A DNA stretch of 51,914 bases from contig VGAI01000003.1 in NCBI GenBank assembly GCA_016870815.1, positions 1 to 51,914 of the forward strand, read 5' to 3'. Within the stretch, counting starts at the first letter, position 1. Each line of letters opens with the position of its first letter. Both the position numbers and the translations under genes were made by a program. The notes under the pieces are model-generated. The model did no database searches, had not been told where the DNA came from, and was given only the letters and a program-made list of their open reading frames with translations. Of this stretch, positions 1 through 51,914 are shown piece by piece. The stretch comes from Actinomycetota bacterium. GTDB lineage: Bacteria > Actinomycetota > Actinomycetes > Nanopelagicales > Nanopelagicaceae.

Positions 1-1667
1 GCAGCAACCATCGGCCAGACCATTGCATCGCGGTGAACACTGAAGTCGATGACGACTGGAGCATCATTGATCTCCATTGCTTTCTTGATTGTCGTATCGA
101 CATCATCTCTACTTTCACAGCGAAGTCCGATACATCCCATCGCATCAGCAAGTTTGACGAAATCTGGGATGCGCTTGGAGTGCAGATCTGTATTTGAGTA
201 ACGTGAAGAGTAGAAGAGCGTCTGCCATTGCCGGACCATGCCAAGGCTCTCGTTATTGATAACCGCGACCTTGATCGGGATCTTATTGATAGCGCAAGTG
301 ACAAGTTCTTGGTTAGTCATCTGGAAACAACCGTCGCCATCAATCGCCCAGACTGGCGTATCAGGTGCGCCAACTTTTGCACCCATCGCTGCTGGAACCG
401 CGTAACCCATCGTGCCAAGACCACCTGAGTTAAGCCAGGTCCGTGGTTTTTCATATTTGATGAACTGTGATGCCCACATCTGATGTTGACCAACGCCGGC
501 GCAATAGATCGAATCAGGACCTGAGATCGCACCAATTCGTTCGATTACATATTGCGGCGAAAGTCCTTCAGCGGGATGGTCATAACCGAGTGGATAGGTA
601 GCGCGAAGTCCACCCATCTGCTTCCACCACTGTGCAAGATCTGGCTTTGATTTAGCGAATTCTTTCTCAAGTGCTGGAACCAACGCCGTCATAGTTCGCT
701 TGAGATCACCGATGAGAGCAACATCTGCAAAACGATTCTTGCCGATCTCTGCCGGGTCGATATCTGCATGGATAACTTTGGCATTGGTGGCAAAAGTAGA
801 GAGTTTTCCAGTGACTCGATCATCAAATCGCGCACCGAGTGTGATCAAGAGATCGGCCTTTTGAAGCGCGGTGACTGCAGCAACAGTGCCATGCATTCCC
901 GGCATGCCAAGATGGAGCGGGTGACTATCTGGGAATGCGCCCCGGGCCATCAAAGTAGTGACAACAGGTGCGCCTACTAACTCTGCAAGACGGAAGAGTT
1001 CTTTGGCGGCATTTGCCTTGATCACGCCACCGCCGACATAGAAGACTGGCTTCTTTGATTCGGCGATAAGGCGAGCGGCATCATCGATCGCACTCGCTTC
1101 AGGATCGAGTTGTAAACGATATCCAGCAAGAACTCGTTGCTTCGGCCAAGTAGAAGTAGTCATCTTCTGAAGCGCATCTTTTGCGATATCGACAAGGACC
1201 GGACCTGGGCGACCGGTACTTGCAATATGAAATGCCTCAGAGATGGCAGCAGGGATCTGATCGGGATCTGTGATCAAGTAGTTGTGCTTAGTGATTGGCA
1301 TCGTGATGCCACGGATATCAGCCTCTTGGAATGCATCCGTTCCGATTGCAGGTCCCGGGACTTGACCGGTAATCGCAACAATAGGAACAGAATCCATCTG
1401 GGCATCGGCAAGTGGAGTGACAAGATTTGTTGCACCAGGTCCTGAGGTCGCTATGCAGACGCCGACTTTGCCAGTTGCTTGGGCATAACCAGTTGCCGCA
1501 TGACCTGCACCTTGTTCGTGACGAACCAGTATGTGGCGAATCTTTGAATCAAAGATCGGATCGTAAGCAGGAAGAATCGCACCTCCTGGAATACCGAACA
1601 TAACATCGACGCCGGCATTCTCCAAAGAGTTCACTAGTGATTGCGCTCCAGTTACTTGCTCGCTCAA
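1..1667 (-). CDS. ilvB: Acetolactate synthase large subunit, 3' end cut by the window
   Basis: ThDP- and FAD-dependent enzyme that makes acetolactate or acetohydroxybutyrate, the first common step of Val, Leu and Ile synthesis. About 555 residues are visible on the minus strand and the C-terminal tail lies outside the window. Visible marks are the ThDP-activating Glu in [14 protein letters not shown], the GPGATNL segment, a central FAD-type domain, and the ThDP/Mg motif [11 protein letters not shown] near the visible end. I place the start at the TTG at 1667 (reading MSEQVTGAQ), preceded by a GAGAGAG purine stretch; no ATG lies nearby upstream. The frame stays open further upstream, so a longer product is possible. 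An attenuator sits directly upstream. ilvN and ilvC would be expected downstream, outside the window. Confidence 0.93.
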
Positions 1668-1730
1668 CTCTCTCGCCCGCCTCTCTCGACTCGAACCGCT
1701 ACCCGACTTTTGAAATTCGGGCCCACCAAC

Positions 1731-1759
1731 GAAAAAACCCTCAGTTTCCACTGAGGGTT
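1731..1759 (-). terminator. ilvB attenuator: intrinsic terminator hairpin
   Basis: On the minus strand a perfect 7-bp stem CCCTCAG/CTGAGGG, extendable to 9 bp with two A-T pairs, has a 6-nt loop and runs into six T residues. It lies 19 nt after the stop of a Val/Ile-rich leader ORF and about 64 nt before the ilvB start, so it most likely acts as a conditional terminator of the ilvB transcript rather than as the end of ilvD. Confidence 0.85.
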
Positions 1760-1794
1760 GCGCGACCTTTGACTTGCGTCAGATCGCGCGCCCC
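1755..1794 (-). promoter_or_regulatory. ilvB antiterminator stem (alternative to the attenuator)
   Basis: In the minus-strand RNA, GCGCGAUC (1789-1782) can pair with GGUCGCGC (1767-1760) through 8 bp with one wobble. After a 2x2 mismatch, GGG (1794-1792 region) pairs with CCC (1757-1755), which is part of the terminator's 5' arm. The two folds therefore exclude each other. The 5' arm covers the last leader codons and runs up to the stop codon, so a ribosome reaching the stop would block it, while a ribosome stalled on the earlier Val/Ile codons would leave it free. Inferred from base pairing only. Confidence 0.65.
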
Positions 1795-1871
1795 GCAATC
1801 ACCACTGAAATAACCACGATCACGCCGGAGATACGGCGTGAGAGTGAGCGGGCAGTGAATGCGTTACGCAC
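1779..1871 (-). CDS. ilv leader peptide, 30 aa, rich in Val and Ile
   Basis: A short ORF starting GTG at 1871 after a GGGAG Shine-Dalgarno element (9-nt spacing) and ending TGA at 1779. The product begins MRNAFTARSLSRR and continues ISGVIVVISVVIAGRAI: five Val and five Ile within the last 17 residues. This is the signature of an attenuation leader that senses charged tRNA-Val and tRNA-Ile. It is followed at once by mutually exclusive antiterminator and terminator hairpins. Comparable leader-peptide attenuation is established for ilvBNC in Corynebacterium glutamicum. The frame is open further upstream to near the ilvD end, but the GTG with its ribosome site is the natural start. Confidence 0.78.
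   Translation of the reverse strand: MRNAFTARSLSRRISGVIVVISVVIAGRAI
1821..1840 (-). promoter_or_regulatory. Possible pause hairpin inside the ilv leader ORF
   Basis: A perfect 7-bp inverted repeat CACGCCG/CGGCGTG with a 6-nt loop lies within the leader coding sequence, just before the Val/Ile run. In classical attenuators an early hairpin pauses polymerase until the ribosome starts the leader; this one is in the right place. The role is inferred. Confidence 0.5.
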
Positions 1872-1965
1872 GGGCAGAGTCTCCCAATCGACCCCAAGGT
1901 CCGTCAACCCTTGAGATAGCCATCTCACATCCTGAGCGTGGCAAGACGCCAAGAATCGGCGATTA

Positions 1966-3648
1966 CTAGTCGCAGACCGCTCCCTTAGAGGCAGAGCCAA
2001 CCAACTTGGTGAACTTATGCAATACGCCTCGGGTATAGCGAGGTGGCAGAGGTGAGAATGATGCCTTTCGCTTCTCTACTTCGGATGCATCAACCAAGAG
2101 ATCAAGTTTTCGCGATGGGATATCTATCCGCACTCGATCGCCATCTTTGATCAGCGCAATCGGGCCACCATCGACTGCTTCAGGCGAGATATGTCCAACG
2201 CAGAGTCCTGTTGTTCCACCAGAGAACCGTCCATCGGTTAGGAGTAGGACTTTCTTACCAAGACCTGCTCCCTTGATCGCACCAGTGATCATCAACATCT
2301 CGCGCATTCCAGGTCCACCTTTCGGACCTTCATAACGAATGACAATCACATCGCCCTCTTTGATTGTTCCATTCTCAAGAGCTGCCATCGCGCTCTGTTC
2401 TCGGTCAAAGACTCGAGCAGGACCTTCAAAAACTTCTACATCTATACCAGCGTTCTTGACGACCGCACCTTCTGGTGCAAGCGAGCCACCAAGAATGGTG
2501 ATTCCGCCACCTTTGCCCATCGGATTCTTTGTCGCTCGAAGGATCTCTCCATCTGGATCTGGTGGTGCAATCGTGGCGAGGTTCTCAGCCATCGTCTTTC
2601 CAGTAACGGTGAGGCAATCACCATGTAAGAGTCCGGCATCAAGAAGAGCTTTTAAGACCACTGGAATCCCGCCAACTTTGTCGAGATCGGTCATGACAAA
2701 ACGTCCAAAAGGTTTGAGATCAGCAAGGAGCGGTGTCTTAGCGCTGATCCGCTGGAAATCATCGAGTGATAGATCGACATCTGCTTCATGCGCGATAGCC
2801 AAGAGATGGAGTACCGAGTTTGTCGATCCACCGAGTGCCATCACCGCCGTGATCGCATTCTCAAATGCTTTCTTCGTCATGATCTGGCGCGCAGTGATCC
2901 CGTTTCGGATCAATTCCACAACCGCTTCACCCGATTTGATTGCATAGTCATCGCGCCTTCTATCGATGGAAGGAGGAGATGCCGAACCTGGGAGTGAGAG
3001 TCCAATTGCTTCACCGACTGTTGCCATCGTGTTGGCGGTGTACATACCGCCGCATGCACCTTCACCTGGGCAAATTGCTCGCTCGATCTTGTCGACCTCA
3101 GCCTCTGATATCAAGCCTCTCGCGCAGGCACCAACCGCCTCGAATGCATCGATGATCGTTACATCTCGTCCATCGACATTTCCGGGCATGATCGAACCGG
3201 CATAGAGAAATACGCTTGCCACATCAAGGCGCGCCGCCGCCATCATCATTCCGGGAAGCGATTTATCGCATCCGGCAAAAGTGACCATTCCATCGAATCG
3301 CTCTGCCTGCATCACCGTCTCGACTGAATCAGCGATGATCTCTCTCGAGACGAGGGAGAAATGCATTCCTTCATGACCCATTGAGATGCCATCTGAGACC
3401 GAGATAGTGCCAAACATCATCGGAAAACCACCGGCGTTTGTCACACCGATTTTCGAGGCCTTCGCTAAACGATCAAGTGAGAGATTGCATGGGGTGATCT
3501 CATTCCATGACGAAGCAATACCAATCTGTGGCTTGACCCAATCTTCATCGGTCATTCCAACTGCGCGAAGCATTCCGCGCGCTGGAGCGCGCTCCATGCC
3601 ATCGGTCACCATATGAGACCGCGGCTTCATCGGATTCTTCGAACTCAT
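1966..3648 (-). CDS. ilvD: Dihydroxy-acid dehydratase
   Basis: Fe-S enzyme that dehydrates dihydroxyisovalerate and dihydroxymethylvalerate to the 2-keto acids of Val/Leu and Ile synthesis. The 560-aa product has the family length. Three conserved cysteines are visible: C54 (TPCN), C127 in GCDKSLPG and C199 in [12 protein letters not shown], the pattern of [2Fe-2S] family members. The C-terminal half has GRFSGGT and the PEA segment of the active-site domain. The ATG at 3648 lies 28 nt after the gatB stop and follows purine-rich ribosome-site candidates. It appears to be the last gene of gatC-gatA-gatB-ilvD. The ilvB leader follows, so two adjacent ilv genes probably have different control. 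Confidence 0.97.
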
Positions 3649-3676
3649 CAGAACTCTCTAACCCTCACTCCGCCAT

Positions 3677-5182
3677 CTATTCGCTCTGACCAAGATGCTT
3701 GAGCAAGAGGGAACGAACTTTGGCGGCATCGGCCTGACCTTTCGTATCTTTCATCACTGCTCCGATCAACGCTCCTGCTGCCGGGATATGACCATTTCGT
3801 ACTTTATCTGCGACATCAGGCTGTGTGGTGATGGCGCGCTCAATTGCTTCCATCAAGGCGGTGTCATCGGAAACTACTTTGAATCCACGTTGTGCTACGA
3901 CTTCTTTCGGAGAACCTTCACCATTGATAACCCCTTCAACGACTTGGCGTGCGAGCTTGTCGGTTAACTCTCCCGCGTTTATCAAATCGATAAGTTCTTT
4001 AACGTTTACTGGGGAGATAGGCAGCTCTCCTGCCCATTTCTCGTTCTCATTCGCGATACGTGCGATCTCGCCAAGCCACCAACCGCGAGCCTTCGTTGGA
4101 TCTGCGCCAAGTTCCACAGTTTCAGCAACAAGATCAAGAACATCGGCATTAACCATCGCCGCCATCTCCTTATCTGGCACTGACCAAGCGCTCTGCAATC
4201 TTTTTCGTCGCTCTGACGGTCGCTCAGGTAGGTTCTTTCTAATCTCATCGATCCACGAATCTGCTGGTGCAATCGGGATCAGATCTGGCTCTTGAAAGTA
4301 TCGATAATCCTCGGCCTGCTCTTTGCTTCTTCCCGCTGTCGTCTCGCCAGTGTTCTCATGGAAGTGTCGCGTCTCTTGCTTGACTTTGCCACCTGTTTCC
4401 AGAATTCCAGCATGACGGATCATCTCGGCCCTCACTGCACGTTCGACCGAACGGAGAGAATTGACGTTCTTGGTTTCACTTCGTGTTCCTAGTTTCTTCT
4501 CTCCCATTGGTCGCAGCGATACGTTCGCATCACAACGAAGCGATCCTTGTTCCATCTTTACATCGCTGACGCCAAGTGAGCGAAGGATGTCCCTGAGTTC
4601 TTTCACATAGGCTTTTGCAACAAGTGGAGCATATTTCCCAGTTCCTTCAATCGTCTTAGTCACGATTTCAACGAGCGGGATTCCGGCACGGTTGTAATCA
4701 AGAAGTGAGTAATCAGCGCCATGGATTCTTCCAGTCGCCCCGCCCACGTGGAGAGACTTTCCGGTGTCCTCCTCCATATGAACTCGTTCGATATCGACAC
4801 GGAATTCTTTGATGCCATCCTCGGTTTCGACCTCAAGATCGAGATAGCCGTTCTTGCAGATGGGTTCGTCATATTGTGAGGTCTGGAAATTCTTCGGCAT
4901 ATCGGGATAGAAGTAATTCTTTCGAGCAAATCGCGAATAAGGAGCGATCGAACAATTGAGCGCGAGACCGATTGCGATTGTGTACTCAATCGCCTTGCGA
5001 TTGACAACGGGCAGCGAGCCAGGAAGGCCAAGACATACTGGGCAGACTTGAGTGTTTGGCTCTGCGCCAAAGAGTGTGGCGCAACCACAGAACATCTTCG
5101 ACTTGGTCCCAAGTTCGACATGGACCTCAAGACCCAAGACTGGGTCAAATGCGGAGACGACTTGGTCGTATTTCATCGCCAT
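3677..5182 (-). CDS. gatB: Asp/Glu-tRNA(Asn/Gln) amidotransferase subunit B
   Basis: tRNA-binding and kinase subunit of the GatCAB amidotransferase, which converts misacylated Glu-tRNA(Gln) and Asp-tRNA(Asn) to the correct amidated forms. The 501-aa product starts with the typical LGLEVHVEL segment, then the Cys-containing MFCGCATLF and [11 protein letters not shown] segments of the cradle domain, and ends in the helical and YqeY-like tail (residues about 350-500) that contacts the tRNA elbow. The start overlaps the gatA stop as TAATG, indicating translational coupling. Confidence 0.97.
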
Positions 5183-6660
5183 TATGCGAGCTCCGGCGCG
5201 AAATCAAGGAGTGGCTTGCTCCACTTGGCAAGGAGTTCTCGCTCAAGGGCGGCTCCTACGTTATACAGGCGGTCATCTGCCATCGCTGGCGCCATCACTT
5301 GGAAACCAGCAGGAAGCGAATCTTCCTTTGCTAACCCCGATGGAATCGAGATCGCACATATTCCTGCGAGGTTGACCGGGATAGTTGCGATGTCATTGAG
5401 ATACATCGCAAGTGGATCATCGCTCTTCTCCCCGATCTTGAATGCAGTGGTGGGAGCAGTCGGTGAAACAAGGACATCAGCCGAGAGAAATGCTTTCTCG
5501 AAATCATTCTTGATCAAAGTGCGAACCTTCTGTGCACTTCCGTAATAGGCATCGTAATAACCGCTAGAGAGCGCGTAGGTACCGAGGATGATTCGGCGTT
5601 TTACTTCACGACCAAAACCTGCTTCTCGCGTCGCGTTCATTACCTCTTCGGCACTTCCTTCACCAACGCGCAGGCCAAAACGCATCGCATCAAAGCGAGC
5701 AAGATTCGACGAACACTCACTTGGCGCGATCAGGTAGTAGGCCGGAAGTGCGTAATCAAATGATGGACATGAAACTTCGACAATCTCGGCGCCAAGCCCT
5801 GAGAGAATATCGAGCGACTCTTGGAATCTTTCGAGCACTCCAGCTTGGTAGCCCTCACCCTGTAATTCTTTGATGACGCCGATCCGAACTCCTTTGACAT
5901 CACCACGTCTTGCAGCTTCAACAACCTTTGGGACTGGCGCATCAATCGACGTCGAATCCTTTTCGTCATGTCCTGCTATCGCTTCATGCAGTAGCGCTGC
6001 ATCAAGGACTGTTCGAGCACAGGGTCCCGCCTGATCGAGTGATGATGAGAACGCGACGAGTCCATAGCGAGAGACGCCGCCATATGTTGGCTTAACGCCC
6101 ACTGTTCCCGTGACTGCAGCAGGTTGTCGTATCGAACCACCGGTATCGGTGCCGATAGCAAGAGGTGCTTCGAATGAGGAGATCGCAGCCGAAGAACCAC
6201 CACCTGATCCGCCCGGGATTCGAGTCAGATCCCATGGATTATGAGTCGGGTGGAATGCCGAATTCTCAGTAGAGGATCCCATTGCGAACTCGTCCATATT
6301 TGTCTTACCAAGAATGACCACACCGTTCTTCTTTAAGTTCTTCACTACTGTGGCGTCATATGGCGGGCGCCACCCTTGCAAGATCTTTGAACCGCAGGTA
6401 GTCGGAACATTCTTTTGCACTAAGACATCTTTCAGTGCAAGCGGAACTCCAGCGAGAGGCGGAAGCTCTTCGCCTTTCTTCCTCCGCTCATCAATGACTG
6501 ATGCCGAAGCTAATGCCCCTTCGGTATCCAAATGCAGGAAGGCTCTGACTTTGACATCTACTTCTTCAATACGTGCGAAGTGTGCTTTGGTGAGTTCGAC
6601 TGAAGTCACTTCACCTGAAGCGAGTGATGCCGCCATTTCGTTGGCACTTTTTCGTATCAT
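5182..6660 (-). CDS. gatA: Asp/Glu-tRNA(Asn/Gln) amidotransferase subunit A
   Basis: Amidase subunit of GatCAB: it releases ammonia from glutamine and passes it to GatB. The 492-aa product shows the amidase signature: the catalytic Lys in PLALKDVLV, the Ser/Gly loop [12 protein letters not shown] and the catalytic Ser in [13 protein letters not shown]. The start overlaps the gatC stop by 4 bp (ATGA), and the end overlaps gatB by one base. The order gatC-gatA-gatB is the usual one in Actinobacteria. Confidence 0.97.
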
Positions 6661-6965
6661 GCCTCTTCACCCAGGATCTGAGGAACTTTGAAGCGTCCTT
6701 CTTCTTTTGCTGGTGCGCCAGAGAGCGCTTCATCGGCTGTCAGCGAAGGAGTTATGACATCTTCGCGAAAGACATTGAGCAGTGGCAATGGATGTGAAGT
6801 TGGCGCGATGTCATCTTTGGCAACTTCACTCACTCGTGCAACAGCGCTCAGAATCAGGTCAAGTTCACTAGATAGATGGTCGAGTTCACTCTCGCTCATA
6901 TCGATCCGGGCCAACCTAGCCAGATTGGCGACTTCTTCGCGCGAGATCGACGGTTTGCTCGACAT
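6657..6965 (-). CDS. gatC: Asp/Glu-tRNA(Asn/Gln) amidotransferase subunit C
   Basis: Small subunit that wraps around GatA and stabilises the GatCAB complex. The 102-aa product has the family start, with [19 protein letters not shown] near the N-terminus and the LREDV-like NVFREDV motif in the second half. An in-frame ATG at 6998 would add 11 residues, but the family start fits the ATG at 6965 (MSSKPSIS). That ATG has no convincing Shine-Dalgarno sequence and lies 7 nt after a TAGGCT hexamer, so the transcript may be leaderless. Confidence 0.94.
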
Positions 6966-6972
6966 GATGGTT

Positions 6973-6978
6973 AGCCTA
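6973..6978 (-). promoter_or_regulatory. -10 element (TAGGCT) for a leaderless gatC transcript
   Basis: TANNNT hexamer separated by 7 nt from the gatC ATG, so transcription would begin at or next to the start codon. It lies in the 39-nt gap after proA. No clear -35 is visible. Confidence 0.5.
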
Positions 6979-7004
6979 CCGAGAACCTGTGCGAGCAAGA
7001 AGAA

Positions 7005-8258
7005 TCATGAACGCACCTGACCATTTCCTGAGACGACCCAGGTCGTAGTGGTCATCGCTTCCAGACCCATCGGTCCTCGAGCATGCAACTTCTGATTGGA
7101 GATGCCGATCTCAGCGCCAAAACCCATCTCTTCGCCGTCAGTGAATCGAGTCGATGCATTGATCATCACTGCTGCGGCATCAATCATCGAGACGAATCGC
7201 TTCGCTTCATCCGCATCTTCAGTGATTATCGCTTCAGTGTGTTTTGTGCCGAATCTATCGATATGTGCGATTGCTGCATCAAGGTCATCGACTACAGCGA
7301 TGTTGATCTCTAACCGACCATACTCAGTGTGAAAATTCTCATCCGAAGCAGGATGCGCCTCGATACCGAGGGATCTTGCGACCTGAAGACTCCTTTCATC
7401 GCAATGCAACTTCACCTTATGGGAAGTGAGTTCTCGAAGGGCATCAGGGAGGAGATCATCTTTACGTGAACGATGGACCAGGAGCGTCTCTACTGCATTA
7501 CAGACGCTGGGGCGATTGGTCTTGGCATTGACCAGAATCGGCAGCGCTTTCTTTGCATCAGCACTGAAATCGAAGAATATGTGACAGACGCCCGCACCGG
7601 TCTCGATCGTTGGGACGAGAGCCTCGTCAACGACCATCCGAATCAGCGCGGCACTTCCTCGTGGAATGACTAGGTCTACATCCCCGCGCGCATGCAAGAG
7701 TTCCCGGACGCTATCTCTATCCGAAGATGGGATTAGCTGAATCAACTCTGGATCGAAGCCCTCTTTCGCGATGACATCTCGCATCAGGTCAACCAAGTAC
7801 TTATTAGAAAGGTGGGCTGATGATGAACCTCGAAGGAGGGACGCATTACCCGACATCAACAGGATAACCGCAGCATCTACAGTGACATTTGGCCTAGCCT
7901 CATAGATCATGCCGACGACTCCGAATGGAACGGTGACTTGATCCAATTGAAGCCCGTTCTCCAATCTTCTTGATATTTTTGCTTGACCAAGTGGATCGGC
8001 CAGAGTCGCAACTTTGCGAGTTGCAGAAGCGATGGCGCGTACCCGAGATGGATTAAGTGTCAGTCGATCTAAGAGGGACTCATTCATCCCTGCTTCACGC
8101 TCTCGAGTGACATCTTCTTCGTTCTTCGCAACAATTGCAGCAATACCACCATCAATTCGATCAGCAATCGCATTCAAGAGCCGCTGACGATCTTGATAGC
8201 TGGAAGCGGCCAGGGCTTTTCCTGCTCGCCTGGCTCGAGCGGCCATCTCCTTTATCAC
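7005..8258 (-). CDS. proA: Gamma-glutamyl phosphate reductase
   Basis: NADPH-dependent second step of proline synthesis: reduces glutamyl 5-phosphate to glutamate semialdehyde. The 417-aa product belongs to the aldehyde dehydrogenase superfamily; visible ProA marks are GVVGMIYEARPNVT, PRGSAALI, the segment ETGAGVCH and the catalytic Cys in NRPSVCNAVETLLVH. The start is GTG at 8258, overlapping the proB stop by 4 bp. An ATG at 8246 is possible but an AAGGAG lies directly against it, too close to serve it. Confidence 0.97.
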   Translation of the reverse strand: MIKEMAARARRAGKALAASSYQDRQRLLNAIADRIDGGIAAIVAKNEEDVTREREAGMNESLLDRLTLNPSRVRAIASATRKVATLADPLGQAKISRRLENGLQLDQVTVPFGVVGMIYEARPNVTVDAAVILLMSGNASLLRGSSSAHLSNKYLVDLMRDVIAKEGFDPELIQLIPSSDRDSVRELLHARGDVDLVIPRGSAALIRMVVDEALVPTIETGAGVCHIFFDFSADAKKALPILVNAKTNRPSVCNAVETLLVHRSRKDDLLPDALRELTSHKVKLHCDERSLQVARSLGIEAHPASDENFHTEYGRLEINIAVVDDLDAAIAHIDRFGTKHTEAIITEDADEAKRFVSMIDAAAVMINASTRFTDGEEMGFGAEIGISNQKLHARGPMGLEAMTTTTWVVSGNGQVRS

Positions 8259-9382
8259 AAGAGCACCATCTCGTCCCTATGGATCAACTCACGCTCATAC
8301 TCGGGACCAAATTCCTTTGCGAGGTCCTTTGTCGATCGGCCAAGAATTTTTGGTATCTCATCTGAATCGAAAGCCACAATTCCGCGGGCAATTGCAAGCC
8401 CTTCTTGGTCTATTAGATCGACAGTGTCTCCCGATGAGAACTCCCCCTCTACCTGCGTCACGCCCGCGGCCAGCAGAGATGTGCCACGCTCTCGGATTGC
8501 AATGACTGCTCCTGCGTCAAGAACGAGTCGACCACGCGAAGTAGAAGCGTGAGCCAACCAGAAGAGTCTCGATGACATCTTCTCCTCGCGCGCTAGGAAG
8601 ATTGTTCCAACTTCTTGACCCGATAACGCAAGTGATGCAAACTCAAGATTAGTAAGGAGCGTGGTAACACCCGCAGATGTAGCAATCCTCGCAGCTTCAA
8701 CCTTTGTGATCATTCCACCGCTACCGACTTTCGATGTGACACCAGTCAAGGAGATGGCAGCGATCTCATCGAAGTCGCGAACGGTTCTAATCGCACTGCC
8801 ACTTAAGACTGTGGCTGAGGATTGATCCGGTGGTGAGTCGTAGAGCGCATCTACATCTGAGATGAGCACCAAGAGATCTGCCTTGACGATGTGAGAGACC
8901 AGCGCTGAGATTCGATCATTGTCACCGAATTTGATCTCTGCGACTCCCACGCTGTCGTTCTCATTGATGATCGGAATGACGCCGAGTTCAAGGAGTTTCG
9001 CGAGCGTCGATTGCACATTCTTGTAATGCGATCTGCGCACCACATCCTCGACAGTCAATAAGACTTGGCTTGAGAGCAGTCCGTGTCGAGAGAATGAGTC
9101 CGAGTAATTTCGAATCAGCAACCCTTGTCCTACCGAGGCAGCAGCTTGTTGTAACGCTAGATCTTTAGGGCGAGAGGTGAGTCCAAGTGGTGCGAGTCCG
9201 GTTGCGATTGCCCCTGAGGAGACAACGACCACTTCCTTCCCTCGCTTGATCAAAGCGGCAATGAGATCGACGAAAGAATCGAGTGCGTCTCGATCAAGAG
9301 TGCCGCCACTTCTTCCGGTCAAGGAGGATGAGCCGATCTTTATGACGATGCGTTCGGCTTTGGTCACCGAATCGCGATTCAT
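8255..9382 (-). CDS. proB: Glutamate 5-kinase with PUA domain
   Basis: First step of proline synthesis: phosphorylates glutamate. The product from the ATG at 9382 ([19 protein letters not shown]) is 375 aa. The amino acid kinase domain (about residues 10-255) shows [18 protein letters not shown], the proline feedback region INENDSV and [15 protein letters not shown]; the C-terminal PUA domain spans about 280-365. The ATG at 9382 overlaps the obgE stop by 4 bp, which decides this start over one 5 codons upstream. Co-located with proA for proline synthesis. Confidence 0.97.
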
Positions 9383-10755
9383 CGGTCGCGCTCCCACGGA
9401 ATACGCAAATCATCACCGCGTGGCCCAGCGAGCAATTCAGCCCCCGCTTCAATCGTTGGTTCCCAGTCGAAGACGACTGCATCATCGCCATTACCGATGC
9501 GAACTTCGCTTCCTTCTCGAGCCCCAACTTTGAATAATTGTTTCTCAACACCTGCTCGTGCAAGTCGATCTGCGAGGTATCCGATTGCTTCCTTATTTGA
9601 GAAATCTGTCTGCGCCACCCAACGTTCGACTTTGTCGCCGGTGATAGTGAATGTGCCATCCTTATTTGCGACAACGTCAAAGCCAGAATCATCGATTGCT
9701 GGCGGAGTGAGGACAATTCGAGTGCGCTCTACGACTTCTTGGCTAGCGCGAAAATTAGAGATTGCTTCAGCCATCGCGTTGAGTAGTGCAGGAAGCCCTT
9801 CACGAGTCGCAGCGCTCACCGGGAAGACCTTGTAACCACGATCTTGGAGGGTCGATCTCACCATCTCGGCCATCGCCTGACCATCAGGTAGATCAATCTT
9901 GTTAAGGGCGACGATGCGCGGACGATCTACAAGAGGAATCTCTGCTTGATAGAGCGCAAGTTCCTTCTCAATGACATCAAAATCCCTTAACGGATCACGA
10001 TCACTTTCTAGGGTTGCGCAATCGAGAACATGGACAAGAACTGCGCATCGCTCTACATGTCTCAGGAACTCAAGGCCAAGACCTTTTCCTTCACTTGCAC
10101 CTGGGATCAGTCCAGGGACATCTGCGACAGTGAAGCGGGTATCCCCCACTTTGACCACGCCAAGGTTCGGCACCAAAGTGGTAAATGGGTAATCAGCGAT
10201 CTTTGGTCTTGCAGCAGATATTGCCGCAATAAGTGATGACTTTCCTGCAGATGGATAGCCAACAAGAGCGATATCGGCAACGCTCTTTAACTCTAAGTGA
10301 AGTGATCTCTTCTCACCTGGTTCACCTTTCAAAGCAAAGCCTGGTGCGCGGCGTTTACGTGATGCCAACGCTGCATTGCCAAGGCCGCCTCGACCACCTT
10401 GCGCCGCGATAAATCTAGTTCCCGCCCCGATTAAATCCGCGAGTACTTCACCATTCTCATTGGAAACGACGGTGCCTTCTGGAACCGGAAGAATCAAATC
10501 TTCACCGGATGGACCGTCTTGTTTTCCACCTTGGCCGCCTCGACCTGATGTCGCGCTTCGATGTGGCGAGTGATGAAAATCGATCAACGTTGTGACGTTG
10601 GGATCGACGACGAGAACCACATCTCCGCCTCGACCTCCGTCGCCACCATCAGGACCACCGAGTGGTACGAACTTCTCACGATGGACCGAGACGCATCCGT
10701 CGCCACCTTTGCCAGCAGTGGCATAGAGAGTGACGCGATCGACGAAGCTCGCCAT
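9379..10755 (-). CDS. obgE: Obg/CgtA GTPase
   Basis: Essential GTPase of large ribosomal subunit maturation and stress signalling. The 458-aa product has the glycine-rich Obg fold (residues 1-158: [16 protein letters not shown]), a G domain with P-loop [10 protein letters not shown], switch [16 protein letters not shown] and NKIDLP, and an OCT-type C-terminal domain followed by a short acidic tail. A strong terminator separates it from rpmA upstream, so readthrough or an own promoter is needed. An AGAGAGG ribosome site precedes the ATG. Confidence 0.97.
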
Positions 10756-10806
10756 CTGATCTACACCTCTCTTACAACTTCTTGACTTCTTAGCGCGCTG
10801 AAAATG

Positions 10807-10835
10807 AAAAATCGGGCCCGCGTTGCGGACCCGAT
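10807..10835 (-). terminator. Intrinsic terminator after rpmA
   Basis: On the minus strand an 11-bp stem (ATCGGGTCCGC with GCGGGCCCGAT, one T-G wobble) around a 3-nt loop is followed by five T residues. It lies 20 nt after the rpmA stop and would end or attenuate the rplU-rpmA transcript before obgE. Confidence 0.9.
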
Positions 10836-10854
10836 CTCTGGAATTCCGCTGTTG

Positions 10855-11109
10855 TTACGAAACCGGGACGATATTGACGACTTTTCGACCACGTGCGTGG
10901 CCAAACTCGACTGTTCCTGATGCCAGCGCGAAGAGCGTGTCATCTTTTCCGATTCCGACATTCTTTCCTGGGTGAAACTTGGTGCCACGCTGGCGGACCA
11001 AGATCTCACCGCTGTTGACTACCTGACCACCGAATCGCTTGATGCCAAGGAACTGTGGATTGGAGTCGCGACCGTTTCGTGTCGAGGAGACACCCTTTTT
11101 ACTTGCCAT
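10855..11109 (-). CDS. rpmA: 50S ribosomal protein L27
   Basis: Large-subunit protein near the peptidyl transferase centre. The 84-aa product starts [16 protein letters not shown] and contains the L27 signature [17 protein letters not shown]. There is no N-terminal cleavage extension of the Firmicutes type. It lies 15 nt after rplU and ends before a strong terminator. Confidence 0.98.
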
Positions 11110-11124
11110 CTCTTCGCCTCCCTT

Positions 11125-11439
11125 TTACTTCGCGCCGTTGATCGCGGTGATCTTCACCCGCGTGTTCTTGGAACGGAAACCTTGACGCCGGCGATATCCG
11201 GTCTTGTTCTTGTAACGAAGGATGTGGATCTTCGGGCCCTTGACCTCATCAACCACCTCGCCAGTGACTTTGACTGAAGCGAGCGCCGTTGGATCGGCGG
11301 TTACCTTCTCACCATCAACGACGAGAAGTGCAGGGAATGAGACGGAAGCGCCACTCGCCGCGTCGAGTCGATCGACGATGATTGTGTCGCCGACGGCAAC
11401 TTTCTCTTGACGGCCGCCTGCTTTGACGATTGCGTACAC
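11125..11439 (-). CDS. rplU: 50S ribosomal protein L21
   Basis: Large-subunit protein that binds 23S rRNA. The chosen GTG start at 11439 gives [14 protein letters not shown], the usual L21 N-terminus; an upstream ATG at 11451 actually overlaps the GGAGAG ribosome-binding site of this GTG, so it is unlikely to be used. The C-terminal region shows the L21 signature [18 protein letters not shown] good promoter lies about 110-140 bp upstream. Confidence 0.96.
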
Positions 11440-11546
11440 GATTCTCTCCATCTACTTCGCACATCTACTTCTTGGAAAACTCCACATTCACTTCGAATGC
11501 AGAAACTCATTGGGCCTTACGAATCCCCATCCGTGGCCAGCGGCCA

Positions 11547-11576
11547 AGGATAGGCAACGGCCCCAACGGGGGTCAA
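11547..11576 (-). promoter_or_regulatory. Housekeeping promoter for rplU-rpmA
   Basis: TTGACC (-35, 11576-11571), an 18-bp spacer and TATCCT (-10, 11552-11547) on the minus strand lie directly after the rne stop. The implied 5' leader of rplU is about 100 nt. This is one of the best sigma-70-like promoters in the window. Confidence 0.65.
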
Positions 11577-11582
11577 ACTGGC

Positions 11583-13733
11583 CTATTCGGCTGTGATTAC
11601 CCCAGTACTTACCGCTCGTCGTCGACGTCTACCAAAACCTCGTTTTGGCTCGTCATCGGAGTTCTCGCCCTCTTTGAGCGAATCCACCTTCTCGATAGAT
11701 TCAATTGACTCTTCGTTGGAATCATCACCTGCATCAACGTTCTTGCTTGAGGAGTGATCGCCTTGCAACGATTCCTTGAAGGCAGCAGGCAATTCTCGCT
11801 CTGGAGCTCGCTTTGTCACGGGATCAGAATGAATATGGATTCCTCGTCCAGAACATGAATCGCAGACAGTCGAAAAGGCTTCAATCAAACCTTGTCCAAC
11901 GCGCTTTCTCGTCATCTGGACTAGACCCAGTGATGTCACTTCAGCGACTTGATGTTTAGTGCGATCGCGACCAAGACATTCAACAAGACGACGAAGGACT
12001 TGTTCACGATTTGATTCAAGTACCATGTCGATAAAGTCAATCACGATGATTCCACCGAGGTCTCGAAGCCGGAGCTGACGGGCAATCTCCTCTGCCGCTT
12101 CTAAGTTGTTCTTTGTAACCGTCTCTTCTAGGTTTCCACCTTTTCCGATGAACTTACCCGTATTGACATCGATGACGACCATAGCCTCGGTGCGATCGAT
12201 GACAAGTGAACCGCCAGATGGCAGATAGACCTTGCGATCAAGCGCCTTTGCAAGTTGTTCATCGATATTGAACTCAGCGAAGATGTCTTGTGTACCGGTG
12301 TACTTCTCGATTCGCTCGCTCAACTCCGGTGCAACATGCGAAAGATAGTTATTGATGTCATCCCACGCCGCGTCACCTTGAACTTTGAGGCTCTTGAAAT
12401 CGGCATTGAAGATATCTCGAATAACGCGGACTGTGAGGTCAGGTTCACCGTAAAGCTGAGTCGGGGTGTTGATGTTCTTCTTATCTGACTTTGCTTTGAT
12501 GTCCTCCCATTGCGCCTTCAATCTCGCAACATCACGTGTGAGTTCCTCTTCACTCGCACCCTCTGCAGCAGTTCGGACGATCACACCCTCTTCTTCAGTG
12601 ATCAGATTAGAAAGAATTGACTTGAGCCTGGCTCGCTCGTTCTCGGGAAGCTTTCTGCTGATTCCGCTCATCTCGCCACCTGGTACGAAGACCACGTAAC
12701 GACCTGGTAGTGAAACTTGCGAGGTGAGGCGAGCGCCTTTTTGTCCTATCGGATCTTTGGTTACTTGAACCATCACCATTTGGCCAGATTTGAGGACGTG
12801 CTCGATCTTCTTCTCTTTATTCTCAGATAGTCCCGCTTCATCCCAATTCACTTCACCGGCATAGAGCACTGCGTTACGTCCCTTACCGATATCAACGAAA
12901 GCGGCTTCCATCGAAGGCAAGACATTCTGGACTTTACCGAGATAGACGTTTCCTACATAAGAGATATTGCTATTTCGATTGACGTAATGCTCAACCAATA
13001 TCTTGTCTTCAAGGACGGCAATCTGAGTTCGATCTCCCTTTTGACGGACCAACATCTCGCGTTCAACGGATTCTCGTCGAGCCAGGAATTCACCCTCGGT
13101 AAGGATGACGCTTCGACGGCGATTCTCTCGATAAGAATCACGATGCGAATCCCGATAGGAGTCACGATAGGAGTCACGATTGGAGTCTCGATAACCTCGA
13201 GAAGTTCTAGGGCTGCGCCGTTCACGGCGATAGTCATCACGTTTCTCGCGTGTGCGCGATGGAGTGCTTCTGGCCGAGCGCTCTTCACGGACTTTGACGA
13301 CAGTGACTACGCCATCTTCATCGACTACTTCACCGGGAGCGACATTCTCTTGTCCGGGGCGGACTCGCTTTCGACGCTTGCGAACCTTGATCTCACCGGC
13401 TTCACGCTTTTCCGCAGAATCATCGTTCGCTTCAATAGTCGCTAGATCGCCATCGCGGTGACGACCACGTCCGCCACGCCTTCTACGTCGACGTCTTCCA
13501 CTCTTATCGGCAAGATCATCACCATCTGCTTCAGGCGATGGAGCAGCAGACTTACGTGCACTTGTAGTGCGCGGAACTGACTTAGTCGGTGGCGGTGCCT
13601 GAAATAGCGGGACCGGAATCGCCTTGGTGGCACGTTTCGCTTTTGGCTCAGCGCTCTCGGTGGAAGCCGCTTCGGATGATTCGCTCTTCTTCTTGCGCGT
13701 GCGAACCTTCTTTTCAATTGGCTCATTGGCCAT
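11583..13733 (-). CDS. rne: Ribonuclease E/G family endoribonuclease
   Basis: Endoribonuclease that starts mRNA decay and trims stable RNA. The 716-aa product has a long low-complexity N-terminus (about residues 1-215: Lys/Arg/Glu-rich, with RRRRRRGGRGRH and an RDSYRDS repeat), then the S1-containing catalytic domain (NISYVGNVYLGKVQNVLPSM, VDIGKGRNAVLYAGE), the catalytic aspartates in VVIDVNTGKF and IVIDFIDM, and the Zn-link CDSCSGRG near residue 630. The tail is again charged. The N-terminal extension is the actinobacterial layout, unlike E. coli where the scaffold is C-terminal. The ATG at 13733 follows GAGG with 8-nt spacing. Confidence 0.95.
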   Translation of the reverse strand: MANEPIEKKVRTRKKKSESSEAASTESAEPKAKRATKAIPVPLFQAPPPTKSVPRTTSARKSAAPSPEADGDDLADKSGRRRRRRRGGRGRHRDGDLATIEANDDSAEKREAGEIKVRKRRKRVRPGQENVAPGEVVDEDGVVTVVKVREERSARSTPSRTREKRDDYRRERRSPRTSRGYRDSNRDSYRDSYRDSHRDSYRENRRRSVILTEGEFLARRESVEREMLVRQKGDRTQIAVLEDKILVEHYVNRNSNISYVGNVYLGKVQNVLPSMEAAFVDIGKGRNAVLYAGEVNWDEAGLSENKEKKIEHVLKSGQMVMVQVTKDPIGQKGARLTSQVSLPGRYVVFVPGGEMSGISRKLPENERARLKSILSNLITEEEGVIVRTAAEGASEEELTRDVARLKAQWEDIKAKSDKKNINTPTQLYGEPDLTVRVIRDIFNADFKSLKVQGDAAWDDINNYLSHVAPELSERIEKYTGTQDIFAEFNIDEQLAKALDRKVYLPSGGSLVIDRTEAMVVIDVNTGKFIGKGGNLEETVTKNNLEAAEEIARQLRLRDLGGIIVIDFIDMVLESNREQVLRRLVECLGRDRTKHQVAEVTSLGLVQMTRKRVGQGLIEAFSTVCDSCSGRGIHIHSDPVTKRAPERELPAAFKESLQGDHSSSKNVDAGDDSNEESIESIEKVDSLKEGENSDDEPKRGFGRRRRRAVSTGVITAE
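13131..13190 (-). repeat. Five tandem 12-bp repeats inside rne
   Basis: Five 12-bp units, two of them identical (ataggagtcacg on the plus strand), encode the RDSxRDSY-type repeat in the disordered N-terminus of the RNase E homologue. The repeat preserves frame, so unit number can change by slippage without breaking the gene. Confidence 0.85.
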
Positions 13734-13961
13734 TAGTTAAACCTCAAATCCTTCGTTCAAATCTCGTTGAGTACTTCTCTTGGGAACAGCCTCAAGGCCG
13801 TTCTAGTCAGCGAGATGTGCACATTCCGAAAGCGACCGCACGTTTCATGGAGCGGTACAAGCTTTCAAACTAAAACCTGTGCGCATCGGCGCTGGCGTAA
13901 GTATGGCAGAGATGACCGGTTGCGCCTAATCACGCAAGAAATATGCGTGTTTTCTGCGCCC

Positions 13962-15113
13962 TTAGCGAGCGCTTCGAAGGTGAACGTTCTGCAACAACCC
14001 GATTCCGATCAAGCAGGCGAACATGCTTGATCCACCATACGAGAGGAATGGAAGGGGAACACCAGTCATCGGCATCAATCCCATCGTCATTCCGATGTTC
14101 TCAAAAGTTTGGAATGCGAACCAAGCTATCACTCCGATGCAAACTAATCGGCCGAACATATCGTTGGTGCGTTTTGCGATGGCAAATGCACGAAGCAAGA
14201 TGATGAGATAGAGCAGAATGATCAATCCAGATCCGAGGAACCCTAGTTGTTCCCCAGCAACAGTGAATATGAAGTCGGTATGTTGTTCCGGAACGAATCG
14301 GCCATTGGTCTGCGGACCATCGAAGAGGCCTGTTCCAGAAATGCCTCCTGATCCGATCGTTATACGTGCCTGACGAAGTTGGTAACCACTCATCATCGGG
14401 TCGGCATTTGGGTCGATAAATGATTCAAGGCGTTTGACTTGGTATTCACTGACCATCCCAGCCTGCACTGCAACATAACCGCTGATGATTGCAAGTGTTA
14501 TCAATCCGAAAACCCATCGAATCTGTGCCCCCGAAACGGCGATGATGGTGACTACAGATGCACTGACGATGAGAATCGTCCCAAGGTCAGGTTGAAGCAC
14601 AATCAGCATCACTGGGATTGCGGCAACGGCGAGCGCCTTGAGGACATCTTCACTCTGCGGGTGTTCCTGATTGCCATGCAGCTCAGAGAGAATCAAGGCC
14701 ATACCGACGATGATCGTGATCTTTGCAAGCTCTGCTGGTTGAATCTGGAAACCACCGGGAAGACCGATCCACGCCCTAGCGCCATTGACAGTCACACCGA
14801 TTCCAGGAATGAGAACTAAGAGCAATCCAAGAACGCCAATGCCCCAGAGAACTGGCGTATAGGCCCGAATCATCCGGTAATCAATGAGGGTCACAGACCA
14901 GGCAAGAAGTGCACCAATCAGGATATTAATGACATGACGTTTGAGGTAATACTGGGGATCAAGGCCATTGGACGCAAACCAATCTCGAGTGGCTGCATAA
15001 ACCAAGATCGTGCCGATGCCAAGCAGGCCAACAACTGCAAGACCAAGGGCAAGATCCCAATCACGAAGTGAGAAGCGCGATGATGAACGGCGGTAGGAGA
15101 GCTCAGTTGCCAC
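13962..15113 (-). CDS. rodA: RodA-type peptidoglycan polymerase (SEDS family)
   Basis: Multi-pass membrane glycosyltransferase that polymerises peptidoglycan for lateral wall growth together with the transpeptidase encoded just upstream. The 383-aa product has about ten membrane segments and SEDS marks: NGARAWIGLPGGFQIQPAELAK, LQPDLGT, TDFIFTVAGEQLGF and the C-terminal PMTGVPLPFLSYGGSSM. The GTG start at 15113 overlaps mrdA by 11 bp. The 228 bp downstream, before rne, hold a small CACGCA/TGCGTG hairpin without a T-run. Confidence 0.95.
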   Translation of the reverse strand: MATELSYRRSSSRFSLRDWDLALGLAVVGLLGIGTILVYAATRDWFASNGLDPQYYLKRHVINILIGALLAWSVTLIDYRMIRAYTPVLWGIGVLGLLLVLIPGIGVTVNGARAWIGLPGGFQIQPAELAKITIIVGMALILSELHGNQEHPQSEDVLKALAVAAIPVMLIVLQPDLGTILIVSASVVTIIAVSGAQIRWVFGLITLAIISGYVAVQAGMVSEYQVKRLESFIDPNADPMMSGYQLRQARITIGSGGISGTGLFDGPQTNGRFVPEQHTDFIFTVAGEQLGFLGSGLIILLYLIILLRAFAIAKRTNDMFGRLVCIGVIAWFAFQTFENIGMTMGLMPMTGVPLPFLSYGGSSMFACLIGIGLLQNVHLRSAR

Positions 15114-17217
15114 TCTTCACCGTCCCAGTCTCATTTGTTCGAGCGCTATTACTTTGCTCATCGTTAAGTGATGAGGTTACATCGATAGTTGGCAACTTCG
15201 AGGGAATCCCGTTGGGGGCGATTGGTTTCTTTCCACCTTCACCGAAGATCCCGTCATAGATTCGTCGCACGCCAACGCCTGAGGTACTTGCACCGAATCC
15301 ACCTTGGCTCACCATCATCACAACTGTGTAGACCGGCTTCTTCGTCGGCGCGTACGAGGCAAACCATGATGTGTCATCTTTCGCACTACCATCAAGATTT
15401 CGACCGAATACCTGCCCAGTACCTGTCTTACCGCTTACTTCGACTTTCATCCCGGCAAATGCTCCCGTAGCAGTTCCACCCGTCACGACTTGGCGGAGTC
15501 CCTGTTGAATCAACTTCAAGGTCTTCTTCTTTGTCGACAGAGTGCCGACGGCACGTGGTTCGAATTCCTTGATTACAGTGCCATTTGGATCAACCACTGC
15601 GCGCGCAATCTGCGGCTTGTAGAGAGAGCCGCCATTTGCGATAGCGGTATACATCACTGCCATCTGTAGCGGCGTTGCAAGAAGATCACCTTGGCCAATC
15701 GAGAAGTTGACGGCATCTCCGGCACGGACTTTGTCGCCATCAAGACAATTCTCTCTTGCTATTTCAATCAGCAATGGAGTCAACTGGGATTTCTTCGCTC
15801 GCGATGAGTAGTTGCAGTAGAAATCCTTGTTTCGCTGATACCAAGACTTCTTCCACTCTCTATCCGGGAGTCTGCCCGCGCTCTCCGATGGAAGGTCTAT
15901 TCCAGTCTTCTGGCCAAGGCCAAAGAGTCGCGCCGTGGTGAAGAAGTGGTCGTTGGGAGTTGGTTTTGGTCGAAGTCCCCCATCTCGCACCCATTCGTCA
16001 TAAGCAACCTGATACCAGAGCGAGTCACAGGAAATGGCGAGAGCTTTCTTCAAGTCGATTCGACCAGCTGCCTTGCTGTCGAAGTTTCGGAAAGTTCGAG
16101 TGCCAATCTGCACTTCAGCGGGACAGTTGAAAGTTTGATTCAACTTATAACCCGCATTGATGGCGGCCGCGGTTGAGACAACCTTGAATGTCGATGCGGG
16201 AGAGAAATTTCCTTGGGTCACGCGAGAGAGTGCTGGAACACCCGCCGATTCACTGTAGAGACGCTTGGCCTGCCGTACCGTGATGCCGTTTTCCCAAATA
16301 TTCGGATCGTATGTCGGATAAGAAGCTAGGGCGACAACGCGACCCTGCATATCCATCACGACAACAGCGCCTGCATCAGCGCGACGCCCTTGCGCTTTGC
16401 CGCGAGCGATAGATGCAGCGAGCTCTGCTTCAGCAATCGCCTGTATCTTGGCATTGATATTAAGAACCAAATTTTTTCCAGATACAGGGGCCACATTCCT
16501 TGATTCGCGGGTCACCGCTTCTTTTCGATCAACAATCACAGTTCGCACCCCAGGAACTCCACGAAGTTCACTGTCGTATTGGAATTCAATCCCTGACTTT
16601 CCAATCAACTCGTTTCTAAAGTATCCGCCATTGGATGAATTGAGATCACCTTCGGTCACTGGCCCTACATAACCGAGGAGATGCGCGCCATTCTCACCTG
16701 CCAACGATGGGTAATAGCGAATCGAGATCGGGGCGGCATCGATGCCAGGAAATCGATCAGCTCGCTCGAGAATTGAGAGCGCCTGCTTCTCACTTGCCGA
16801 TTTGGTTATCGGAATCGGTTGATACCTGTTTCCGTTCCAACAACCGCTCTTCTGCCCTGCCTTCAACTCTGGACAGAGACGCGTCCGAATGTAGACATCT
16901 TGATACTCAAGACCAAGAATTCGAGCGACTTCGCTCAGAACTGATGCGCCTTTATCAGGAAGTTTGTCGATAACGCTTCGATCGACGGTCACTTCAAGAC
17001 CAGCACGGTTGATTGCCATCGGAATTCCAGTGTTATCAACGATGAGTCCACGATTTGCTGGGGTGACAACATCACGACTCTGCACATTGAGAGCGGCTGA
17101 GCGGTATCTCTCGACATCCACTACCTGCATGTAATAAAGGCGCCCCAAGAGCGTGACCATGATTGATGCGATCAATACTTGAACCACGATCATGTTCAAT
17201 CGCGATCTCTCGTTCAT
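15103..17217 (-). CDS. mrdA: Penicillin-binding protein 2 (class B transpeptidase)
   Basis: Crosslinks new peptidoglycan in the elongation machinery. The 704-aa product has one N-terminal membrane anchor (about residues 9-30), the PBP dimerisation domain and a transpeptidase domain with the active-site S342-T-F-K345, S396-C-D and K597-T-G motifs. The C-terminus is Ser/Asn-rich and non-conserved. The ATG at 17217 overlaps the mreD stop by 4 bp, and the end overlaps rodA, as expected for obligate partners. Confidence 0.95.
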   Translation of the reverse strand: MNERSRLNMIVVQVLIASIMVTLLGRLYYMQVVDVERYRSAALNVQSRDVVTPANRGLIVDNTGIPMAINRAGLEVTVDRSVIDKLPDKGASVLSEVARILGLEYQDVYIRTRLCPELKAGQKSGCWNGNRYQPIPITKSASEKQALSILERADRFPGIDAAPISIRYYPSLAGENGAHLLGYVGPVTEGDLNSSNGGYFRNELIGKSGIEFQYDSELRGVPGVRTVIVDRKEAVTRESRNVAPVSGKNLVLNINAKIQAIAEAELAASIARGKAQGRRADAGAVVVMDMQGRVVALASYPTYDPNIWENGITVRQAKRLYSESAGVPALSRVTQGNFSPASTFKVVSTAAAINAGYKLNQTFNCPAEVQIGTRTFRNFDSKAAGRIDLKKALAISCDSLWYQVAYDEWVRDGGLRPKPTPNDHFFTTARLFGLGQKTGIDLPSESAGRLPDREWKKSWYQRNKDFYCNYSSRAKKSQLTPLLIEIARENCLDGDKVRAGDAVNFSIGQGDLLATPLQMAVMYTAIANGGSLYKPQIARAVVDPNGTVIKEFEPRAVGTLSTKKKTLKLIQQGLRQVVTGGTATGAFAGMKVEVSGKTGTGQVFGRNLDGSAKDDTSWFASYAPTKKPVYTVVMMVSQGGFGASTSGVGVRRIYDGIFGEGGKKPIAPNGIPSKLPTIDVTSSLNDEQSNSARTNETGTVKSGN

Positions 17218-17735
17218 ACCCCACTCCGAATAGAGAACATCCTGATCTTCAATCTACTGATCAATGGGAAATAAATAGGTGAGAGCAGGAGGGTCCAGAT
17301 GGCATTACCTGAAGTATCAATAACTGCCGTGAGCGCAGGTGGGATATGGATACCCAAAAGTGCCGCAACAATCAAGTAAAGCAAGATGGCCGAACTTGTC
17401 GTTGCGACAAGATAGAGCGCCGCAGTGATCGGTCTCTCATCAAGGTCGCCAAGGCTCTCCCGATAGAGCGAGATTAGGTACGAGAGCAATAGAAGTGTGA
17501 ATGTCCAGAGCCCCACTGGGGCTTCAAGGGATGGATTCAAATCAAGGAGTATTCCGGCGATGAACGCTACAGCGAATGTCTCGGCGCGGTCAGTGCTAGC
17601 GATCCAACTAAAAGTCATAGCCAAAAAGAGGGAAAACCCACCGATAAAGAATGGAATCTGATTGATCAACGCTGATTGAAGTATGAAAACAAAAACGAAG
17701 AATGAAACTGTGATTGAGGTGCGATAGATACTCAT
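17214..17735 (-). CDS. mreD: Rod shape-determining protein MreD
   Basis: Integral membrane component of the elongation complex. The 173-aa product is hydrophobic with about five membrane segments and little sequence signature, so the call rests on the family profile seen by eye and on its position between mreC and mrdA, overlapping both by 4 bp (ATGA). Confidence 0.9.
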   Translation of the reverse strand: MSIYRTSITVSFFVFVFILQSALINQIPFFIGGFSLFLAMTFSWIASTDRAETFAVAFIAGILLDLNPSLEAPVGLWTFTLLLLSYLISLYRESLGDLDERPITAALYLVATTSSAILLYLIVAALLGIHIPPALTAVIDTSGNAIWTLLLSPIYFPLISRLKIRMFSIRSGV

Positions 17736-18682
17736 CCGTTTTCCCGATTTGATTTATTTTTCTTGGTCGGCTCAGGCGAGGGAGTGAGGTAGACCGTCAC
17801 GGTTGGGATGGGCGTTGGTGCGGGTGGCTTTGGGACCAACGCATCACGAGGATCATCAACCTTCGTAGAAAGAATCACCGAGACGACGCCCTGTGAGCCA
17901 AGATTTGCAAATGCCCGCACCGTTGCACTTTTGGTGAGGGCACCAATTGAATCCTCGACCTTTGTGACCACTCCAACAGGAAGACCTGGTGGGAATGGAC
18001 GATTGCCAGTGCTGCCACGGCTTAGAAGAACATCACCTTCATTGACTGTGCTTCGTGCATCGAGAAGTTCGAGCGTAAAGGAGGATGAACCCTCTCCAGC
18101 GAGGATTCCCATCGCTTGTGTTCCAGCGATTCTCACACCCATTCGAAATCCAGGATCACTTATCAACTGCACGATGGCAGAACGTGAAGTCACAGATTTG
18201 ACGACGCCGACAACACCTCTTCCAGATATGACGGTCATATCTCGCGAGACTCCACTACTTGAACCAATGTCTAGGGTGACTGTCTCTTCAAAATTCCCAG
18301 CGCTATCGAATGCAATCACTTTCGCAGAGACCACTTTGTATCCCCCGCGACCAGCAAGATCGAGCACATCTTTGAGTTGCTTCAACTCACCCTTGATGTC
18401 CTCGGCCTCGGCGAGTTCTTCCAGCAAACGCTTGTTCTCCGCTTCGAGTTGGTCGAGTTTCTCGTTGGCTTGCCCGATATTCGCGATATCGCCGAAGAAG
18501 TTACCGATCGGCGAGAAGATCGCCGAACCTAATGATTGAAATGGTTTAAGAATTGTCTGTGTTCCAGTGCGAAACGAATTCACCAAACTCACACCGCGAA
18601 GATCAAGGGTGATGAGTAGAAGCGAGGTGACAAGCAGAGTGACGAGGAGCAATCGAGTTCGACCACTGCCCCGCTGAACCAT
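17732..18682 (-). CDS. mreC: Rod shape-determining protein MreC
   Basis: Links cytoplasmic MreB filaments to the extracytoplasmic wall synthases. The 316-aa product has an N-terminal membrane anchor (about residues 8-30), a heptad coiled coil (about 70-110, EKLDQLEAENKRLLEELAEAE) and the two beta-barrel MreC core with VIAFDSAGNF, VISGRGVVGVV and SDPGFRMGVRI. A Pro/Thr-rich tail follows (about 290-316). A GAGGTAGGT ribosome site precedes the ATG. It lies 79 bp after mreB. Confidence 0.95.
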   Translation of the reverse strand: MVQRGSGRTRLLLVTLLVTSLLLITLDLRGVSLVNSFRTGTQTILKPFQSLGSAIFSPIGNFFGDIANIGQANEKLDQLEAENKRLLEELAEAEDIKGELKQLKDVLDLAGRGGYKVVSAKVIAFDSAGNFEETVTLDIGSSSGVSRDMTVISGRGVVGVVKSVTSRSAIVQLISDPGFRMGVRIAGTQAMGILAGEGSSSFTLELLDARSTVNEGDVLLSRGSTGNRPFPPGLPVGVVTKVEDSIGALTKSATVRAFANLGSQGVVSVILSTKVDDPRDALVPKPPAPTPIPTVTVYLTPSPEPTKKNKSNRENG

Positions 18683-18761
18683 CTCGGCTACCTACCTCTT
18701 TATCTCAACTCTTCTCTATTCTGACCTCAACTATTCAGAACTCGTAGCCTTGACCCTATAT

Positions 18762-19799
18762 CTAGCGGCGTGGTTCTGAGATCAATACCTTCTCGAGCGC
18801 TTCGAATTCCTCAATGCACTTTCCGGATCCGATAGCTACCGCGTTGAGCGGTTGGTCGGCGATATGAATCGGCATGTTGGTCTCTTGTCGCAATCTCTCA
18901 TCAAGTCCGCGAAGAAGGGCCCCACCTCCAGTGAGAACGATCCCTCGGTCCATCAGATCGCTAGCGAGCTCTGGTGGCGTCTTATCTAGAGTGGACTTGA
19001 CCGCATTGACGATGGCATTGACCGGCTCTTCCAGGGCCTTACGGATGTCATCAGCCGAAACAAGGATTGTCTTTGGCAGGCCCGTTGCAAGGTCACGACC
19101 GCGAATCTCGGCATCGACATCATCCGGAAGTCGGCAGGCTGAGCCAATCGCCATCTTGATCTCTTCAGCAGTGCGCTCACCAAGAAGTAGTGAGAACTCG
19201 CGCTTGACCCAGTTGATAATTGCTTGATCCAACTCATCGCCGCCGGTGCGTATTGATTGAGCAACAACGATTCCACCGAGGGAGATAACTGCGACCTCTG
19301 TCGTTCCGCCACCAATATCAACCACCATATTTCCAGTCGGCTCATGAATCGGAAGACCAGCGCCGATTGCTGCTGCCATAGGCTCTTCGATGATGTAGAC
19401 CTTTCGTGCACCGGCGGCATATCCGGCATCTTTGACCGCACGCTGTTCTACGCCAGTGATTCCTGAAGGAACACAGACAACGATTCTTGGCTTTGCTAGA
19501 TAGCGACGACGATGAACTTTCTGGATGAAGTAGCGAAGCATTCGCTCAGTAGTATCGAAATCTGCGATAACGCCATCTTTGAGTGGCCTGATTGCCACGA
19601 TATTTCCAGGGGTACGACCGATCATCTTCTTCGCTTCGGAACCAACGGCAAGGATCGCACCATTATCTTGGTTTACCGCAACGACAGAGGGTTCGTTAAG
19701 CACGATGCCACGGCCTCGTACATAGACCAGAGTGTTCGCGGTGCCAAGGTCAACGGCCATATCGCGACCTACAAATGCGAACTTATTTGCTGTGCTCAT
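18762..19799 (-). CDS. mreB: Rod shape-determining actin homologue MreB
   Basis: Cytoskeletal ATPase whose short filaments guide lateral wall synthesis. The 345-aa product has the actin-fold motifs: phosphate 1 [13 protein letters not shown], connect 1 [13 protein letters not shown], phosphate 2 [18 protein letters not shown] and the adenosine motif [15 protein letters not shown] strong AAGAGGAG ribosome site lies in front of the ATG. It heads mreB-mreC-mreD-mrdA-rodA, so the cell is probably rod-shaped or at least elongates laterally. Confidence 0.97.
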
Positions 19800-19847
19800 C
19801 GCTCCTCTTCTCCTTCACCAGAAAGATGGTGATCGATCTTTTCGCGG

Positions 19848-20279
19848 CTAGGCTAATTCGGGAAAGAAGATCGCGATCTCACGAATCGCGCTCTCTTCGG
19901 AATCAGAGCCATGAACCAAATTCTGCACAACTTTTGTCCCTTGATCGCGAGCCAGATCTCCACGGATCGAACCAGGATCTGCCACCGTTGGATCAGTAAC
20001 CCCAGCCATCGTTCGAAAGCCTTCGATCACTCGTTCGCCCTCTGCGATCAACGCGACGATCGGGCCAGAGCTCATGAACTCAAGGAGTGGTTCATAGAAG
20101 TGTTTGCCCTCATGCTCGCCGTAATGTCTTGCAAGTAGAGCGCGGTCAGCATCAAGCATCTTAAGAGCTACAACGGAATATCCCTTGCGCTCGATTCGCG
20201 CAATCACTTCACCAATCAAACGTCGCTTAACGCCATCAGGCTTGATGAGCACGAGAGTGCGTTGGCGATTTGCGGTCAC
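19848..20279 (-). CDS. ndk: Nucleoside diphosphate kinase
   Basis: Transfers the terminal phosphate between nucleoside triphosphates and diphosphates. The 143-aa product has LVLIKPDGVKRRLIGE at the start and the active-site histidine in NLVHGSDSEESA. The GTG start at 20279 has no Shine-Dalgarno sequence and sits 8 nt after TACACT, so a leaderless mRNA is likely. Its place between folC/DUF4233 and mreB matches Streptomyces. Confidence 0.96.
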   Translation of the reverse strand: MTANRQRTLVLIKPDGVKRRLIGEVIARIERKGYSVVALKMLDADRALLARHYGEHEGKHFYEPLLEFMSSGPIVALIAEGERVIEGFRTMAGVTDPTVADPGSIRGDLARDQGTKVVQNLVHGSDSEESAIREIAIFFPELA

Positions 20280-20287
20280 AACGGGTG

Positions 20288-20293
20288 AGTGTA
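20288..20293 (-). promoter_or_regulatory. -10 element (TACACT) for a leaderless ndk transcript
   Basis: TANNNT hexamer ending 8 nt before the ndk GTG. No Shine-Dalgarno sequence intervenes. Confidence 0.5.
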
Positions 20294-20348
20294 ACCGTCA
20301 AATCTCATTCGAAAAAATCTAACTTTCTGCCAAGACAGTCGGGTGATA

Positions 20349-20711
20349 TCACTCTGACTTTGCTTCGCCCTTGGCTTCATTTCGCGCCTGATACTCAGCT
20401 TTTAGAGCGGCTTGGATTCGTTCACCCTTTCGGCCAACGGCGATGGCACCAATCCAGAGTGCGGCAAAGATCGCACCCATGAAGAACATCGAGGTAATGA
20501 TCAATCCGTAAAAGATCACCGCGACTTGAAGTAATCCACCAAGCCACCAACCCCATTTGAATTTGAGCAATCCTGAATTGAGAATCAATGCGATTGCGAT
20601 GACTCCTCCTAGTAAGAGCTCGAAGCCATTGGCATCCAATCGCACGAGCAAGAGCGCAAATCCCATGGTGATCGCTTCCATCACCAAGACACTTCGCGCC
20701 ATTACTTTCAT
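20349..20711 (-). CDS. DUF4233 small membrane protein
   Basis: Function unknown. The 120-aa product from the ATG at 20711 (MKVMARSVLVMEAITMG) has about four membrane segments (GFALLLVRL, LLLGGVIAIALILNSG, LLQVAVIFYGLIITSMFFMGAIFAALW) and a charged Lys/Glu-rich C-terminus. The gene always seems to follow folC in Actinobacteria, and here begins 2 nt after the folC stop, so they are co-translated. A frame extension upstream inside folC is unlikely to be used because the family starts at this Met. Confidence 0.85.
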   Translation of the reverse strand: MKVMARSVLVMEAITMGFALLLVRLDANGFELLLGGVIAIALILNSGLLKFKWGWWLGGLLQVAVIFYGLIITSMFFMGAIFAALWIGAIAVGRKGERIQAALKAEYQARNEAKGEAKSE

Positions 20712-20713
20712 CG

Positions 20714-22114
20714 TTACTCGACTCCCTCTGCTCTCATCTCGCGCCATCTGGCGCCATCTCGCGCCATCGATTTCAAGATTCCTCGAGCCTCGCCCACAGT
20801 GACCACAGAGCCAGTGATCACGACCGCTGCACGCATCTTGCCACGTTCTGGACTCTCACTTCCCTCTGCTCTCGCCCACGCGATCGCATCAGAAATGCCT
20901 CGCGCCAGATCTGGCGCACTCTGGGTACGTGATCTGCCAAAACGCGCAACCGCGAGTTCTTCTAAGCGAATGATTTCGGTGGAGCGAGGAGAAGAATTCT
21001 TCGTCACGATGATCGCATCAAAGTGTGGCTCAAGGAGTTCGAGCATCCCCTCGACATCCTTATCTCCCATTGGCGCAAAGAGCGCTACTCGCTTGGTGAA
21101 GTCGAATTCATGTTCAAGAGTTCTCACCAAGGAATTCATGCCATGCGGATTATGCGCCGCATCGATGATGACAGTCGGCTCTCGAAGCATCACTTCTAGT
21201 CGTCCGGGCGAGCGCATCAGAGCAAATGCCTCACTGAGCGCTTCACTCTCGATTGCGCTCTCCCCGGTGAATGCCTCGACTGCAGCGACAGCAAGTGCTG
21301 CGTTATGGCCTTGATGCTCGCCATGAAGAGGCAGAAAGAGATCCTCGTAACGGCCATTGACGCCATCAATAGAAATAACCTGTCCCCCCAACGCAATCTC
21401 TCGTTTGGCAAGGGAAAACTCGATACCTTCACGAATGGGTGCAGATTCCATTGCAATACATCGTTCGATCAGAATCTTCGCGGCCTCAGCTTCTTGAGCG
21501 GAGAGGACAGTGATCGAATTCGCTTTGATGATCCCTGACTTGGTTTGTGCAATCGCATCGAGAGTAGAGCCCAGATATTCCATATGATCAAAGCCGATCG
21601 GCGTGATCACGTTGACCACAGCGTTGACTACGTTGGTGGCATCCCACTCCCCGCCCATTCCGACCTCAATCACGCCTACATCTACGGGATATTCAGCAAA
21701 AGCAACGAAGGCCATCGCGGTGATCACTTCGAAGAAAGAGAGTGGGTGGCTCATTCGCTCATCGACCATCTCAAGATAGAGCGCAATATCGTTATAGGTC
21801 GCAACCATCGCTTCTGCAGAAATTGGTTCACCGTTTATCGATATTCGCTCAGTGATTGATTCAAGATGCGGGCTTGTGAATCGACCAGTTCGATAACCGA
21901 GTTGGTAAAGGATCGCATCGATCATCCGAGAGGTAGTGGTCTTGCCATTCGTCCCAGTGATGTGGATTGTTGGATAAGAGAGTTGTGGCGAACCGAGCGC
22001 ATCGGTCAGATAAGCGATTCGCTCGAGCGTGGGTTCGAGTCGAGTCTCTGGCCAACGCTTCAGCAATTCTGCTTCGACGAATTTCAATCGTTCGAGGTCA
22101 TCGGCATGTGCCAT
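20714..22114 (-). CDS. folC: Folylpolyglutamate / dihydrofolate synthase
   Basis: Mur-ligase family enzyme that adds glutamates to folates. The 466-aa product has the P-loop HITGTNGKTTTSRM, the TSPHLESITERISI segment typical of FolC, GMGGEWDATNVV, the DHMEYLGST motif and the HNPHG segment of the C-terminal domain. I chose the ATG at 22114; a GTG at 22120, overlapping the valS stop, is an alternative 2 codons upstream. The reading frame extends further into valS but that part has no family similarity. Confidence 0.95.
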   Translation of the reverse strand: MAHADDLERLKFVEAELLKRWPETRLEPTLERIAYLTDALGSPQLSYPTIHITGTNGKTTTSRMIDAILYQLGYRTGRFTSPHLESITERISINGEPISAEAMVATYNDIALYLEMVDERMSHPLSFFEVITAMAFVAFAEYPVDVGVIEVGMGGEWDATNVVNAVVNVITPIGFDHMEYLGSTLDAIAQTKSGIIKANSITVLSAQEAEAAKILIERCIAMESAPIREGIEFSLAKREIALGGQVISIDGVNGRYEDLFLPLHGEHQGHNAALAVAAVEAFTGESAIESEALSEAFALMRSPGRLEVMLREPTVIIDAAHNPHGMNSLVRTLEHEFDFTKRVALFAPMGDKDVEGMLELLEPHFDAIIVTKNSSPRSTEIIRLEELAVARFGRSRTQSAPDLARGISDAIAWARAEGSESPERGKMRAAVVITGSVVTVGEARGILKSMARDGARWREMRAEGVE

Positions 22115-22119
22115 GGACA

Positions 22120-24726
22120 CTACTTTGTCGGTAGCGAGGCGAGTGAGGATTTGATCCGCTCGATCTCTTTGATGCAATGATCATGTCGCCCGCAAATCTC
22201 TTCGATCACCTCAAGTGGAGCCTTCGCCATGAAGTTCTCATTCTCAAGTTTCACTTTCGCGGTAGCAAGATCCTTCTCAATCGTTGCTAGATCCTTATTG
22301 AGTCTTGCTCGCTCCGCTTCGACGTCGACCGTTCCGGTTAGATCGAATTCAACGGTGAAAGAGCCGACTTCGATTCTTCCACTTGGCGAGAATCCGCTCT
22401 CTGCAGCTTCAAGTTTGACCATCGAGCGGAGTGAAATTTCATAATCATCCAGTCCACGCTCTGCTAAACCTGTGATCTTCGCTGCGAGCTTGGCCGAGCT
22501 TTTCACCCCTTGGTCATTTCTAAAGCGGCGGATCTCGGTCACTAATAGCTTGAGGTCATCGACTATCGCCTGCGATTTCTTATCGCGCGCAACCTTCTCT
22601 ACCTTCGGCCACGAAGAAGTGACGAGCGTTTCACCTCCAGTCAGAGTGCACCAGAGTTCCTCTGTTATGTATGGCATAAATGGGTGAAGGGCACGGAAGA
22701 GTCGATCGAGAACCTCACCGAGCACACGCTTGGTAACTTCGGCAGATTCGCCTCCTTCAGCAAGGGATGCCTTTGATAACTCGAGGCACCAATCGCAGAG
22801 ATCGTCCCAAGCGAAGTGATAGAGCCCTTCACTCGCTTTCGAGAATTCGAAATCCTCAAGATTGGCATCCATCTCATTAGTCGTCTCTTGGAGAAGTTCA
22901 AGAATCCAGATATCGATGGCGCTCAACTTCTCTCGGCTCGGAAGCTCGCCGTTGCAGTGCGCGCCATTGAGAAGAGCAAAGCGTGTAGCATTCCAAAGCT
23001 TTGTCGCGAAATTCCTCGAGCCCGCTACCCACTCCTCCGCCATCGCCATATCCGCACCAGGGTTGGAACCTCGAGCGAGAGTGAAGCGGAGCGCATCTGA
23101 GCCGTACTTATCCATGAACTCAAGTGGATCGATGGCATTTCCGCGGGACTTACTCATCTTCTTGCCGAATTTGTCACGGACTAATCCATGAAGTGCGATC
23201 ACTTGAAATGGCGGGACGCCATCCATAGCAAAAAGTCCAAACATCATCATCCGCGCTACCCAGAAGAAGAGAATGTCGTATCCAGTAACCAAAACGCTCG
23301 TGGGGTAGAACTTCTTTAAGTCATCACTCGCATCGGGCCAACCGAGTGTCGAGAATGGCCAGAGCGCCGATGAGAACCAGGTATCCAAGACATCAGGATC
23401 TTGTGTGTAACCCTCAGGTGCCTTCTCATCTGGACCTAGAACAACCATCTCACCATCGGGTCCGTACCAGACTGGTATTCGATGTCCCCACCAGAGTTGC
23501 CTTGAGATACACCAATCATGCATCTCATCGACCCAATCGAAATATCGTGGCGCCAGGGATTCTGGTTCGATCTTCACTTTGCCACTTCGAACAGCGTCAG
23601 CTGCCGCTTTTGCTAGCGGACCAACTTTCACAAACCATTGCAATGAAAGTCGTGGTTCAACGGTCGTATCGCACCGCTGACAATGTCCAACTGCATGAAT
23701 GTAAGGACGCTTCTCTGCGACGACTCTTCCTTGGCGGCGAAGTTCCTCGACCACTGCCTTTCGTGCATCGAATCGATCCATTCCATCGAACTGAGTCCCA
23801 GTTCCCTCCATCACGCCATGTTCATTCATGATGATGATCATCTCGACACCATGGCGCTTGCCCATTTCAAAATCGTTCGGATCATGGGCAGCAGTCACCT
23901 TCACGGCACCGGTACCGAATTCAGGATCAACGAGCTCATCTTCGACGATCGGGATATAGCGATTGACCAACGGGAGAAGGACTTTCTTCCCTACGAGATG
24001 TTGGTATCTCGGATCACCAGGATGAACTGCGACCGCGCCATCGCCCAGCATCGTCTCGGCACGGGTGGTCGCGACAGTTATTGATGTCTCATCATCGCCA
24101 TATCTGATCTGAACGAACTCGCCTTCGTCATCGGAGTGCTCGACTTCAATATCTGAGAGCGCAGTGAGGCAACGAGGACACCAGTTGATTATTCGTTCTG
24201 CGCGATAGATAAGGTCTTTCTCAAAGAGCCTCTTGAAGATCTCAAGCACTGCCCTCGATAGACCTTCATCCATCGTGAATCGCTCTCGGGTCCAATCCAC
24301 GCTATCGCCAAGTCGTTTCATCTGATCGAGAATCGCTCCGCCAGATGCCGCCTTCCACTCCCATACCCGCTTGACGAATTCTTCACGGCCAAGGTCATGG
24401 CGTGATTTACCCGAAGCTGCAAGTTGCTTCTCGACGACATTCTGCGTTGCGATACCGGCGTGATCCATCCCAGGAAGCCAGAGCGCTTCAAAACCTTTCA
24501 TTCGCTTCATGCGAATCAAGGCATCTTGCAAAGTGTGATCGAGGGCGTGGCCGATATGAAGTGATCCCGTCACATTCGGTGGTGGGATGACTATGGTGAA
24601 TGGTGGCTTTGACGAAGATGCATCAGCAACGAAGTAACCGGCATCGAGCCATTTCTTGTAGAGCCGTGCTTCCAACTCACCGGGATCGAATGTCGAAGGA
24701 AGTTCTCGCGTTTCCGAGCGCTTCAT
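22120..24726 (-). CDS. valS: Valyl-tRNA synthetase
   Basis: Class I synthetase that charges tRNA-Val and edits misactivated Thr. The 868-aa product has PPPNVTGSLHIGHALDHT (HIGH), the CP1 editing domain with TTRAETMLGDGAVAVHP, the KMSKS loop GKKMSKSRGNAIDP, an anticodon-binding helical domain and a C-terminal coiled coil (about 800-868). The ATG at 24726 (MKRSETRELPSTFDP) is the family start; no Shine-Dalgarno sequence precedes it, and TAGACT lies 8 nt upstream, suggesting a leaderless transcript beginning just after clpX. Confidence 0.97.
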   Translation of the reverse strand: MKRSETRELPSTFDPGELEARLYKKWLDAGYFVADASSSKPPFTIVIPPPNVTGSLHIGHALDHTLQDALIRMKRMKGFEALWLPGMDHAGIATQNVVEKQLAASGKSRHDLGREEFVKRVWEWKAASGGAILDQMKRLGDSVDWTRERFTMDEGLSRAVLEIFKRLFEKDLIYRAERIINWCPRCLTALSDIEVEHSDDEGEFVQIRYGDDETSITVATTRAETMLGDGAVAVHPGDPRYQHLVGKKVLLPLVNRYIPIVEDELVDPEFGTGAVKVTAAHDPNDFEMGKRHGVEMIIIMNEHGVMEGTGTQFDGMDRFDARKAVVEELRRQGRVVAEKRPYIHAVGHCQRCDTTVEPRLSLQWFVKVGPLAKAAADAVRSGKVKIEPESLAPRYFDWVDEMHDWCISRQLWWGHRIPVWYGPDGEMVVLGPDEKAPEGYTQDPDVLDTWFSSALWPFSTLGWPDASDDLKKFYPTSVLVTGYDILFFWVARMMMFGLFAMDGVPPFQVIALHGLVRDKFGKKMSKSRGNAIDPLEFMDKYGSDALRFTLARGSNPGADMAMAEEWVAGSRNFATKLWNATRFALLNGAHCNGELPSREKLSAIDIWILELLQETTNEMDANLEDFEFSKASEGLYHFAWDDLCDWCLELSKASLAEGGESAEVTKRVLGEVLDRLFRALHPFMPYITEELWCTLTGGETLVTSSWPKVEKVARDKKSQAIVDDLKLLVTEIRRFRNDQGVKSSAKLAAKITGLAERGLDDYEISLRSMVKLEAAESGFSPSGRIEVGSFTVEFDLTGTVDVEAERARLNKDLATIEKDLATAKVKLENENFMAKAPLEVIEEICGRHDHCIKEIERIKSSLASLPTK

Positions 24727-24734
24727 AGTGGGCG

Positions 24735-24740
24735 AGTCTA
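24735..24740 (-). promoter_or_regulatory. -10 element (TAGACT) for a leaderless valS transcript
   Basis: TANNNT hexamer 8 nt before the valS ATG and 2 nt after the clpX stop codon. Confidence 0.55.
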
Positions 24741-24742
24741 GG

Positions 24743-26035
24743 TTACGCGCTCTTCTCTTCGTTACGGCGTTCACTCTTCGCGCGCTTTGGCGCGTTAGGA
24801 CCACGCTCTAGATAAAGCGGCGCCACTTTGTCACGGACCACAGCGGCATTGATGATGACGCGACCGACATCTTTGCGACTTGGCGCTTCATACATGACGC
24901 CAAGCAAGATTTCTTCCATGATCGCGCGAAGACCTCGGGCACCAGTCCCGCGAGCAATCGCCTGATCTGCGACGATTTCAAGAGCCTCTGGCTCGATCTC
25001 GAGTTCGACATCGTCCATCTCAAGCAGGTGTTGATATTGCTTGACCAAAGCATTCTTCGGTTCGGTAAGGATCTGTAATAGCGCCTTTCGATCGAGACTC
25101 TCAACGCTGGTCACAACAGGAAGGCGACCGATGAATTCGGGAATCATGCCGAATTTGAGGAGATCCTCGGGCATCACATCTGCGAATGGATCTTCCTTCT
25201 TCTTATCTTCAATCGACTTCAACTCGGCATTGAACCCGACACCTGCTTTGCCTTTTCTTCCTTCGATGATCTTCTCAAGGCCAGCAAAAGCACCACCGAC
25301 GATAAAGAGGATATTCGCAGTATCGATCTGAATGAATTCTTGATGTGGGTGTTTCCGTCCGCCTTGTGGTGGAACTGATGCAGTTGTTCCTTCCAGGATC
25401 TTCAAGAGCGCCTGCTGGACACCTTCACCAGATACATCACGAGTGATCGATGGGTTCTCGCTCTTTCGTGCGACCTTATCGATCTCATCAATATAGATAA
25501 TGCCTTGCTCTGCCTTCTTCACATCGAAATCTGCAGCTTGGATCAACTTGAGCAGAATGTTCTCGACATCTTCTCCGACATAGCCTGCTTCGGTGAGCGC
25601 AGTCGCGTCAGCAATAGCAAAGGGAACATTAAGCATTCTCGCGAGAGTCTGAGCGAGAAGAGTCTTGCCACAACCAGTGGGGCCAAGAAGGAGGATGTTG
25701 CTCTTTGCAATTTCGATATCGCCATCGCGCTTCGGGCCATCGCCTTTTATTCGCTTGTAGTGGTTATAGACGGCGACCGAGAGCGATTTCTTTGCTCGCT
25801 CTTGGCCGATCACATATTGATCAAGAAATTCGTAAATCTCAGTTGGTTTAGGAAGTTCTTGTAGCCCAAGGGATGAAGCCTCGGCTAACTCGTCTTCCAG
25901 GATCTCATTACAGAGTTCGATGCACTCATCGCAAATGTAGACGCCTGGTCCTGCGATCAACTTCTTCACTTGTTTCTGCGTCTTTCCGCAGAAGGAACAT
26001 TTAAGGAGATCGCCGCTCTCACCGATACGCGTCAC
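24743..26035 (-). CDS. clpX: ClpX, AAA+ unfoldase of the Clp protease
   Basis: Recognises substrates, unfolds them and feeds them to ClpP. The 430-aa product has the N-terminal C4 zinc domain ([28 protein letters not shown]), Walker [13 protein letters not shown], Walker [10 protein letters not shown], pore segment and sensor motifs, and a C-terminal domain with [10 protein letters not shown]. The GTG at 26035 gives [13 protein letters not shown], the family start, after a GAGAGG ribosome site. A 17-residue extension from an upstream start is unlikely. It is separated from clpP2 by an MFS gene. Confidence 0.97.
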
Positions 26036-26132
26036 GGTTTGCCTCTCTATAGGGGAAGTTCTCTTGGGAGAAGGACGATTGATCAAATGCCATCAAGCAC
26101 CGAACCAATCGAGCCCCTTAAGGATAAATCGC

Positions 26133-27380
26133 TCACTTAGCTTCTTCTCGGAGGACTTGTTCGCCCTGAGAGGAATCCGTGGGAGTCTTGAGTTCGATCA
26201 CGCCTGGAATAAAGAGCACCAGTAAACAGGTCACGATATGAAAGCCGGTGGCAAAGAGCAGGTACTCCCTCATGCCGATCCATTCGGTTATTGGACCAAC
26301 CAAAGCCATCCCCAGCGGCATCAGCGCAAGAGAACCCATGTGATCGACGCTAAATACTCGTGCCTGCAACTCTCGAGGTACTTCACGTTGAATCGCCGTC
26401 GGCCAATAGACACCAAAAGGTTCAGTCGATAGACCAACAATGAAGTAGACACCGATGACAACCCATGGGTGAATCGGAAACACTAAGACTAAGAGAGATG
26501 TCGAAAAGAGCATCCATGAGAGCACAGACCAGAGGCCCGGCTTTGGCACTTTGATCTTCGACCAAACGAGAGCTGAGATTCCTCCGCCAAGGCCTGCCGC
26601 AACAGATGCTGCAGCAAAGACAAAGTTAGTTCCGAATTCTTCGCGAGTAACAACTGGCAATAAGACCACTTCTGCACCTACAACGACCATCAACTGGATG
26701 CTTGCCATGATTACGATCCACATCACCCAGGGCATTCTTCTTACTGTTGTAAGGCCCTCTCGTAATTCACGAAGGAAAGTACCTTCGGTCAAGTTTCGCT
26801 CGAACTCGCCCTCTTTTACTGGGAAGAGAAGTGCGGTGCCAACCACGAAGAAAGCTGCAGTCACTAAAAAGGTCCACTCACTCCCAATCACAGCAACCAT
26901 GGCGCCACCTAGTGCGGGGCCAAGAATCGCGCCTGCGCGCGCCGTTATCGCTCGCCAGGCGTTTCCCTCTGGCAATAACCGATCAGGAAGTACCGAAGGC
27001 AAAATCGCGCCGGAGGCAGGAAAACCAAGTGCCTCTCCTGCACCCATCAAGAAGACGACGAGAGCGATCGTCCACGCAGGAAGATCTGTGACTGCAACGA
27101 TGACCAGCACCACAGTGAGAACTGCACGGAGTAGATCTGCCACGATCATTATGTATTTGCGCTTGAATCGATCAGCCCAGACCCCGCCAGCAAGTGCAAG
27201 TAGGACAGATGAAAGAACCCGCGAAGCAAGGATCACACCGAGCGTTGTTGCACTTCCGCCTGAATCAAGAACAGTTACTGCAAGTGCTATCGGAAATGCA
27301 GATGACCCGATGACAACGAGCAGCCCTGATATCCAGAGCAGTACGAAGTCGCGGTGTTGAAGAAGTCTCTTCTCTTGCAC
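26133..27380 (-). CDS. MFS transporter, EntS-like exporter type
   Basis: Twelve-segment major facilitator, 415 aa, of the group with EntS and macrolide-type exporters (MFS_3 by appearance). Visible features: the N-terminal RDFVLLWISGLLVVIGSS, the loop 2-3 motif GGVWADRFKRKYIM and GFPASGAILPSVLPDRLLPEGNA typical of this family. The substrate is unknown. The GTG start at 27380 lacks a Shine-Dalgarno sequence and lies 20 nt after clpP2, so it is probably in the clp transcript. It interrupts the usual clpP2-clpX adjacency. Confidence 0.85.
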   Translation of the reverse strand: MQEKRLLQHRDFVLLWISGLLVVIGSSAFPIALAVTVLDSGGSATTLGVILASRVLSSVLLALAGGVWADRFKRKYIMIVADLLRAVLTVVLVIVAVTDLPAWTIALVVFLMGAGEALGFPASGAILPSVLPDRLLPEGNAWRAITARAGAILGPALGGAMVAVIGSEWTFLVTAAFFVVGTALLFPVKEGEFERNLTEGTFLRELREGLTTVRRMPWVMWIVIMASIQLMVVVGAEVVLLPVVTREEFGTNFVFAAASVAAGLGGGISALVWSKIKVPKPGLWSVLSWMLFSTSLLVLVFPIHPWVVIGVYFIVGLSTEPFGVYWPTAIQREVPRELQARVFSVDHMGSLALMPLGMALVGPITEWIGMREYLLFATGFHIVTCLLVLFIPGVIELKTPTDSSQGEQVLREEAK

Positions 27381-27400
27381 GTAAGAAAGAATCCGAAAAG

Positions 27401-28033
27401 CTATTTCTTTGCTTTACGCGTCGAGAGAATCTGATCGATGAGTCCGTACTCGACCGCCTCTTGAGCAGTCAGGATCTTGTCGCGCTCAATATCCTTTTCG
27501 ATATCTTCGCGAGACTTGCTTGAATGCCGCGCTAAGAGATCTTCCAAGAGATTTCGCATACGAAGGATCTCGCGAGCTTGGATCTCGATATCTGATCCTT
27601 GACCCCCTCCTTCGCTATACGGTTGATGAATCAGGATTCGCGAATGCTCCAGTGCGTAACGCTTTCCTTTTGTACCGCCCGCAAGAAGGACTGCAGCAGC
27701 CGATGCCGCCTGCCCCAAGCAAATTGTCATCACATCTGGGCGGACGAATTGCATCGTGTCGTAAATCGCAGTGAGCGCAGTAAATGAGCCACCAGGTGAA
27801 TTGATGTACATGATGATGTCTCGATCTGGATCCATCGACTCAAGAGTGAGGATCTGTGCCATCACATCGTTTGCGACGGTGTCATCGATAGCTTGGCCGA
27901 GGAAGATGATTCTCTCCTCGAAAAGCTTTGTATATGGATCGAGGCGCTTGTACCCGTATGAAGTCCGCTCCTCGATAGTCGGAAGAACGTAGCGAGCGCT
28001 TATCTCATGCTTCATTGAATCTTCCCTCTTCAT
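27401..28033 (-). CDS. clpP2: ClpP protease subunit, ClpP2-type
   Basis: Serine peptidase subunit of the Clp protease; in Actinobacteria ClpP1 and ClpP2 rings combine to the active form. The 210-aa product has [14 protein letters not shown] near the start, S111 in [19 protein letters not shown] and H136 in LIHQPYSEG. It starts at an ATG overlapping the clpP1 stop by 4 bp; a second ATG at 28015 with its own GAGGGA site is an alternative. Confidence 0.95.
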
Positions 28034-28647
28034 CGCGCTGTACCTCCGCTACCTGAAACCTGGCCGGCAGATTTCACAACGTGATCCACAAATCCATATT
28101 CTTTCGCTTCGGCCGCAGTGAACCAACGATCGCGATCCGAATCGGTAACGATAGTCTCGACTTTCTGCCCTGTGTGATGCGCGATCAAATCTGCCATTGT
28201 CTTCTTCGTATGCGCCATTTGCTCAGCTTGAATCCGAATATCGCTTGCAGTTCCACCGATACCACCTGAAGGTTGGTGCATCATGATTCGCGCATGTGGA
28301 AGTGCATATCGCTTTCCTGGCGCTCCGGCGCAGAGCAAGAACTGACCCATCGACGCTGCAAGACCCATTGCCACAGTTGCGACATCGTTCTTGATGTATT
28401 GCATCGTGTCGTAGATGGCCATACCCGCAGTCACTGATCCACCCGGAGAGTTGATATACAAGAAGATGTCTTTCTCAGGATCTTCGGCAGCGAGCAAGAG
28501 CATCTGAGCCGCTATCGCATTCGCCATTGAATCCTCAACCACTGAACCAAGGAAGATGATTCGTTCTTTCAAAAGCCTGTTGTAGACCTGGTCATCCAAT
28601 CCACCCAGCGCACTTGGTCCTGCCAGTTTGGGGGTAATGATCTCCAC
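28030..28647 (-). CDS. clpP1: ClpP protease subunit, ClpP1-type
   Basis: Second Clp peptidase subunit, 205 aa, with catalytic S99 in [11 protein letters not shown] and H124 in IMMHQPSGG. The GTG start at 28647 follows AAGGAG with 7-nt spacing. It heads clpP1-clpP2. A ClgR-type palindrome lies about 170 bp upstream. The 190-bp upstream region also contains a TGTTAGGGT extended -10-like element around 28745. Confidence 0.95.
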
Positions 28648-28816
28648 GCCAATCTCCTTCGTGATCTTCTGCTCTCGCCCAGTTTTCTTTCGTCTCTACC
28701 ACCAAAGAGTTGGTGATGAAGTCGCTCGGGCAACCTGATGACCCTAACAATCTTTGCTGGCAGTTGCTTCCCGATAGCCGCCCATTTCCCGACTTTTGGC
28801 CAACTAATGCACCTTT

Positions 28817-28833
28817 GTTCGCTCAGGGCGCAA
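28817..28833. promoter_or_regulatory. ClgR-type operator upstream of clpP1P2
   Basis: The sequence GTTCGC-TCAGG-GCG fits the GTTCGC-N5-GCG site described for Streptomyces ClgR, and the core CGCTCAGGGCG matches the CGCYNANRGCG core I recall for the Corynebacterium ClgR site. It is placed between the secreted-protein stop (28839) and the clpP1 start, on the correct side for activation. clpP1P2 is the known ClgR target in Actinobacteria. Confidence 0.65.
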
Positions 28834-28838
28834 TGGCT

Positions 28839-30722
28839 TTAGGGAGTCACCGTAATCGGAATTGTGTAGCTCAACTTGCCACTCGTTAGCGTCACGACAC
28901 TCTTACCTGGTTTCAAGAGTTTAAGACCCGGATTGGTTACATAGGTCGACTCTCGCCGTCCTTTCACAAAGGCCACTACCTTCTTGTTGGCAATCTTGGC
29001 ACTCCAGGTAGTTGGCTTCTCAACTGTGAAAACGATGACATCTCCCATTTTGGCGGTTATCTTCGTGACAACTTTAGGGTTGATAAGTATCGGTGGCAGG
29101 GCAGTCGTCGAGGCTTGTGAAGCTGAATCGCTTGACGAAGGTTGACTGGAACTCTGCTGTGTCAGTTTCACTCTTACTGTAGGGGCAGAGTAGTTATAAC
29201 CATTTGCCGATAGAGAGAGCCAGCCATTCTTCTCACTCACAACATTCGTTGCGATTTGTTGCGTGCCGTCAGTGTTCACAATAGAGACGCTTGCATTTAT
29301 CGGAGCATCTGAGAAGCTGTAGAGACATCGAGCAACTTTGGAGTCGATAACCAGATTGTAGGAACCGACATTCGGCTTTCCGTTCTTATCGAAGTGTGGT
29401 GCGGCTACTTTGTAATCAAGAGTTTGATTCTTCTCATCGAATTGAGGTGGTGTAGAAAGAAACATGGTTGAGTTGGTCGTGACAACTCCAGCAATTCCGT
29501 CAGCCTTGGGCGTACATTCTCTGATCTTTAGACTGCCTGCCTGAACGTAATTCTGGTTTGTCTCCAGATGCCAGAGACTTTTGGTCGCAACCGCTGTATC
29601 AGTTGTTTCCTTTACGAAGTAGAGGAATTCCTTGAAGTCTGCTTCGTTGTAGTTGCTCAAGTTATGGAAAGAGGAGATCTTGTCGAAAGGTTTTGGCCCA
29701 CTTCCTGAATAGACTGCTCTCCACGGATCAGGGAAAGTGACCCGACCGGCTTTTCCACCTTGTTGAGTGACGTATTCTTGAAATTCCCTCGAAAGATTAT
29801 TGAAGCGAGTCCATACTCCGTAAACGGGTACTTGCATCGGTGCCGCCTCTATTGTGTACCTGTAACTTCCATCAGAGTCACGCGTCATTGAAAGAGTTGG
29901 ATCAGAAAGTCGTCCATTGATCCAGCCACTTGTCTTTGCAGTAACCTTCACGATAACTTTAAAGCGATAATCATTTGGCAGAGCCCAGGAAGAGGCGCAC
30001 TCTCGAATGGCGAGAAAGAAGCGGCAATCTGGCCCTTCCGCTCCCCCAAGATTTATCATTCCATTCTTGTCACCATCGGGAAAATTCAAAGTTTCTCTAG
30101 TCCATGACCCGCGCTCGAGAGTGGGTTCAAAACTCACAGCATTCAGTCCTATTCTCAACTGAAAATTGTCTTGAGGATTTTCAATGGGTTGTTGGAATCC
30201 CATGATTGATGCCCTCAACATGAAACTCTCACCGCCCTCGTGCTTAACGCCATCAAAAGACCAGAGTGAAGGGAACCACCCATCAGGGAAGTTCTTCGCT
30301 TTATCACCGCGAAAAGTTGGCTCAGACAAGTTTGGTTTTGTGCCGAGGAGTTTTCCGTTCAAGACCGTGCCATCGGGCTTGATTGCGCTTAGGCTAACGA
30401 TGCAGTCTGTTGTCAAAGTTGCAGAGCACGGTGGTAGGTACACATTGAAGCTAATGCGTTCTTGTTTCAAGCAGTCGGCTGACTTGAGGTCGTAGCAAGG
30501 AAACCCTTTGCCGTTCTTGATAGTTTCACGGTCACTGGCAATAATCAATGAAGAGAACTTGAAAGAAATTGAATCATCAACAAAGGCACCCAACCAGCCA
30601 GCTTCCTTGGTCGGCATGGGAAGTTCATAGAGTTGTTCATCAACCTGATTCGAGGATCCTTGAGCGCTTAGTGGGGTCAAAACGACAAAAATCGAAAGAG
30701 CAAGAACGATCCAACGACGCAT
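28839..30722 (-). CDS. Large secreted protein of unknown function
   Basis: I do not recognise this 627-aa protein. From the ATG at 30722 it begins with a signal peptide (MRRWIVLALSIFVVLTPLSAQGSS), which with the GAGG ribosome site and the promoter just upstream decides this start. The mature part is rich in beta-prone segments, Thr, Ser, Asn and aromatic residues, with several scattered Cys. A Ser/Thr-rich linker (about residues 525-548) leads to a C-terminal module of about 75 residues that looks like a small bacterial Ig-type fold (IANKKVVAFVKGRR, LKPGKSVVTLTSGKLSYTIPI). No membrane anchor or sortase motif is visible at the C-terminus. It sits between tig and clpP1, where Streptomyces has no gene. 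Confidence 0.8.
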   Translation of the reverse strand: MRRWIVLALSIFVVLTPLSAQGSSNQVDEQLYELPMPTKEAGWLGAFVDDSISFKFSSLIIASDRETIKNGKGFPCYDLKSADCLKQERISFNVYLPPCSATLTTDCIVSLSAIKPDGTVLNGKLLGTKPNLSEPTFRGDKAKNFPDGWFPSLWSFDGVKHEGGESFMLRASIMGFQQPIENPQDNFQLRIGLNAVSFEPTLERGSWTRETLNFPDGDKNGMINLGGAEGPDCRFFLAIRECASSWALPNDYRFKVIVKVTAKTSGWINGRLSDPTLSMTRDSDGSYRYTIEAAPMQVPVYGVWTRFNNLSREFQEYVTQQGGKAGRVTFPDPWRAVYSGSGPKPFDKISSFHNLSNYNEADFKEFLYFVKETTDTAVATKSLWHLETNQNYVQAGSLKIRECTPKADGIAGVVTTNSTMFLSTPPQFDEKNQTLDYKVAAPHFDKNGKPNVGSYNLVIDSKVARCLYSFSDAPINASVSIVNTDGTQQIATNVVSEKNGWLSLSANGYNYSAPTVRVKLTQQSSSQPSSSDSASQASTTALPPILINPKVVTKITAKMGDVIVFTVEKPTTWSAKIANKKVVAFVKGRRESTYVTNPGLKLLKPGKSVVTLTSGKLSYTIPITVTP

Positions 30723-30744
30723 TGATGGCGCCTCTTCCAGCCAA

Positions 30745-30773
30745 AACTTAGCAAGAGTTTGCGCGAATCCCAA
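30745..30773 (-). promoter_or_regulatory. Promoter of the large secreted protein gene
   Basis: TTGGGA (-35, 30773-30768), a 17-bp spacer and TAAGTT (-10, 30750-30745) lie on the minus strand, giving a 5' leader of about 20 nt that contains the ribosome site. This makes the gene an independent unit within the tig-clp block. Confidence 0.6.
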
Positions 30774-30831
30774 GGAGTTTCTAGGAAGGGCCGCGCATCA
30801 ATTGTGATAGAAAAATCGAGCCTGGAAAAAC

Positions 30832-32127
30832 CTATTCCGCAGGGGACTCGGGTTGAACCGCTGGCTTTAGTCGAAGTTCAGTGAGGTCGACTGTATTTCC
30901 AGAAGCATCCTTAACTTTGATTCGCTCGAGAATCACCGCAAGCGCCTTGGCCCGGGCGACATCGGAAACGAGCGACGAAATCTGACCTGCCTTCCCAACT
31001 TCATTCGCAAAATCCTTCGGAGCCATTCCATAACGAGAGGCCGAGCGAACAATGTATTCACTCAACTCCGCCTCGCTCACTTGAACCTTCTCGCTCTTTG
31101 CGATCTCATCCATCAAGAAGTCATTCTTTATTGATTGATTGAGCTCTGTAGTGACTTCACTTCGGTATTCTTCATCTTCCAAACGACCTTCTTTCTCAAG
31201 ATGATCGTGAACACCCTCTGAAATCAAGTTCTCTGGGATTGCGATCTCGACTGTGTCGAGTAGATATTGCACGAGCTTGTCGCGTGCTTGGGCGCCTTGC
31301 TCGAGTCGCTTTAGCCTCATCAAACGCTCGCGAGTATCAGCCTTCAACTCTTCAAGAGTTTCAAACTCGCTCGCCTTCTTGGCAAATTCATCATCAAGTG
31401 GCGGCAAGTCCCTGCGATTTACAGTAACTAGTTTCACGTCGATCTCGCCGAGTTGTCCTTCCGAGACTCCTTGAAGCGGAGCTTGGAATGTCTTGCTCTC
31501 ATCCTTCTTCATTCCGATAAGAGCCTCATCCAAGCCATCGATCATGTTGTCCTTACCGACCTCATAGGAGATGTTGTTCGCAACTCCCCCATCGACATCT
31601 TTTCCATCTACAGTTGCACGAAGATCAATTTTGACGAAGTCGCCTGATTCAACGACTTTCTCAACTTCAACCAAGGTGCCGAAACGAATACGTAGGGCTT
31701 CAATCTGCTCATCAATCTTGGAATCCTCTAACTTCACATCATCAACTTCTATTTCAACAGTTGAGAAATCAGGCAGTGTTATCTCAGGACGAACATCCAC
31801 TTCAACAGTGAAGGAGAGAAGCTCGTTATCTTTGAGCTCGGTGATATCGACTGATGGTCTACCAATTACAAATACTTCGTGTTCACGCGCCGCCTGGCTA
31901 TAGAAATAAGGAAGTGCATCATTAATCGCTTCATCGAGAACTGCACCTCTACCGACTCTCTGGTCGATCATTGAGGGAGGTACTTTCCCTTTTCTAAATC
32001 CTGGGATATTCACTTTTTCAGCGATGGATTTGTAAGCCCTGCTAATGTGTGGAGTGAGTTCTTCAAATGTGACTTCGATGGAGAGCTTGACTCGGGTTGG
32101 TCCGATTGATTCGACTGCGCTCTTCAC
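30832..32127 (-). CDS. tig: Trigger factor
   Basis: Ribosome-bound chaperone and prolyl isomerase. The 431-aa product has the ribosome-docking loop GFRKGKVPPSMIDQRVG (about residues 43-60), the FKBP-like PPIase domain (about 150-235, SGDFVKIDL) and the long helical C-terminal arms. The C-terminus is acidic (PAVQPESPAE). The GTG start follows a strong GGGGAG ribosome site. tig ahead of clpP1-clpP2-clpX is a conserved order. Confidence 0.96.
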   Translation of the reverse strand: MKSAVESIGPTRVKLSIEVTFEELTPHISRAYKSIAEKVNIPGFRKGKVPPSMIDQRVGRGAVLDEAINDALPYFYSQAAREHEVFVIGRPSVDITELKDNELLSFTVEVDVRPEITLPDFSTVEIEVDDVKLEDSKIDEQIEALRIRFGTLVEVEKVVESGDFVKIDLRATVDGKDVDGGVANNISYEVGKDNMIDGLDEALIGMKKDESKTFQAPLQGVSEGQLGEIDVKLVTVNRRDLPPLDDEFAKKASEFETLEELKADTRERLMRLKRLEQGAQARDKLVQYLLDTVEIAIPENLISEGVHDHLEKEGRLEDEEYRSEVTTELNQSIKNDFLMDEIAKSEKVQVSEAELSEYIVRSASRYGMAPKDFANEVGKAGQISSLVSDVARAKALAVILERIKVKDASGNTVDLTELRLKPAVQPESPAE

Positions 32128-32145
32128 AAATATCTCCCCGAAAAG

Positions 32146-32159
32146 ATTCTTATAAGAAT
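32146..32159. promoter_or_regulatory. Perfect 14-bp palindrome between tRNA-Pro and tig
   Basis: ATTCTTATAAGAAT reads the same on both strands. On the minus strand it begins 1 nt after the encoded tRNA-Pro CCA and is followed by C and TTTT, so it could act as a weak terminator or processing hairpin for the tRNA. Alternatively it could be an operator for tig, whose start is 19 nt further on. Confidence 0.5.
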
Positions 32160-32160
32160 A

Positions 32161-32236
32161 TGGTCGGGGCGGAGAGACTCGAACTCTCGATCTTCTGCTC
32201 CCAAAGCAGACGCGCTAGCCACTACGCTACGCCCCG
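32161..32236 (-). tRNA. tRNA-Pro (anticodon UGG)
   Basis: Cloverleaf on the minus strand: acceptor CGGGGCG/CGCCCCG, anticodon loop TTTGGGA on a CTGC/GCAG stem, T arm with GTTCGAG, discriminator A and an encoded CCA (32163-32161). Confidence 0.97.
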
Positions 32237-32341
32237 CGGCATAGGGGCGTGAGTCTAGGGCAGAAATAGTCAGAGCAATCCCCCAGCCGATACCGTAGCC
32301 CCCTCAACCACTGAGAACTTGGTTCACAAATACCGGTTCAG

Positions 32342-32415
<74 letters not shown>

Positions 32416-32436
32416 CAGTAGAAGAGAGAGCTCTGA

Positions 32437-33462
32437 TTAAGTTACGGAACCAACTTCTCTGAAGTAGGCCACACCAGTAGTCGACATGGTTTGAGTGCCA
32501 TCAGAATGGATTATTGCTACTCGAAATGATGCTGATGCGGCCACAGAACTAACGGTTCCGACTATTCGGAAGTGATATCCAGAACGTACTCCTGAGGAAT
32601 CGCGATAGGAACCGTCGTGAATTGCTGACGAATACTCGAAGACTAGGGATGCTTCAGATGACTCCAGGGCAAGTCCATAAGCGCTACCGAGTCCAATCGA
32701 ATTTGTGACATTTCCCCTTAGCAAAATTTCAAATTGATATTTCTTACCGACCGATAAACTTCCAAAGAATGAAGAACGGTAGTTAATGTCGTTGACGACG
32801 CCGACGGAGAAAGTATCAACTTGAACTACTTGCACCGACGATGGACCAGTTGGTCCTGTCGGTCCCACGACGCCTGTTGTTCCTGTTTCACCACGCGGTC
32901 CTGCCGGTCCAGTGGCTCCTGTCGCACCTGCAGGGCCTGTTGAACCAGCAGCACCTGTCGCGCCCGTCGCACCTGTCGCGCCTGTTGCTCCAGTTGCGCC
33001 AGTAGCTCCCGCAGGTCCTACGGCTCCAGTCGCACCTACTGCGCCATGTGCACCATTTGCACCGCGTTCGCCCGTTTCACCTTTCTCTCCGCGCTCGCCT
33101 CGATCGCCTTTTTCCCCCTTCTCTCCTCGCGCACCAGAGCTTTGAGAACCAGAAACACCTTTCTCGCCGGCTTTTCCTTCAATCCCTTGCGGACCTTTGA
33201 GGCTCGTACCCATGGGCCACTTGCCATTTCGTTTTGGGCCGTAGATCGTGAAAGTAAGGACATCGATGTAAAAGTCACCATTCGCGCCAAGCGTTACCTT
33301 TGGCACTCCTCGACCATTAAGAATCGTATTGACCTCAGAACTCTCACGTCCTGCGACAGATCGAAACTTCGTTGACTTACTCCCTGTCGCATAAGCATCT
33401 TCAGGCATAAAAGTGATGACGCAAAGCAGGGCAGACAACTTGATGGCAAGGTGATTCTTCAT
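32437..33462 (-). CDS. Secreted collagen-like protein
   Basis: The 341-aa product starts at the ATG at 33462 (SD GAGGA, 8-nt spacing) with a signal peptide ([18 protein letters not shown], cleavage probably after DAYA). An N-terminal segment with [19 protein letters not shown] is the module often found before collagen-like repeats in bacterial and phage fibres. Then come about 100 residues of Gly-X-Y: first charged triplets ([17 protein letters not shown]), then nearly pure GAT triplets and [10 protein letters not shown]. The C-terminal domain of about 130 residues is beta-rich and probably the trimerisation or binding head ([30 protein letters not shown]). No anchor is visible. The function is inferred only as a surface or extracellular fibre. 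Confidence 0.88.
32850..33175 (-). repeat. Gly-X-Y coding repeat of the collagen-like gene
   Basis: Tandem 9-bp periodicity in frame with Gly-X-Y triplets; the 32,930-33,000 part is almost uniform GGT-GCG-ACR units and likely prone to length change. Boundaries are approximate. Confidence 0.85.
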
Positions 33463-33544
33463 AAGCTCAGTCCTCATCTACTGAACGGTGATTTGGGCGA
33501 AAATGGTGAGTCTTCTCACGTGAAAAGAGAAGGTGAACTTTGCC

Positions 33545-33630
33545 TATCTTTTGGCGAGAGAAAGGCGGACAATCCCCTCCGAAGAGGTCGGCAGCCGCCC
33601 CAATTCACACATGTCTCTCAGGAAAAATGC
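33545..33630. promoter_or_regulatory. Nested inverted repeat / structured element between two secreted-protein genes
   Basis: Three nested stems share one axis: GAGAGA (33556-33561) with TCTCTC (33614-33619), GGCGG (33564-33568) with CCGCC (33595-33599), and CCTC with GAGG closing a CGAA loop (33576-33587); on the minus strand the loop is UUCG closed by C-G. On the plus strand the order GAGAGA, CCGAAG, CTCTCAGG resembles conserved bases of glycine riboswitches, but the rest of the fold does not fit well. It could act in the leader of either divergent gene. The rest of 33478-33730 shows only short hairpins. Confidence 0.4.
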
Positions 33631-33730
33631 CTAGACCGTTCAGCACTCGGGTATTTAGTTCCACTCATCAGGCGCACGGGCGTTTGGTGGATAACCACTA
33701 GGGATCAAATCGGAAAACGAAGATGTATAG

Positions 33731-34324
33731 ATGAAAAAGAAACTGGTAGCGATAGTGGTAGCGGTAGGACTTGCTTTGACCGCAGGTTCGGCAATTGCTG
33801 CATCAGCTCACGGTGGACGAGGTCCAGGCGGAAACCTTGACGGTGTTCTCACTGGTCTCAAGGACAAGGGCACTCTCACTCAGTCACAGATCGATGCGAT
33901 CAAGAAGGCGCTTGAAGATCAGCGAACTTCTCAACAGGCAGCGCGAGTGGCAGAGGAAACTGAGTTCCAGAAACTGATCACAACCACAATTGGTTTGGAT
34001 TCGGCAACAATCACAACTCGCCTCAAAGCAGGTGAGAGCCTTGGTGCAATCGCTGGTGCGAAACGTCAAGCGCTGATTGATGCGTTGATTGCATTCCACA
34101 CCAAGAAGATTGATCAGGGTGTCACAGATGGAAAGTTGACTGCTGCACAGGCCACAACTCTCAAGGCGGGGCTTAGCGCTAGCGTCACATTCTTTGTTGA
34201 TCGCGTTCCAGGTTCACTTGGCGGACGAGGCCATGGAACAGGAATGGGCCCAGGTGGCGACGACCACATGGGTAAAGGTCATGGTCGAGGTCATGGCGGT
34301 ATGAAGGGTCAGAAGGGGAAGTAG
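33731..34324 (+). CDS. Secreted Gly/His-rich helical protein, unknown function
   Basis: The 197-aa product has a signal peptide (MKKKLVAIVVAVGLALTAGSAIA, cleavage near ASA). The middle is helical with two similar units: GTLTQSQIDAIKKALEDQR (about 47-65) and DGKLTAAQATTLKAGL (about 134-149), a pattern seen in actinobacterial exported proteins of unknown role. The last 35 residues are Gly-, His-, Met- and Lys-rich (GRGHGTGMGPGGDDHMGKGH), which may bind metal ions. The ATG has only a weak ribosome site. A strong terminator lies 65 bp after the stop, so it is a single-gene unit. Confidence 0.82.
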   Translation: MKKKLVAIVVAVGLALTAGSAIAASAHGGRGPGGNLDGVLTGLKDKGTLTQSQIDAIKKALEDQRTSQQAARVAEETEFQKLITTTIGLDSATITTRLKAGESLGAIAGAKRQALIDALIAFHTKKIDQGVTDGKLTAAQATTLKAGLSASVTFFVDRVPGSLGGRGHGTGMGPGGDDHMGKGHGRGHGGMKGQKGK

Positions 34325-34388
34325 AAGTCCTCTTCAACTTCGAAAACGGGGTATAACGCCAAAGAACTTCTCTCCTCCTAACAGGGTA

Positions 34389-34432
34389 GACCGCGGTGTC
34401 GTCGAAAAATCGATGGCACCGCGGTCGTTTTT
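34389..34432 (+). terminator. Strong intrinsic terminator after the Gly/His-rich protein gene
   Basis: A perfect 10-bp arm pair GACCGCGGTG/CACCGCGGTC, extendable inward, is followed by G and TTTTT on the plus strand. It ends the transcript of the gene at 33731-34324 and isolates rpiB. Confidence 0.9.
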
Positions 34433-34468
34433 ATCAATGATTTGTAAAGTCTTTGGAAGAATCACCGC

Positions 34469-34924
34469 ATGCGAATACATATCGGTAGCGATCACGCTGG
34501 CTTGGAATTCAAAGCCAAGATCATCGAACATCTGAAAGCCCAAGGCCACGAGGTCAACGATCACGGGCCTTTCGAATATGACGCACTCGATGACTACCCT
34601 GTTTTCTGTATTCCTGCCGCGCAAGCAACTGCTTCTGATCCTGGATCGTTCGGAATAGTCCTTGGCGGTTCAGGAAATGGCGAACAAATCGCTGCGAATA
34701 AGGTCAAGGGAGTTCGAGCTGCTCTAGTCTGGAGTATTGAAACGGCAAAACTCGCCCGAGAACACAACAATGCCAACGTGATCTCAATCGGCGGAAGGAT
34801 GCATCCCGAGAAGTTCTGTCTAGAACTTGTTGATACTTTCCTCGCGACTGCATTTACTGGAGATGAACGTCATGTTAGGCGCATTGGTCAGATTTCTTCG
34901 TTCGAAGAGAACGGAAAGATTTAG
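34469..34924 (+). CDS. rpiB: Ribose-5-phosphate isomerase B
   Basis: Interconverts ribulose 5-phosphate and ribose 5-phosphate in the pentose phosphate pathway. The 151-aa product has MRIHIGSDHAGLEFK and the LacA/RpiB loop GGSGNGEQIAANKVKGVRAAL. At the position of the E. coli catalytic Cys the protein has none; E72 in GNGEQ corresponds to the catalytic Glu of the mycobacterial type. The ATG follows GGAAG with 9-nt spacing. The stop codon overlaps the stop of the convergent trmB. Confidence 0.96.
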   Translation: MRIHIGSDHAGLEFKAKIIEHLKAQGHEVNDHGPFEYDALDDYPVFCIPAAQATASDPGSFGIVLGGSGNGEQIAANKVKGVRAALVWSIETAKLAREHNNANVISIGGRMHPEKFCLELVDTFLATAFTGDERHVRRIGQISSFEENGKI

Positions 34925-35580
34925 ATCTTGGTGTAAAGAAAATCGGTGACAAGGTGTCGCTTATCGATTCCTTGTGATTCGAATTTGGTGAGTGGACGCC
35001 ACGAGGGTCGCTCGACTATTCCGCCCCTAAATTGAGAGTTTGAATCTAGAACTCGCCTTATTTGAACTGCATAATCCTGCCAGTCTGTGGCTATTCGAAG
35101 TTCACCACCGATTCTTAACTTCGTTGAGAGGACTCGAGACAAATCATCATTGACTAATCTCCGCTTCTTGTGCTTCGTCTTCGGCCAAGGATCTGGAAAA
35201 AAAATATGAAAGGTATCGACTGAGTCATCTTCAATGAGATTGAGGATAAGGTGACAGTCATCATTGATCATTTTCAAGTTGCCTAGCTCTAGCGCGATTG
35301 CCCGAAGAATCAGTGAACCAATTCCGGGGCGATGAACCTCGATAGCAAGAAATCCTTTCTCAGGAAAAGTATTGGCTATCTCCGCTGTCGCCTCCCCCAT
35401 GCCACTACCAATTTCCACCACTACTTCTCCCATTGCCGGAAAGAGTTGATGCGGGTGAAAAGAGGTGGGATTCTCAATCAGGAATTGTTCTGCGTGATCT
35501 TCGATCGCTTGGCGCTGTGCCTTTGTCATTCGCGCCCCACGGAGTTGATAGCTGCGTATCGAGGGGCGTTCCATGGGCAC
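34921..35580 (-). CDS. trmB: tRNA (guanine-N7)-methyltransferase
   Basis: SAM-dependent enzyme that makes m7G46 in tRNA. The 219-aa product has the SAM motif VVEIGSGMGEATAEIA, the family motif FHIFFPDPWPKTKHKKRRLV and the C-terminal TKFESQGI segment. The GTG at 35580 or the ATG at 35574 (MERPSIRSYQLRG) may be the start. It converges on rpiB with overlapping stop codons, so neither gene has an intrinsic terminator between them. Confidence 0.95.
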   Translation of the reverse strand: MPMERPSIRSYQLRGARMTKAQRQAIEDHAEQFLIENPTSFHPHQLFPAMGEVVVEIGSGMGEATAEIANTFPEKGFLAIEVHRPGIGSLILRAIALELGNLKMINDDCHLILNLIEDDSVDTFHIFFPDPWPKTKHKKRRLVNDDLSRVLSTKLRIGGELRIATDWQDYAVQIRRVLDSNSQFRGGIVERPSWRPLTKFESQGIDKRHLVTDFLYTKI

Positions 35581-35690
35581 TTACTCTGCCATTTATCTCG
35601 ACTCTGGCTCCATTTATAGTTCTCCCCTCAGCACCACCCAGAGAAACCAACTGAAGTTTTTAACTGAATTCACCACTAGAGGGGAATCTC

Positions 35691-38240
35691 GTGCCAGGAG
35701 TAAACATCTCACGCGCAGAGGCGCAGGAACGTTCGAAGCACCTTTCGGTTGATAGCTACCTCGTGACACTCGATGTGACCCACGGTAGCGAGAAGTTCAT
35801 CGCTCGTAGCGAGGTCACCTTCACCTGTAATAAGAAGGGTTATTCGACTTTTATCGATGCCGTTGGTCAGAAATTGATTTCTGCAACACTGAACGGCAAA
35901 TCGATTGACCCATCTAAATGGGATGGAGAGTCCCTATTTCTTGATGATGTGGATACCTCCAACCATCTCATCGTCGAAATCGAGGGCGAGTACTCCAAGA
36001 ATGGCGAGGGACTTCAATATTCACTCGATCCCGCAGATGGTGAGGCCTATCTCTATTCTCAAGGGGAGACCGCCTACATCAGGCGAATGTATCCATGTTT
36101 TGATCAACCTGATTTGAAAGCGACTTTCACTCTCACCGCAATTGCTCCAAAACGTTGGGAAGTTATCTCCAATAGCCCCGTTACTTCGAAAGTGAGTGAA
36201 GGTGAAAAAGCAACCTGGATTTTTGCAACCACGCCGCGAATTCCGACATACATCTCCGCATTAATTGCGGGGCCCTACTCGCATGTTCATGACGTCTATC
36301 AAGGTCAGAAGCGAGTGGATCTTGGTATCTACTGCCGCAAGTCACTAGCATCGCATTTAGACCCAGAAGAAATTTTTACGGTCACTAAAGAAGGTTTCGA
36401 ATATTTCGAGAAAGTCTTCGGCCTTGCTTATCCATTCGAAAAGTACGACCAGATCGCGGTTATGGACTTCAACTGGGGCGCAATGGAGAACTCAGGTGCA
36501 GTCACCTTCCGAGAAGATCTACTGGTATTTCGAAGCAAGGTTACTGAGCGAATGTATGCCGGCCGAGCCTCGACCATCCTTCATGAGATGGCGCATATGT
36601 GGTTTGGCGATATGGTGACGATGTCTTGGTGGGATGATCTCTGGCTTAACGAATCCTTTGCAGAGTTCGCCTCTTACTTGGCGCTCGCTGAAGGAACTCG
36701 CTTCACAAATGGATGGTCAGGATTCAATTCTGAGCGAAAGAACTGGGCTTATCGCCAAGACCAACTCACCTCCACGCATCCGATCGTCGCCGATATGGTC
36801 GATATAGAAGCGGTCAATGCCAACTTTGATGGAATCACCTACGCGAAGGGTGCATCAGTCTTGCAACAACTTGTCGCACATGTCGGACGAGAGAACTTCA
36901 TCAAGGGACTTCGAAATTATTTTGAAAAACATGCCTGGGCAAACACCACACTCAAGGATCTGCTCGTCGAACTCGAAGCGACATCAGGACGCGATCTTGA
37001 TCCTTGGGTTTCGACCTGGCTTCAAAGCGCTGGAGTCAACACGCTTCGACCCGTCATTGAAGAGAACGGTGGACGTTATGCCTCAATCAAGATCGCCCAA
37101 GAAGCGCCTCTCATCCCTCAGGGTTCAAAGGAACTTCGCACCCACCGAATTGCAGTCGGCCTCTATGACCTCAAGGAAGTTTCAGGCAAGAAAGTTCTGA
37201 CACGGAGAAAATCGGAGGAGTTCGATCTCGCTGGAGCGCTCACTGAAGTAAAGGGGCTTGCAGGAGAGGAAATCGCTGACTTACTTCTGATCAATGATCG
37301 AGACTTGAGTTACGCCAAGATCCGTTTCGACGAGCGATCAATCGCGACTTTGAAGCGAGAGCTCGGAAGTATTGATGATTCACTCTCTCGCGCGCTCTGT
37401 TGGAGCGCTGCATGGGACATGCTCCGTGATGCAGAGATATCTGCCACCGACTTTGTTGAAATCGCAATAGCAGGGCTTCCCGGCGAGGATGACATCACAA
37501 CTGTCACCAATGTCGCACTACAACTTGTAACAGCGGTCGAGCTCTATGCATCAGATAAGAATCGTGATGGTCTTCGCGAAAAGGTCGCTGGTGCGTTCTA
37601 TGCCATGCTAGACTCAGCAAAGTCCGGCAGTGACCATCAATTTCAATTTGCACGGGGAGCTGCCACTTTTGCATTCACTCCCTCACAACGCGCGCGTATC
37701 AGCGAGATGCTCGCGGGTGGAATTAATGGGCTCGCTGTTGATGCAGACCTGCGTTGGCACTTCCTCACAAATCTCGTAGAGAAGGGCATCGCCACTCAAG
37801 CCGAGGTTGATGCAGAACTCAAACGCGATAACACTGTCACTGGCGAAAATGCCTATCAGCTCTGTCTTGCTGCCTTTCCCAATAGAGAGGCAAAAGCGAG
37901 AGCGTGGGACTTAGCCATTGAAGGAGATCTCACCAACTCAAAGCGCGTTGCGACTTTAACGGGATTTGCTCGCCCGCTACAGAGAGATTTGCTTGAAGCG
38001 TATGTCGATAGGTACTTCTCTATCTTGCTTGACGTTTGGGGAAGAAAGTCTTATGAAGTCTCGAGCAAGATCGTCTCGATCTTCTTTCCTACCTACATCG
38101 TGACTGATGCGACCCTCGCAAAGGCAAATGGATGGCTTACTGGTGAAGGTAAAGATGCACCGACAATTCTTCGAAGACTTGTCATTGAGGGGCGAGATGC
38201 GCTCGAGCGTGCGCTAAAGGTTAAATCAAAGGATCGCTAA
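35691..38240 (+). CDS. pepN: Aminopeptidase N (M1 family)
   Basis: Zinc metallopeptidase that removes N-terminal residues from peptides. The 849-aa product shows the substrate motif WGAMENSGAV (about residues 261-270), the zinc site H298-E299-M-A-H302 with the third ligand E321 in NESFAEF, and the C-terminal ERAP1-like helical domain (about 520-845). No signal peptide is present, so it is cytoplasmic. The GTG start has GAGGGG upstream. The length is typical of actinobacterial PepN. Confidence 0.97.
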   Translation: MPGVNISRAEAQERSKHLSVDSYLVTLDVTHGSEKFIARSEVTFTCNKKGYSTFIDAVGQKLISATLNGKSIDPSKWDGESLFLDDVDTSNHLIVEIEGEYSKNGEGLQYSLDPADGEAYLYSQGETAYIRRMYPCFDQPDLKATFTLTAIAPKRWEVISNSPVTSKVSEGEKATWIFATTPRIPTYISALIAGPYSHVHDVYQGQKRVDLGIYCRKSLASHLDPEEIFTVTKEGFEYFEKVFGLAYPFEKYDQIAVMDFNWGAMENSGAVTFREDLLVFRSKVTERMYAGRASTILHEMAHMWFGDMVTMSWWDDLWLNESFAEFASYLALAEGTRFTNGWSGFNSERKNWAYRQDQLTSTHPIVADMVDIEAVNANFDGITYAKGASVLQQLVAHVGRENFIKGLRNYFEKHAWANTTLKDLLVELEATSGRDLDPWVSTWLQSAGVNTLRPVIEENGGRYASIKIAQEAPLIPQGSKELRTHRIAVGLYDLKEVSGKKVLTRRKSEEFDLAGALTEVKGLAGEEIADLLLINDRDLSYAKIRFDERSIATLKRELGSIDDSLSRALCWSAAWDMLRDAEISATDFVEIAIAGLPGEDDITTVTNVALQLVTAVELYASDKNRDGLREKVAGAFYAMLDSAKSGSDHQFQFARGAATFAFTPSQRARISEMLAGGINGLAVDADLRWHFLTNLVEKGIATQAEVDAELKRDNTVTGENAYQLCLAAFPNREAKARAWDLAIEGDLTNSKRVATLTGFARPLQRDLLEAYVDRYFSILLDVWGRKSYEVSSKIVSIFFPTYIVTDATLAKANGWLTGEGKDAPTILRRLVIEGRDALERALKVKSKDR

Positions 38241-38267
38241 GGGAAGCCTTACCGGTCTAATCGGTTA

Positions 38268-38528
38268 CTACTCGATTGATGTAAGAAGGTCTCGCTTAGG
38301 TTCGCTCTTACTTCCTTTGCGGGCGAGCGCTTCTGGTGATGCATAGCGGTTATGCGATGCCGAAACAAGGATCCAGACCAGTCCCGAGATAAGAAGTGGC
38401 GCGACAAGAAACCAGAGAAGTCCGTCGAGCAGAGGTAATGGCTCTCCCGGCATTGATCCATCTTCTTGTCGGATACCCGAGGCGCTAGAAATCAACGGCA
38501 TTGCGAGTGCGTGAAAAAGTGAACTCAT
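38268..38528 (-). CDS. Small membrane protein, unknown function
   Basis: An 86-aa product with one clear membrane segment (LLWFLVAPLLISGLVWILV, about residues 38-56) preceded by a Gly/Pro/Glu-rich stretch and followed by a basic tail (ARKGSKSEPKRD). I do not recognise a family. The start ATG lies 7 nt after TAGACT with no Shine-Dalgarno sequence, the same arrangement as valS and others, which supports a real, leaderless gene. It follows the HNH gene by 14 bp and converges with pepN. Confidence 0.65.
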   Translation of the reverse strand: MSSLFHALAMPLISSASGIRQEDGSMPGEPLPLLDGLLWFLVAPLLISGLVWILVSASHNRYASPEALARKGSKSEPKRDLLTSIE

Positions 38529-38535
38529 GGGCCAG

Positions 38536-38541
38536 AGTCTA
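38536..38541 (-). promoter_or_regulatory. -10 element (TAGACT) for a leaderless small-protein transcript
   Basis: TANNNT hexamer 7 nt before the ATG at 38528, beginning 1 nt after the stop codon of the upstream HNH gene. Confidence 0.45.
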
Positions 38542-38542
38542 G

Positions 38543-39067
38543 TTATGCCGAGGCGCTAGCGACGCCGTACGGTTCAAGATAGGGAATCCAACTTCGCTCA
38601 GCACGTGATGTACCCAATATTCGCCAGGCGACGCCAACAGGCTCGCGAGGAAGAGTTCGAAGTTTCCACCCCAACTCTTTCAAAGTCTTATCTGCTTTGA
38701 CGTGATTGCACTTCTGGCAACAGGAGACGACGTTCTCCCAATGATGGACGCCACCTCGAGATCTTGGCACGACGTGATCGACAGATGTTGCAGTTGCTTG
38801 GCAGTAGACACACCTTCCGCCATCACGAGCGAAGATCGCACGACGTGACAAAGGAATTGTGTGGCGATAAGGGATTCGAACGAATTTATGAAGTCTGATA
38901 ACTGCAGGTAGCGCGACTTCGCCACGTTCATAGCGAAGGATTCGATCAGATTCTTCGATCGCAGTGGCACGGTTATTCAAAACTAAAATGAGCGCGCGTC
39001 TATCAGAGACGACACCTAGTGGCTCGTAGGTGGCGTTCAGTACGAGTGTTCTGCTACTCCCTGACAC
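38543..39067 (-). CDS. HNH endonuclease domain protein
   Basis: The 174-aa product has an N-terminal segment LVLNATYEPLGVVSDRRALILVL and an HNH domain with CVYCQATATSVDHVVPRSRGG and CCQKCNHVKADKTLKELGW; two CxxC pairs form the zinc site and the DH pair belongs to the nuclease centre. This is the widespread chromosomal HNH family in Actinobacteria and Cyanobacteria, of uncertain role. GTG at 39067 follows AAGGAG with 8-nt spacing, which rules out the much longer open frame upstream. Confidence 0.92.
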   Translation of the reverse strand: MSGSSRTLVLNATYEPLGVVSDRRALILVLNNRATAIEESDRILRYERGEVALPAVIRLHKFVRIPYRHTIPLSRRAIFARDGGRCVYCQATATSVDHVVPRSRGGVHHWENVVSCCQKCNHVKADKTLKELGWKLRTLPREPVGVAWRILGTSRAERSWIPYLEPYGVASASA

Positions 39068-39208
39068 GTCTTGGACTCCTTGTGACTCAGCGCGTGGCTC
39101 GTGCTGGTGGGCATATATTGCCGTAACGACCTCACAAAATCGGGATATTTTGATGAAGTTCCAATAAAGTCCCATCCCAGTGACGGGCCCAAAGAAGCGG
39201 GGGAAGCC

Positions 39209-39766
39209 ATGGATTCCTTGGATTTGAACGGGCGAGAACTTTTGGACTGGTTCCTCGGAGCGCCGCTTCGCATCCTGATCATCGTCGTCTTGGCCCTCAT
39301 CCTGCGCCAAGTCGCGACCCGCGCGATTACCAGGGCGATGAATCGGGTGGCTAGCGCGGATTTCGTTCCAGGAAAGAACCGATCGCTAAACCGCCAGAAA
39401 GAGCGCGCTCAAACTGCTGGGACAGTTCTTCGAAGCGTCTCGAATGCAGTAATCGCACTTGTTGCCATCTCCACAATTTTGAGCGAGCTTGGAATGGATC
39501 TTGGTCCATTGATCGCATCCGCTGGCGTACTCGGCGTTGCTGTCGGCCTTGGTTCACAGAATCTCATCAGAGATTTCATCGCAGGACTATTTATGCTCCT
39601 TGAAGATCAATATGGCGTCGGCGATGAAGTGGAAATTCTTGATGTCCGAGGGATCGTTGAATCAGTAGGTCTTCGCATTACCTCGATTCGCGATAAGGAC
39701 GGGACGCTCTGGTATCTGCGTAACGGCGAGATCTTGAAGTTAGGCAATCGCTCGAAGGGCAGATAG
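39209..39766 (+). CDS. Minimal MscS-family mechanosensitive channel
   Basis: The 185-aa product has two N-terminal membrane segments (about residues 16-34 and 73-93), the pore helix and hinge (GPLIASAGVLGVAVGLGSQNLIRDFIAGL) and the start of the beta domain (DQYGVGDEVEILDVRGIVESVGLR), then stops soon after GTLWYLRNGEI. The C-terminal alpha/beta cage of MscS is missing. ATG at 39209 follows GGGGGAAG, which decides it over an upstream open frame. It is divergent from the HNH gene. Confidence 0.88.
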   Translation: MDSLDLNGRELLDWFLGAPLRILIIVVLALILRQVATRAITRAMNRVASADFVPGKNRSLNRQKERAQTAGTVLRSVSNAVIALVAISTILSELGMDLGPLIASAGVLGVAVGLGSQNLIRDFIAGLFMLLEDQYGVGDEVEILDVRGIVESVGLRITSIRDKDGTLWYLRNGEILKLGNRSKGR

Positions 39767-39785
39767 AGCCTCGCTCTAGTTGGTG

Positions 39786-40172
39786 TTAAGAATCTGCGGT
39801 ATTGAGCAAGCTATGCGCTGCCATCTCTAGATAATCCCAAAGCTCTTTACGGTCACTCGCTTCAATCTTGAGCTGATCAACGGCAGATTTCATACAGGTA
39901 AGCCATGCATCTCTCGCTTTGCTATCAATCGGAAATTGAGCATGTCGCATTCGAAGCCTTGGATGACCTCGCATCTCGCTATAAGTGTGCGGACCGCCCC
40001 AGTACTGGATAAGAAAGAGCATCAATCGCTCGGCTGCGGCCTGAAAATCATCATCGGGATACATCGGACGAAGAATCGGGTTGACTGCGACGAGGGCGTA
40101 GAAATGTGAGACTAGTTCTTCAAAGGTCTCTTGACCGCCAATGCGATCAAAGAGAGTTTGTTCAGTACTCAC
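39786..40172 (-). CDS. glbO: Truncated haemoglobin, group II type
   Basis: Small haem protein for oxygen or NO chemistry. The 128-aa product shows Y25 (B10 position) in SHFYALV, the family motif HPRLRMRH with the proximal haem ligand H77, and W90 (G8), all marks of the GlbO group. The GTG start at 40172 is 7 nt after TAGTCT, without a Shine-Dalgarno sequence. Confidence 0.93.
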
Positions 40173-40179
40173 AGCGAGA

Positions 40180-40185
40180 AGACTA
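40180..40185 (-). promoter_or_regulatory. -10 element (TAGTCT) for a leaderless globin transcript
   Basis: TANNNT hexamer 7 nt before the globin GTG. Its first three bases are the stop codon TAG of the upstream MFS gene. Confidence 0.5.
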
Positions 40186-41394
40186 TTGCCTGACTTTCAG
40201 TGAACGAATACCAAGCCAAATGACTGGGATTGCAACAAAGAAACAGAGCCACCCATAGCTCAGAGTCCCGATAATCAAACCCGCAAGTGCGCCACCGCCG
40301 GCTGCGCTGAGATTCATCATCAAATCACTCGCTCCTTGAGAGGCGGGCTGCATTGATGTCGCTACGGATTCGCTGAGTAAGGCCGAACCAGCAATAAGAG
40401 TAAAAGACCAGCCAAGCCCTAGGAGAAATAAGCCAATCCCGAGCAAGACTGAATCATCAGGGGCTGCAAATCCTGAGATGAGCATCGAAGCAAGCAAGAT
40501 AAGAACTCCGACGCGAACTGATTCAACTCGACCAAGTCGATCGCTGAGTTGACCCACAATCGGAGAGAAGGCATACATTCCAATCACATGAATGCTTATC
40601 ACCAATCCGATGACTGTGAGCGTGACATCAACATGTGCCATATGCACCGGAGTCATCACCATCACCGAAACCATCGCTAGGTGGCCTATCGATATTGCCA
40701 ATATGGCAAAAAGTGCTCGTGGATTTGAACGAATGTGCGCCAGCGCGGGTCTCACAGCAGAGCGTCTCTCACCTGAATCAACGCTTGCTTCTCGCGCCAA
40801 GAGGTATGGATCTGGACGGAGAAATATTTGAATCACAATCGCCGCGAGAGAGAGTGACGAGGCAGCGACGATGTATGGGCCAACGAGTCGTGGCCAACCG
40901 ATGCTTTCGGCGAGCGCACCAGCGGGTTCCATCAAATTGGGTCCCGCTACAGCACCAATCGTTGCGCCCCAGACAACGAGAGAAAGTTGTTTTGCACGGC
41001 TCGAATCATCAGCAAGATCTATCGCGGCAAATCGCGCTTGATACCCGGCAGCCGATGCCGAGCCAACAAGACAAGTTCCGGTCAGCATCAAGAAGATGTT
41101 CTCCTCGAGGCCACCAAGAATTGCAAAGAGAGCGCCCATCGTTCCCGCGAGAAGCCCTATCGAGAGCGCAAGTCGCCTTCCACCTCGCGCAGTAAGCGAT
41201 GAGAGAGGTATAGCAAGGACTGCTGCACCGAGAACAGAACTTGTCTGAGCTAGACCTGCGAGGGTTTCTGAACCAGTTATCTCAGAGACTAGAAGTGCAC
41301 CAGCAGCAAATGTCCCAGCTGTTCCGACACCGCTCAATACTTGGGCGGAGGCCAAGACTTTGACCGTCTTTGCCTGCACTTCAGCAGTGCTCAT
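40183..41394 (-). CDS. MFS transporter
   Basis: A major facilitator of 403 aa with about twelve membrane segments ([62 protein letters not shown]). The GQLSDRLGR loop is the second copy of the conserved MFS loop motif. The substrate is unknown. The ATG at 41394 (MSTAEVQAK) gives a normal N-terminus and leaves a 13-bp gap to the GH13 gene; the open frame continues upstream but through that gene. It may be cotranscribed with the glucosidase and could move a sugar or an unrelated compound. Confidence 0.87.
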
Positions 41395-41407
41395 CGACTC
41401 ATTCTCA

Positions 41408-43093
41408 TCAATGGCTGATGCGCATCCAGACTGCCGTATCGGATGGGATCTTTCCACCATCAAGTGGCCCACTCGAGAGTATGACATCTCCTTGAGGAAG
41501 AGGTGCTTCCTTCCCAAAGTTAACGACGCAGAGAAAATCTCCGGGTCGCTCAAAGGCGAGCAGGTCATCACCGAGTTCAACCCACTTCATCGGTCCATCA
41601 CCAAGACCACTCTCACTTCGCCGAATCGAAAGCGCTTTTCGATACATCGCCAGTGACGAGTCTTGATCCTTCTCTTGTGATTCAACGGAATACGATCCCC
41701 ACCACTTCGGCTGGGGTAACCAAGTCTCTTCGATACCCATCGTGTTCTGATGAGAGAAACCAAAACCGCTCTCCTCTTTCATCGTCCACGGAATCGGCAC
41801 CCGACATCCATCACGACCTTTATCGGTGTATCCCGACATCTTCCAGCGAGGATCTGTCAGTCGATCTTCTGGGATATCGCGAACTTCAGGCAGGGTCAGC
41901 TCTTCACCTTGATAAATATAAGCACCGCCAGGTAGCGCCAACATCAGTAACGCTCCCGCTCTGGCCCTAGCTACACCAACACGAATATCCAACTTCGCGG
42001 AATCGCCATGGCGGTCAAGAGTCGTATCGCCAGTACCTGGTGTCAAGCCCAGCGCGAACCGATCAACCGAACGAACGACATCGTGATTGTTAAATACCCA
42101 GGATGCTGGTGCGCCAACTTCACTAATCGCAGCGATTGATCCATCGATTCGCTCTCTCAATGTCTTCGCCTCCCACTTTGAAGTAAGGAAATCGAAGTTA
42201 AACGAGTTCGCTAATTCATCGGGGCGAAGATAGCGAGCGATCCGTGATGCCGGACTGACCCAGGCTTCAGCGACCGCCATCCGATCGCCTGGATAAGAAT
42301 CCAAAATCTTTCGCCACGAGCGGTAGATCTCATGAACGCCATCTTGATCCCAAAATGGCATCGAAACCGCAGCAAGCATCTCTGGTGATCCTGGTGCAGG
42401 TTGATCTGGTAATCCTTCGGCCTTGATCATTCCGTGCGCGACATCGATTCGAAATCCATCGACGCCAAGGTCTAGCCAGAATCGCAGCACTCTTTCGAAA
42501 TATTGACGGACCTCGCTATTTTCCCAATTGAAATCTGGTTGTTCTACCGCGAAGAGATGGAGATACCACTGCCCTGGCTTTCCATCGGGCTCAGTAATGC
42601 GATGCCAAGCAGAGCCACCGAAGACCGCGTTCCAATTATTTGGTGGAATATCTCCGTTTGGACCTTTTCCATCTCGAAAGATGTAACGATCGCGCTCTTT
42701 TGATCCAGGAGCAGCAAGAAGCGCCTCTTGAAACCATTTGTGTTGATCACTTGAATGATTTGGGACGATATCGACGATCATTCTGATACCCATCAAATGG
42801 GCCTCGTCAATCAGACGCTTCGCATCATCAAGAGTCCCGTAATCTGGTTCAATGTCCATGTAATCAGCGACGTCATAACCATGGTCATTTTGTGGCGATG
42901 GATACCACGGTGTAATCCAGATTGCATCAACCCCTAGCGCCTTGAGATATGGAAGTCGAGCGCGAATCCCTTCGACATCACCTTTGCCATCGCCATTTGA
43001 ATCTGAAAATGAACGAATGTAGATCTGATAGGTGACTGCATCACGCCACCATGCTCTTTTCTCGCGCGAAGGAAGATTTGAAACGAGTGACAT
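41408..43093 (-). CDS. Glycoside hydrolase family 13 alpha-glucosidase
   Basis: Retaining alpha-glucosidase or oligo-1,6-glucosidase type enzyme, 561 aa, cytoplasmic (no signal peptide). Family marks: WWRDAVTYQIYIRSFSDSNGDG, PNHSSDQH, nucleophile D217 in GFRIDVAHG, acid/base E276 in AVAEAWV and the third carboxylate D338 in FNNHDVVRS. The start ATG directly abuts the thioesterase stop. The likely substrate is maltose, isomaltose or trehalose-type oligosaccharides; the exact specificity cannot be read. Confidence 0.93.
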   Translation of the reverse strand: MSLVSNLPSREKRAWWRDAVTYQIYIRSFSDSNGDGKGDVEGIRARLPYLKALGVDAIWITPWYPSPQNDHGYDVADYMDIEPDYGTLDDAKRLIDEAHLMGIRMIVDIVPNHSSDQHKWFQEALLAAPGSKERDRYIFRDGKGPNGDIPPNNWNAVFGGSAWHRITEPDGKPGQWYLHLFAVEQPDFNWENSEVRQYFERVLRFWLDLGVDGFRIDVAHGMIKAEGLPDQPAPGSPEMLAAVSMPFWDQDGVHEIYRSWRKILDSYPGDRMAVAEAWVSPASRIARYLRPDELANSFNFDFLTSKWEAKTLRERIDGSIAAISEVGAPASWVFNNHDVVRSVDRFALGLTPGTGDTTLDRHGDSAKLDIRVGVARARAGALLMLALPGGAYIYQGEELTLPEVRDIPEDRLTDPRWKMSGYTDKGRDGCRVPIPWTMKEESGFGFSHQNTMGIEETWLPQPKWWGSYSVESQEKDQDSSLAMYRKALSIRRSESGLGDGPMKWVELGDDLLAFERPGDFLCVVNFGKEAPLPQGDVILSSGPLDGGKIPSDTAVWMRISH

Positions 43094-43507
43094 CTAGTGA
43101 CCATCCTCTTGAAACTCACGCAAGAATGCTCTTTCGTCATCGGTAATAGGACGAGAACGCTTCGTTTCCATATCCACGGTCACTTGCACTGTTGAGGCCC
43201 TTGCATAGGTAACCCCCTGCCCCATCACCTCGTATTTCAAGGTGTAGGAGGAATTACCGATTCGCCCGACCCAGACCGCAATCTCAAGTGATGAATGACC
43301 ATCATAGATCGGAACGATGTAATCCACTTCCGAGCGAGCAACGACCATATCCAAAAAGTAAGGCTTCTCGCCCTTGCGCTTTCTTGCATACCAAGTGAAA
43401 TCAACACGGGCCTCTTGGATATAGGTGAGGTAAGCGGCGTTGTTGACATGCCCAAAGCCATCGATATCGCCCCAGCGCGAAAGCATTGTGTAGATGTGGC
43501 GCTTCAT
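43094..43507 (-). CDS. Acyl-CoA thioesterase, hotdog fold (4HBT)
   Basis: The 137-aa product has the 4HBT signature RWGDIDGFGHVNNAAYLTYIQEARV near residue 12, with the catalytic Asp and the helix start, and the central strand region SSLEIAVWVGRIGNSSYTLKYEV. It probably hydrolyses short- or medium-chain acyl-CoA. The ATG overlaps the ettA stop by 4 bp. Confidence 0.9.
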   Translation of the reverse strand: MKRHIYTMLSRWGDIDGFGHVNNAAYLTYIQEARVDFTWYARKRKGEKPYFLDMVVARSEVDYIVPIYDGHSSLEIAVWVGRIGNSSYTLKYEVMGQGVTYARASTVQVTVDMETKRSRPITDDERAFLREFQEDGH

Positions 43508-45171
43508 CTGGTCAACTTTCGATATGTGACTCGATGTGGACGCGATGCCTCAACACCTAGACGTTCGATCTTATTTGCCTCATAGGATTCAAAGTTTCCT
43601 TCGAACCAGAACCATTGTGAGTCTCCTTCATAAGCAAGAATGTGAGTCGCAACCCGATCCAAGAACCAACGATCGTGCGAGATGACTACCGCGCATCCCG
43701 GGAATTCAAGAAGTGCATTTTCAAGCGAGCCCAGCGTCTCCACATCAAGATCATTGGTCGGCTCATCGAGCAAGAGCAGGTTTCCACCCATCTTCAATGT
43801 GAGCGCAAGATTGAGACGATTGCGCTCTCCCCCTGAGAGAACTCCTGCAGGCTTCTGTTGATCCGGGCCTTTGAAGCCAAAAGCCGAAACATAGGCGCGC
43901 GATGGCATCTCAACCGCACCGACTTTGATGAAATCAAGACCATCTGAGACAACTTCCCAGAGAGATTTCTTCGGGTCAATTCCAGCTCGCGACTGGTCAA
44001 CATAAGAGGTGCGAACTGTCTCACCAACTTTGATCGAGCCAGAATCTGGCTGCTCAAGTCCGAGAATCATCTTGAAGAGTGTGGTCTTTCCAGCGCCATT
44101 TGGACCAATCACACCAACAATGCCGTTACGCGGAAGTGTGAATGAGAGATCATCAAAGAGAAGTCGGTCGCCAAATCCTTTGCCTAGTTTTTCGACCTCA
44201 ACGACGATATTTCCAAGACGCGGACCTGGCGGAATCTGAATCTCTTCAAAATCTAACTTTCGCATCTTTTCAGCCTCTGCCGCCATCTCTTCATAACGAG
44301 CAAGACGGGCCTTTGATTTCGCTTGACGTCCTTTGGCATTCTGCCGAACCCATTCCAATTCTTCTTTCAAACGCTTTGCGCGCTTGGCATCCTTCTGGCC
44401 TTCAACCTTCAATCGTGCGGCCTTTGTCTCAAGGTATGTCGAGTAGTTACCTTCGTAGGGATATGCGCGACCACGATCGAGTTCAAGAATCCATTGCGCG
44501 ACATTGTCGAGGAAGTATCGATCATGCGTGATCGCGACGACCGTGCCTTCGTACTTGCTCAAATGCTGTTCAAGCCAGAGAACCGACTCAGCATCAAGAT
44601 GGTTTGTCGGTTCATCAAGTAGTAAGAGATCAGGCTTTTGTAAGAGCAACTTACAGAGCGCAACACGTCGCTTCTCTCCACCAGAGAGCACCTTCACATC
44701 AGCATCCCCAGGGGGACATCGGAGCGCATCCATCGCCTGTTCTAACTGCGAATCAAGATCCCAGGCATTCAAGTGGTCCAACTTCTCTTGAAGTTCGCCC
44801 ATCTCAGCAAGAAGTTTGTCGTAATCGGCATCGGGGTTGGCCATCTCCTCCGAGATTTGATTGAAGCGAGCGACTAGTGCCATAGTCTCGGCAACGCCTT
44901 CTTGAACATTCTCAAGCACAGTCTTCGTCTCATTGAGCGGTGGTTCTTGCAAGAGGATTCCTACTGTGTAACCGGGTGAAAGGAAAGCTTCGCCATTAGA
45001 TGGTTGTTGGATCCCAGCCATGATCTGAAGGACGGTTGACTTACCCGCGCCATTAGGACCGACAACGCCGATCTTGGCGCCCGGGTAGAACATCAAAGTG
45101 ACGTCGTCAAGAATTACCTTGTCACCATGCGCTTTACGCGCTTTCTTCATTGTGTAGATGAACTCAGCCAC
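43504..45171 (-). CDS. ettA: ABC-F ATPase, EttA type
   Basis: Soluble translation factor with two ABC domains that binds the ribosomal E site and senses energy state. The 555-aa product has Walker A GPNGAGKST (about residue 36) and GPNGAGKTT (about 355), signatures LSGGEKRRVAL and LSGGERNRLNL, and the linker rich in Arg/Lys (KDAKRAKRLKEELEWVRQ). No membrane segments. The GTG start lies 8 nt after TAGGGT without a Shine-Dalgarno sequence. Confidence 0.95.
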   Translation of the reverse strand: MAEFIYTMKKARKAHGDKVILDDVTLMFYPGAKIGVVGPNGAGKSTVLQIMAGIQQPSNGEAFLSPGYTVGILLQEPPLNETKTVLENVQEGVAETMALVARFNQISEEMANPDADYDKLLAEMGELQEKLDHLNAWDLDSQLEQAMDALRCPPGDADVKVLSGGEKRRVALCKLLLQKPDLLLLDEPTNHLDAESVLWLEQHLSKYEGTVVAITHDRYFLDNVAQWILELDRGRAYPYEGNYSTYLETKAARLKVEGQKDAKRAKRLKEELEWVRQNAKGRQAKSKARLARYEEMAAEAEKMRKLDFEEIQIPPGPRLGNIVVEVEKLGKGFGDRLLFDDLSFTLPRNGIVGVIGPNGAGKTTLFKMILGLEQPDSGSIKVGETVRTSYVDQSRAGIDPKKSLWEVVSDGLDFIKVGAVEMPSRAYVSAFGFKGPDQQKPAGVLSGGERNRLNLALTLKMGGNLLLLDEPTNDLDVETLGSLENALLEFPGCAVVISHDRWFLDRVATHILAYEGDSQWFWFEGNFESYEANKIERLGVEASRPHRVTYRKLTR

Positions 45172-45179
45172 GAGACGAA

Positions 45180-45185
45180 ACCCTA
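45180..45185 (-). promoter_or_regulatory. -10 element (TAGGGT) for a leaderless ettA transcript
   Basis: TANNNT hexamer 8 nt before the ettA GTG, placed back to back with the tRNA-Arg promoter region. Confidence 0.5.
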
Positions 45186-45225
45186 TCGTCTCCCTCTTCT
45201 TGAGTTAGTAGAAACAATGTGACCT

Positions 45226-45231
45226 TAGACT
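45226..45231 (+). promoter_or_regulatory. -10 element (TAGACT) of tRNA-Arg
   Basis: TAGACT ends 9 nt before the mature 5' end of the tRNA. A TTGAGT occurs upstream but at 20-bp spacing, so the -35 is uncertain. Confidence 0.4.
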
Positions 45232-45240
45232 TACGCCATT

Positions 45241-45314
45241 GCGCCCGTAGCTCAGTCGGATAGAGCACCCGCCTTCTAAGCGGGTTGTCGCAGGTTCGAT
45301 TCCTGCCGGGCGCG
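45241..45314 (+). tRNA. tRNA-Arg (anticodon UCU)
   Basis: Acceptor GCGCCCG/CGGGCGC, anticodon stem CCCGC/GCGGG with loop CTTCTAA, T loop GTTCGATTC, discriminator G. CCA is not encoded. Confidence 0.96.
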
Positions 45315-45337
45315 CACTTTTCTGAAAATTAGGCGAT

Positions 45338-45374
45338 AAAAAAATCTGGGCCGACTCCCTCAAGTCGGCCCAGA
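45338..45374 (-). terminator. Intrinsic terminator after pstS
   Basis: A 12-bp perfect stem TCTGGGCCGACT/AGTCGGCCCAGA with a 6-nt loop is followed on the minus strand by seven T residues. It closes the pst cluster 20 nt after the pstS stop. Confidence 0.93.
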
Positions 45375-45393
45375 CTTCCTTCGGAAGGGATTG

Positions 45394-46548
45394 TTACAAC
45401 TTCATCTTCTTGAGCTGGGCTTCCGCAAATGTTCGCGGCTTGCCAGTCAAGTAGGTGAAACCTTCTGCAGTTCCCTCTTTGACAATGCAGTCTTCACTGA
45501 GCAAGTACTCGGCCCATTTCTTGACTGCAGCGCCCTTTTCCTTATTCGCTGGTTCAAGATCGAGCATCATGAAGGAGTAGATACCCAATGTGTAGGCACC
45601 TTTCTCAGTGGTGTCATACTTATACGTGACACCACCCGTTGATTCATTGATGGTTGCTTCGTTGAGGAATGCCGAGGTAGCAGGAGTGCTTGGAGCTACG
45701 TAGGTACCGGAAGCATTCTTGACGGCCGCAACCTTCAAGCCATTTCGCTTCGCGAAACTCTCTTCTGCGTATGTGATGGCGTACTTGGTGTTCGCAGTGT
45801 TGAGCGATACTGCTGAAGATCCGCTAGCACCAACAAATCGAGACTTGATACCGGCAGCATTGATATCACCAGGGAAAGAAGTGGTAAAAGTGCTGTTGGC
45901 AGTTTTGGTCCAAATTGTAGGTGCTGTTGCATTCATATACCTAGTGAAGTTTGAAGTCGTTCCTGAACCATCTGATCGGTAAAAAACCCGGATATTCTGA
46001 TTTGGGAGTGTATAGCGGATGTTCTTCTGAACATTTCGGAGGACAACATTGTTACCATTTTTGTCTTTCAGAACATTCCCAACGGAGTCCTTCTTGTAGA
46101 TAACCTCTGTGATGGTTCGATTGTTTTCCGCAACGATCTTCGGGTCATTCCACTTTGTGATTTGGCCAGAGAAAATTCCAGCGATGGTTTCAGGGCTCAA
46201 ATAAAGCTGAGTTCTCGCAGGCAGGCTGTGCATGATCGCGATTGGTGCCGCAACGATCGGCAAATTGACCACAGTTGCACGACGTGTTGAGCCAAGATGT
46301 GGGTCATCAGAGAACCAGAAATCACCAATTGAACGATCTGAGTTAGTACGGCCAGTTGAAGAACCTGTACCTGTATATGTCACGCTGTGATTGGTCTTCT
46401 TGTTGTAACCACTCTTGCAAGCCTCAATGATTCCCTGCACGAATGTTGCGCCAGATCCGCTGAGATCGGCGGCATGGGCTGGCGTCGCAGAGATTGCTAG
46501 CAGGAGGGCTGCTGGCACCACCAGTAGTCGACTACGAGAGAACTTCAT
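45394..46548 (-). CDS. pstS: Phosphate-binding protein PstS, non-lipoprotein form
   Basis: Extracytoplasmic phosphate receptor of the Pst ABC importer. The 384-aa product starts at the ATG at 46548 (AAAGGA ribosome site). The signal peptide ends in PAHA followed by ADLSGSGATF, a type I cleavage site; no lipobox Cys is present. GSGATF and the phosphate-loop segment RSDGSGTTSNFTRYM are PstS marks. It is the last gene of pstC-A-B-S, after a 107-bp gap with a PHO-like half site. A long mid-region is rich in Asn/Thr. Confidence 0.93.
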   Translation of the reverse strand: MKFSRSRLLVVPAALLLAISATPAHAADLSGSGATFVQGIIEACKSGYNKKTNHSVTYTGTGSSTGRTNSDRSIGDFWFSDDPHLGSTRRATVVNLPIVAAPIAIMHSLPARTQLYLSPETIAGIFSGQITKWNDPKIVAENNRTITEVIYKKDSVGNVLKDKNGNNVVLRNVQKNIRYTLPNQNIRVFYRSDGSGTTSNFTRYMNATAPTIWTKTANSTFTTSFPGDINAAGIKSRFVGASGSSAVSLNTANTKYAITYAEESFAKRNGLKVAAVKNASGTYVAPSTPATSAFLNEATINESTGGVTYKYDTTEKGAYTLGIYSFMMLDLEPANKEKGAAVKKWAEYLLSEDCIVKEGTAEGFTYLTGKPRTFAEAQLKKMKL

Positions 46549-46620
46549 CCAAATTCCTTTCAATAAATAGAACGAGGTAAGGCGATGCTACGCAGAACAG
46601 TAAACTCAGAGAGATTTATT

Positions 46621-46649
46621 GGTGACGAACAACTAACAAGAAGATGAAC
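46621..46649 (-). promoter_or_regulatory. Degenerate PHO-box-like site upstream of pstS
   Basis: On the minus strand GTTCATCTTCT (46649-46639) differs in one base from the first unit of the PHO box before pstC. It is followed by weaker GTT-type units (GTTAGTT, GTTCGTC). TACTGT, a TANNNT hexamer, follows about 20 nt later. It may give pstS a separate phosphate-responsive promoter. Confidence 0.4.
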
Positions 46650-46655
46650 TTCTTC

Positions 46656-47576
46656 TTAACCGAATCTTCCTGTTACGTAGTTCTCGGTTCGCTTATCCTT
46701 GGGGTTGGAGAAGATCTCACTGGTCTTGCCATACTCGACCATCTCACCTGGGCCACCATCAGATAAGAAGAATGCGGTGTAGTCAGAGACTCGAGCCGCC
46801 TGTTGCATATTGTGAGTGACGATAATGATGGTCATGCTCTCAGCTAACTCAGAGATCGTCTCTTCGATTCGAAGCGTTGAACCTGGATCGAGGGCAGAAC
46901 AGGGCTCATCCATCAACAAGACATGGGGGCTTACCGCCAGCGATCTTGCGATGCAGAGTCGCTGTTGCTGACCACCGGAGAGTGCACCACCGTGCTCATC
47001 TAGGCGGTCCTTTACTTCATTCCATAGGCCCGCACGAATCAAACACTCTTCGACTAAATCGTCCTTGTTAGTGGATTTAAGTTGAGCAAGGCGAAGTCCA
47101 GCAAGAACATTCTCACCAATCGTCATAGATGGGAATGGATTCGGCTTTTGAAAGACCATGCCTACCTTGAGACGAATCTTTGTGACATCAGTCCCTGGGG
47201 CGTAGATATCTTTCCCATCCAAGAGAACCTCACCCGCCATCGCGGCGGTTGGAATGAATTCGTGCATTCGGTTAAGGGTTCGAATGAAGGTGGATTTTCC
47301 GCAACCCGAAGGTCCAATCAATGCAGTTACCGTTCCGGAAGCAAAGTCAACGGAAATGTCAGAGAGGACATGATTCTTACCAAACCACGCATGAACACCA
47401 CGAGCTTCAAGGCCTGTGCCTAGTCGCTTCGCGCCAGCGGGGCGACTTACCTTTGTCTGCGCCACTGACGCGAGCGACGCCGGGGCCGTATGCGATTGAG
47501 AACGCTCTTCCGTCATTTTCTTCTCCAATTCCTTTTGCTTTGCGCTAAGGCTTTCTGGGGTGGTCGACATCGTCAT
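46656..47576 (-). CDS. pstB: Phosphate ABC transporter ATP-binding protein
   Basis: ATPase of the Pst importer. The 306-aa product has Walker [18 protein letters not shown], the PstB-specific [11 protein letters not shown]-like segment [18 protein letters not shown], signature [16 protein letters not shown] and Walker [14 protein letters not shown]. About 55 residues precede the usual PstB start; this Lys/Glu/Ser-rich extension is unusual, and the real start could lie internally. It overlaps pstA by 4 bp. Confidence 0.95.
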
Positions 47577-48652
47577 CGAACCTTTCTCGTGCTGAAAAAT
47601 CTTGCGGTTGCAAAGAGAATCAAGACCAGGGTCAACAGGACCAAGAGTCCAGCCCAGCCTCGAGCTACCGCCTCTTCACTTCCGAAGAAGAATGACTTCC
47701 AGATGTAGAAGGGGAGGGAACCCATTGCGCCCTCTACCGGATTGATGTTTATCTGGTCACCACCACCGGTGAGTAGCAGGATTGGGGCTGTCTCACCGGC
47801 AACTCGAGCAATTCCAAGGATCACCGCAGTCACAAGCCCACTGCGAGCGGCGGGGACGACCACCATGGCAACAGTGCGCCATTGCGTGCCACCGAGCGCT
47901 AGACCTGCTTCACGAAGGTCCTCGGGGATCAGTCGCAAGACTTCTTCGGCAGTACGTGCAATGGTCGGAATCATAAGAATCGAAAGAGCAAGTGATCCCA
48001 TAAGGCCAGAGAAAGTCTTGGTGATGGGATAGACGAAAGCAGAGAGAATGAAGAGGCCGGCGACAATCGATGGAACGCCACTCATTGCTTGAACCAAGAA
48101 GCGAATCGGTCGCGTAAATCTTCCACGGATTTCCGTTATATAGATCGCTGTAAGTAGACCAAGTGGAAGCGCGATTGCCAGCGAAATCATCACCATGACA
48201 AAAGTGCCGACGATCGCATGTGAAAGCCCACCCTCGGTGATGGGATCGGTTGGCGTGGCTGCGGACATGTCATTGAAGAGGAGCCCTCGATGAAGACCCG
48301 GTAGTCCTTTCGAAACCGTTGTGTAGAGAATTGATGCGATTGGAAGCAGGGCGACAAACATTCCTATCGCCATCACCACTCCAGCAGCGCTATCTTGTCC
48401 AGCAACTATGCCACGAGATCGATTGCCCCGAATGAAAGAGAAGAGCGCCGCAAAAATAAAGAAGAGTAGCGTGAGAGGCAATATCCCCTTCATGGGTGTC
48501 AGAGCAACAGTCATGTAGCTAGCTGCCGCCGCTGCAAGAATAAAAATGAGAGAACTAGCGCGCTCTGTTCCCGAAGTCTTCCAAGGAGTCTGGGGTTGAG
48601 GAGTGATCTTCTTTTCTTTCGAAGGCAAAGGATTGTCAGTTTCTATGCTCAT
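47573..48652 (-). CDS. pstA: Phosphate ABC transporter permease PstA
   Basis: Membrane subunit of the Pst importer, 359 aa with about six to eight membrane segments. The ABC permease EAA-type loop [24 protein letters not shown] lies near residue 255. Extra N-terminal segments (about 30-80) precede the core. It overlaps pstC by 4 bp. Confidence 0.94.
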
Positions 48653-49656
48653 CGGCCCTTCTTTCCTGACTTCTTGACGATGAAGTCCGCAATGAAATTC
48701 ACGAGAAGTGTGAGCAAGAAGAGCGCGAGACCGGCCGCCATCAGGGCTTGTACTTCAAGGGGTCTTGCTTCCCCAAACTTCAACAAGATGAGAGAGGCGA
48801 TATTTCCACCAGCGCCGAAGAGAATCTGCCAGTTGATGTCGTAGACAATGTTCAGCACGGTATAAACCGCAACCGTTTCACCCATTGCTCGACCGAGGCC
48901 AAGCATCGCGCCGCCAACAACGCCCCCGCGACCATACGGTAAAGCTACGGCCTTAATCATCGCCCACTTAGTGGCACCAAGTGCGTAGGCGGCTTGTACT
49001 CGGTCCAACGGAGTTTGATCAAAGACCTCCCTTGCTACCGAAGTCGTGATGGGGATGATCATGACTGCGAGAACTAAGCCTGCGAGAAATGGTGATCGAG
49101 TGAAAACGCGCTCATCTACCGCAAAGAGCGGTATCCAACCCAGATACTTATTAATCAACATCGCCCAGTATTCAGCACGTGGCATCAGAACAAAGAAGCC
49201 CCAGAATCCGAAGAGAATTGATGGGAACGCGGCCATCAAGTCAACCGAACCAATAAGAATCGCCTTCAGTTTTCCACGCACATAGAACGAGAGGAAGAGA
49301 GCAGAGGCAACAGATACTGGAATCGCGACAAAGACCGCAACAAGAGCACAGAGCATCGTGCCCACTAACATCGCTGCCAAGCCGAATTCGTAACTTACGA
49401 CATCTCCATATTCGTCAGTGATAACTTCCCACTTTGACGAAGTGAAGAAATCGAGTCCTTCAGTAACAAGGATTTCAAAACCTTGATAGGCAAGAAAAAC
49501 AGCGATCAATCCAAGAATTACGAGTGAGGAGAGCCCACCTGCCGTGACTACCGCTCGAAAGACTTTGTCCGAGAGTCGTGGTTCTGTCGTGATTACTCGA
49601 GGCTTCGGCAGATTCGGTGCATCTGCTAGCGCTTGAGGGGCGGGCATGAGGCGCAT
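48649..49656 (-). CDS. pstC: Phosphate ABC transporter permease PstC
   Basis: Membrane subunit of the Pst importer. From the ATG at 49656 (MRLMPAPQALADAP) the product is 335 aa with six membrane segments and the EAA loop AAYALGATKWAMIKAVALPYG. The frame stays open to 49749, but that part carries the PHO box, so the start must lie downstream of it; the ATG at 49647 is an alternative. First gene of pstC-A-B-S. phoU and the PhoR/PhoP pair are not in the window. Confidence 0.92.
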   Translation of the reverse strand: MRLMPAPQALADAPNLPKPRVITTEPRLSDKVFRAVVTAGGLSSLVILGLIAVFLAYQGFEILVTEGLDFFTSSKWEVITDEYGDVVSYEFGLAAMLVGTMLCALVAVFVAIPVSVASALFLSFYVRGKLKAILIGSVDLMAAFPSILFGFWGFFVLMPRAEYWAMLINKYLGWIPLFAVDERVFTRSPFLAGLVLAVMIIPITTSVAREVFDQTPLDRVQAAYALGATKWAMIKAVALPYGRGGVVGGAMLGLGRAMGETVAVYTVLNIVYDINWQILFGAGGNIASLILLKFGEARPLEVQALMAAGLALFLLTLLVNFIADFIVKKSGKKGR

Positions 49657-49687
49657 CTTTGGGCAGGAGTCACAATCGGGCGTAGCA

Positions 49688-49709
49688 AAAGGGTGAACGG
49701 AAGATGAAC
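49688..49709 (-). promoter_or_regulatory. PHO box upstream of pstC
   Basis: On the minus strand two direct 11-bp units, GTTCATCTTCC (49709-49699) and GTTCACCCTTT (49698-49688), match the first eight positions of the Streptomyces PhoP-binding unit G(G/T)TCAYYY. They lie 31 bp before the pstC start. This indicates control by a PhoR-PhoP system under phosphate limitation. Confidence 0.75.
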
Positions 49710-49762
49710 AAATCATGAAGTCGGGCGTCTCTCCTGACCTCTCTAGCATTTAAGGTGACCAC

Positions 49763-50308
49763 GTGGACGCCCCCATCATCTGGATCGATTGCGAGATGAC
49801 CGGTCTCTCGGTCGAGAACGATGCCTTGGTCGAGATAGGTGTATTGGTGACCGATGGCGAACTCAATCTCCTCGGAGATGGCGTTGATGTAGTGATAAAG
49901 GCGAGCGATGCTCACCTTGCCCAGATGAGTGACTTTGTTCGAACCATGCACAAGGAGTCAGGGCTTCTCGCAGAGATTCCTCACGGAAAATCCCTTTCTG
50001 AGGCAGAGGAGGAAGTCCTCACCTATTTATCTGCACATTGCCAAAACGCCCAGTCGCCCCTCGCCGGCAACACCATCGGCATGGATCGAACCTTCATCGC
50101 GCGGGATATGCCACGCCTCAATTCCTTCGTTCATTACCGCACCATTGATGTCTCATCCATCAAGGAGCTCGCTAAGCGCTGGTACCCGAAGGCATACGAG
50201 AGCGCTCCTGCGAAGACGGGAAACCATCGAGCCCTTGCGGATATTCGAGACTCGATAGCGGAATTGGCACATTATCGAGCGACGATCTTTCAAGAAATCG
50301 GCCGATAA
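49763..50308 (+). CDS. orn: Oligoribonuclease
   Basis: DEDDh 3'-5' exoribonuclease that degrades di- to pentanucleotides at the end of RNA turnover, and pGpG. The 181-aa product has WIDCEMTGL (D9, E11), GNTIGMDRTFI, TIDVSSIKEL and HRALADIRDSI (His, Asp). The GTG at 49763 has AAGGTG 5 nt upstream. It is divergent from pstC. Confidence 0.96.
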   Translation: MDAPIIWIDCEMTGLSVENDALVEIGVLVTDGELNLLGDGVDVVIKASDAHLAQMSDFVRTMHKESGLLAEIPHGKSLSEAEEEVLTYLSAHCQNAQSPLAGNTIGMDRTFIARDMPRLNSFVHYRTIDVSSIKELAKRWYPKAYESAPAKTGNHRALADIRDSIAELAHYRATIFQEIGR

Positions 50309-50404
50309 AAGCAAGAATTTTTCGGGCGGTATGATTTGCCAGTTCTTCAACCTGCGTCAGTGAAGATAATCTCGGTGACACGGAAGAGGGACAAAACTCC
50401 AATG

Positions 50405-50480
50405 GTGGGCGTAGCTCAGCTGGTAGAGCACCCGGTTGTGGTCCGGGTTGTCGCGGGTTCGACCCCCGTCGCTCACCCCA
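50405..50480 (+). tRNA. tRNA-His (anticodon GUG)
   Basis: Acceptor GTGGGCG/CGCTCAC, anticodon stem CCCGG/CCGGG with loop TTGTGGT, discriminator C, encoded CCA (50478-50480). A G at 50404 can serve as the G-1 identity base opposite the discriminator C. Confidence 0.97.
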
Positions 50481-50510
50481 AATCCAGTCTCGATAATCTC
50501 AAATAGTTTT

Positions 50511-51188
50511 TTATTGGCGTGCCGGTAACTCTTGATTCGGACAACCCGAAAGAATTCGAAGCATTGCTCTTTTTTCAGGCGGCGTGACCCATAGACCGTA
50601 CTGACTTTTCACGGCGATCTGCCGGGCAACGTAGGCACAACGATATGACTTATTCGGTGGCAACCAGGTCGCAGCATCACCATCACCTTTTTGAGAATTA
50701 AGCGATCCTTTAACAGCTTGAAGATTGAGCGGATTGTTTGCGAATTCTTTCCGCTTCACGTTCCCCCAACCAAAGGCGCCGGTCTGCCACGCGTTTGATA
50801 GTGAAACCACATGATCAATCTGCACGGCAAGGCTTGAGCTTCGACCTCGAATGAAGTTGATGGTCTCCCCAGAATAGAAGTCTTGAAGAATTCCGCTGAT
50901 GATCACACATTGATCACGTTGGTTCTCAAAAGTGACCGAAATCAGATCCCGTAACAAAATGTCGTTGCGGGTGTCACAACCATTTCGATCGACATCCGAC
51001 CATGGCGAACCAAATGCAGCGCGCTCATACCCCGTCTTTGGTGCGCGCCCCTTCACGTCAAGTTGACTGAGGGCTTCGATGGCCTTTTTCTCTGAAGCGT
51101 TGACCAATTGACCTTGCGAAAGTGGAGCTAATAAAGCCAATACGAGAAATGTCGAAACCAGAGAAGGTCGCAGAAAGACCGATTTCAT
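50511..51188 (-). CDS. Secreted HNH-type nuclease (DUF1524-like)
   Basis: The 225-aa product has a signal peptide (FLVLALLAPLSQGQLVNA) and then the actinobacterial extracellular nuclease pattern: SDVDRNGCDTRNDILLRDL, the active-site region VQIDHVVSLSNAWQTGA, and NPLNLQAVKGSLNSQKGDGDAATWLPP, with Cys pairs that may form disulfides. It is likely exported and cuts nucleic acids, which would supply phosphate and nucleosides. No PHO box or clear promoter is visible in front of it. It lies between tRNA-His and tRNA-Lys. Confidence 0.9.
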   Translation of the reverse strand: MKSVFLRPSLVSTFLVLALLAPLSQGQLVNASEKKAIEALSQLDVKGRAPKTGYERAAFGSPWSDVDRNGCDTRNDILLRDLISVTFENQRDQCVIISGILQDFYSGETINFIRGRSSSLAVQIDHVVSLSNAWQTGAFGWGNVKRKEFANNPLNLQAVKGSLNSQKGDGDAATWLPPNKSYRCAYVARQIAVKSQYGLWVTPPEKRAMLRILSGCPNQELPARQ

Positions 51189-51276
51189 AGCGTCATGGTG
51201 TCGAATTTGGTAAGCGCTCGCCAGCCGATATAGTCCGTCTTCGCGCTAGATTCCCCGCTGACGCGAAGCGAAGACC

Positions 51277-51349
51277 GGGTTGTTAGCTCAGTTGGTAGAG
51301 CAGGTGACTCTTAATCACCGGGTCGGGGGTTCGAATCCCTCACAACCCA
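51277..51349 (+). tRNA. tRNA-Lys (anticodon CUU)
   Basis: Acceptor GGGTTGT/ACAACCC, anticodon stem GGTGA/TCACC with loop CTCTTAA, T loop GTTCGAATC, discriminator A. CCA is not encoded. Confidence 0.97.
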
Positions 51350-51399
51350 CTTTGAACGTGGATTTGTTCTGAAACACCAACCATCCGAGGAAATACCTC

Positions 51400-51425
51400 G
51401 GTGATTGCTAATCACCGGGTCGAGG
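51400..51425 (+). repeat. Partial copy of the tRNA-Lys anticodon arm
   Basis: The 26 nt here match tRNA-Lys positions 51303-51328 at 22 sites, with an unbroken 14-nt run TAATCACCGGGTCG. The acceptor and T arm are absent, so it is not a functional tRNA. The segment also forms a GGTGATT/AATCACC hairpin that competes with CCGAGG/CCTCGG (51385-51401). DNA beyond it is more AT-rich. It could be an old integration scar or a locally evolved hairpin. Confidence 0.5.
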
Positions 51426-51483
51426 CTTTGGCTTTGGGCTAGAGAAATAAAGAAGTTATAGCTCCTTCAGCCATCCCTTAAAC

Positions 51484-51914
51484 TTATTTAATCCCTTTAC
51501 CTTTACGAATAGCATCTTTTCTAATCTTTATTTTATAGGCCTTCAACTTAGCACTTAACTTGCTATCAGAGAGTGCAAGAATACGAGCCGCTAATAGAGC
51601 CGCATTCTTTGCATTATCGATACCCACCGTCGCCACTGGTACTCCAGCTGGCATCTGAGCGATAGAAAGCAAGGAATCTAAACCTTTTAATTCTTTCAGC
51701 GCTATTGGCACACCGATAACCGGTAGCTGGGTATGGGATGCGACCATGCCTGGAAGATGAGCGGCGCCACCTGCTGCTGTGATGATTACTTGAAGGCCTT
51801 GAGCATCCGCAGTTTTGGCAAACTCGGCCATTTCATCTGGCATTCGATGAGCGGATAAAACCTTGACTACATATGAGATTGCGAATTCATCAAGGGTTTT
51901 GCCAGCAGCACTTA
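51484..51914 (-). CDS. purE: N5-carboxyaminoimidazole ribonucleotide mutase, 5' end cut by the window
   Basis: Purine synthesis enzyme that rearranges N5-CAIR to CAIR. About 143 C-terminal residues are visible; the N-terminus lies beyond the right edge. The frame runs through KTLDEFA and [15 protein letters not shown] (usually SAHRTP, here Thr to Met), then [51 protein letters not shown]. The tail is Lys-rich. Codons TTA, AAA, AGA and ATA are frequent, unlike in neighbouring genes, so this DNA differs in composition. Confidence 0.93.

Follow-up and report, generated by a model that had tools for sequence, protein, structure and literature searches.

Genes and control elements between ilvD and ilvB

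The window, that is, the whole stretch of 51,914 nucleotides analysed here, corresponds to contig 3 in a draft genome of 1.26 Mb from the Nanopelagicaceae. On its minus strand, ilvD (3648-1966) is followed by a short leader and then by ilvB, which begins at about 1667 and runs off the window edge; an intrinsic terminator (T) is located between the leader and ilvB. The coordinates of these features, and of the promoter and RNA elements that accompany them, are compiled in Table 1. A second, distant IlvB-like protein (36% identity, N-terminal 100 residues) was observed in the same genome (G000 contig 41, 1472-1744).

Table 1. Features of the ilvD-ilvB region, with positions given in the window
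Feature	Positions	Strand	Basis and remarks
ilvB, acetohydroxyacid synthase large subunit	3..1667	-	ORF and IlvB relatives; probable TTG start at 1667; runs off window
Intrinsic terminator T	1732..1759	-	10-bp stem 1759-1750/1745-1736; T6 tract 1737-1732, its first two bases closing the stem
Full antiterminator, window genus	1750..1799	-	1799-1796/1753-1750 and 1794-1792/1757-1755 outside hairpin A; stall-position scan
Hairpin A, antiterminator core	1760..1789	-	Overlaps last leader codons and stop codon; covariation; ribosome masking
Leader peptide ORF	1779..1871	-	GTG 1871 to TGA 1779, 30 codons and stop; predicted leaderless
Control codons V17 I18 V19 V20 I21 S22 V23 V24 I25	1797..1823	-	Stall-position scan; full antiterminator freed by stalls at 1823-1809
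Hairpin CACGCCG/CGGCGTG ("pause hairpin")	1821..1840	-	Visible in L002, L003 and L004; not conserved
-10 element GAGACT	1878..1883	-	Ends 6 nt before leader GTG
-35 element TTGACG	1902..1907	-	TTGA also present here in 112 of 113 relatives; 17- or 18-nt spacer in 111
Inverted repeat TGAGAT-N4-ATCTCA, putative operator	1912..1927	.	Ends 4 nt before -35
ilvD, dihydroxyacid dehydratase (putative; name read from ORF)	1966..3648	-	ORF; directly upstream of leader

About 190 relatives were compared in total. The ilvB upstream regions of 116 family genomes were collected, and in 113 of these, representing 15 genera, the leader and terminator could be read automatically; all 113 possess the promoter-to-start spacing, the BCAA-rich leader end and the terminator, while the T hairpin itself was detected in 114 of the 116 loci. 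A covariance model built from 36 family sequences identified one copy in the genome of the window, before ilvB, with no match before the second IlvB-like gene; in 57 of 61 sampled family genomes it gave one match each, at ilvB in the loci that were read. Outside the family, 80 ilvB loci from 33 other actinomycete families were inspected. A BCAA-rich leader with a -10 spacing of 6 or 7 nt was found in 77 of them, covering 32 of the 33 families, though this spacing served as the search criterion there and the agreement is less independent than that within the family. Searches with the Rfam covariance models returned no family match (only tRNAs at gathering scores) and nothing relevant at relaxed thresholds, where a single chance match fell below its gathering score. 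In one family locus (L045, genome G056), the end of ilvD runs straight into the 3' arm of hairpin A and the terminator, without leader or promoter, an arrangement that reflects either a deletion or an assembly fault.

The leader peptide reads VRNAFTARSLSRRISGVIVVISVVIAGRAI* and contains five Val, five Ile and one Leu, so that the GTG-started, 30-residue leader claimed in the earlier note is present as described. At the composition of the window, the probability of encountering at least 10 Val/Ile in 29 codons by chance is P = 0.005, which makes this leader, taken alone, only moderately improbable as a chance ORF and leaves some room for the reading that it is such an ORF, or a small functional protein, with T acting as a plain ilvD-ilvB terminator. 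The relatives speak against this. Leader peptide length is highly variable within the family, and many leaders have just 12 codons, e.g. MTSSVVIRERAI*, yet the VVI core, the position of the stop codon and the geometry of hairpin A persist, and the conserved end takes the form ...VVIxxRA(I)*. Moreover, the promoter sits between ilvD and T. We therefore consider that reading to be so improbable as to be nearly negligible.

The codons of the VVI core vary synonymously (GTG, GTA, GTT, GTC; ATT, ATC) and hence it is the amino acids, not the bases, that look kept. Within the five-codon core, Leu occurs in 7 of 71 distinct family peptides versus 65 of 74 from other families of the class. The suggestion that Val and Ile are sensed rather than Leu thus gains support from the family's loss of Leu codons in comparison with these other families, and this specificity appears to be a family trait.

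The promoter of the window, TTGACG-18-GAGACT, conforms to a promoter-like pattern, TTGAC-17/18-nAnnnT, common to all 113 family leaders (one locus is incomplete at -35). The distance from the -10 element to the leader ATG or GTG is 6 nt in 96 of these relatives, 7 nt in 16 and 5 nt in one. With such a spacing, transcription would begin at the start codon itself, and translation of the leader probably proceeds from a leaderless mRNA of which GTG would be the first codon. A GGGAG (1885-1881) lies 9 nt before the GTG, and a variant of the attenuation model, compatible with the explanation that we prefer, would start the mRNA further upstream and use this GGGAG as a Shine-Dalgarno site. The relatives speak against it: the hexamers of the relatives at this place (GAAACT, GACAAT, AATAAT, GATACT) do not resemble a Shine-Dalgarno sequence but retain A2, T6 and the 17-18 nt distance to TTGAC. 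GGGAG probably belongs to the -10 region, and we hold the Shine-Dalgarno variant to be improbable.

Upstream of the promoter, the inverted repeat is kept with two mismatches or fewer in 93 of 112 family relatives, and in 89 the motif ends 4 nt from the -35 element. The palindrome in the window is the sole perfect copy in its genome, and it is rare upstream of ilvB in other actinomycete families. A wider regulon was considered and rejected: of the other copies with one mismatch, all but one lie within ORFs, the exception being located in an intergenic stretch of 97 nt (L293). NdgR was likewise dismissed as the binding protein, since the motif of S. coelicolor NdgR differs (PMC4340878). The palindrome looks like a putative operator of an ilvB-specific regulator.

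Hairpin A and its junction with the terminator

The terminator consists of AACCCTCAGT-GGAA-ACTGAGGGTT (1759-1736) and T6. The 141-nt region as a whole folds with z = -6.1, and none of 200 shuffles was equally stable. Throughout the family, the conserved partner of T is hairpin A, in which the final codons of the leader and, in most cases, its stop codon are included; the claim that the 5' side of the antiterminator overlaps the leader end was borne out in this form. Nine of its 14 pairs change on both sides, and 0 of 500 shuffles reached the observed values. Pairing was retained in 84% of cells, as compared with 20-46% when the partners were slid by 1-3 columns. The alignment of leaders across relatives, a check put forward in the earlier note, hence revealed covariation in hairpin A alongside the BCAA-rich end and terminator kept in every readable leader.

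Hairpin A abuts T. The gap between them is 0 nt in the window, and among the 113 family leaders it is 0 nt in 95, 1 nt in 15 and 3 nt in three; a gap of 0-1 nt was thus observed in 97% versus 36% with dinucleotide-preserving shuffles of the upstream sequence. Upstream sequence was limited to 50 nt in this shuffle comparison, which makes its gap values too low for long hairpins of the class. Two hairpins before the U tract were also seen at 76 loci outside the family; they adjoin without a gap in 60 of these and are 1 nt apart in 14.

The position of hairpin A relative to the reading frame was examined under the assumption of a 12-nt distance between the first base in the A-site codon and the leading edge of the ribosome (the textbook toeprint distance). 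By this geometry alone, a stop codon in the A site hides the whole 5' arm of hairpin A in 104 of 111 leaders. The arm is entirely free, again in 104 of 111, when that site holds the codon with which the last V/I run begins. Masking at the stop codon and release at the V/I codons is the geometry required of a switch that acts on hairpin A. In part of genus g16 (L085, L106, L110 and L113), the leader stops directly after VVVI, just before hairpin A; the hairpin is non-coding in these leaders, yet a ribosome at the stop codon masks it all the same.

An additional hairpin in the pause position had been described upstream. It does exist at 1840-1821, but within the window's genus just three genomes out of five have it, and most leaders of the relatives are too short for it. 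Because the 12-codon leaders have no room for such a hairpin, it was rejected as a general part of the system; it may simply have arisen as the leader grew longer.

Sharing of bases between antiterminator and terminator

In the window, the antiterminator extends beyond hairpin A through pairing of AUUG (1799-1796) with CAGU (1753-1750) and of GGG (1794-1792) with CCC (1757-1755). With the ribosome at codons 16-21, this structure captures 7 of the 10 bases of the T 5' arm, and a stall at V17-I21 frees an antiterminator whose stability exceeds that of hairpin A on its own by ~10 kcal/mol. Capture falls to four bases with the stall at S22 and three at V23, and it is 0 at V24 and I25, which are too near the antiterminator arm to free it. 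With the ribosome at the stop codon, only T was obtained in the stall-position scan. A further pairing of reversed sign, in which the Val-codon UCAGU pairs with the T 3' arm, appeared in the stalled fold of the window and was discarded as it is not conserved in the inspected leaders of relatives.

At equilibrium, T wins at most stall positions, and only with V17 in the A site was P(T) as low as 0.20. The equilibrium value was abandoned as a discriminator, since T also wins in most of the E. coli controls; for these as for the window, the order of folding during transcription must matter. The hairpins described earlier as mutually exclusive would accordingly be so as strands competing under kinetic control, and not at equilibrium for most stall positions.

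The extensive overlap between the two structures is a feature of certain genera. All five genomes of the window's genus capture 5-7 of 10 T 5'-arm bases, and overlap also occurs in genus g2 (5-6 of 9) and in one genome each of g11 and g13. Across the actinomycetes (family and class), mean capture was 1.8 bases, with shuffled-upstream expectations of 1.7 for the family and 4.9 for the class, and is thus about chance or below. In the seven E. coli attenuators used as a control, the stalled fold captures 5-9 bases (mean 7.4), compared with 4.4 after shuffling the upstream sequence. The large overlap claimed for the window is therefore real in its genus but is not the conserved part, which is the hairpin abutting T. 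From the loci compared, abutment, not overlap, is the candidate class-wide invariant.

Given this low capture, A and T can both form in most genera, and they coexist in the minimum-energy fold. Such coexistence is also what one would expect if hairpin A and T formed a composite structure that terminates better than T alone, with control residing elsewhere, in the operator at 1912-1927 or in ppGpp. Hairpin clusters have been reported to cause intrinsic termination (PMC8355165), an operator-like palindrome is conserved at the promoter, and codon changes in the S. coelicolor ilvB leader are reported to have had no effect (PMC1262725), a point contrary to attenuation. On the other hand, joint termination by A and T would have starvation lower ilvB expression, and it leaves unexplained why the conserved BCAA codons are placed such that hairpin A is masked by a ribosome at the stop but released by one at the first V/I codon. 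Experiments in related systems also disagree with it. In C. glutamicum, the antiterminator-stabilising A73G change in the homologous hairpin increased AHAS about threefold, from 13 to 40 units, and terminator mutations derepress ilvBNC strongly (PMC11857589); in M. tuberculosis, the codon test supports attenuation, as changing LVVI to AAAA in the ilvB1 leader removes induction (PMC13236596). A contrary point from C. glutamicum is that the antiterminator-weakening G37A slightly raised activity, from 13 to 20 units (PMC11857589). Taken together, we regard joint termination by A and T as improbable.

Proposed control of ilvB and relation to known systems

The explanation we prefer, and consider highly probable, is that a ribosome-mediated transcription attenuator controls ilvB. 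The proposal of a ribosome-coupled attenuator sensing Val and Ile is supported by the 113 family leaders, the covariation of hairpin A, the ribosome geometry and the loss of Leu codons relative to the class; its sign and its sensor draw support from the M. tuberculosis and C. glutamicum experiments because the architecture is the same. According to this model, (i) transcription would start at or next to the leader start codon and the ribosome would load on the 5' end without a Shine-Dalgarno site, (ii) when Val- or Ile-tRNA is short, the ribosome would stall at codons 17-21, (iii) hairpin A (1789-1760) would then fold once made, here with seven additional pairs into the T 5' arm, and (iv) with hairpin A against its base, T would be too late to close and RNA polymerase would read into ilvB. 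With ample Val and Ile, the ribosome would proceed to the stop codon and cover the whole 5' arm of hairpin A, T would form (1759-1736) and transcription would end near 1732.

How hairpin A would act without sharing bases is a matter on which we can offer a tentative suggestion, held with more doubt than confidence: base sharing with T may be dispensable in actinomycete ilvB attenuators, the flush hairpin A would stop T from closing, so that the conserved 0-1 nt spacing would be the switch, and the classical overlap of 7 bases would be a later addition, made in the window's genus, to this older design. For the steric step, we propose that, in or at the exit channel of RNA polymerase, a hairpin flush with the T 5' base prevents this base from zipping. 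In the C. glutamicum study, a GCC trinucleotide shared by both hairpins is invoked (PMC11857589). There is a gap here in the textbook mechanism, as the hairpins are compatible as secondary structures class-wide, yet regulation has been reported in two genera.

Attenuation of actinobacterial ilvB is already known, from sequence (PMC1262725) and from work in Corynebacterium (PMC10272879, PMC11857589) and Mycobacterium (PMC13236596). What the present comparison would add is a lineage outside those papers, a sensor apparently confined to Val and Ile, and a genus-specific overlap. The reach of experimentally supported ilvB attenuation is thereby widened to include the Nanopelagicaceae and, judging by sequence, 32 of the 33 other actinomycete families sampled.

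Like the window, C. glutamicum ilvBNC and the Corynebacterium ilvB-II motif (PMC11857589, PMC10272879) have a BCAA-rich leader before ilvB and a hairpin over the leader end that adjoins an intrinsic terminator. The C. glutamicum start was mapped, one nt from the leader start (PMC11857589), whereas a leaderless start of this type is predicted here from promoter spacing (113 of 113). Its hairpins share a trinucleotide, in contrast to a 7-base overlap across internal loops in the window and 0-2 bases in most of the family, and its leader holds Leu, Val and Ile whereas the leaders of the family terminate in VVI and are nearly devoid of Leu. M. tuberculosis ilvB1 (PMC13236596) resembles the window in its BCAA leader ORF and in the terminator between leader and ilvB1, and the codons are needed for induction there; its control codons, LVVI, include Leu, and the likeness is drawn from the description, the antiterminator in that paper being a predicted fold only. 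The leaders of Seliverstov et al. 2005 (PMC1262725) are similar in being short ORFs with Ile, Val and Leu codons, with terminators before ilvB in Corynebacterium, Mycobacterium and Streptomyces; that study assigned no regulation mode, and Nanopelagicales lay outside its coverage. The E. coli attenuators of trp, his, leu, thr, ilvGMEDA, ilvBN and pheA also share with the window a leader peptide, a terminator and a competing hairpin, and differ from the actinomycetes in how many bases of the T 5' arm their antiterminators capture.

Follow-up and report, generated by a model that had tools for sequence, protein, structure and literature searches.

In the Nanopelagicaceae, small-genome Actinobacteria, a ClgR-type regulator most likely activates the clpP1P2 and clpX genes together from operators placed ahead of both, and would then be degraded by the protease that it induces. 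ClgR is the known switch of Clp protease genes in Actinobacteria, including Mycobacterium tuberculosis, where clpC1 is reported as a partner target. The features on which this proposal rests lie in the window, that is, the whole stretch of 51,914 nucleotides that was analysed (Table 1). Counts given for the family refer throughout to the source genome's own family, the Nanopelagicaceae.

Table 1. Positions of the operators, promoter elements and genes discussed in the text
Feature	Position	Strand	Remarks
ClgR-type operator of clpP1P2, TGCGCCCTGAGCGAACA	28816..28832	-	Core CGC-N5-GCG at 28820-28830
-35-like element GGAAG	28767..28771	-	51 bp from the start of GCGAAC; GGAAG-N18-GTT in 127/127 genomes
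GTTAGGGT	28741..28748	-	ECF-type GTT (28748-28746) overlapping SigA-like -10 TAGGGT (28746-28741)
Predicted 5' leader of clpP1, ~87 nt	28648..28734	-	Transcription start inferred from the -10
clpP1	28030..28647	-	GTG start; NF001368 299.3 bits, Pfam CLP_protease
clpP2	27401..28033	-	Overlaps clpP1 by 4 bases; the genome's other ClpP match, with 49% identity to ClpP1
Second ClgR-type operator CTCAGGGCGAACA, ahead of clpX	26158..26170	-	Lies within the final codons of an MFS-transporter-like ORF (26133-27380)
TATCCT, predicted clpX -10	26121..26126	-	38 bp from the start of GCGAAC
clpX	24743..26035	-	Start GTG 26035 by homology, not TTG at 26086
644-aa ORF between tig and operator	28839..30773	-	No Pfam/NCBIfam family; ends 6 bases before the operator

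Positions 28816-28832 are very probably a real landing site for ClgR. Read in the direction of clpP1 (28832-28816), the operator is TGCGCCCTGAGCGAACA. The Streptomyces form GTTCGC-N5-GCG, already recognised in the initial annotation, is matched exactly on the plus strand as GTTCGC-TCAGG-GCG at 28817-28830, followed by CAA. Also exact is the match to the Bifidobacterium consensus TNCGCT-N3-GGCGNAA (PMC9004370), and a comparison by eye with the Corynebacterium consensus WNNWMGCYNNNRGCGWWS (PMC2905415) gives one mismatch in 18 positions on the minus strand and two on the plus strand. From the clpP1 GTG at 28647 to the closest base of the operator is 169 bp, in agreement with the distance of about 170 bp given earlier. 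The long leader of about 170 nt envisaged with it is not supported, because conserved -35 and -10 elements lie between operator and gene. With TAGGGT at 28746-28741, transcription would start near 28734, so that the length of the clpP1 leader is probably set by the promoter and not by the operator.

The regions upstream of clpP1 were compared in 127 Nanopelagicaceae genomes that represent 17 genera. These were drawn from 136 family genomes with a ClpP1/P2 match, of which nine were excluded for a contig edge, a ClpP2 match only, a partial ClpP1 or, in the case of G066, later addition; G066 also carries both GCGAAC and the promoter. GCGAAC is present in all 127 regions versus 94 of 1270 dinucleotide shuffles, and in all 127 it is followed by GGAAG-N18-GTT, an arrangement that occurs in none of the 1270 shuffles. 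Although these patterns were picked after the first relatives had been read, the contrast was judged too large for such bias to matter. The sequence CYNNNRGCGAACA is exact in 122 of the 127 regions. The operator is degenerate in its left half, and CGC-N5-GCG is exact in 55 of them; the opposite strand gives 55 as well because this core is palindromic.

Relatives beyond the family carry the clpP1 operator too. CGCN5GCGAA is found with at most one mismatch at 64 of 70 clpP1 loci outside the Nanopelagicaceae. The outgroup survey comprised 80 loci, ten of which (L034-L039, L041, L045, L047 and L055) were assigned to the Nanopelagicaceae by promoter form, three of them being placed by the tree and the others by promoter form alone. 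One locus of this set, L047 (CAMCYS010000001.1), is titled Bifidobacterium breve. It has Nanopelagicaceae-type clpP1 and clpX promoters and groups with the Nanopelagicaceae in the tree, so its title is probably wrong. The initial annotation had proposed a ClgR-type operator ahead of clpP1P2, and the two points on which that proposal hung, conservation of the motif in relatives and the presence of a ClgR homologue in the genome (see below), were both examined and both hold.

The immediate neighbourhood of the operator is less constant. In two congeners, G002 and G004, the operator is immediately preceded by trigger-factor (tig) sequence, without the 644-aa ORF in between. This ORF was thus probably inserted between tig and the operator, which was kept. 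Further upstream in the window, a 346-aa ORF at 32437-33477 encodes a long collagen-like Gly-X-Y repeat (GATGATGAT...) and has a signal-like stretch at its start.

By its sequence, the clpP1 core promoter could plausibly be of the SigH/SigR type. SigH/SigR-RsrA promoters of Actinobacteria take the form GGAA-N18/19-GTT, the usual fifth base of the -35 being T or C. The clpP1 core fits this form in 127 of 127 family genomes (6 of 1270 shuffles), although its fifth base is G and its -10 also fits SigA. A protein of the source genome passes the SigH_actino cut-off of 251.55 with 290.7 bits, and after it comes an RsrA-like anti-sigma protein, which scores 43.5 bits, below its cut-off of 62.5. SigH is found in 146 of 151 Nanopelagicaceae genomes, in 144 of them above the cut-off, and GGAA[TGC]-N17-19-GTT occurs near the sigH start in 18 of 21 loci, though not in the source genome. 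In Corynebacterium glutamicum, clpP1P2 is reported to be SigH-dependent, weakly so in an rshA mutant (PMC3489674). These observations would fit a clpP1 promoter that depends chiefly on SigH/SigR, the thiol-stress ECF sigma factor, with GGAAG-N18-GTT as its -35 and -10 and ClgR as a helper.

Against this reading, GTT runs into a SigA-type TANNNT in all 127 family promoters. GTTAG[G/T]GTC is also the commonest -10 form at clpP1 outside the family, where it is shared by loci that mostly have GGGAnT in the -35 region. The GTTAGGGTC part is common to outgroups that mostly lack GGAA, and it fits SigA as well. The -10 of the M. tuberculosis promoter, TAGTGT, has been assigned to SigA (PMC3613350). 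GGAAG-N18-GTT had been taken as plainly SigH until the outgroups were aligned; since the GTTAGGGTC part proved general among them, SigH as main driver was lowered to a rival explanation. It is a serious possibility that falls slightly short of an even chance.

The search for a clgR homologue suggested in the initial annotation was successful. The source genome carries one (L025, 93 aa) behind pgsA-cinA, a setting that clgR also has in other Actinobacteria. Among NCBIfam models it scores highest with the ClgR HMM NF041677 (98.1 bits, E 3e-28), short of the 170 bits required for naming. Of solved structures, the ClgR entries 5woq and 3f51 match it best, the helix-turn-helix being the best kept part. 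Only two HTH_3 proteins, L025 and L024, were found in this genome. The score below the curated cut-off and the existence of L024 are compatible with another XRE-type regulator, not ClgR, at the clpP1 and clpX sites. Such an occupant is quite improbable, given that L024 is of the HTH_37 type and follows a small ORF that we read as toxin-like, that the helix-turn-helix of L025 is best kept relative to 5woq and 3f51, and that the motif matches published ClgR consensuses.

ClgR itself is widespread in the family, with a match in 142 of 151 genomes and in 81 of the 84 good ones. The nine genomes lacking a match include the 99%-complete G059. The GCGAAC at clpP1 is intact in G059 despite the missing match, which may reflect an assembly gap. 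Among 30 loci whose ClgR C-termini were read, one (L198) has no readable frame, and all 29 readable proteins end in AA. Mutation of AA to DD stabilised Streptomyces ClgR (PMC5352834), and Streptomyces ClpXP1P2 degraded ClgR in vitro (PMC9765437).

A second operator, which is absent from the initial annotation, first surfaced as a recurrent site when 11 genomes were searched with CYNNNRGCGAACA. The MFS-like ORF that hosts it sits between clpP2 and clpX. With at most one mismatch, this operator is present at all 52 Nanopelagicaceae loci (43 exact), versus shuffle rates of 0.1% for exact matches and 1.8% with one mismatch. The outgroup test had 72 loci in reach, ten from the Nanopelagicaceae and 62 from outside, and none of the 62 has the site, the listed hits having been compared by eye with C[CT]NNN[AG]GCGAAC. 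Two loci labelled Nanopelagicales, L044 and L046, are without the clpX site and fall outside the Nanopelagicaceae in the tree.

The clpX operator has a variant form. In genera g2, g7, g8, g13 and g15 (L412, L417, L418, L423 and L122) it reads TTCGCCTATAAGCGAACA and has the form CGC-N6-GCG. The same genera also belong to the half-turn group at clpP1 described below. In many genomes (for example, L417, L122 and L425) the clpX start codon is only about 9 bases behind the -10, which suggests a leaderless clpX mRNA.

The distances between operators and promoters follow a regular series. Outside the Nanopelagicaceae, the -10 lies 43-45 bp from GCG in 60 of the 61 clpP1 loci with a scored -10 (three of the 64 operator-bearing loci had none). 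The lone exception, with a spacing of 60, is L042 (by sequence), which branches next to the Nanopelagicaceae (support 95/78). Eleven genera of the family (72 genomes) have clpP1 spacings of 44/45, 54/55, 64/65, 76 or 86, and their 10-11 bp periodicity has a p of 0.0014 against random spacings. The window, with a spacing of 76, is three turns out. At clpX, TANNNT is located 38, 39, 48, 49 or 59 bp from GCG in 52 of 52 loci, again in whole turns. Such whole-turn spacings suggest that the activator is confined to one face of the DNA.

Six other genera (g2, g7, g8, g11, g13 and g15; 55 genomes) have clpP1 spacings of 50, 58-60 and 69, which puts them roughly half a turn out of step with the other eleven. 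The genera were split into two groups after the spacings had been seen, and the second group (50, 59, 69) is weak when taken by itself (p 0.055). A single series with a period of 5.2 bp was considered for the clpP1 spacings (p 0.009 for 5.0-5.5 bp; 0.028 for any period) and has been superseded, since two phase groups with 10.5-bp steps fit better once the clpX spacings and the 44 bp of the outgroups are considered. If the grouping is true, the half-turn position would represent a switched face of activator contact with RNA polymerase. With such a series of spacings outside the family, inside it and at clpX, the geometry by which ClgR activates becomes open to direct test.

The motif by itself carries little information. 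In the genome-wide scan proposed in the initial annotation, TTCGCN5GCGNA gave 31 strand matches in the source genome versus 29 for a reversed control, and the looser pattern YNNNRGCGAACA gave 38 versus 29. The bare motif is therefore not enriched as that scan might have shown, and what stands is its conserved place ahead of clpP1; position and conservation decide. That the clpP1 motif is a chance match without function, a notion to which genome counts equal to the control lend themselves, is refuted in practice by conservation in 127 of 127 genomes, the phased spacing and the second conserved site.

Sites at clpC and at clgR itself, which the initial annotation listed among those to be checked, did not materialise. 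For each of these genes, 0 of 30 Nanopelagicaceae upstream regions come within one mismatch of CYNNNRGCGAACA, no better than shuffles, and clpX carries the site instead. A weak clpC candidate, GCGAAAT, which three of four examined members of the genus have, was rejected; it is at least two mismatches off, and clpC overall is at shuffle level.

The CYNNNRGCGAACA survey of 11 genomes gave 128 matches versus 94 for the reversed control (summed). Most of the clpP1 and clpX matches of these genomes were counted separately and are not part of the 113 distinct matches that were classified. Of the latter, 97 lie inside ORFs that span 150 aa or more on one strand or the other, a count that includes spurious ORFs and may thereby hide matches near genes, such as a match in G000 (L365) that stands 67 bp ahead of a carbamoyltransferase-like ORF. 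Another six have no such ORF around them and precede an ORF of 110 aa or more; five of these belong to clpP1 or clpX and one is a singleton in G013 (L471). No gene besides clpP1 and clpX recurred ahead of a CYNNNRGCGAACA match between the 11 genomes surveyed. With an operator present at clpX and lacking at clpC, the ClgR regulon looks rewired from ClpC to ClpX.

In the circuit that we propose, a dimer of the XRE-family activator ClgR would bind at 28816-28832 and act as activator of the clpP1P2 promoter, on the face of the helix that is also used in other Actinobacteria. Binding at the second operator would activate clpX, such that all parts of the ClpXP1P2 protease are induced at once. ClgR, with its Ala-Ala end as in Streptomyces, would probably be removed by the ClpP protease that it induces, which would close a negative feedback loop. 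Binding, activation and degradation are proposed because of the systems of relatives, and some inducing signal is presumed. In M. tuberculosis, mutation of the site in the clpP1 promoter caused a 3.4-fold loss of activity, and the clpP1 reporter was not induced by heat or diamide (PMC3613350). Counting against the proposed circuit are the HMM score of 98 bits versus a cut-off of 170, the half-turn displacement at clpP1 in six genera sorted post hoc, the degenerate left half of the operator and the nine genomes without a ClgR match.

A more far-reaching version of this circuit is somewhat favoured. In the Nanopelagicaceae, ClgR may have been rewired so that it governs precisely one complete protease, ClpX-ClpP1P2, and no longer controls ClpC. 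The clpX operator would have become established at the root of the family and would since have shifted solely in steps of full helical turns, ClpXP would destroy ClgR via its Ala-Ala tail, and six genera would use a clpP1 operator placed half a turn off. A family that moved its switch from ClpC to ClpX would constitute a natural experiment on which unfoldase does the work of quality control.

Published ClgR targets named elsewhere are clpP1P2, clpC, clgR, hrcA and lon (PMC2905415, PMC9004370, PMC9775585). In M. tuberculosis, clpX is among the clp genes induced by ClgR under hypoxia (PMC3976341), so the link between ClgR and clpX is not wholly new; no clpX operator was noted in that paper. No description of a shift from clpC to clpX was found in the openly searchable literature on ClgR in Nanopelagicales or freshwater Actinobacteria, and as far as can be seen the shift is undescribed, whereas the clpP1P2 operator is of a known type. 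The system resembles the ClgR regulons of Corynebacterium glutamicum, Streptomyces lividans, M. tuberculosis and Bifidobacterium breve in its ClgR-like activator and in having CGC-N5-GCG in front of clpP1P2, the GCGAAC half being the one nearer the promoter. As in those regulons, ClgR ends in small residues (AA here and in Streptomyces), which have been described as a Clp tag (PMC5352834, PMC9775585). Unlike in those four regulons, clpX of the Nanopelagicaceae carries a conserved operator while clpC and clgR do not, and the spacing between operator and promoter is stretched by helical turns.
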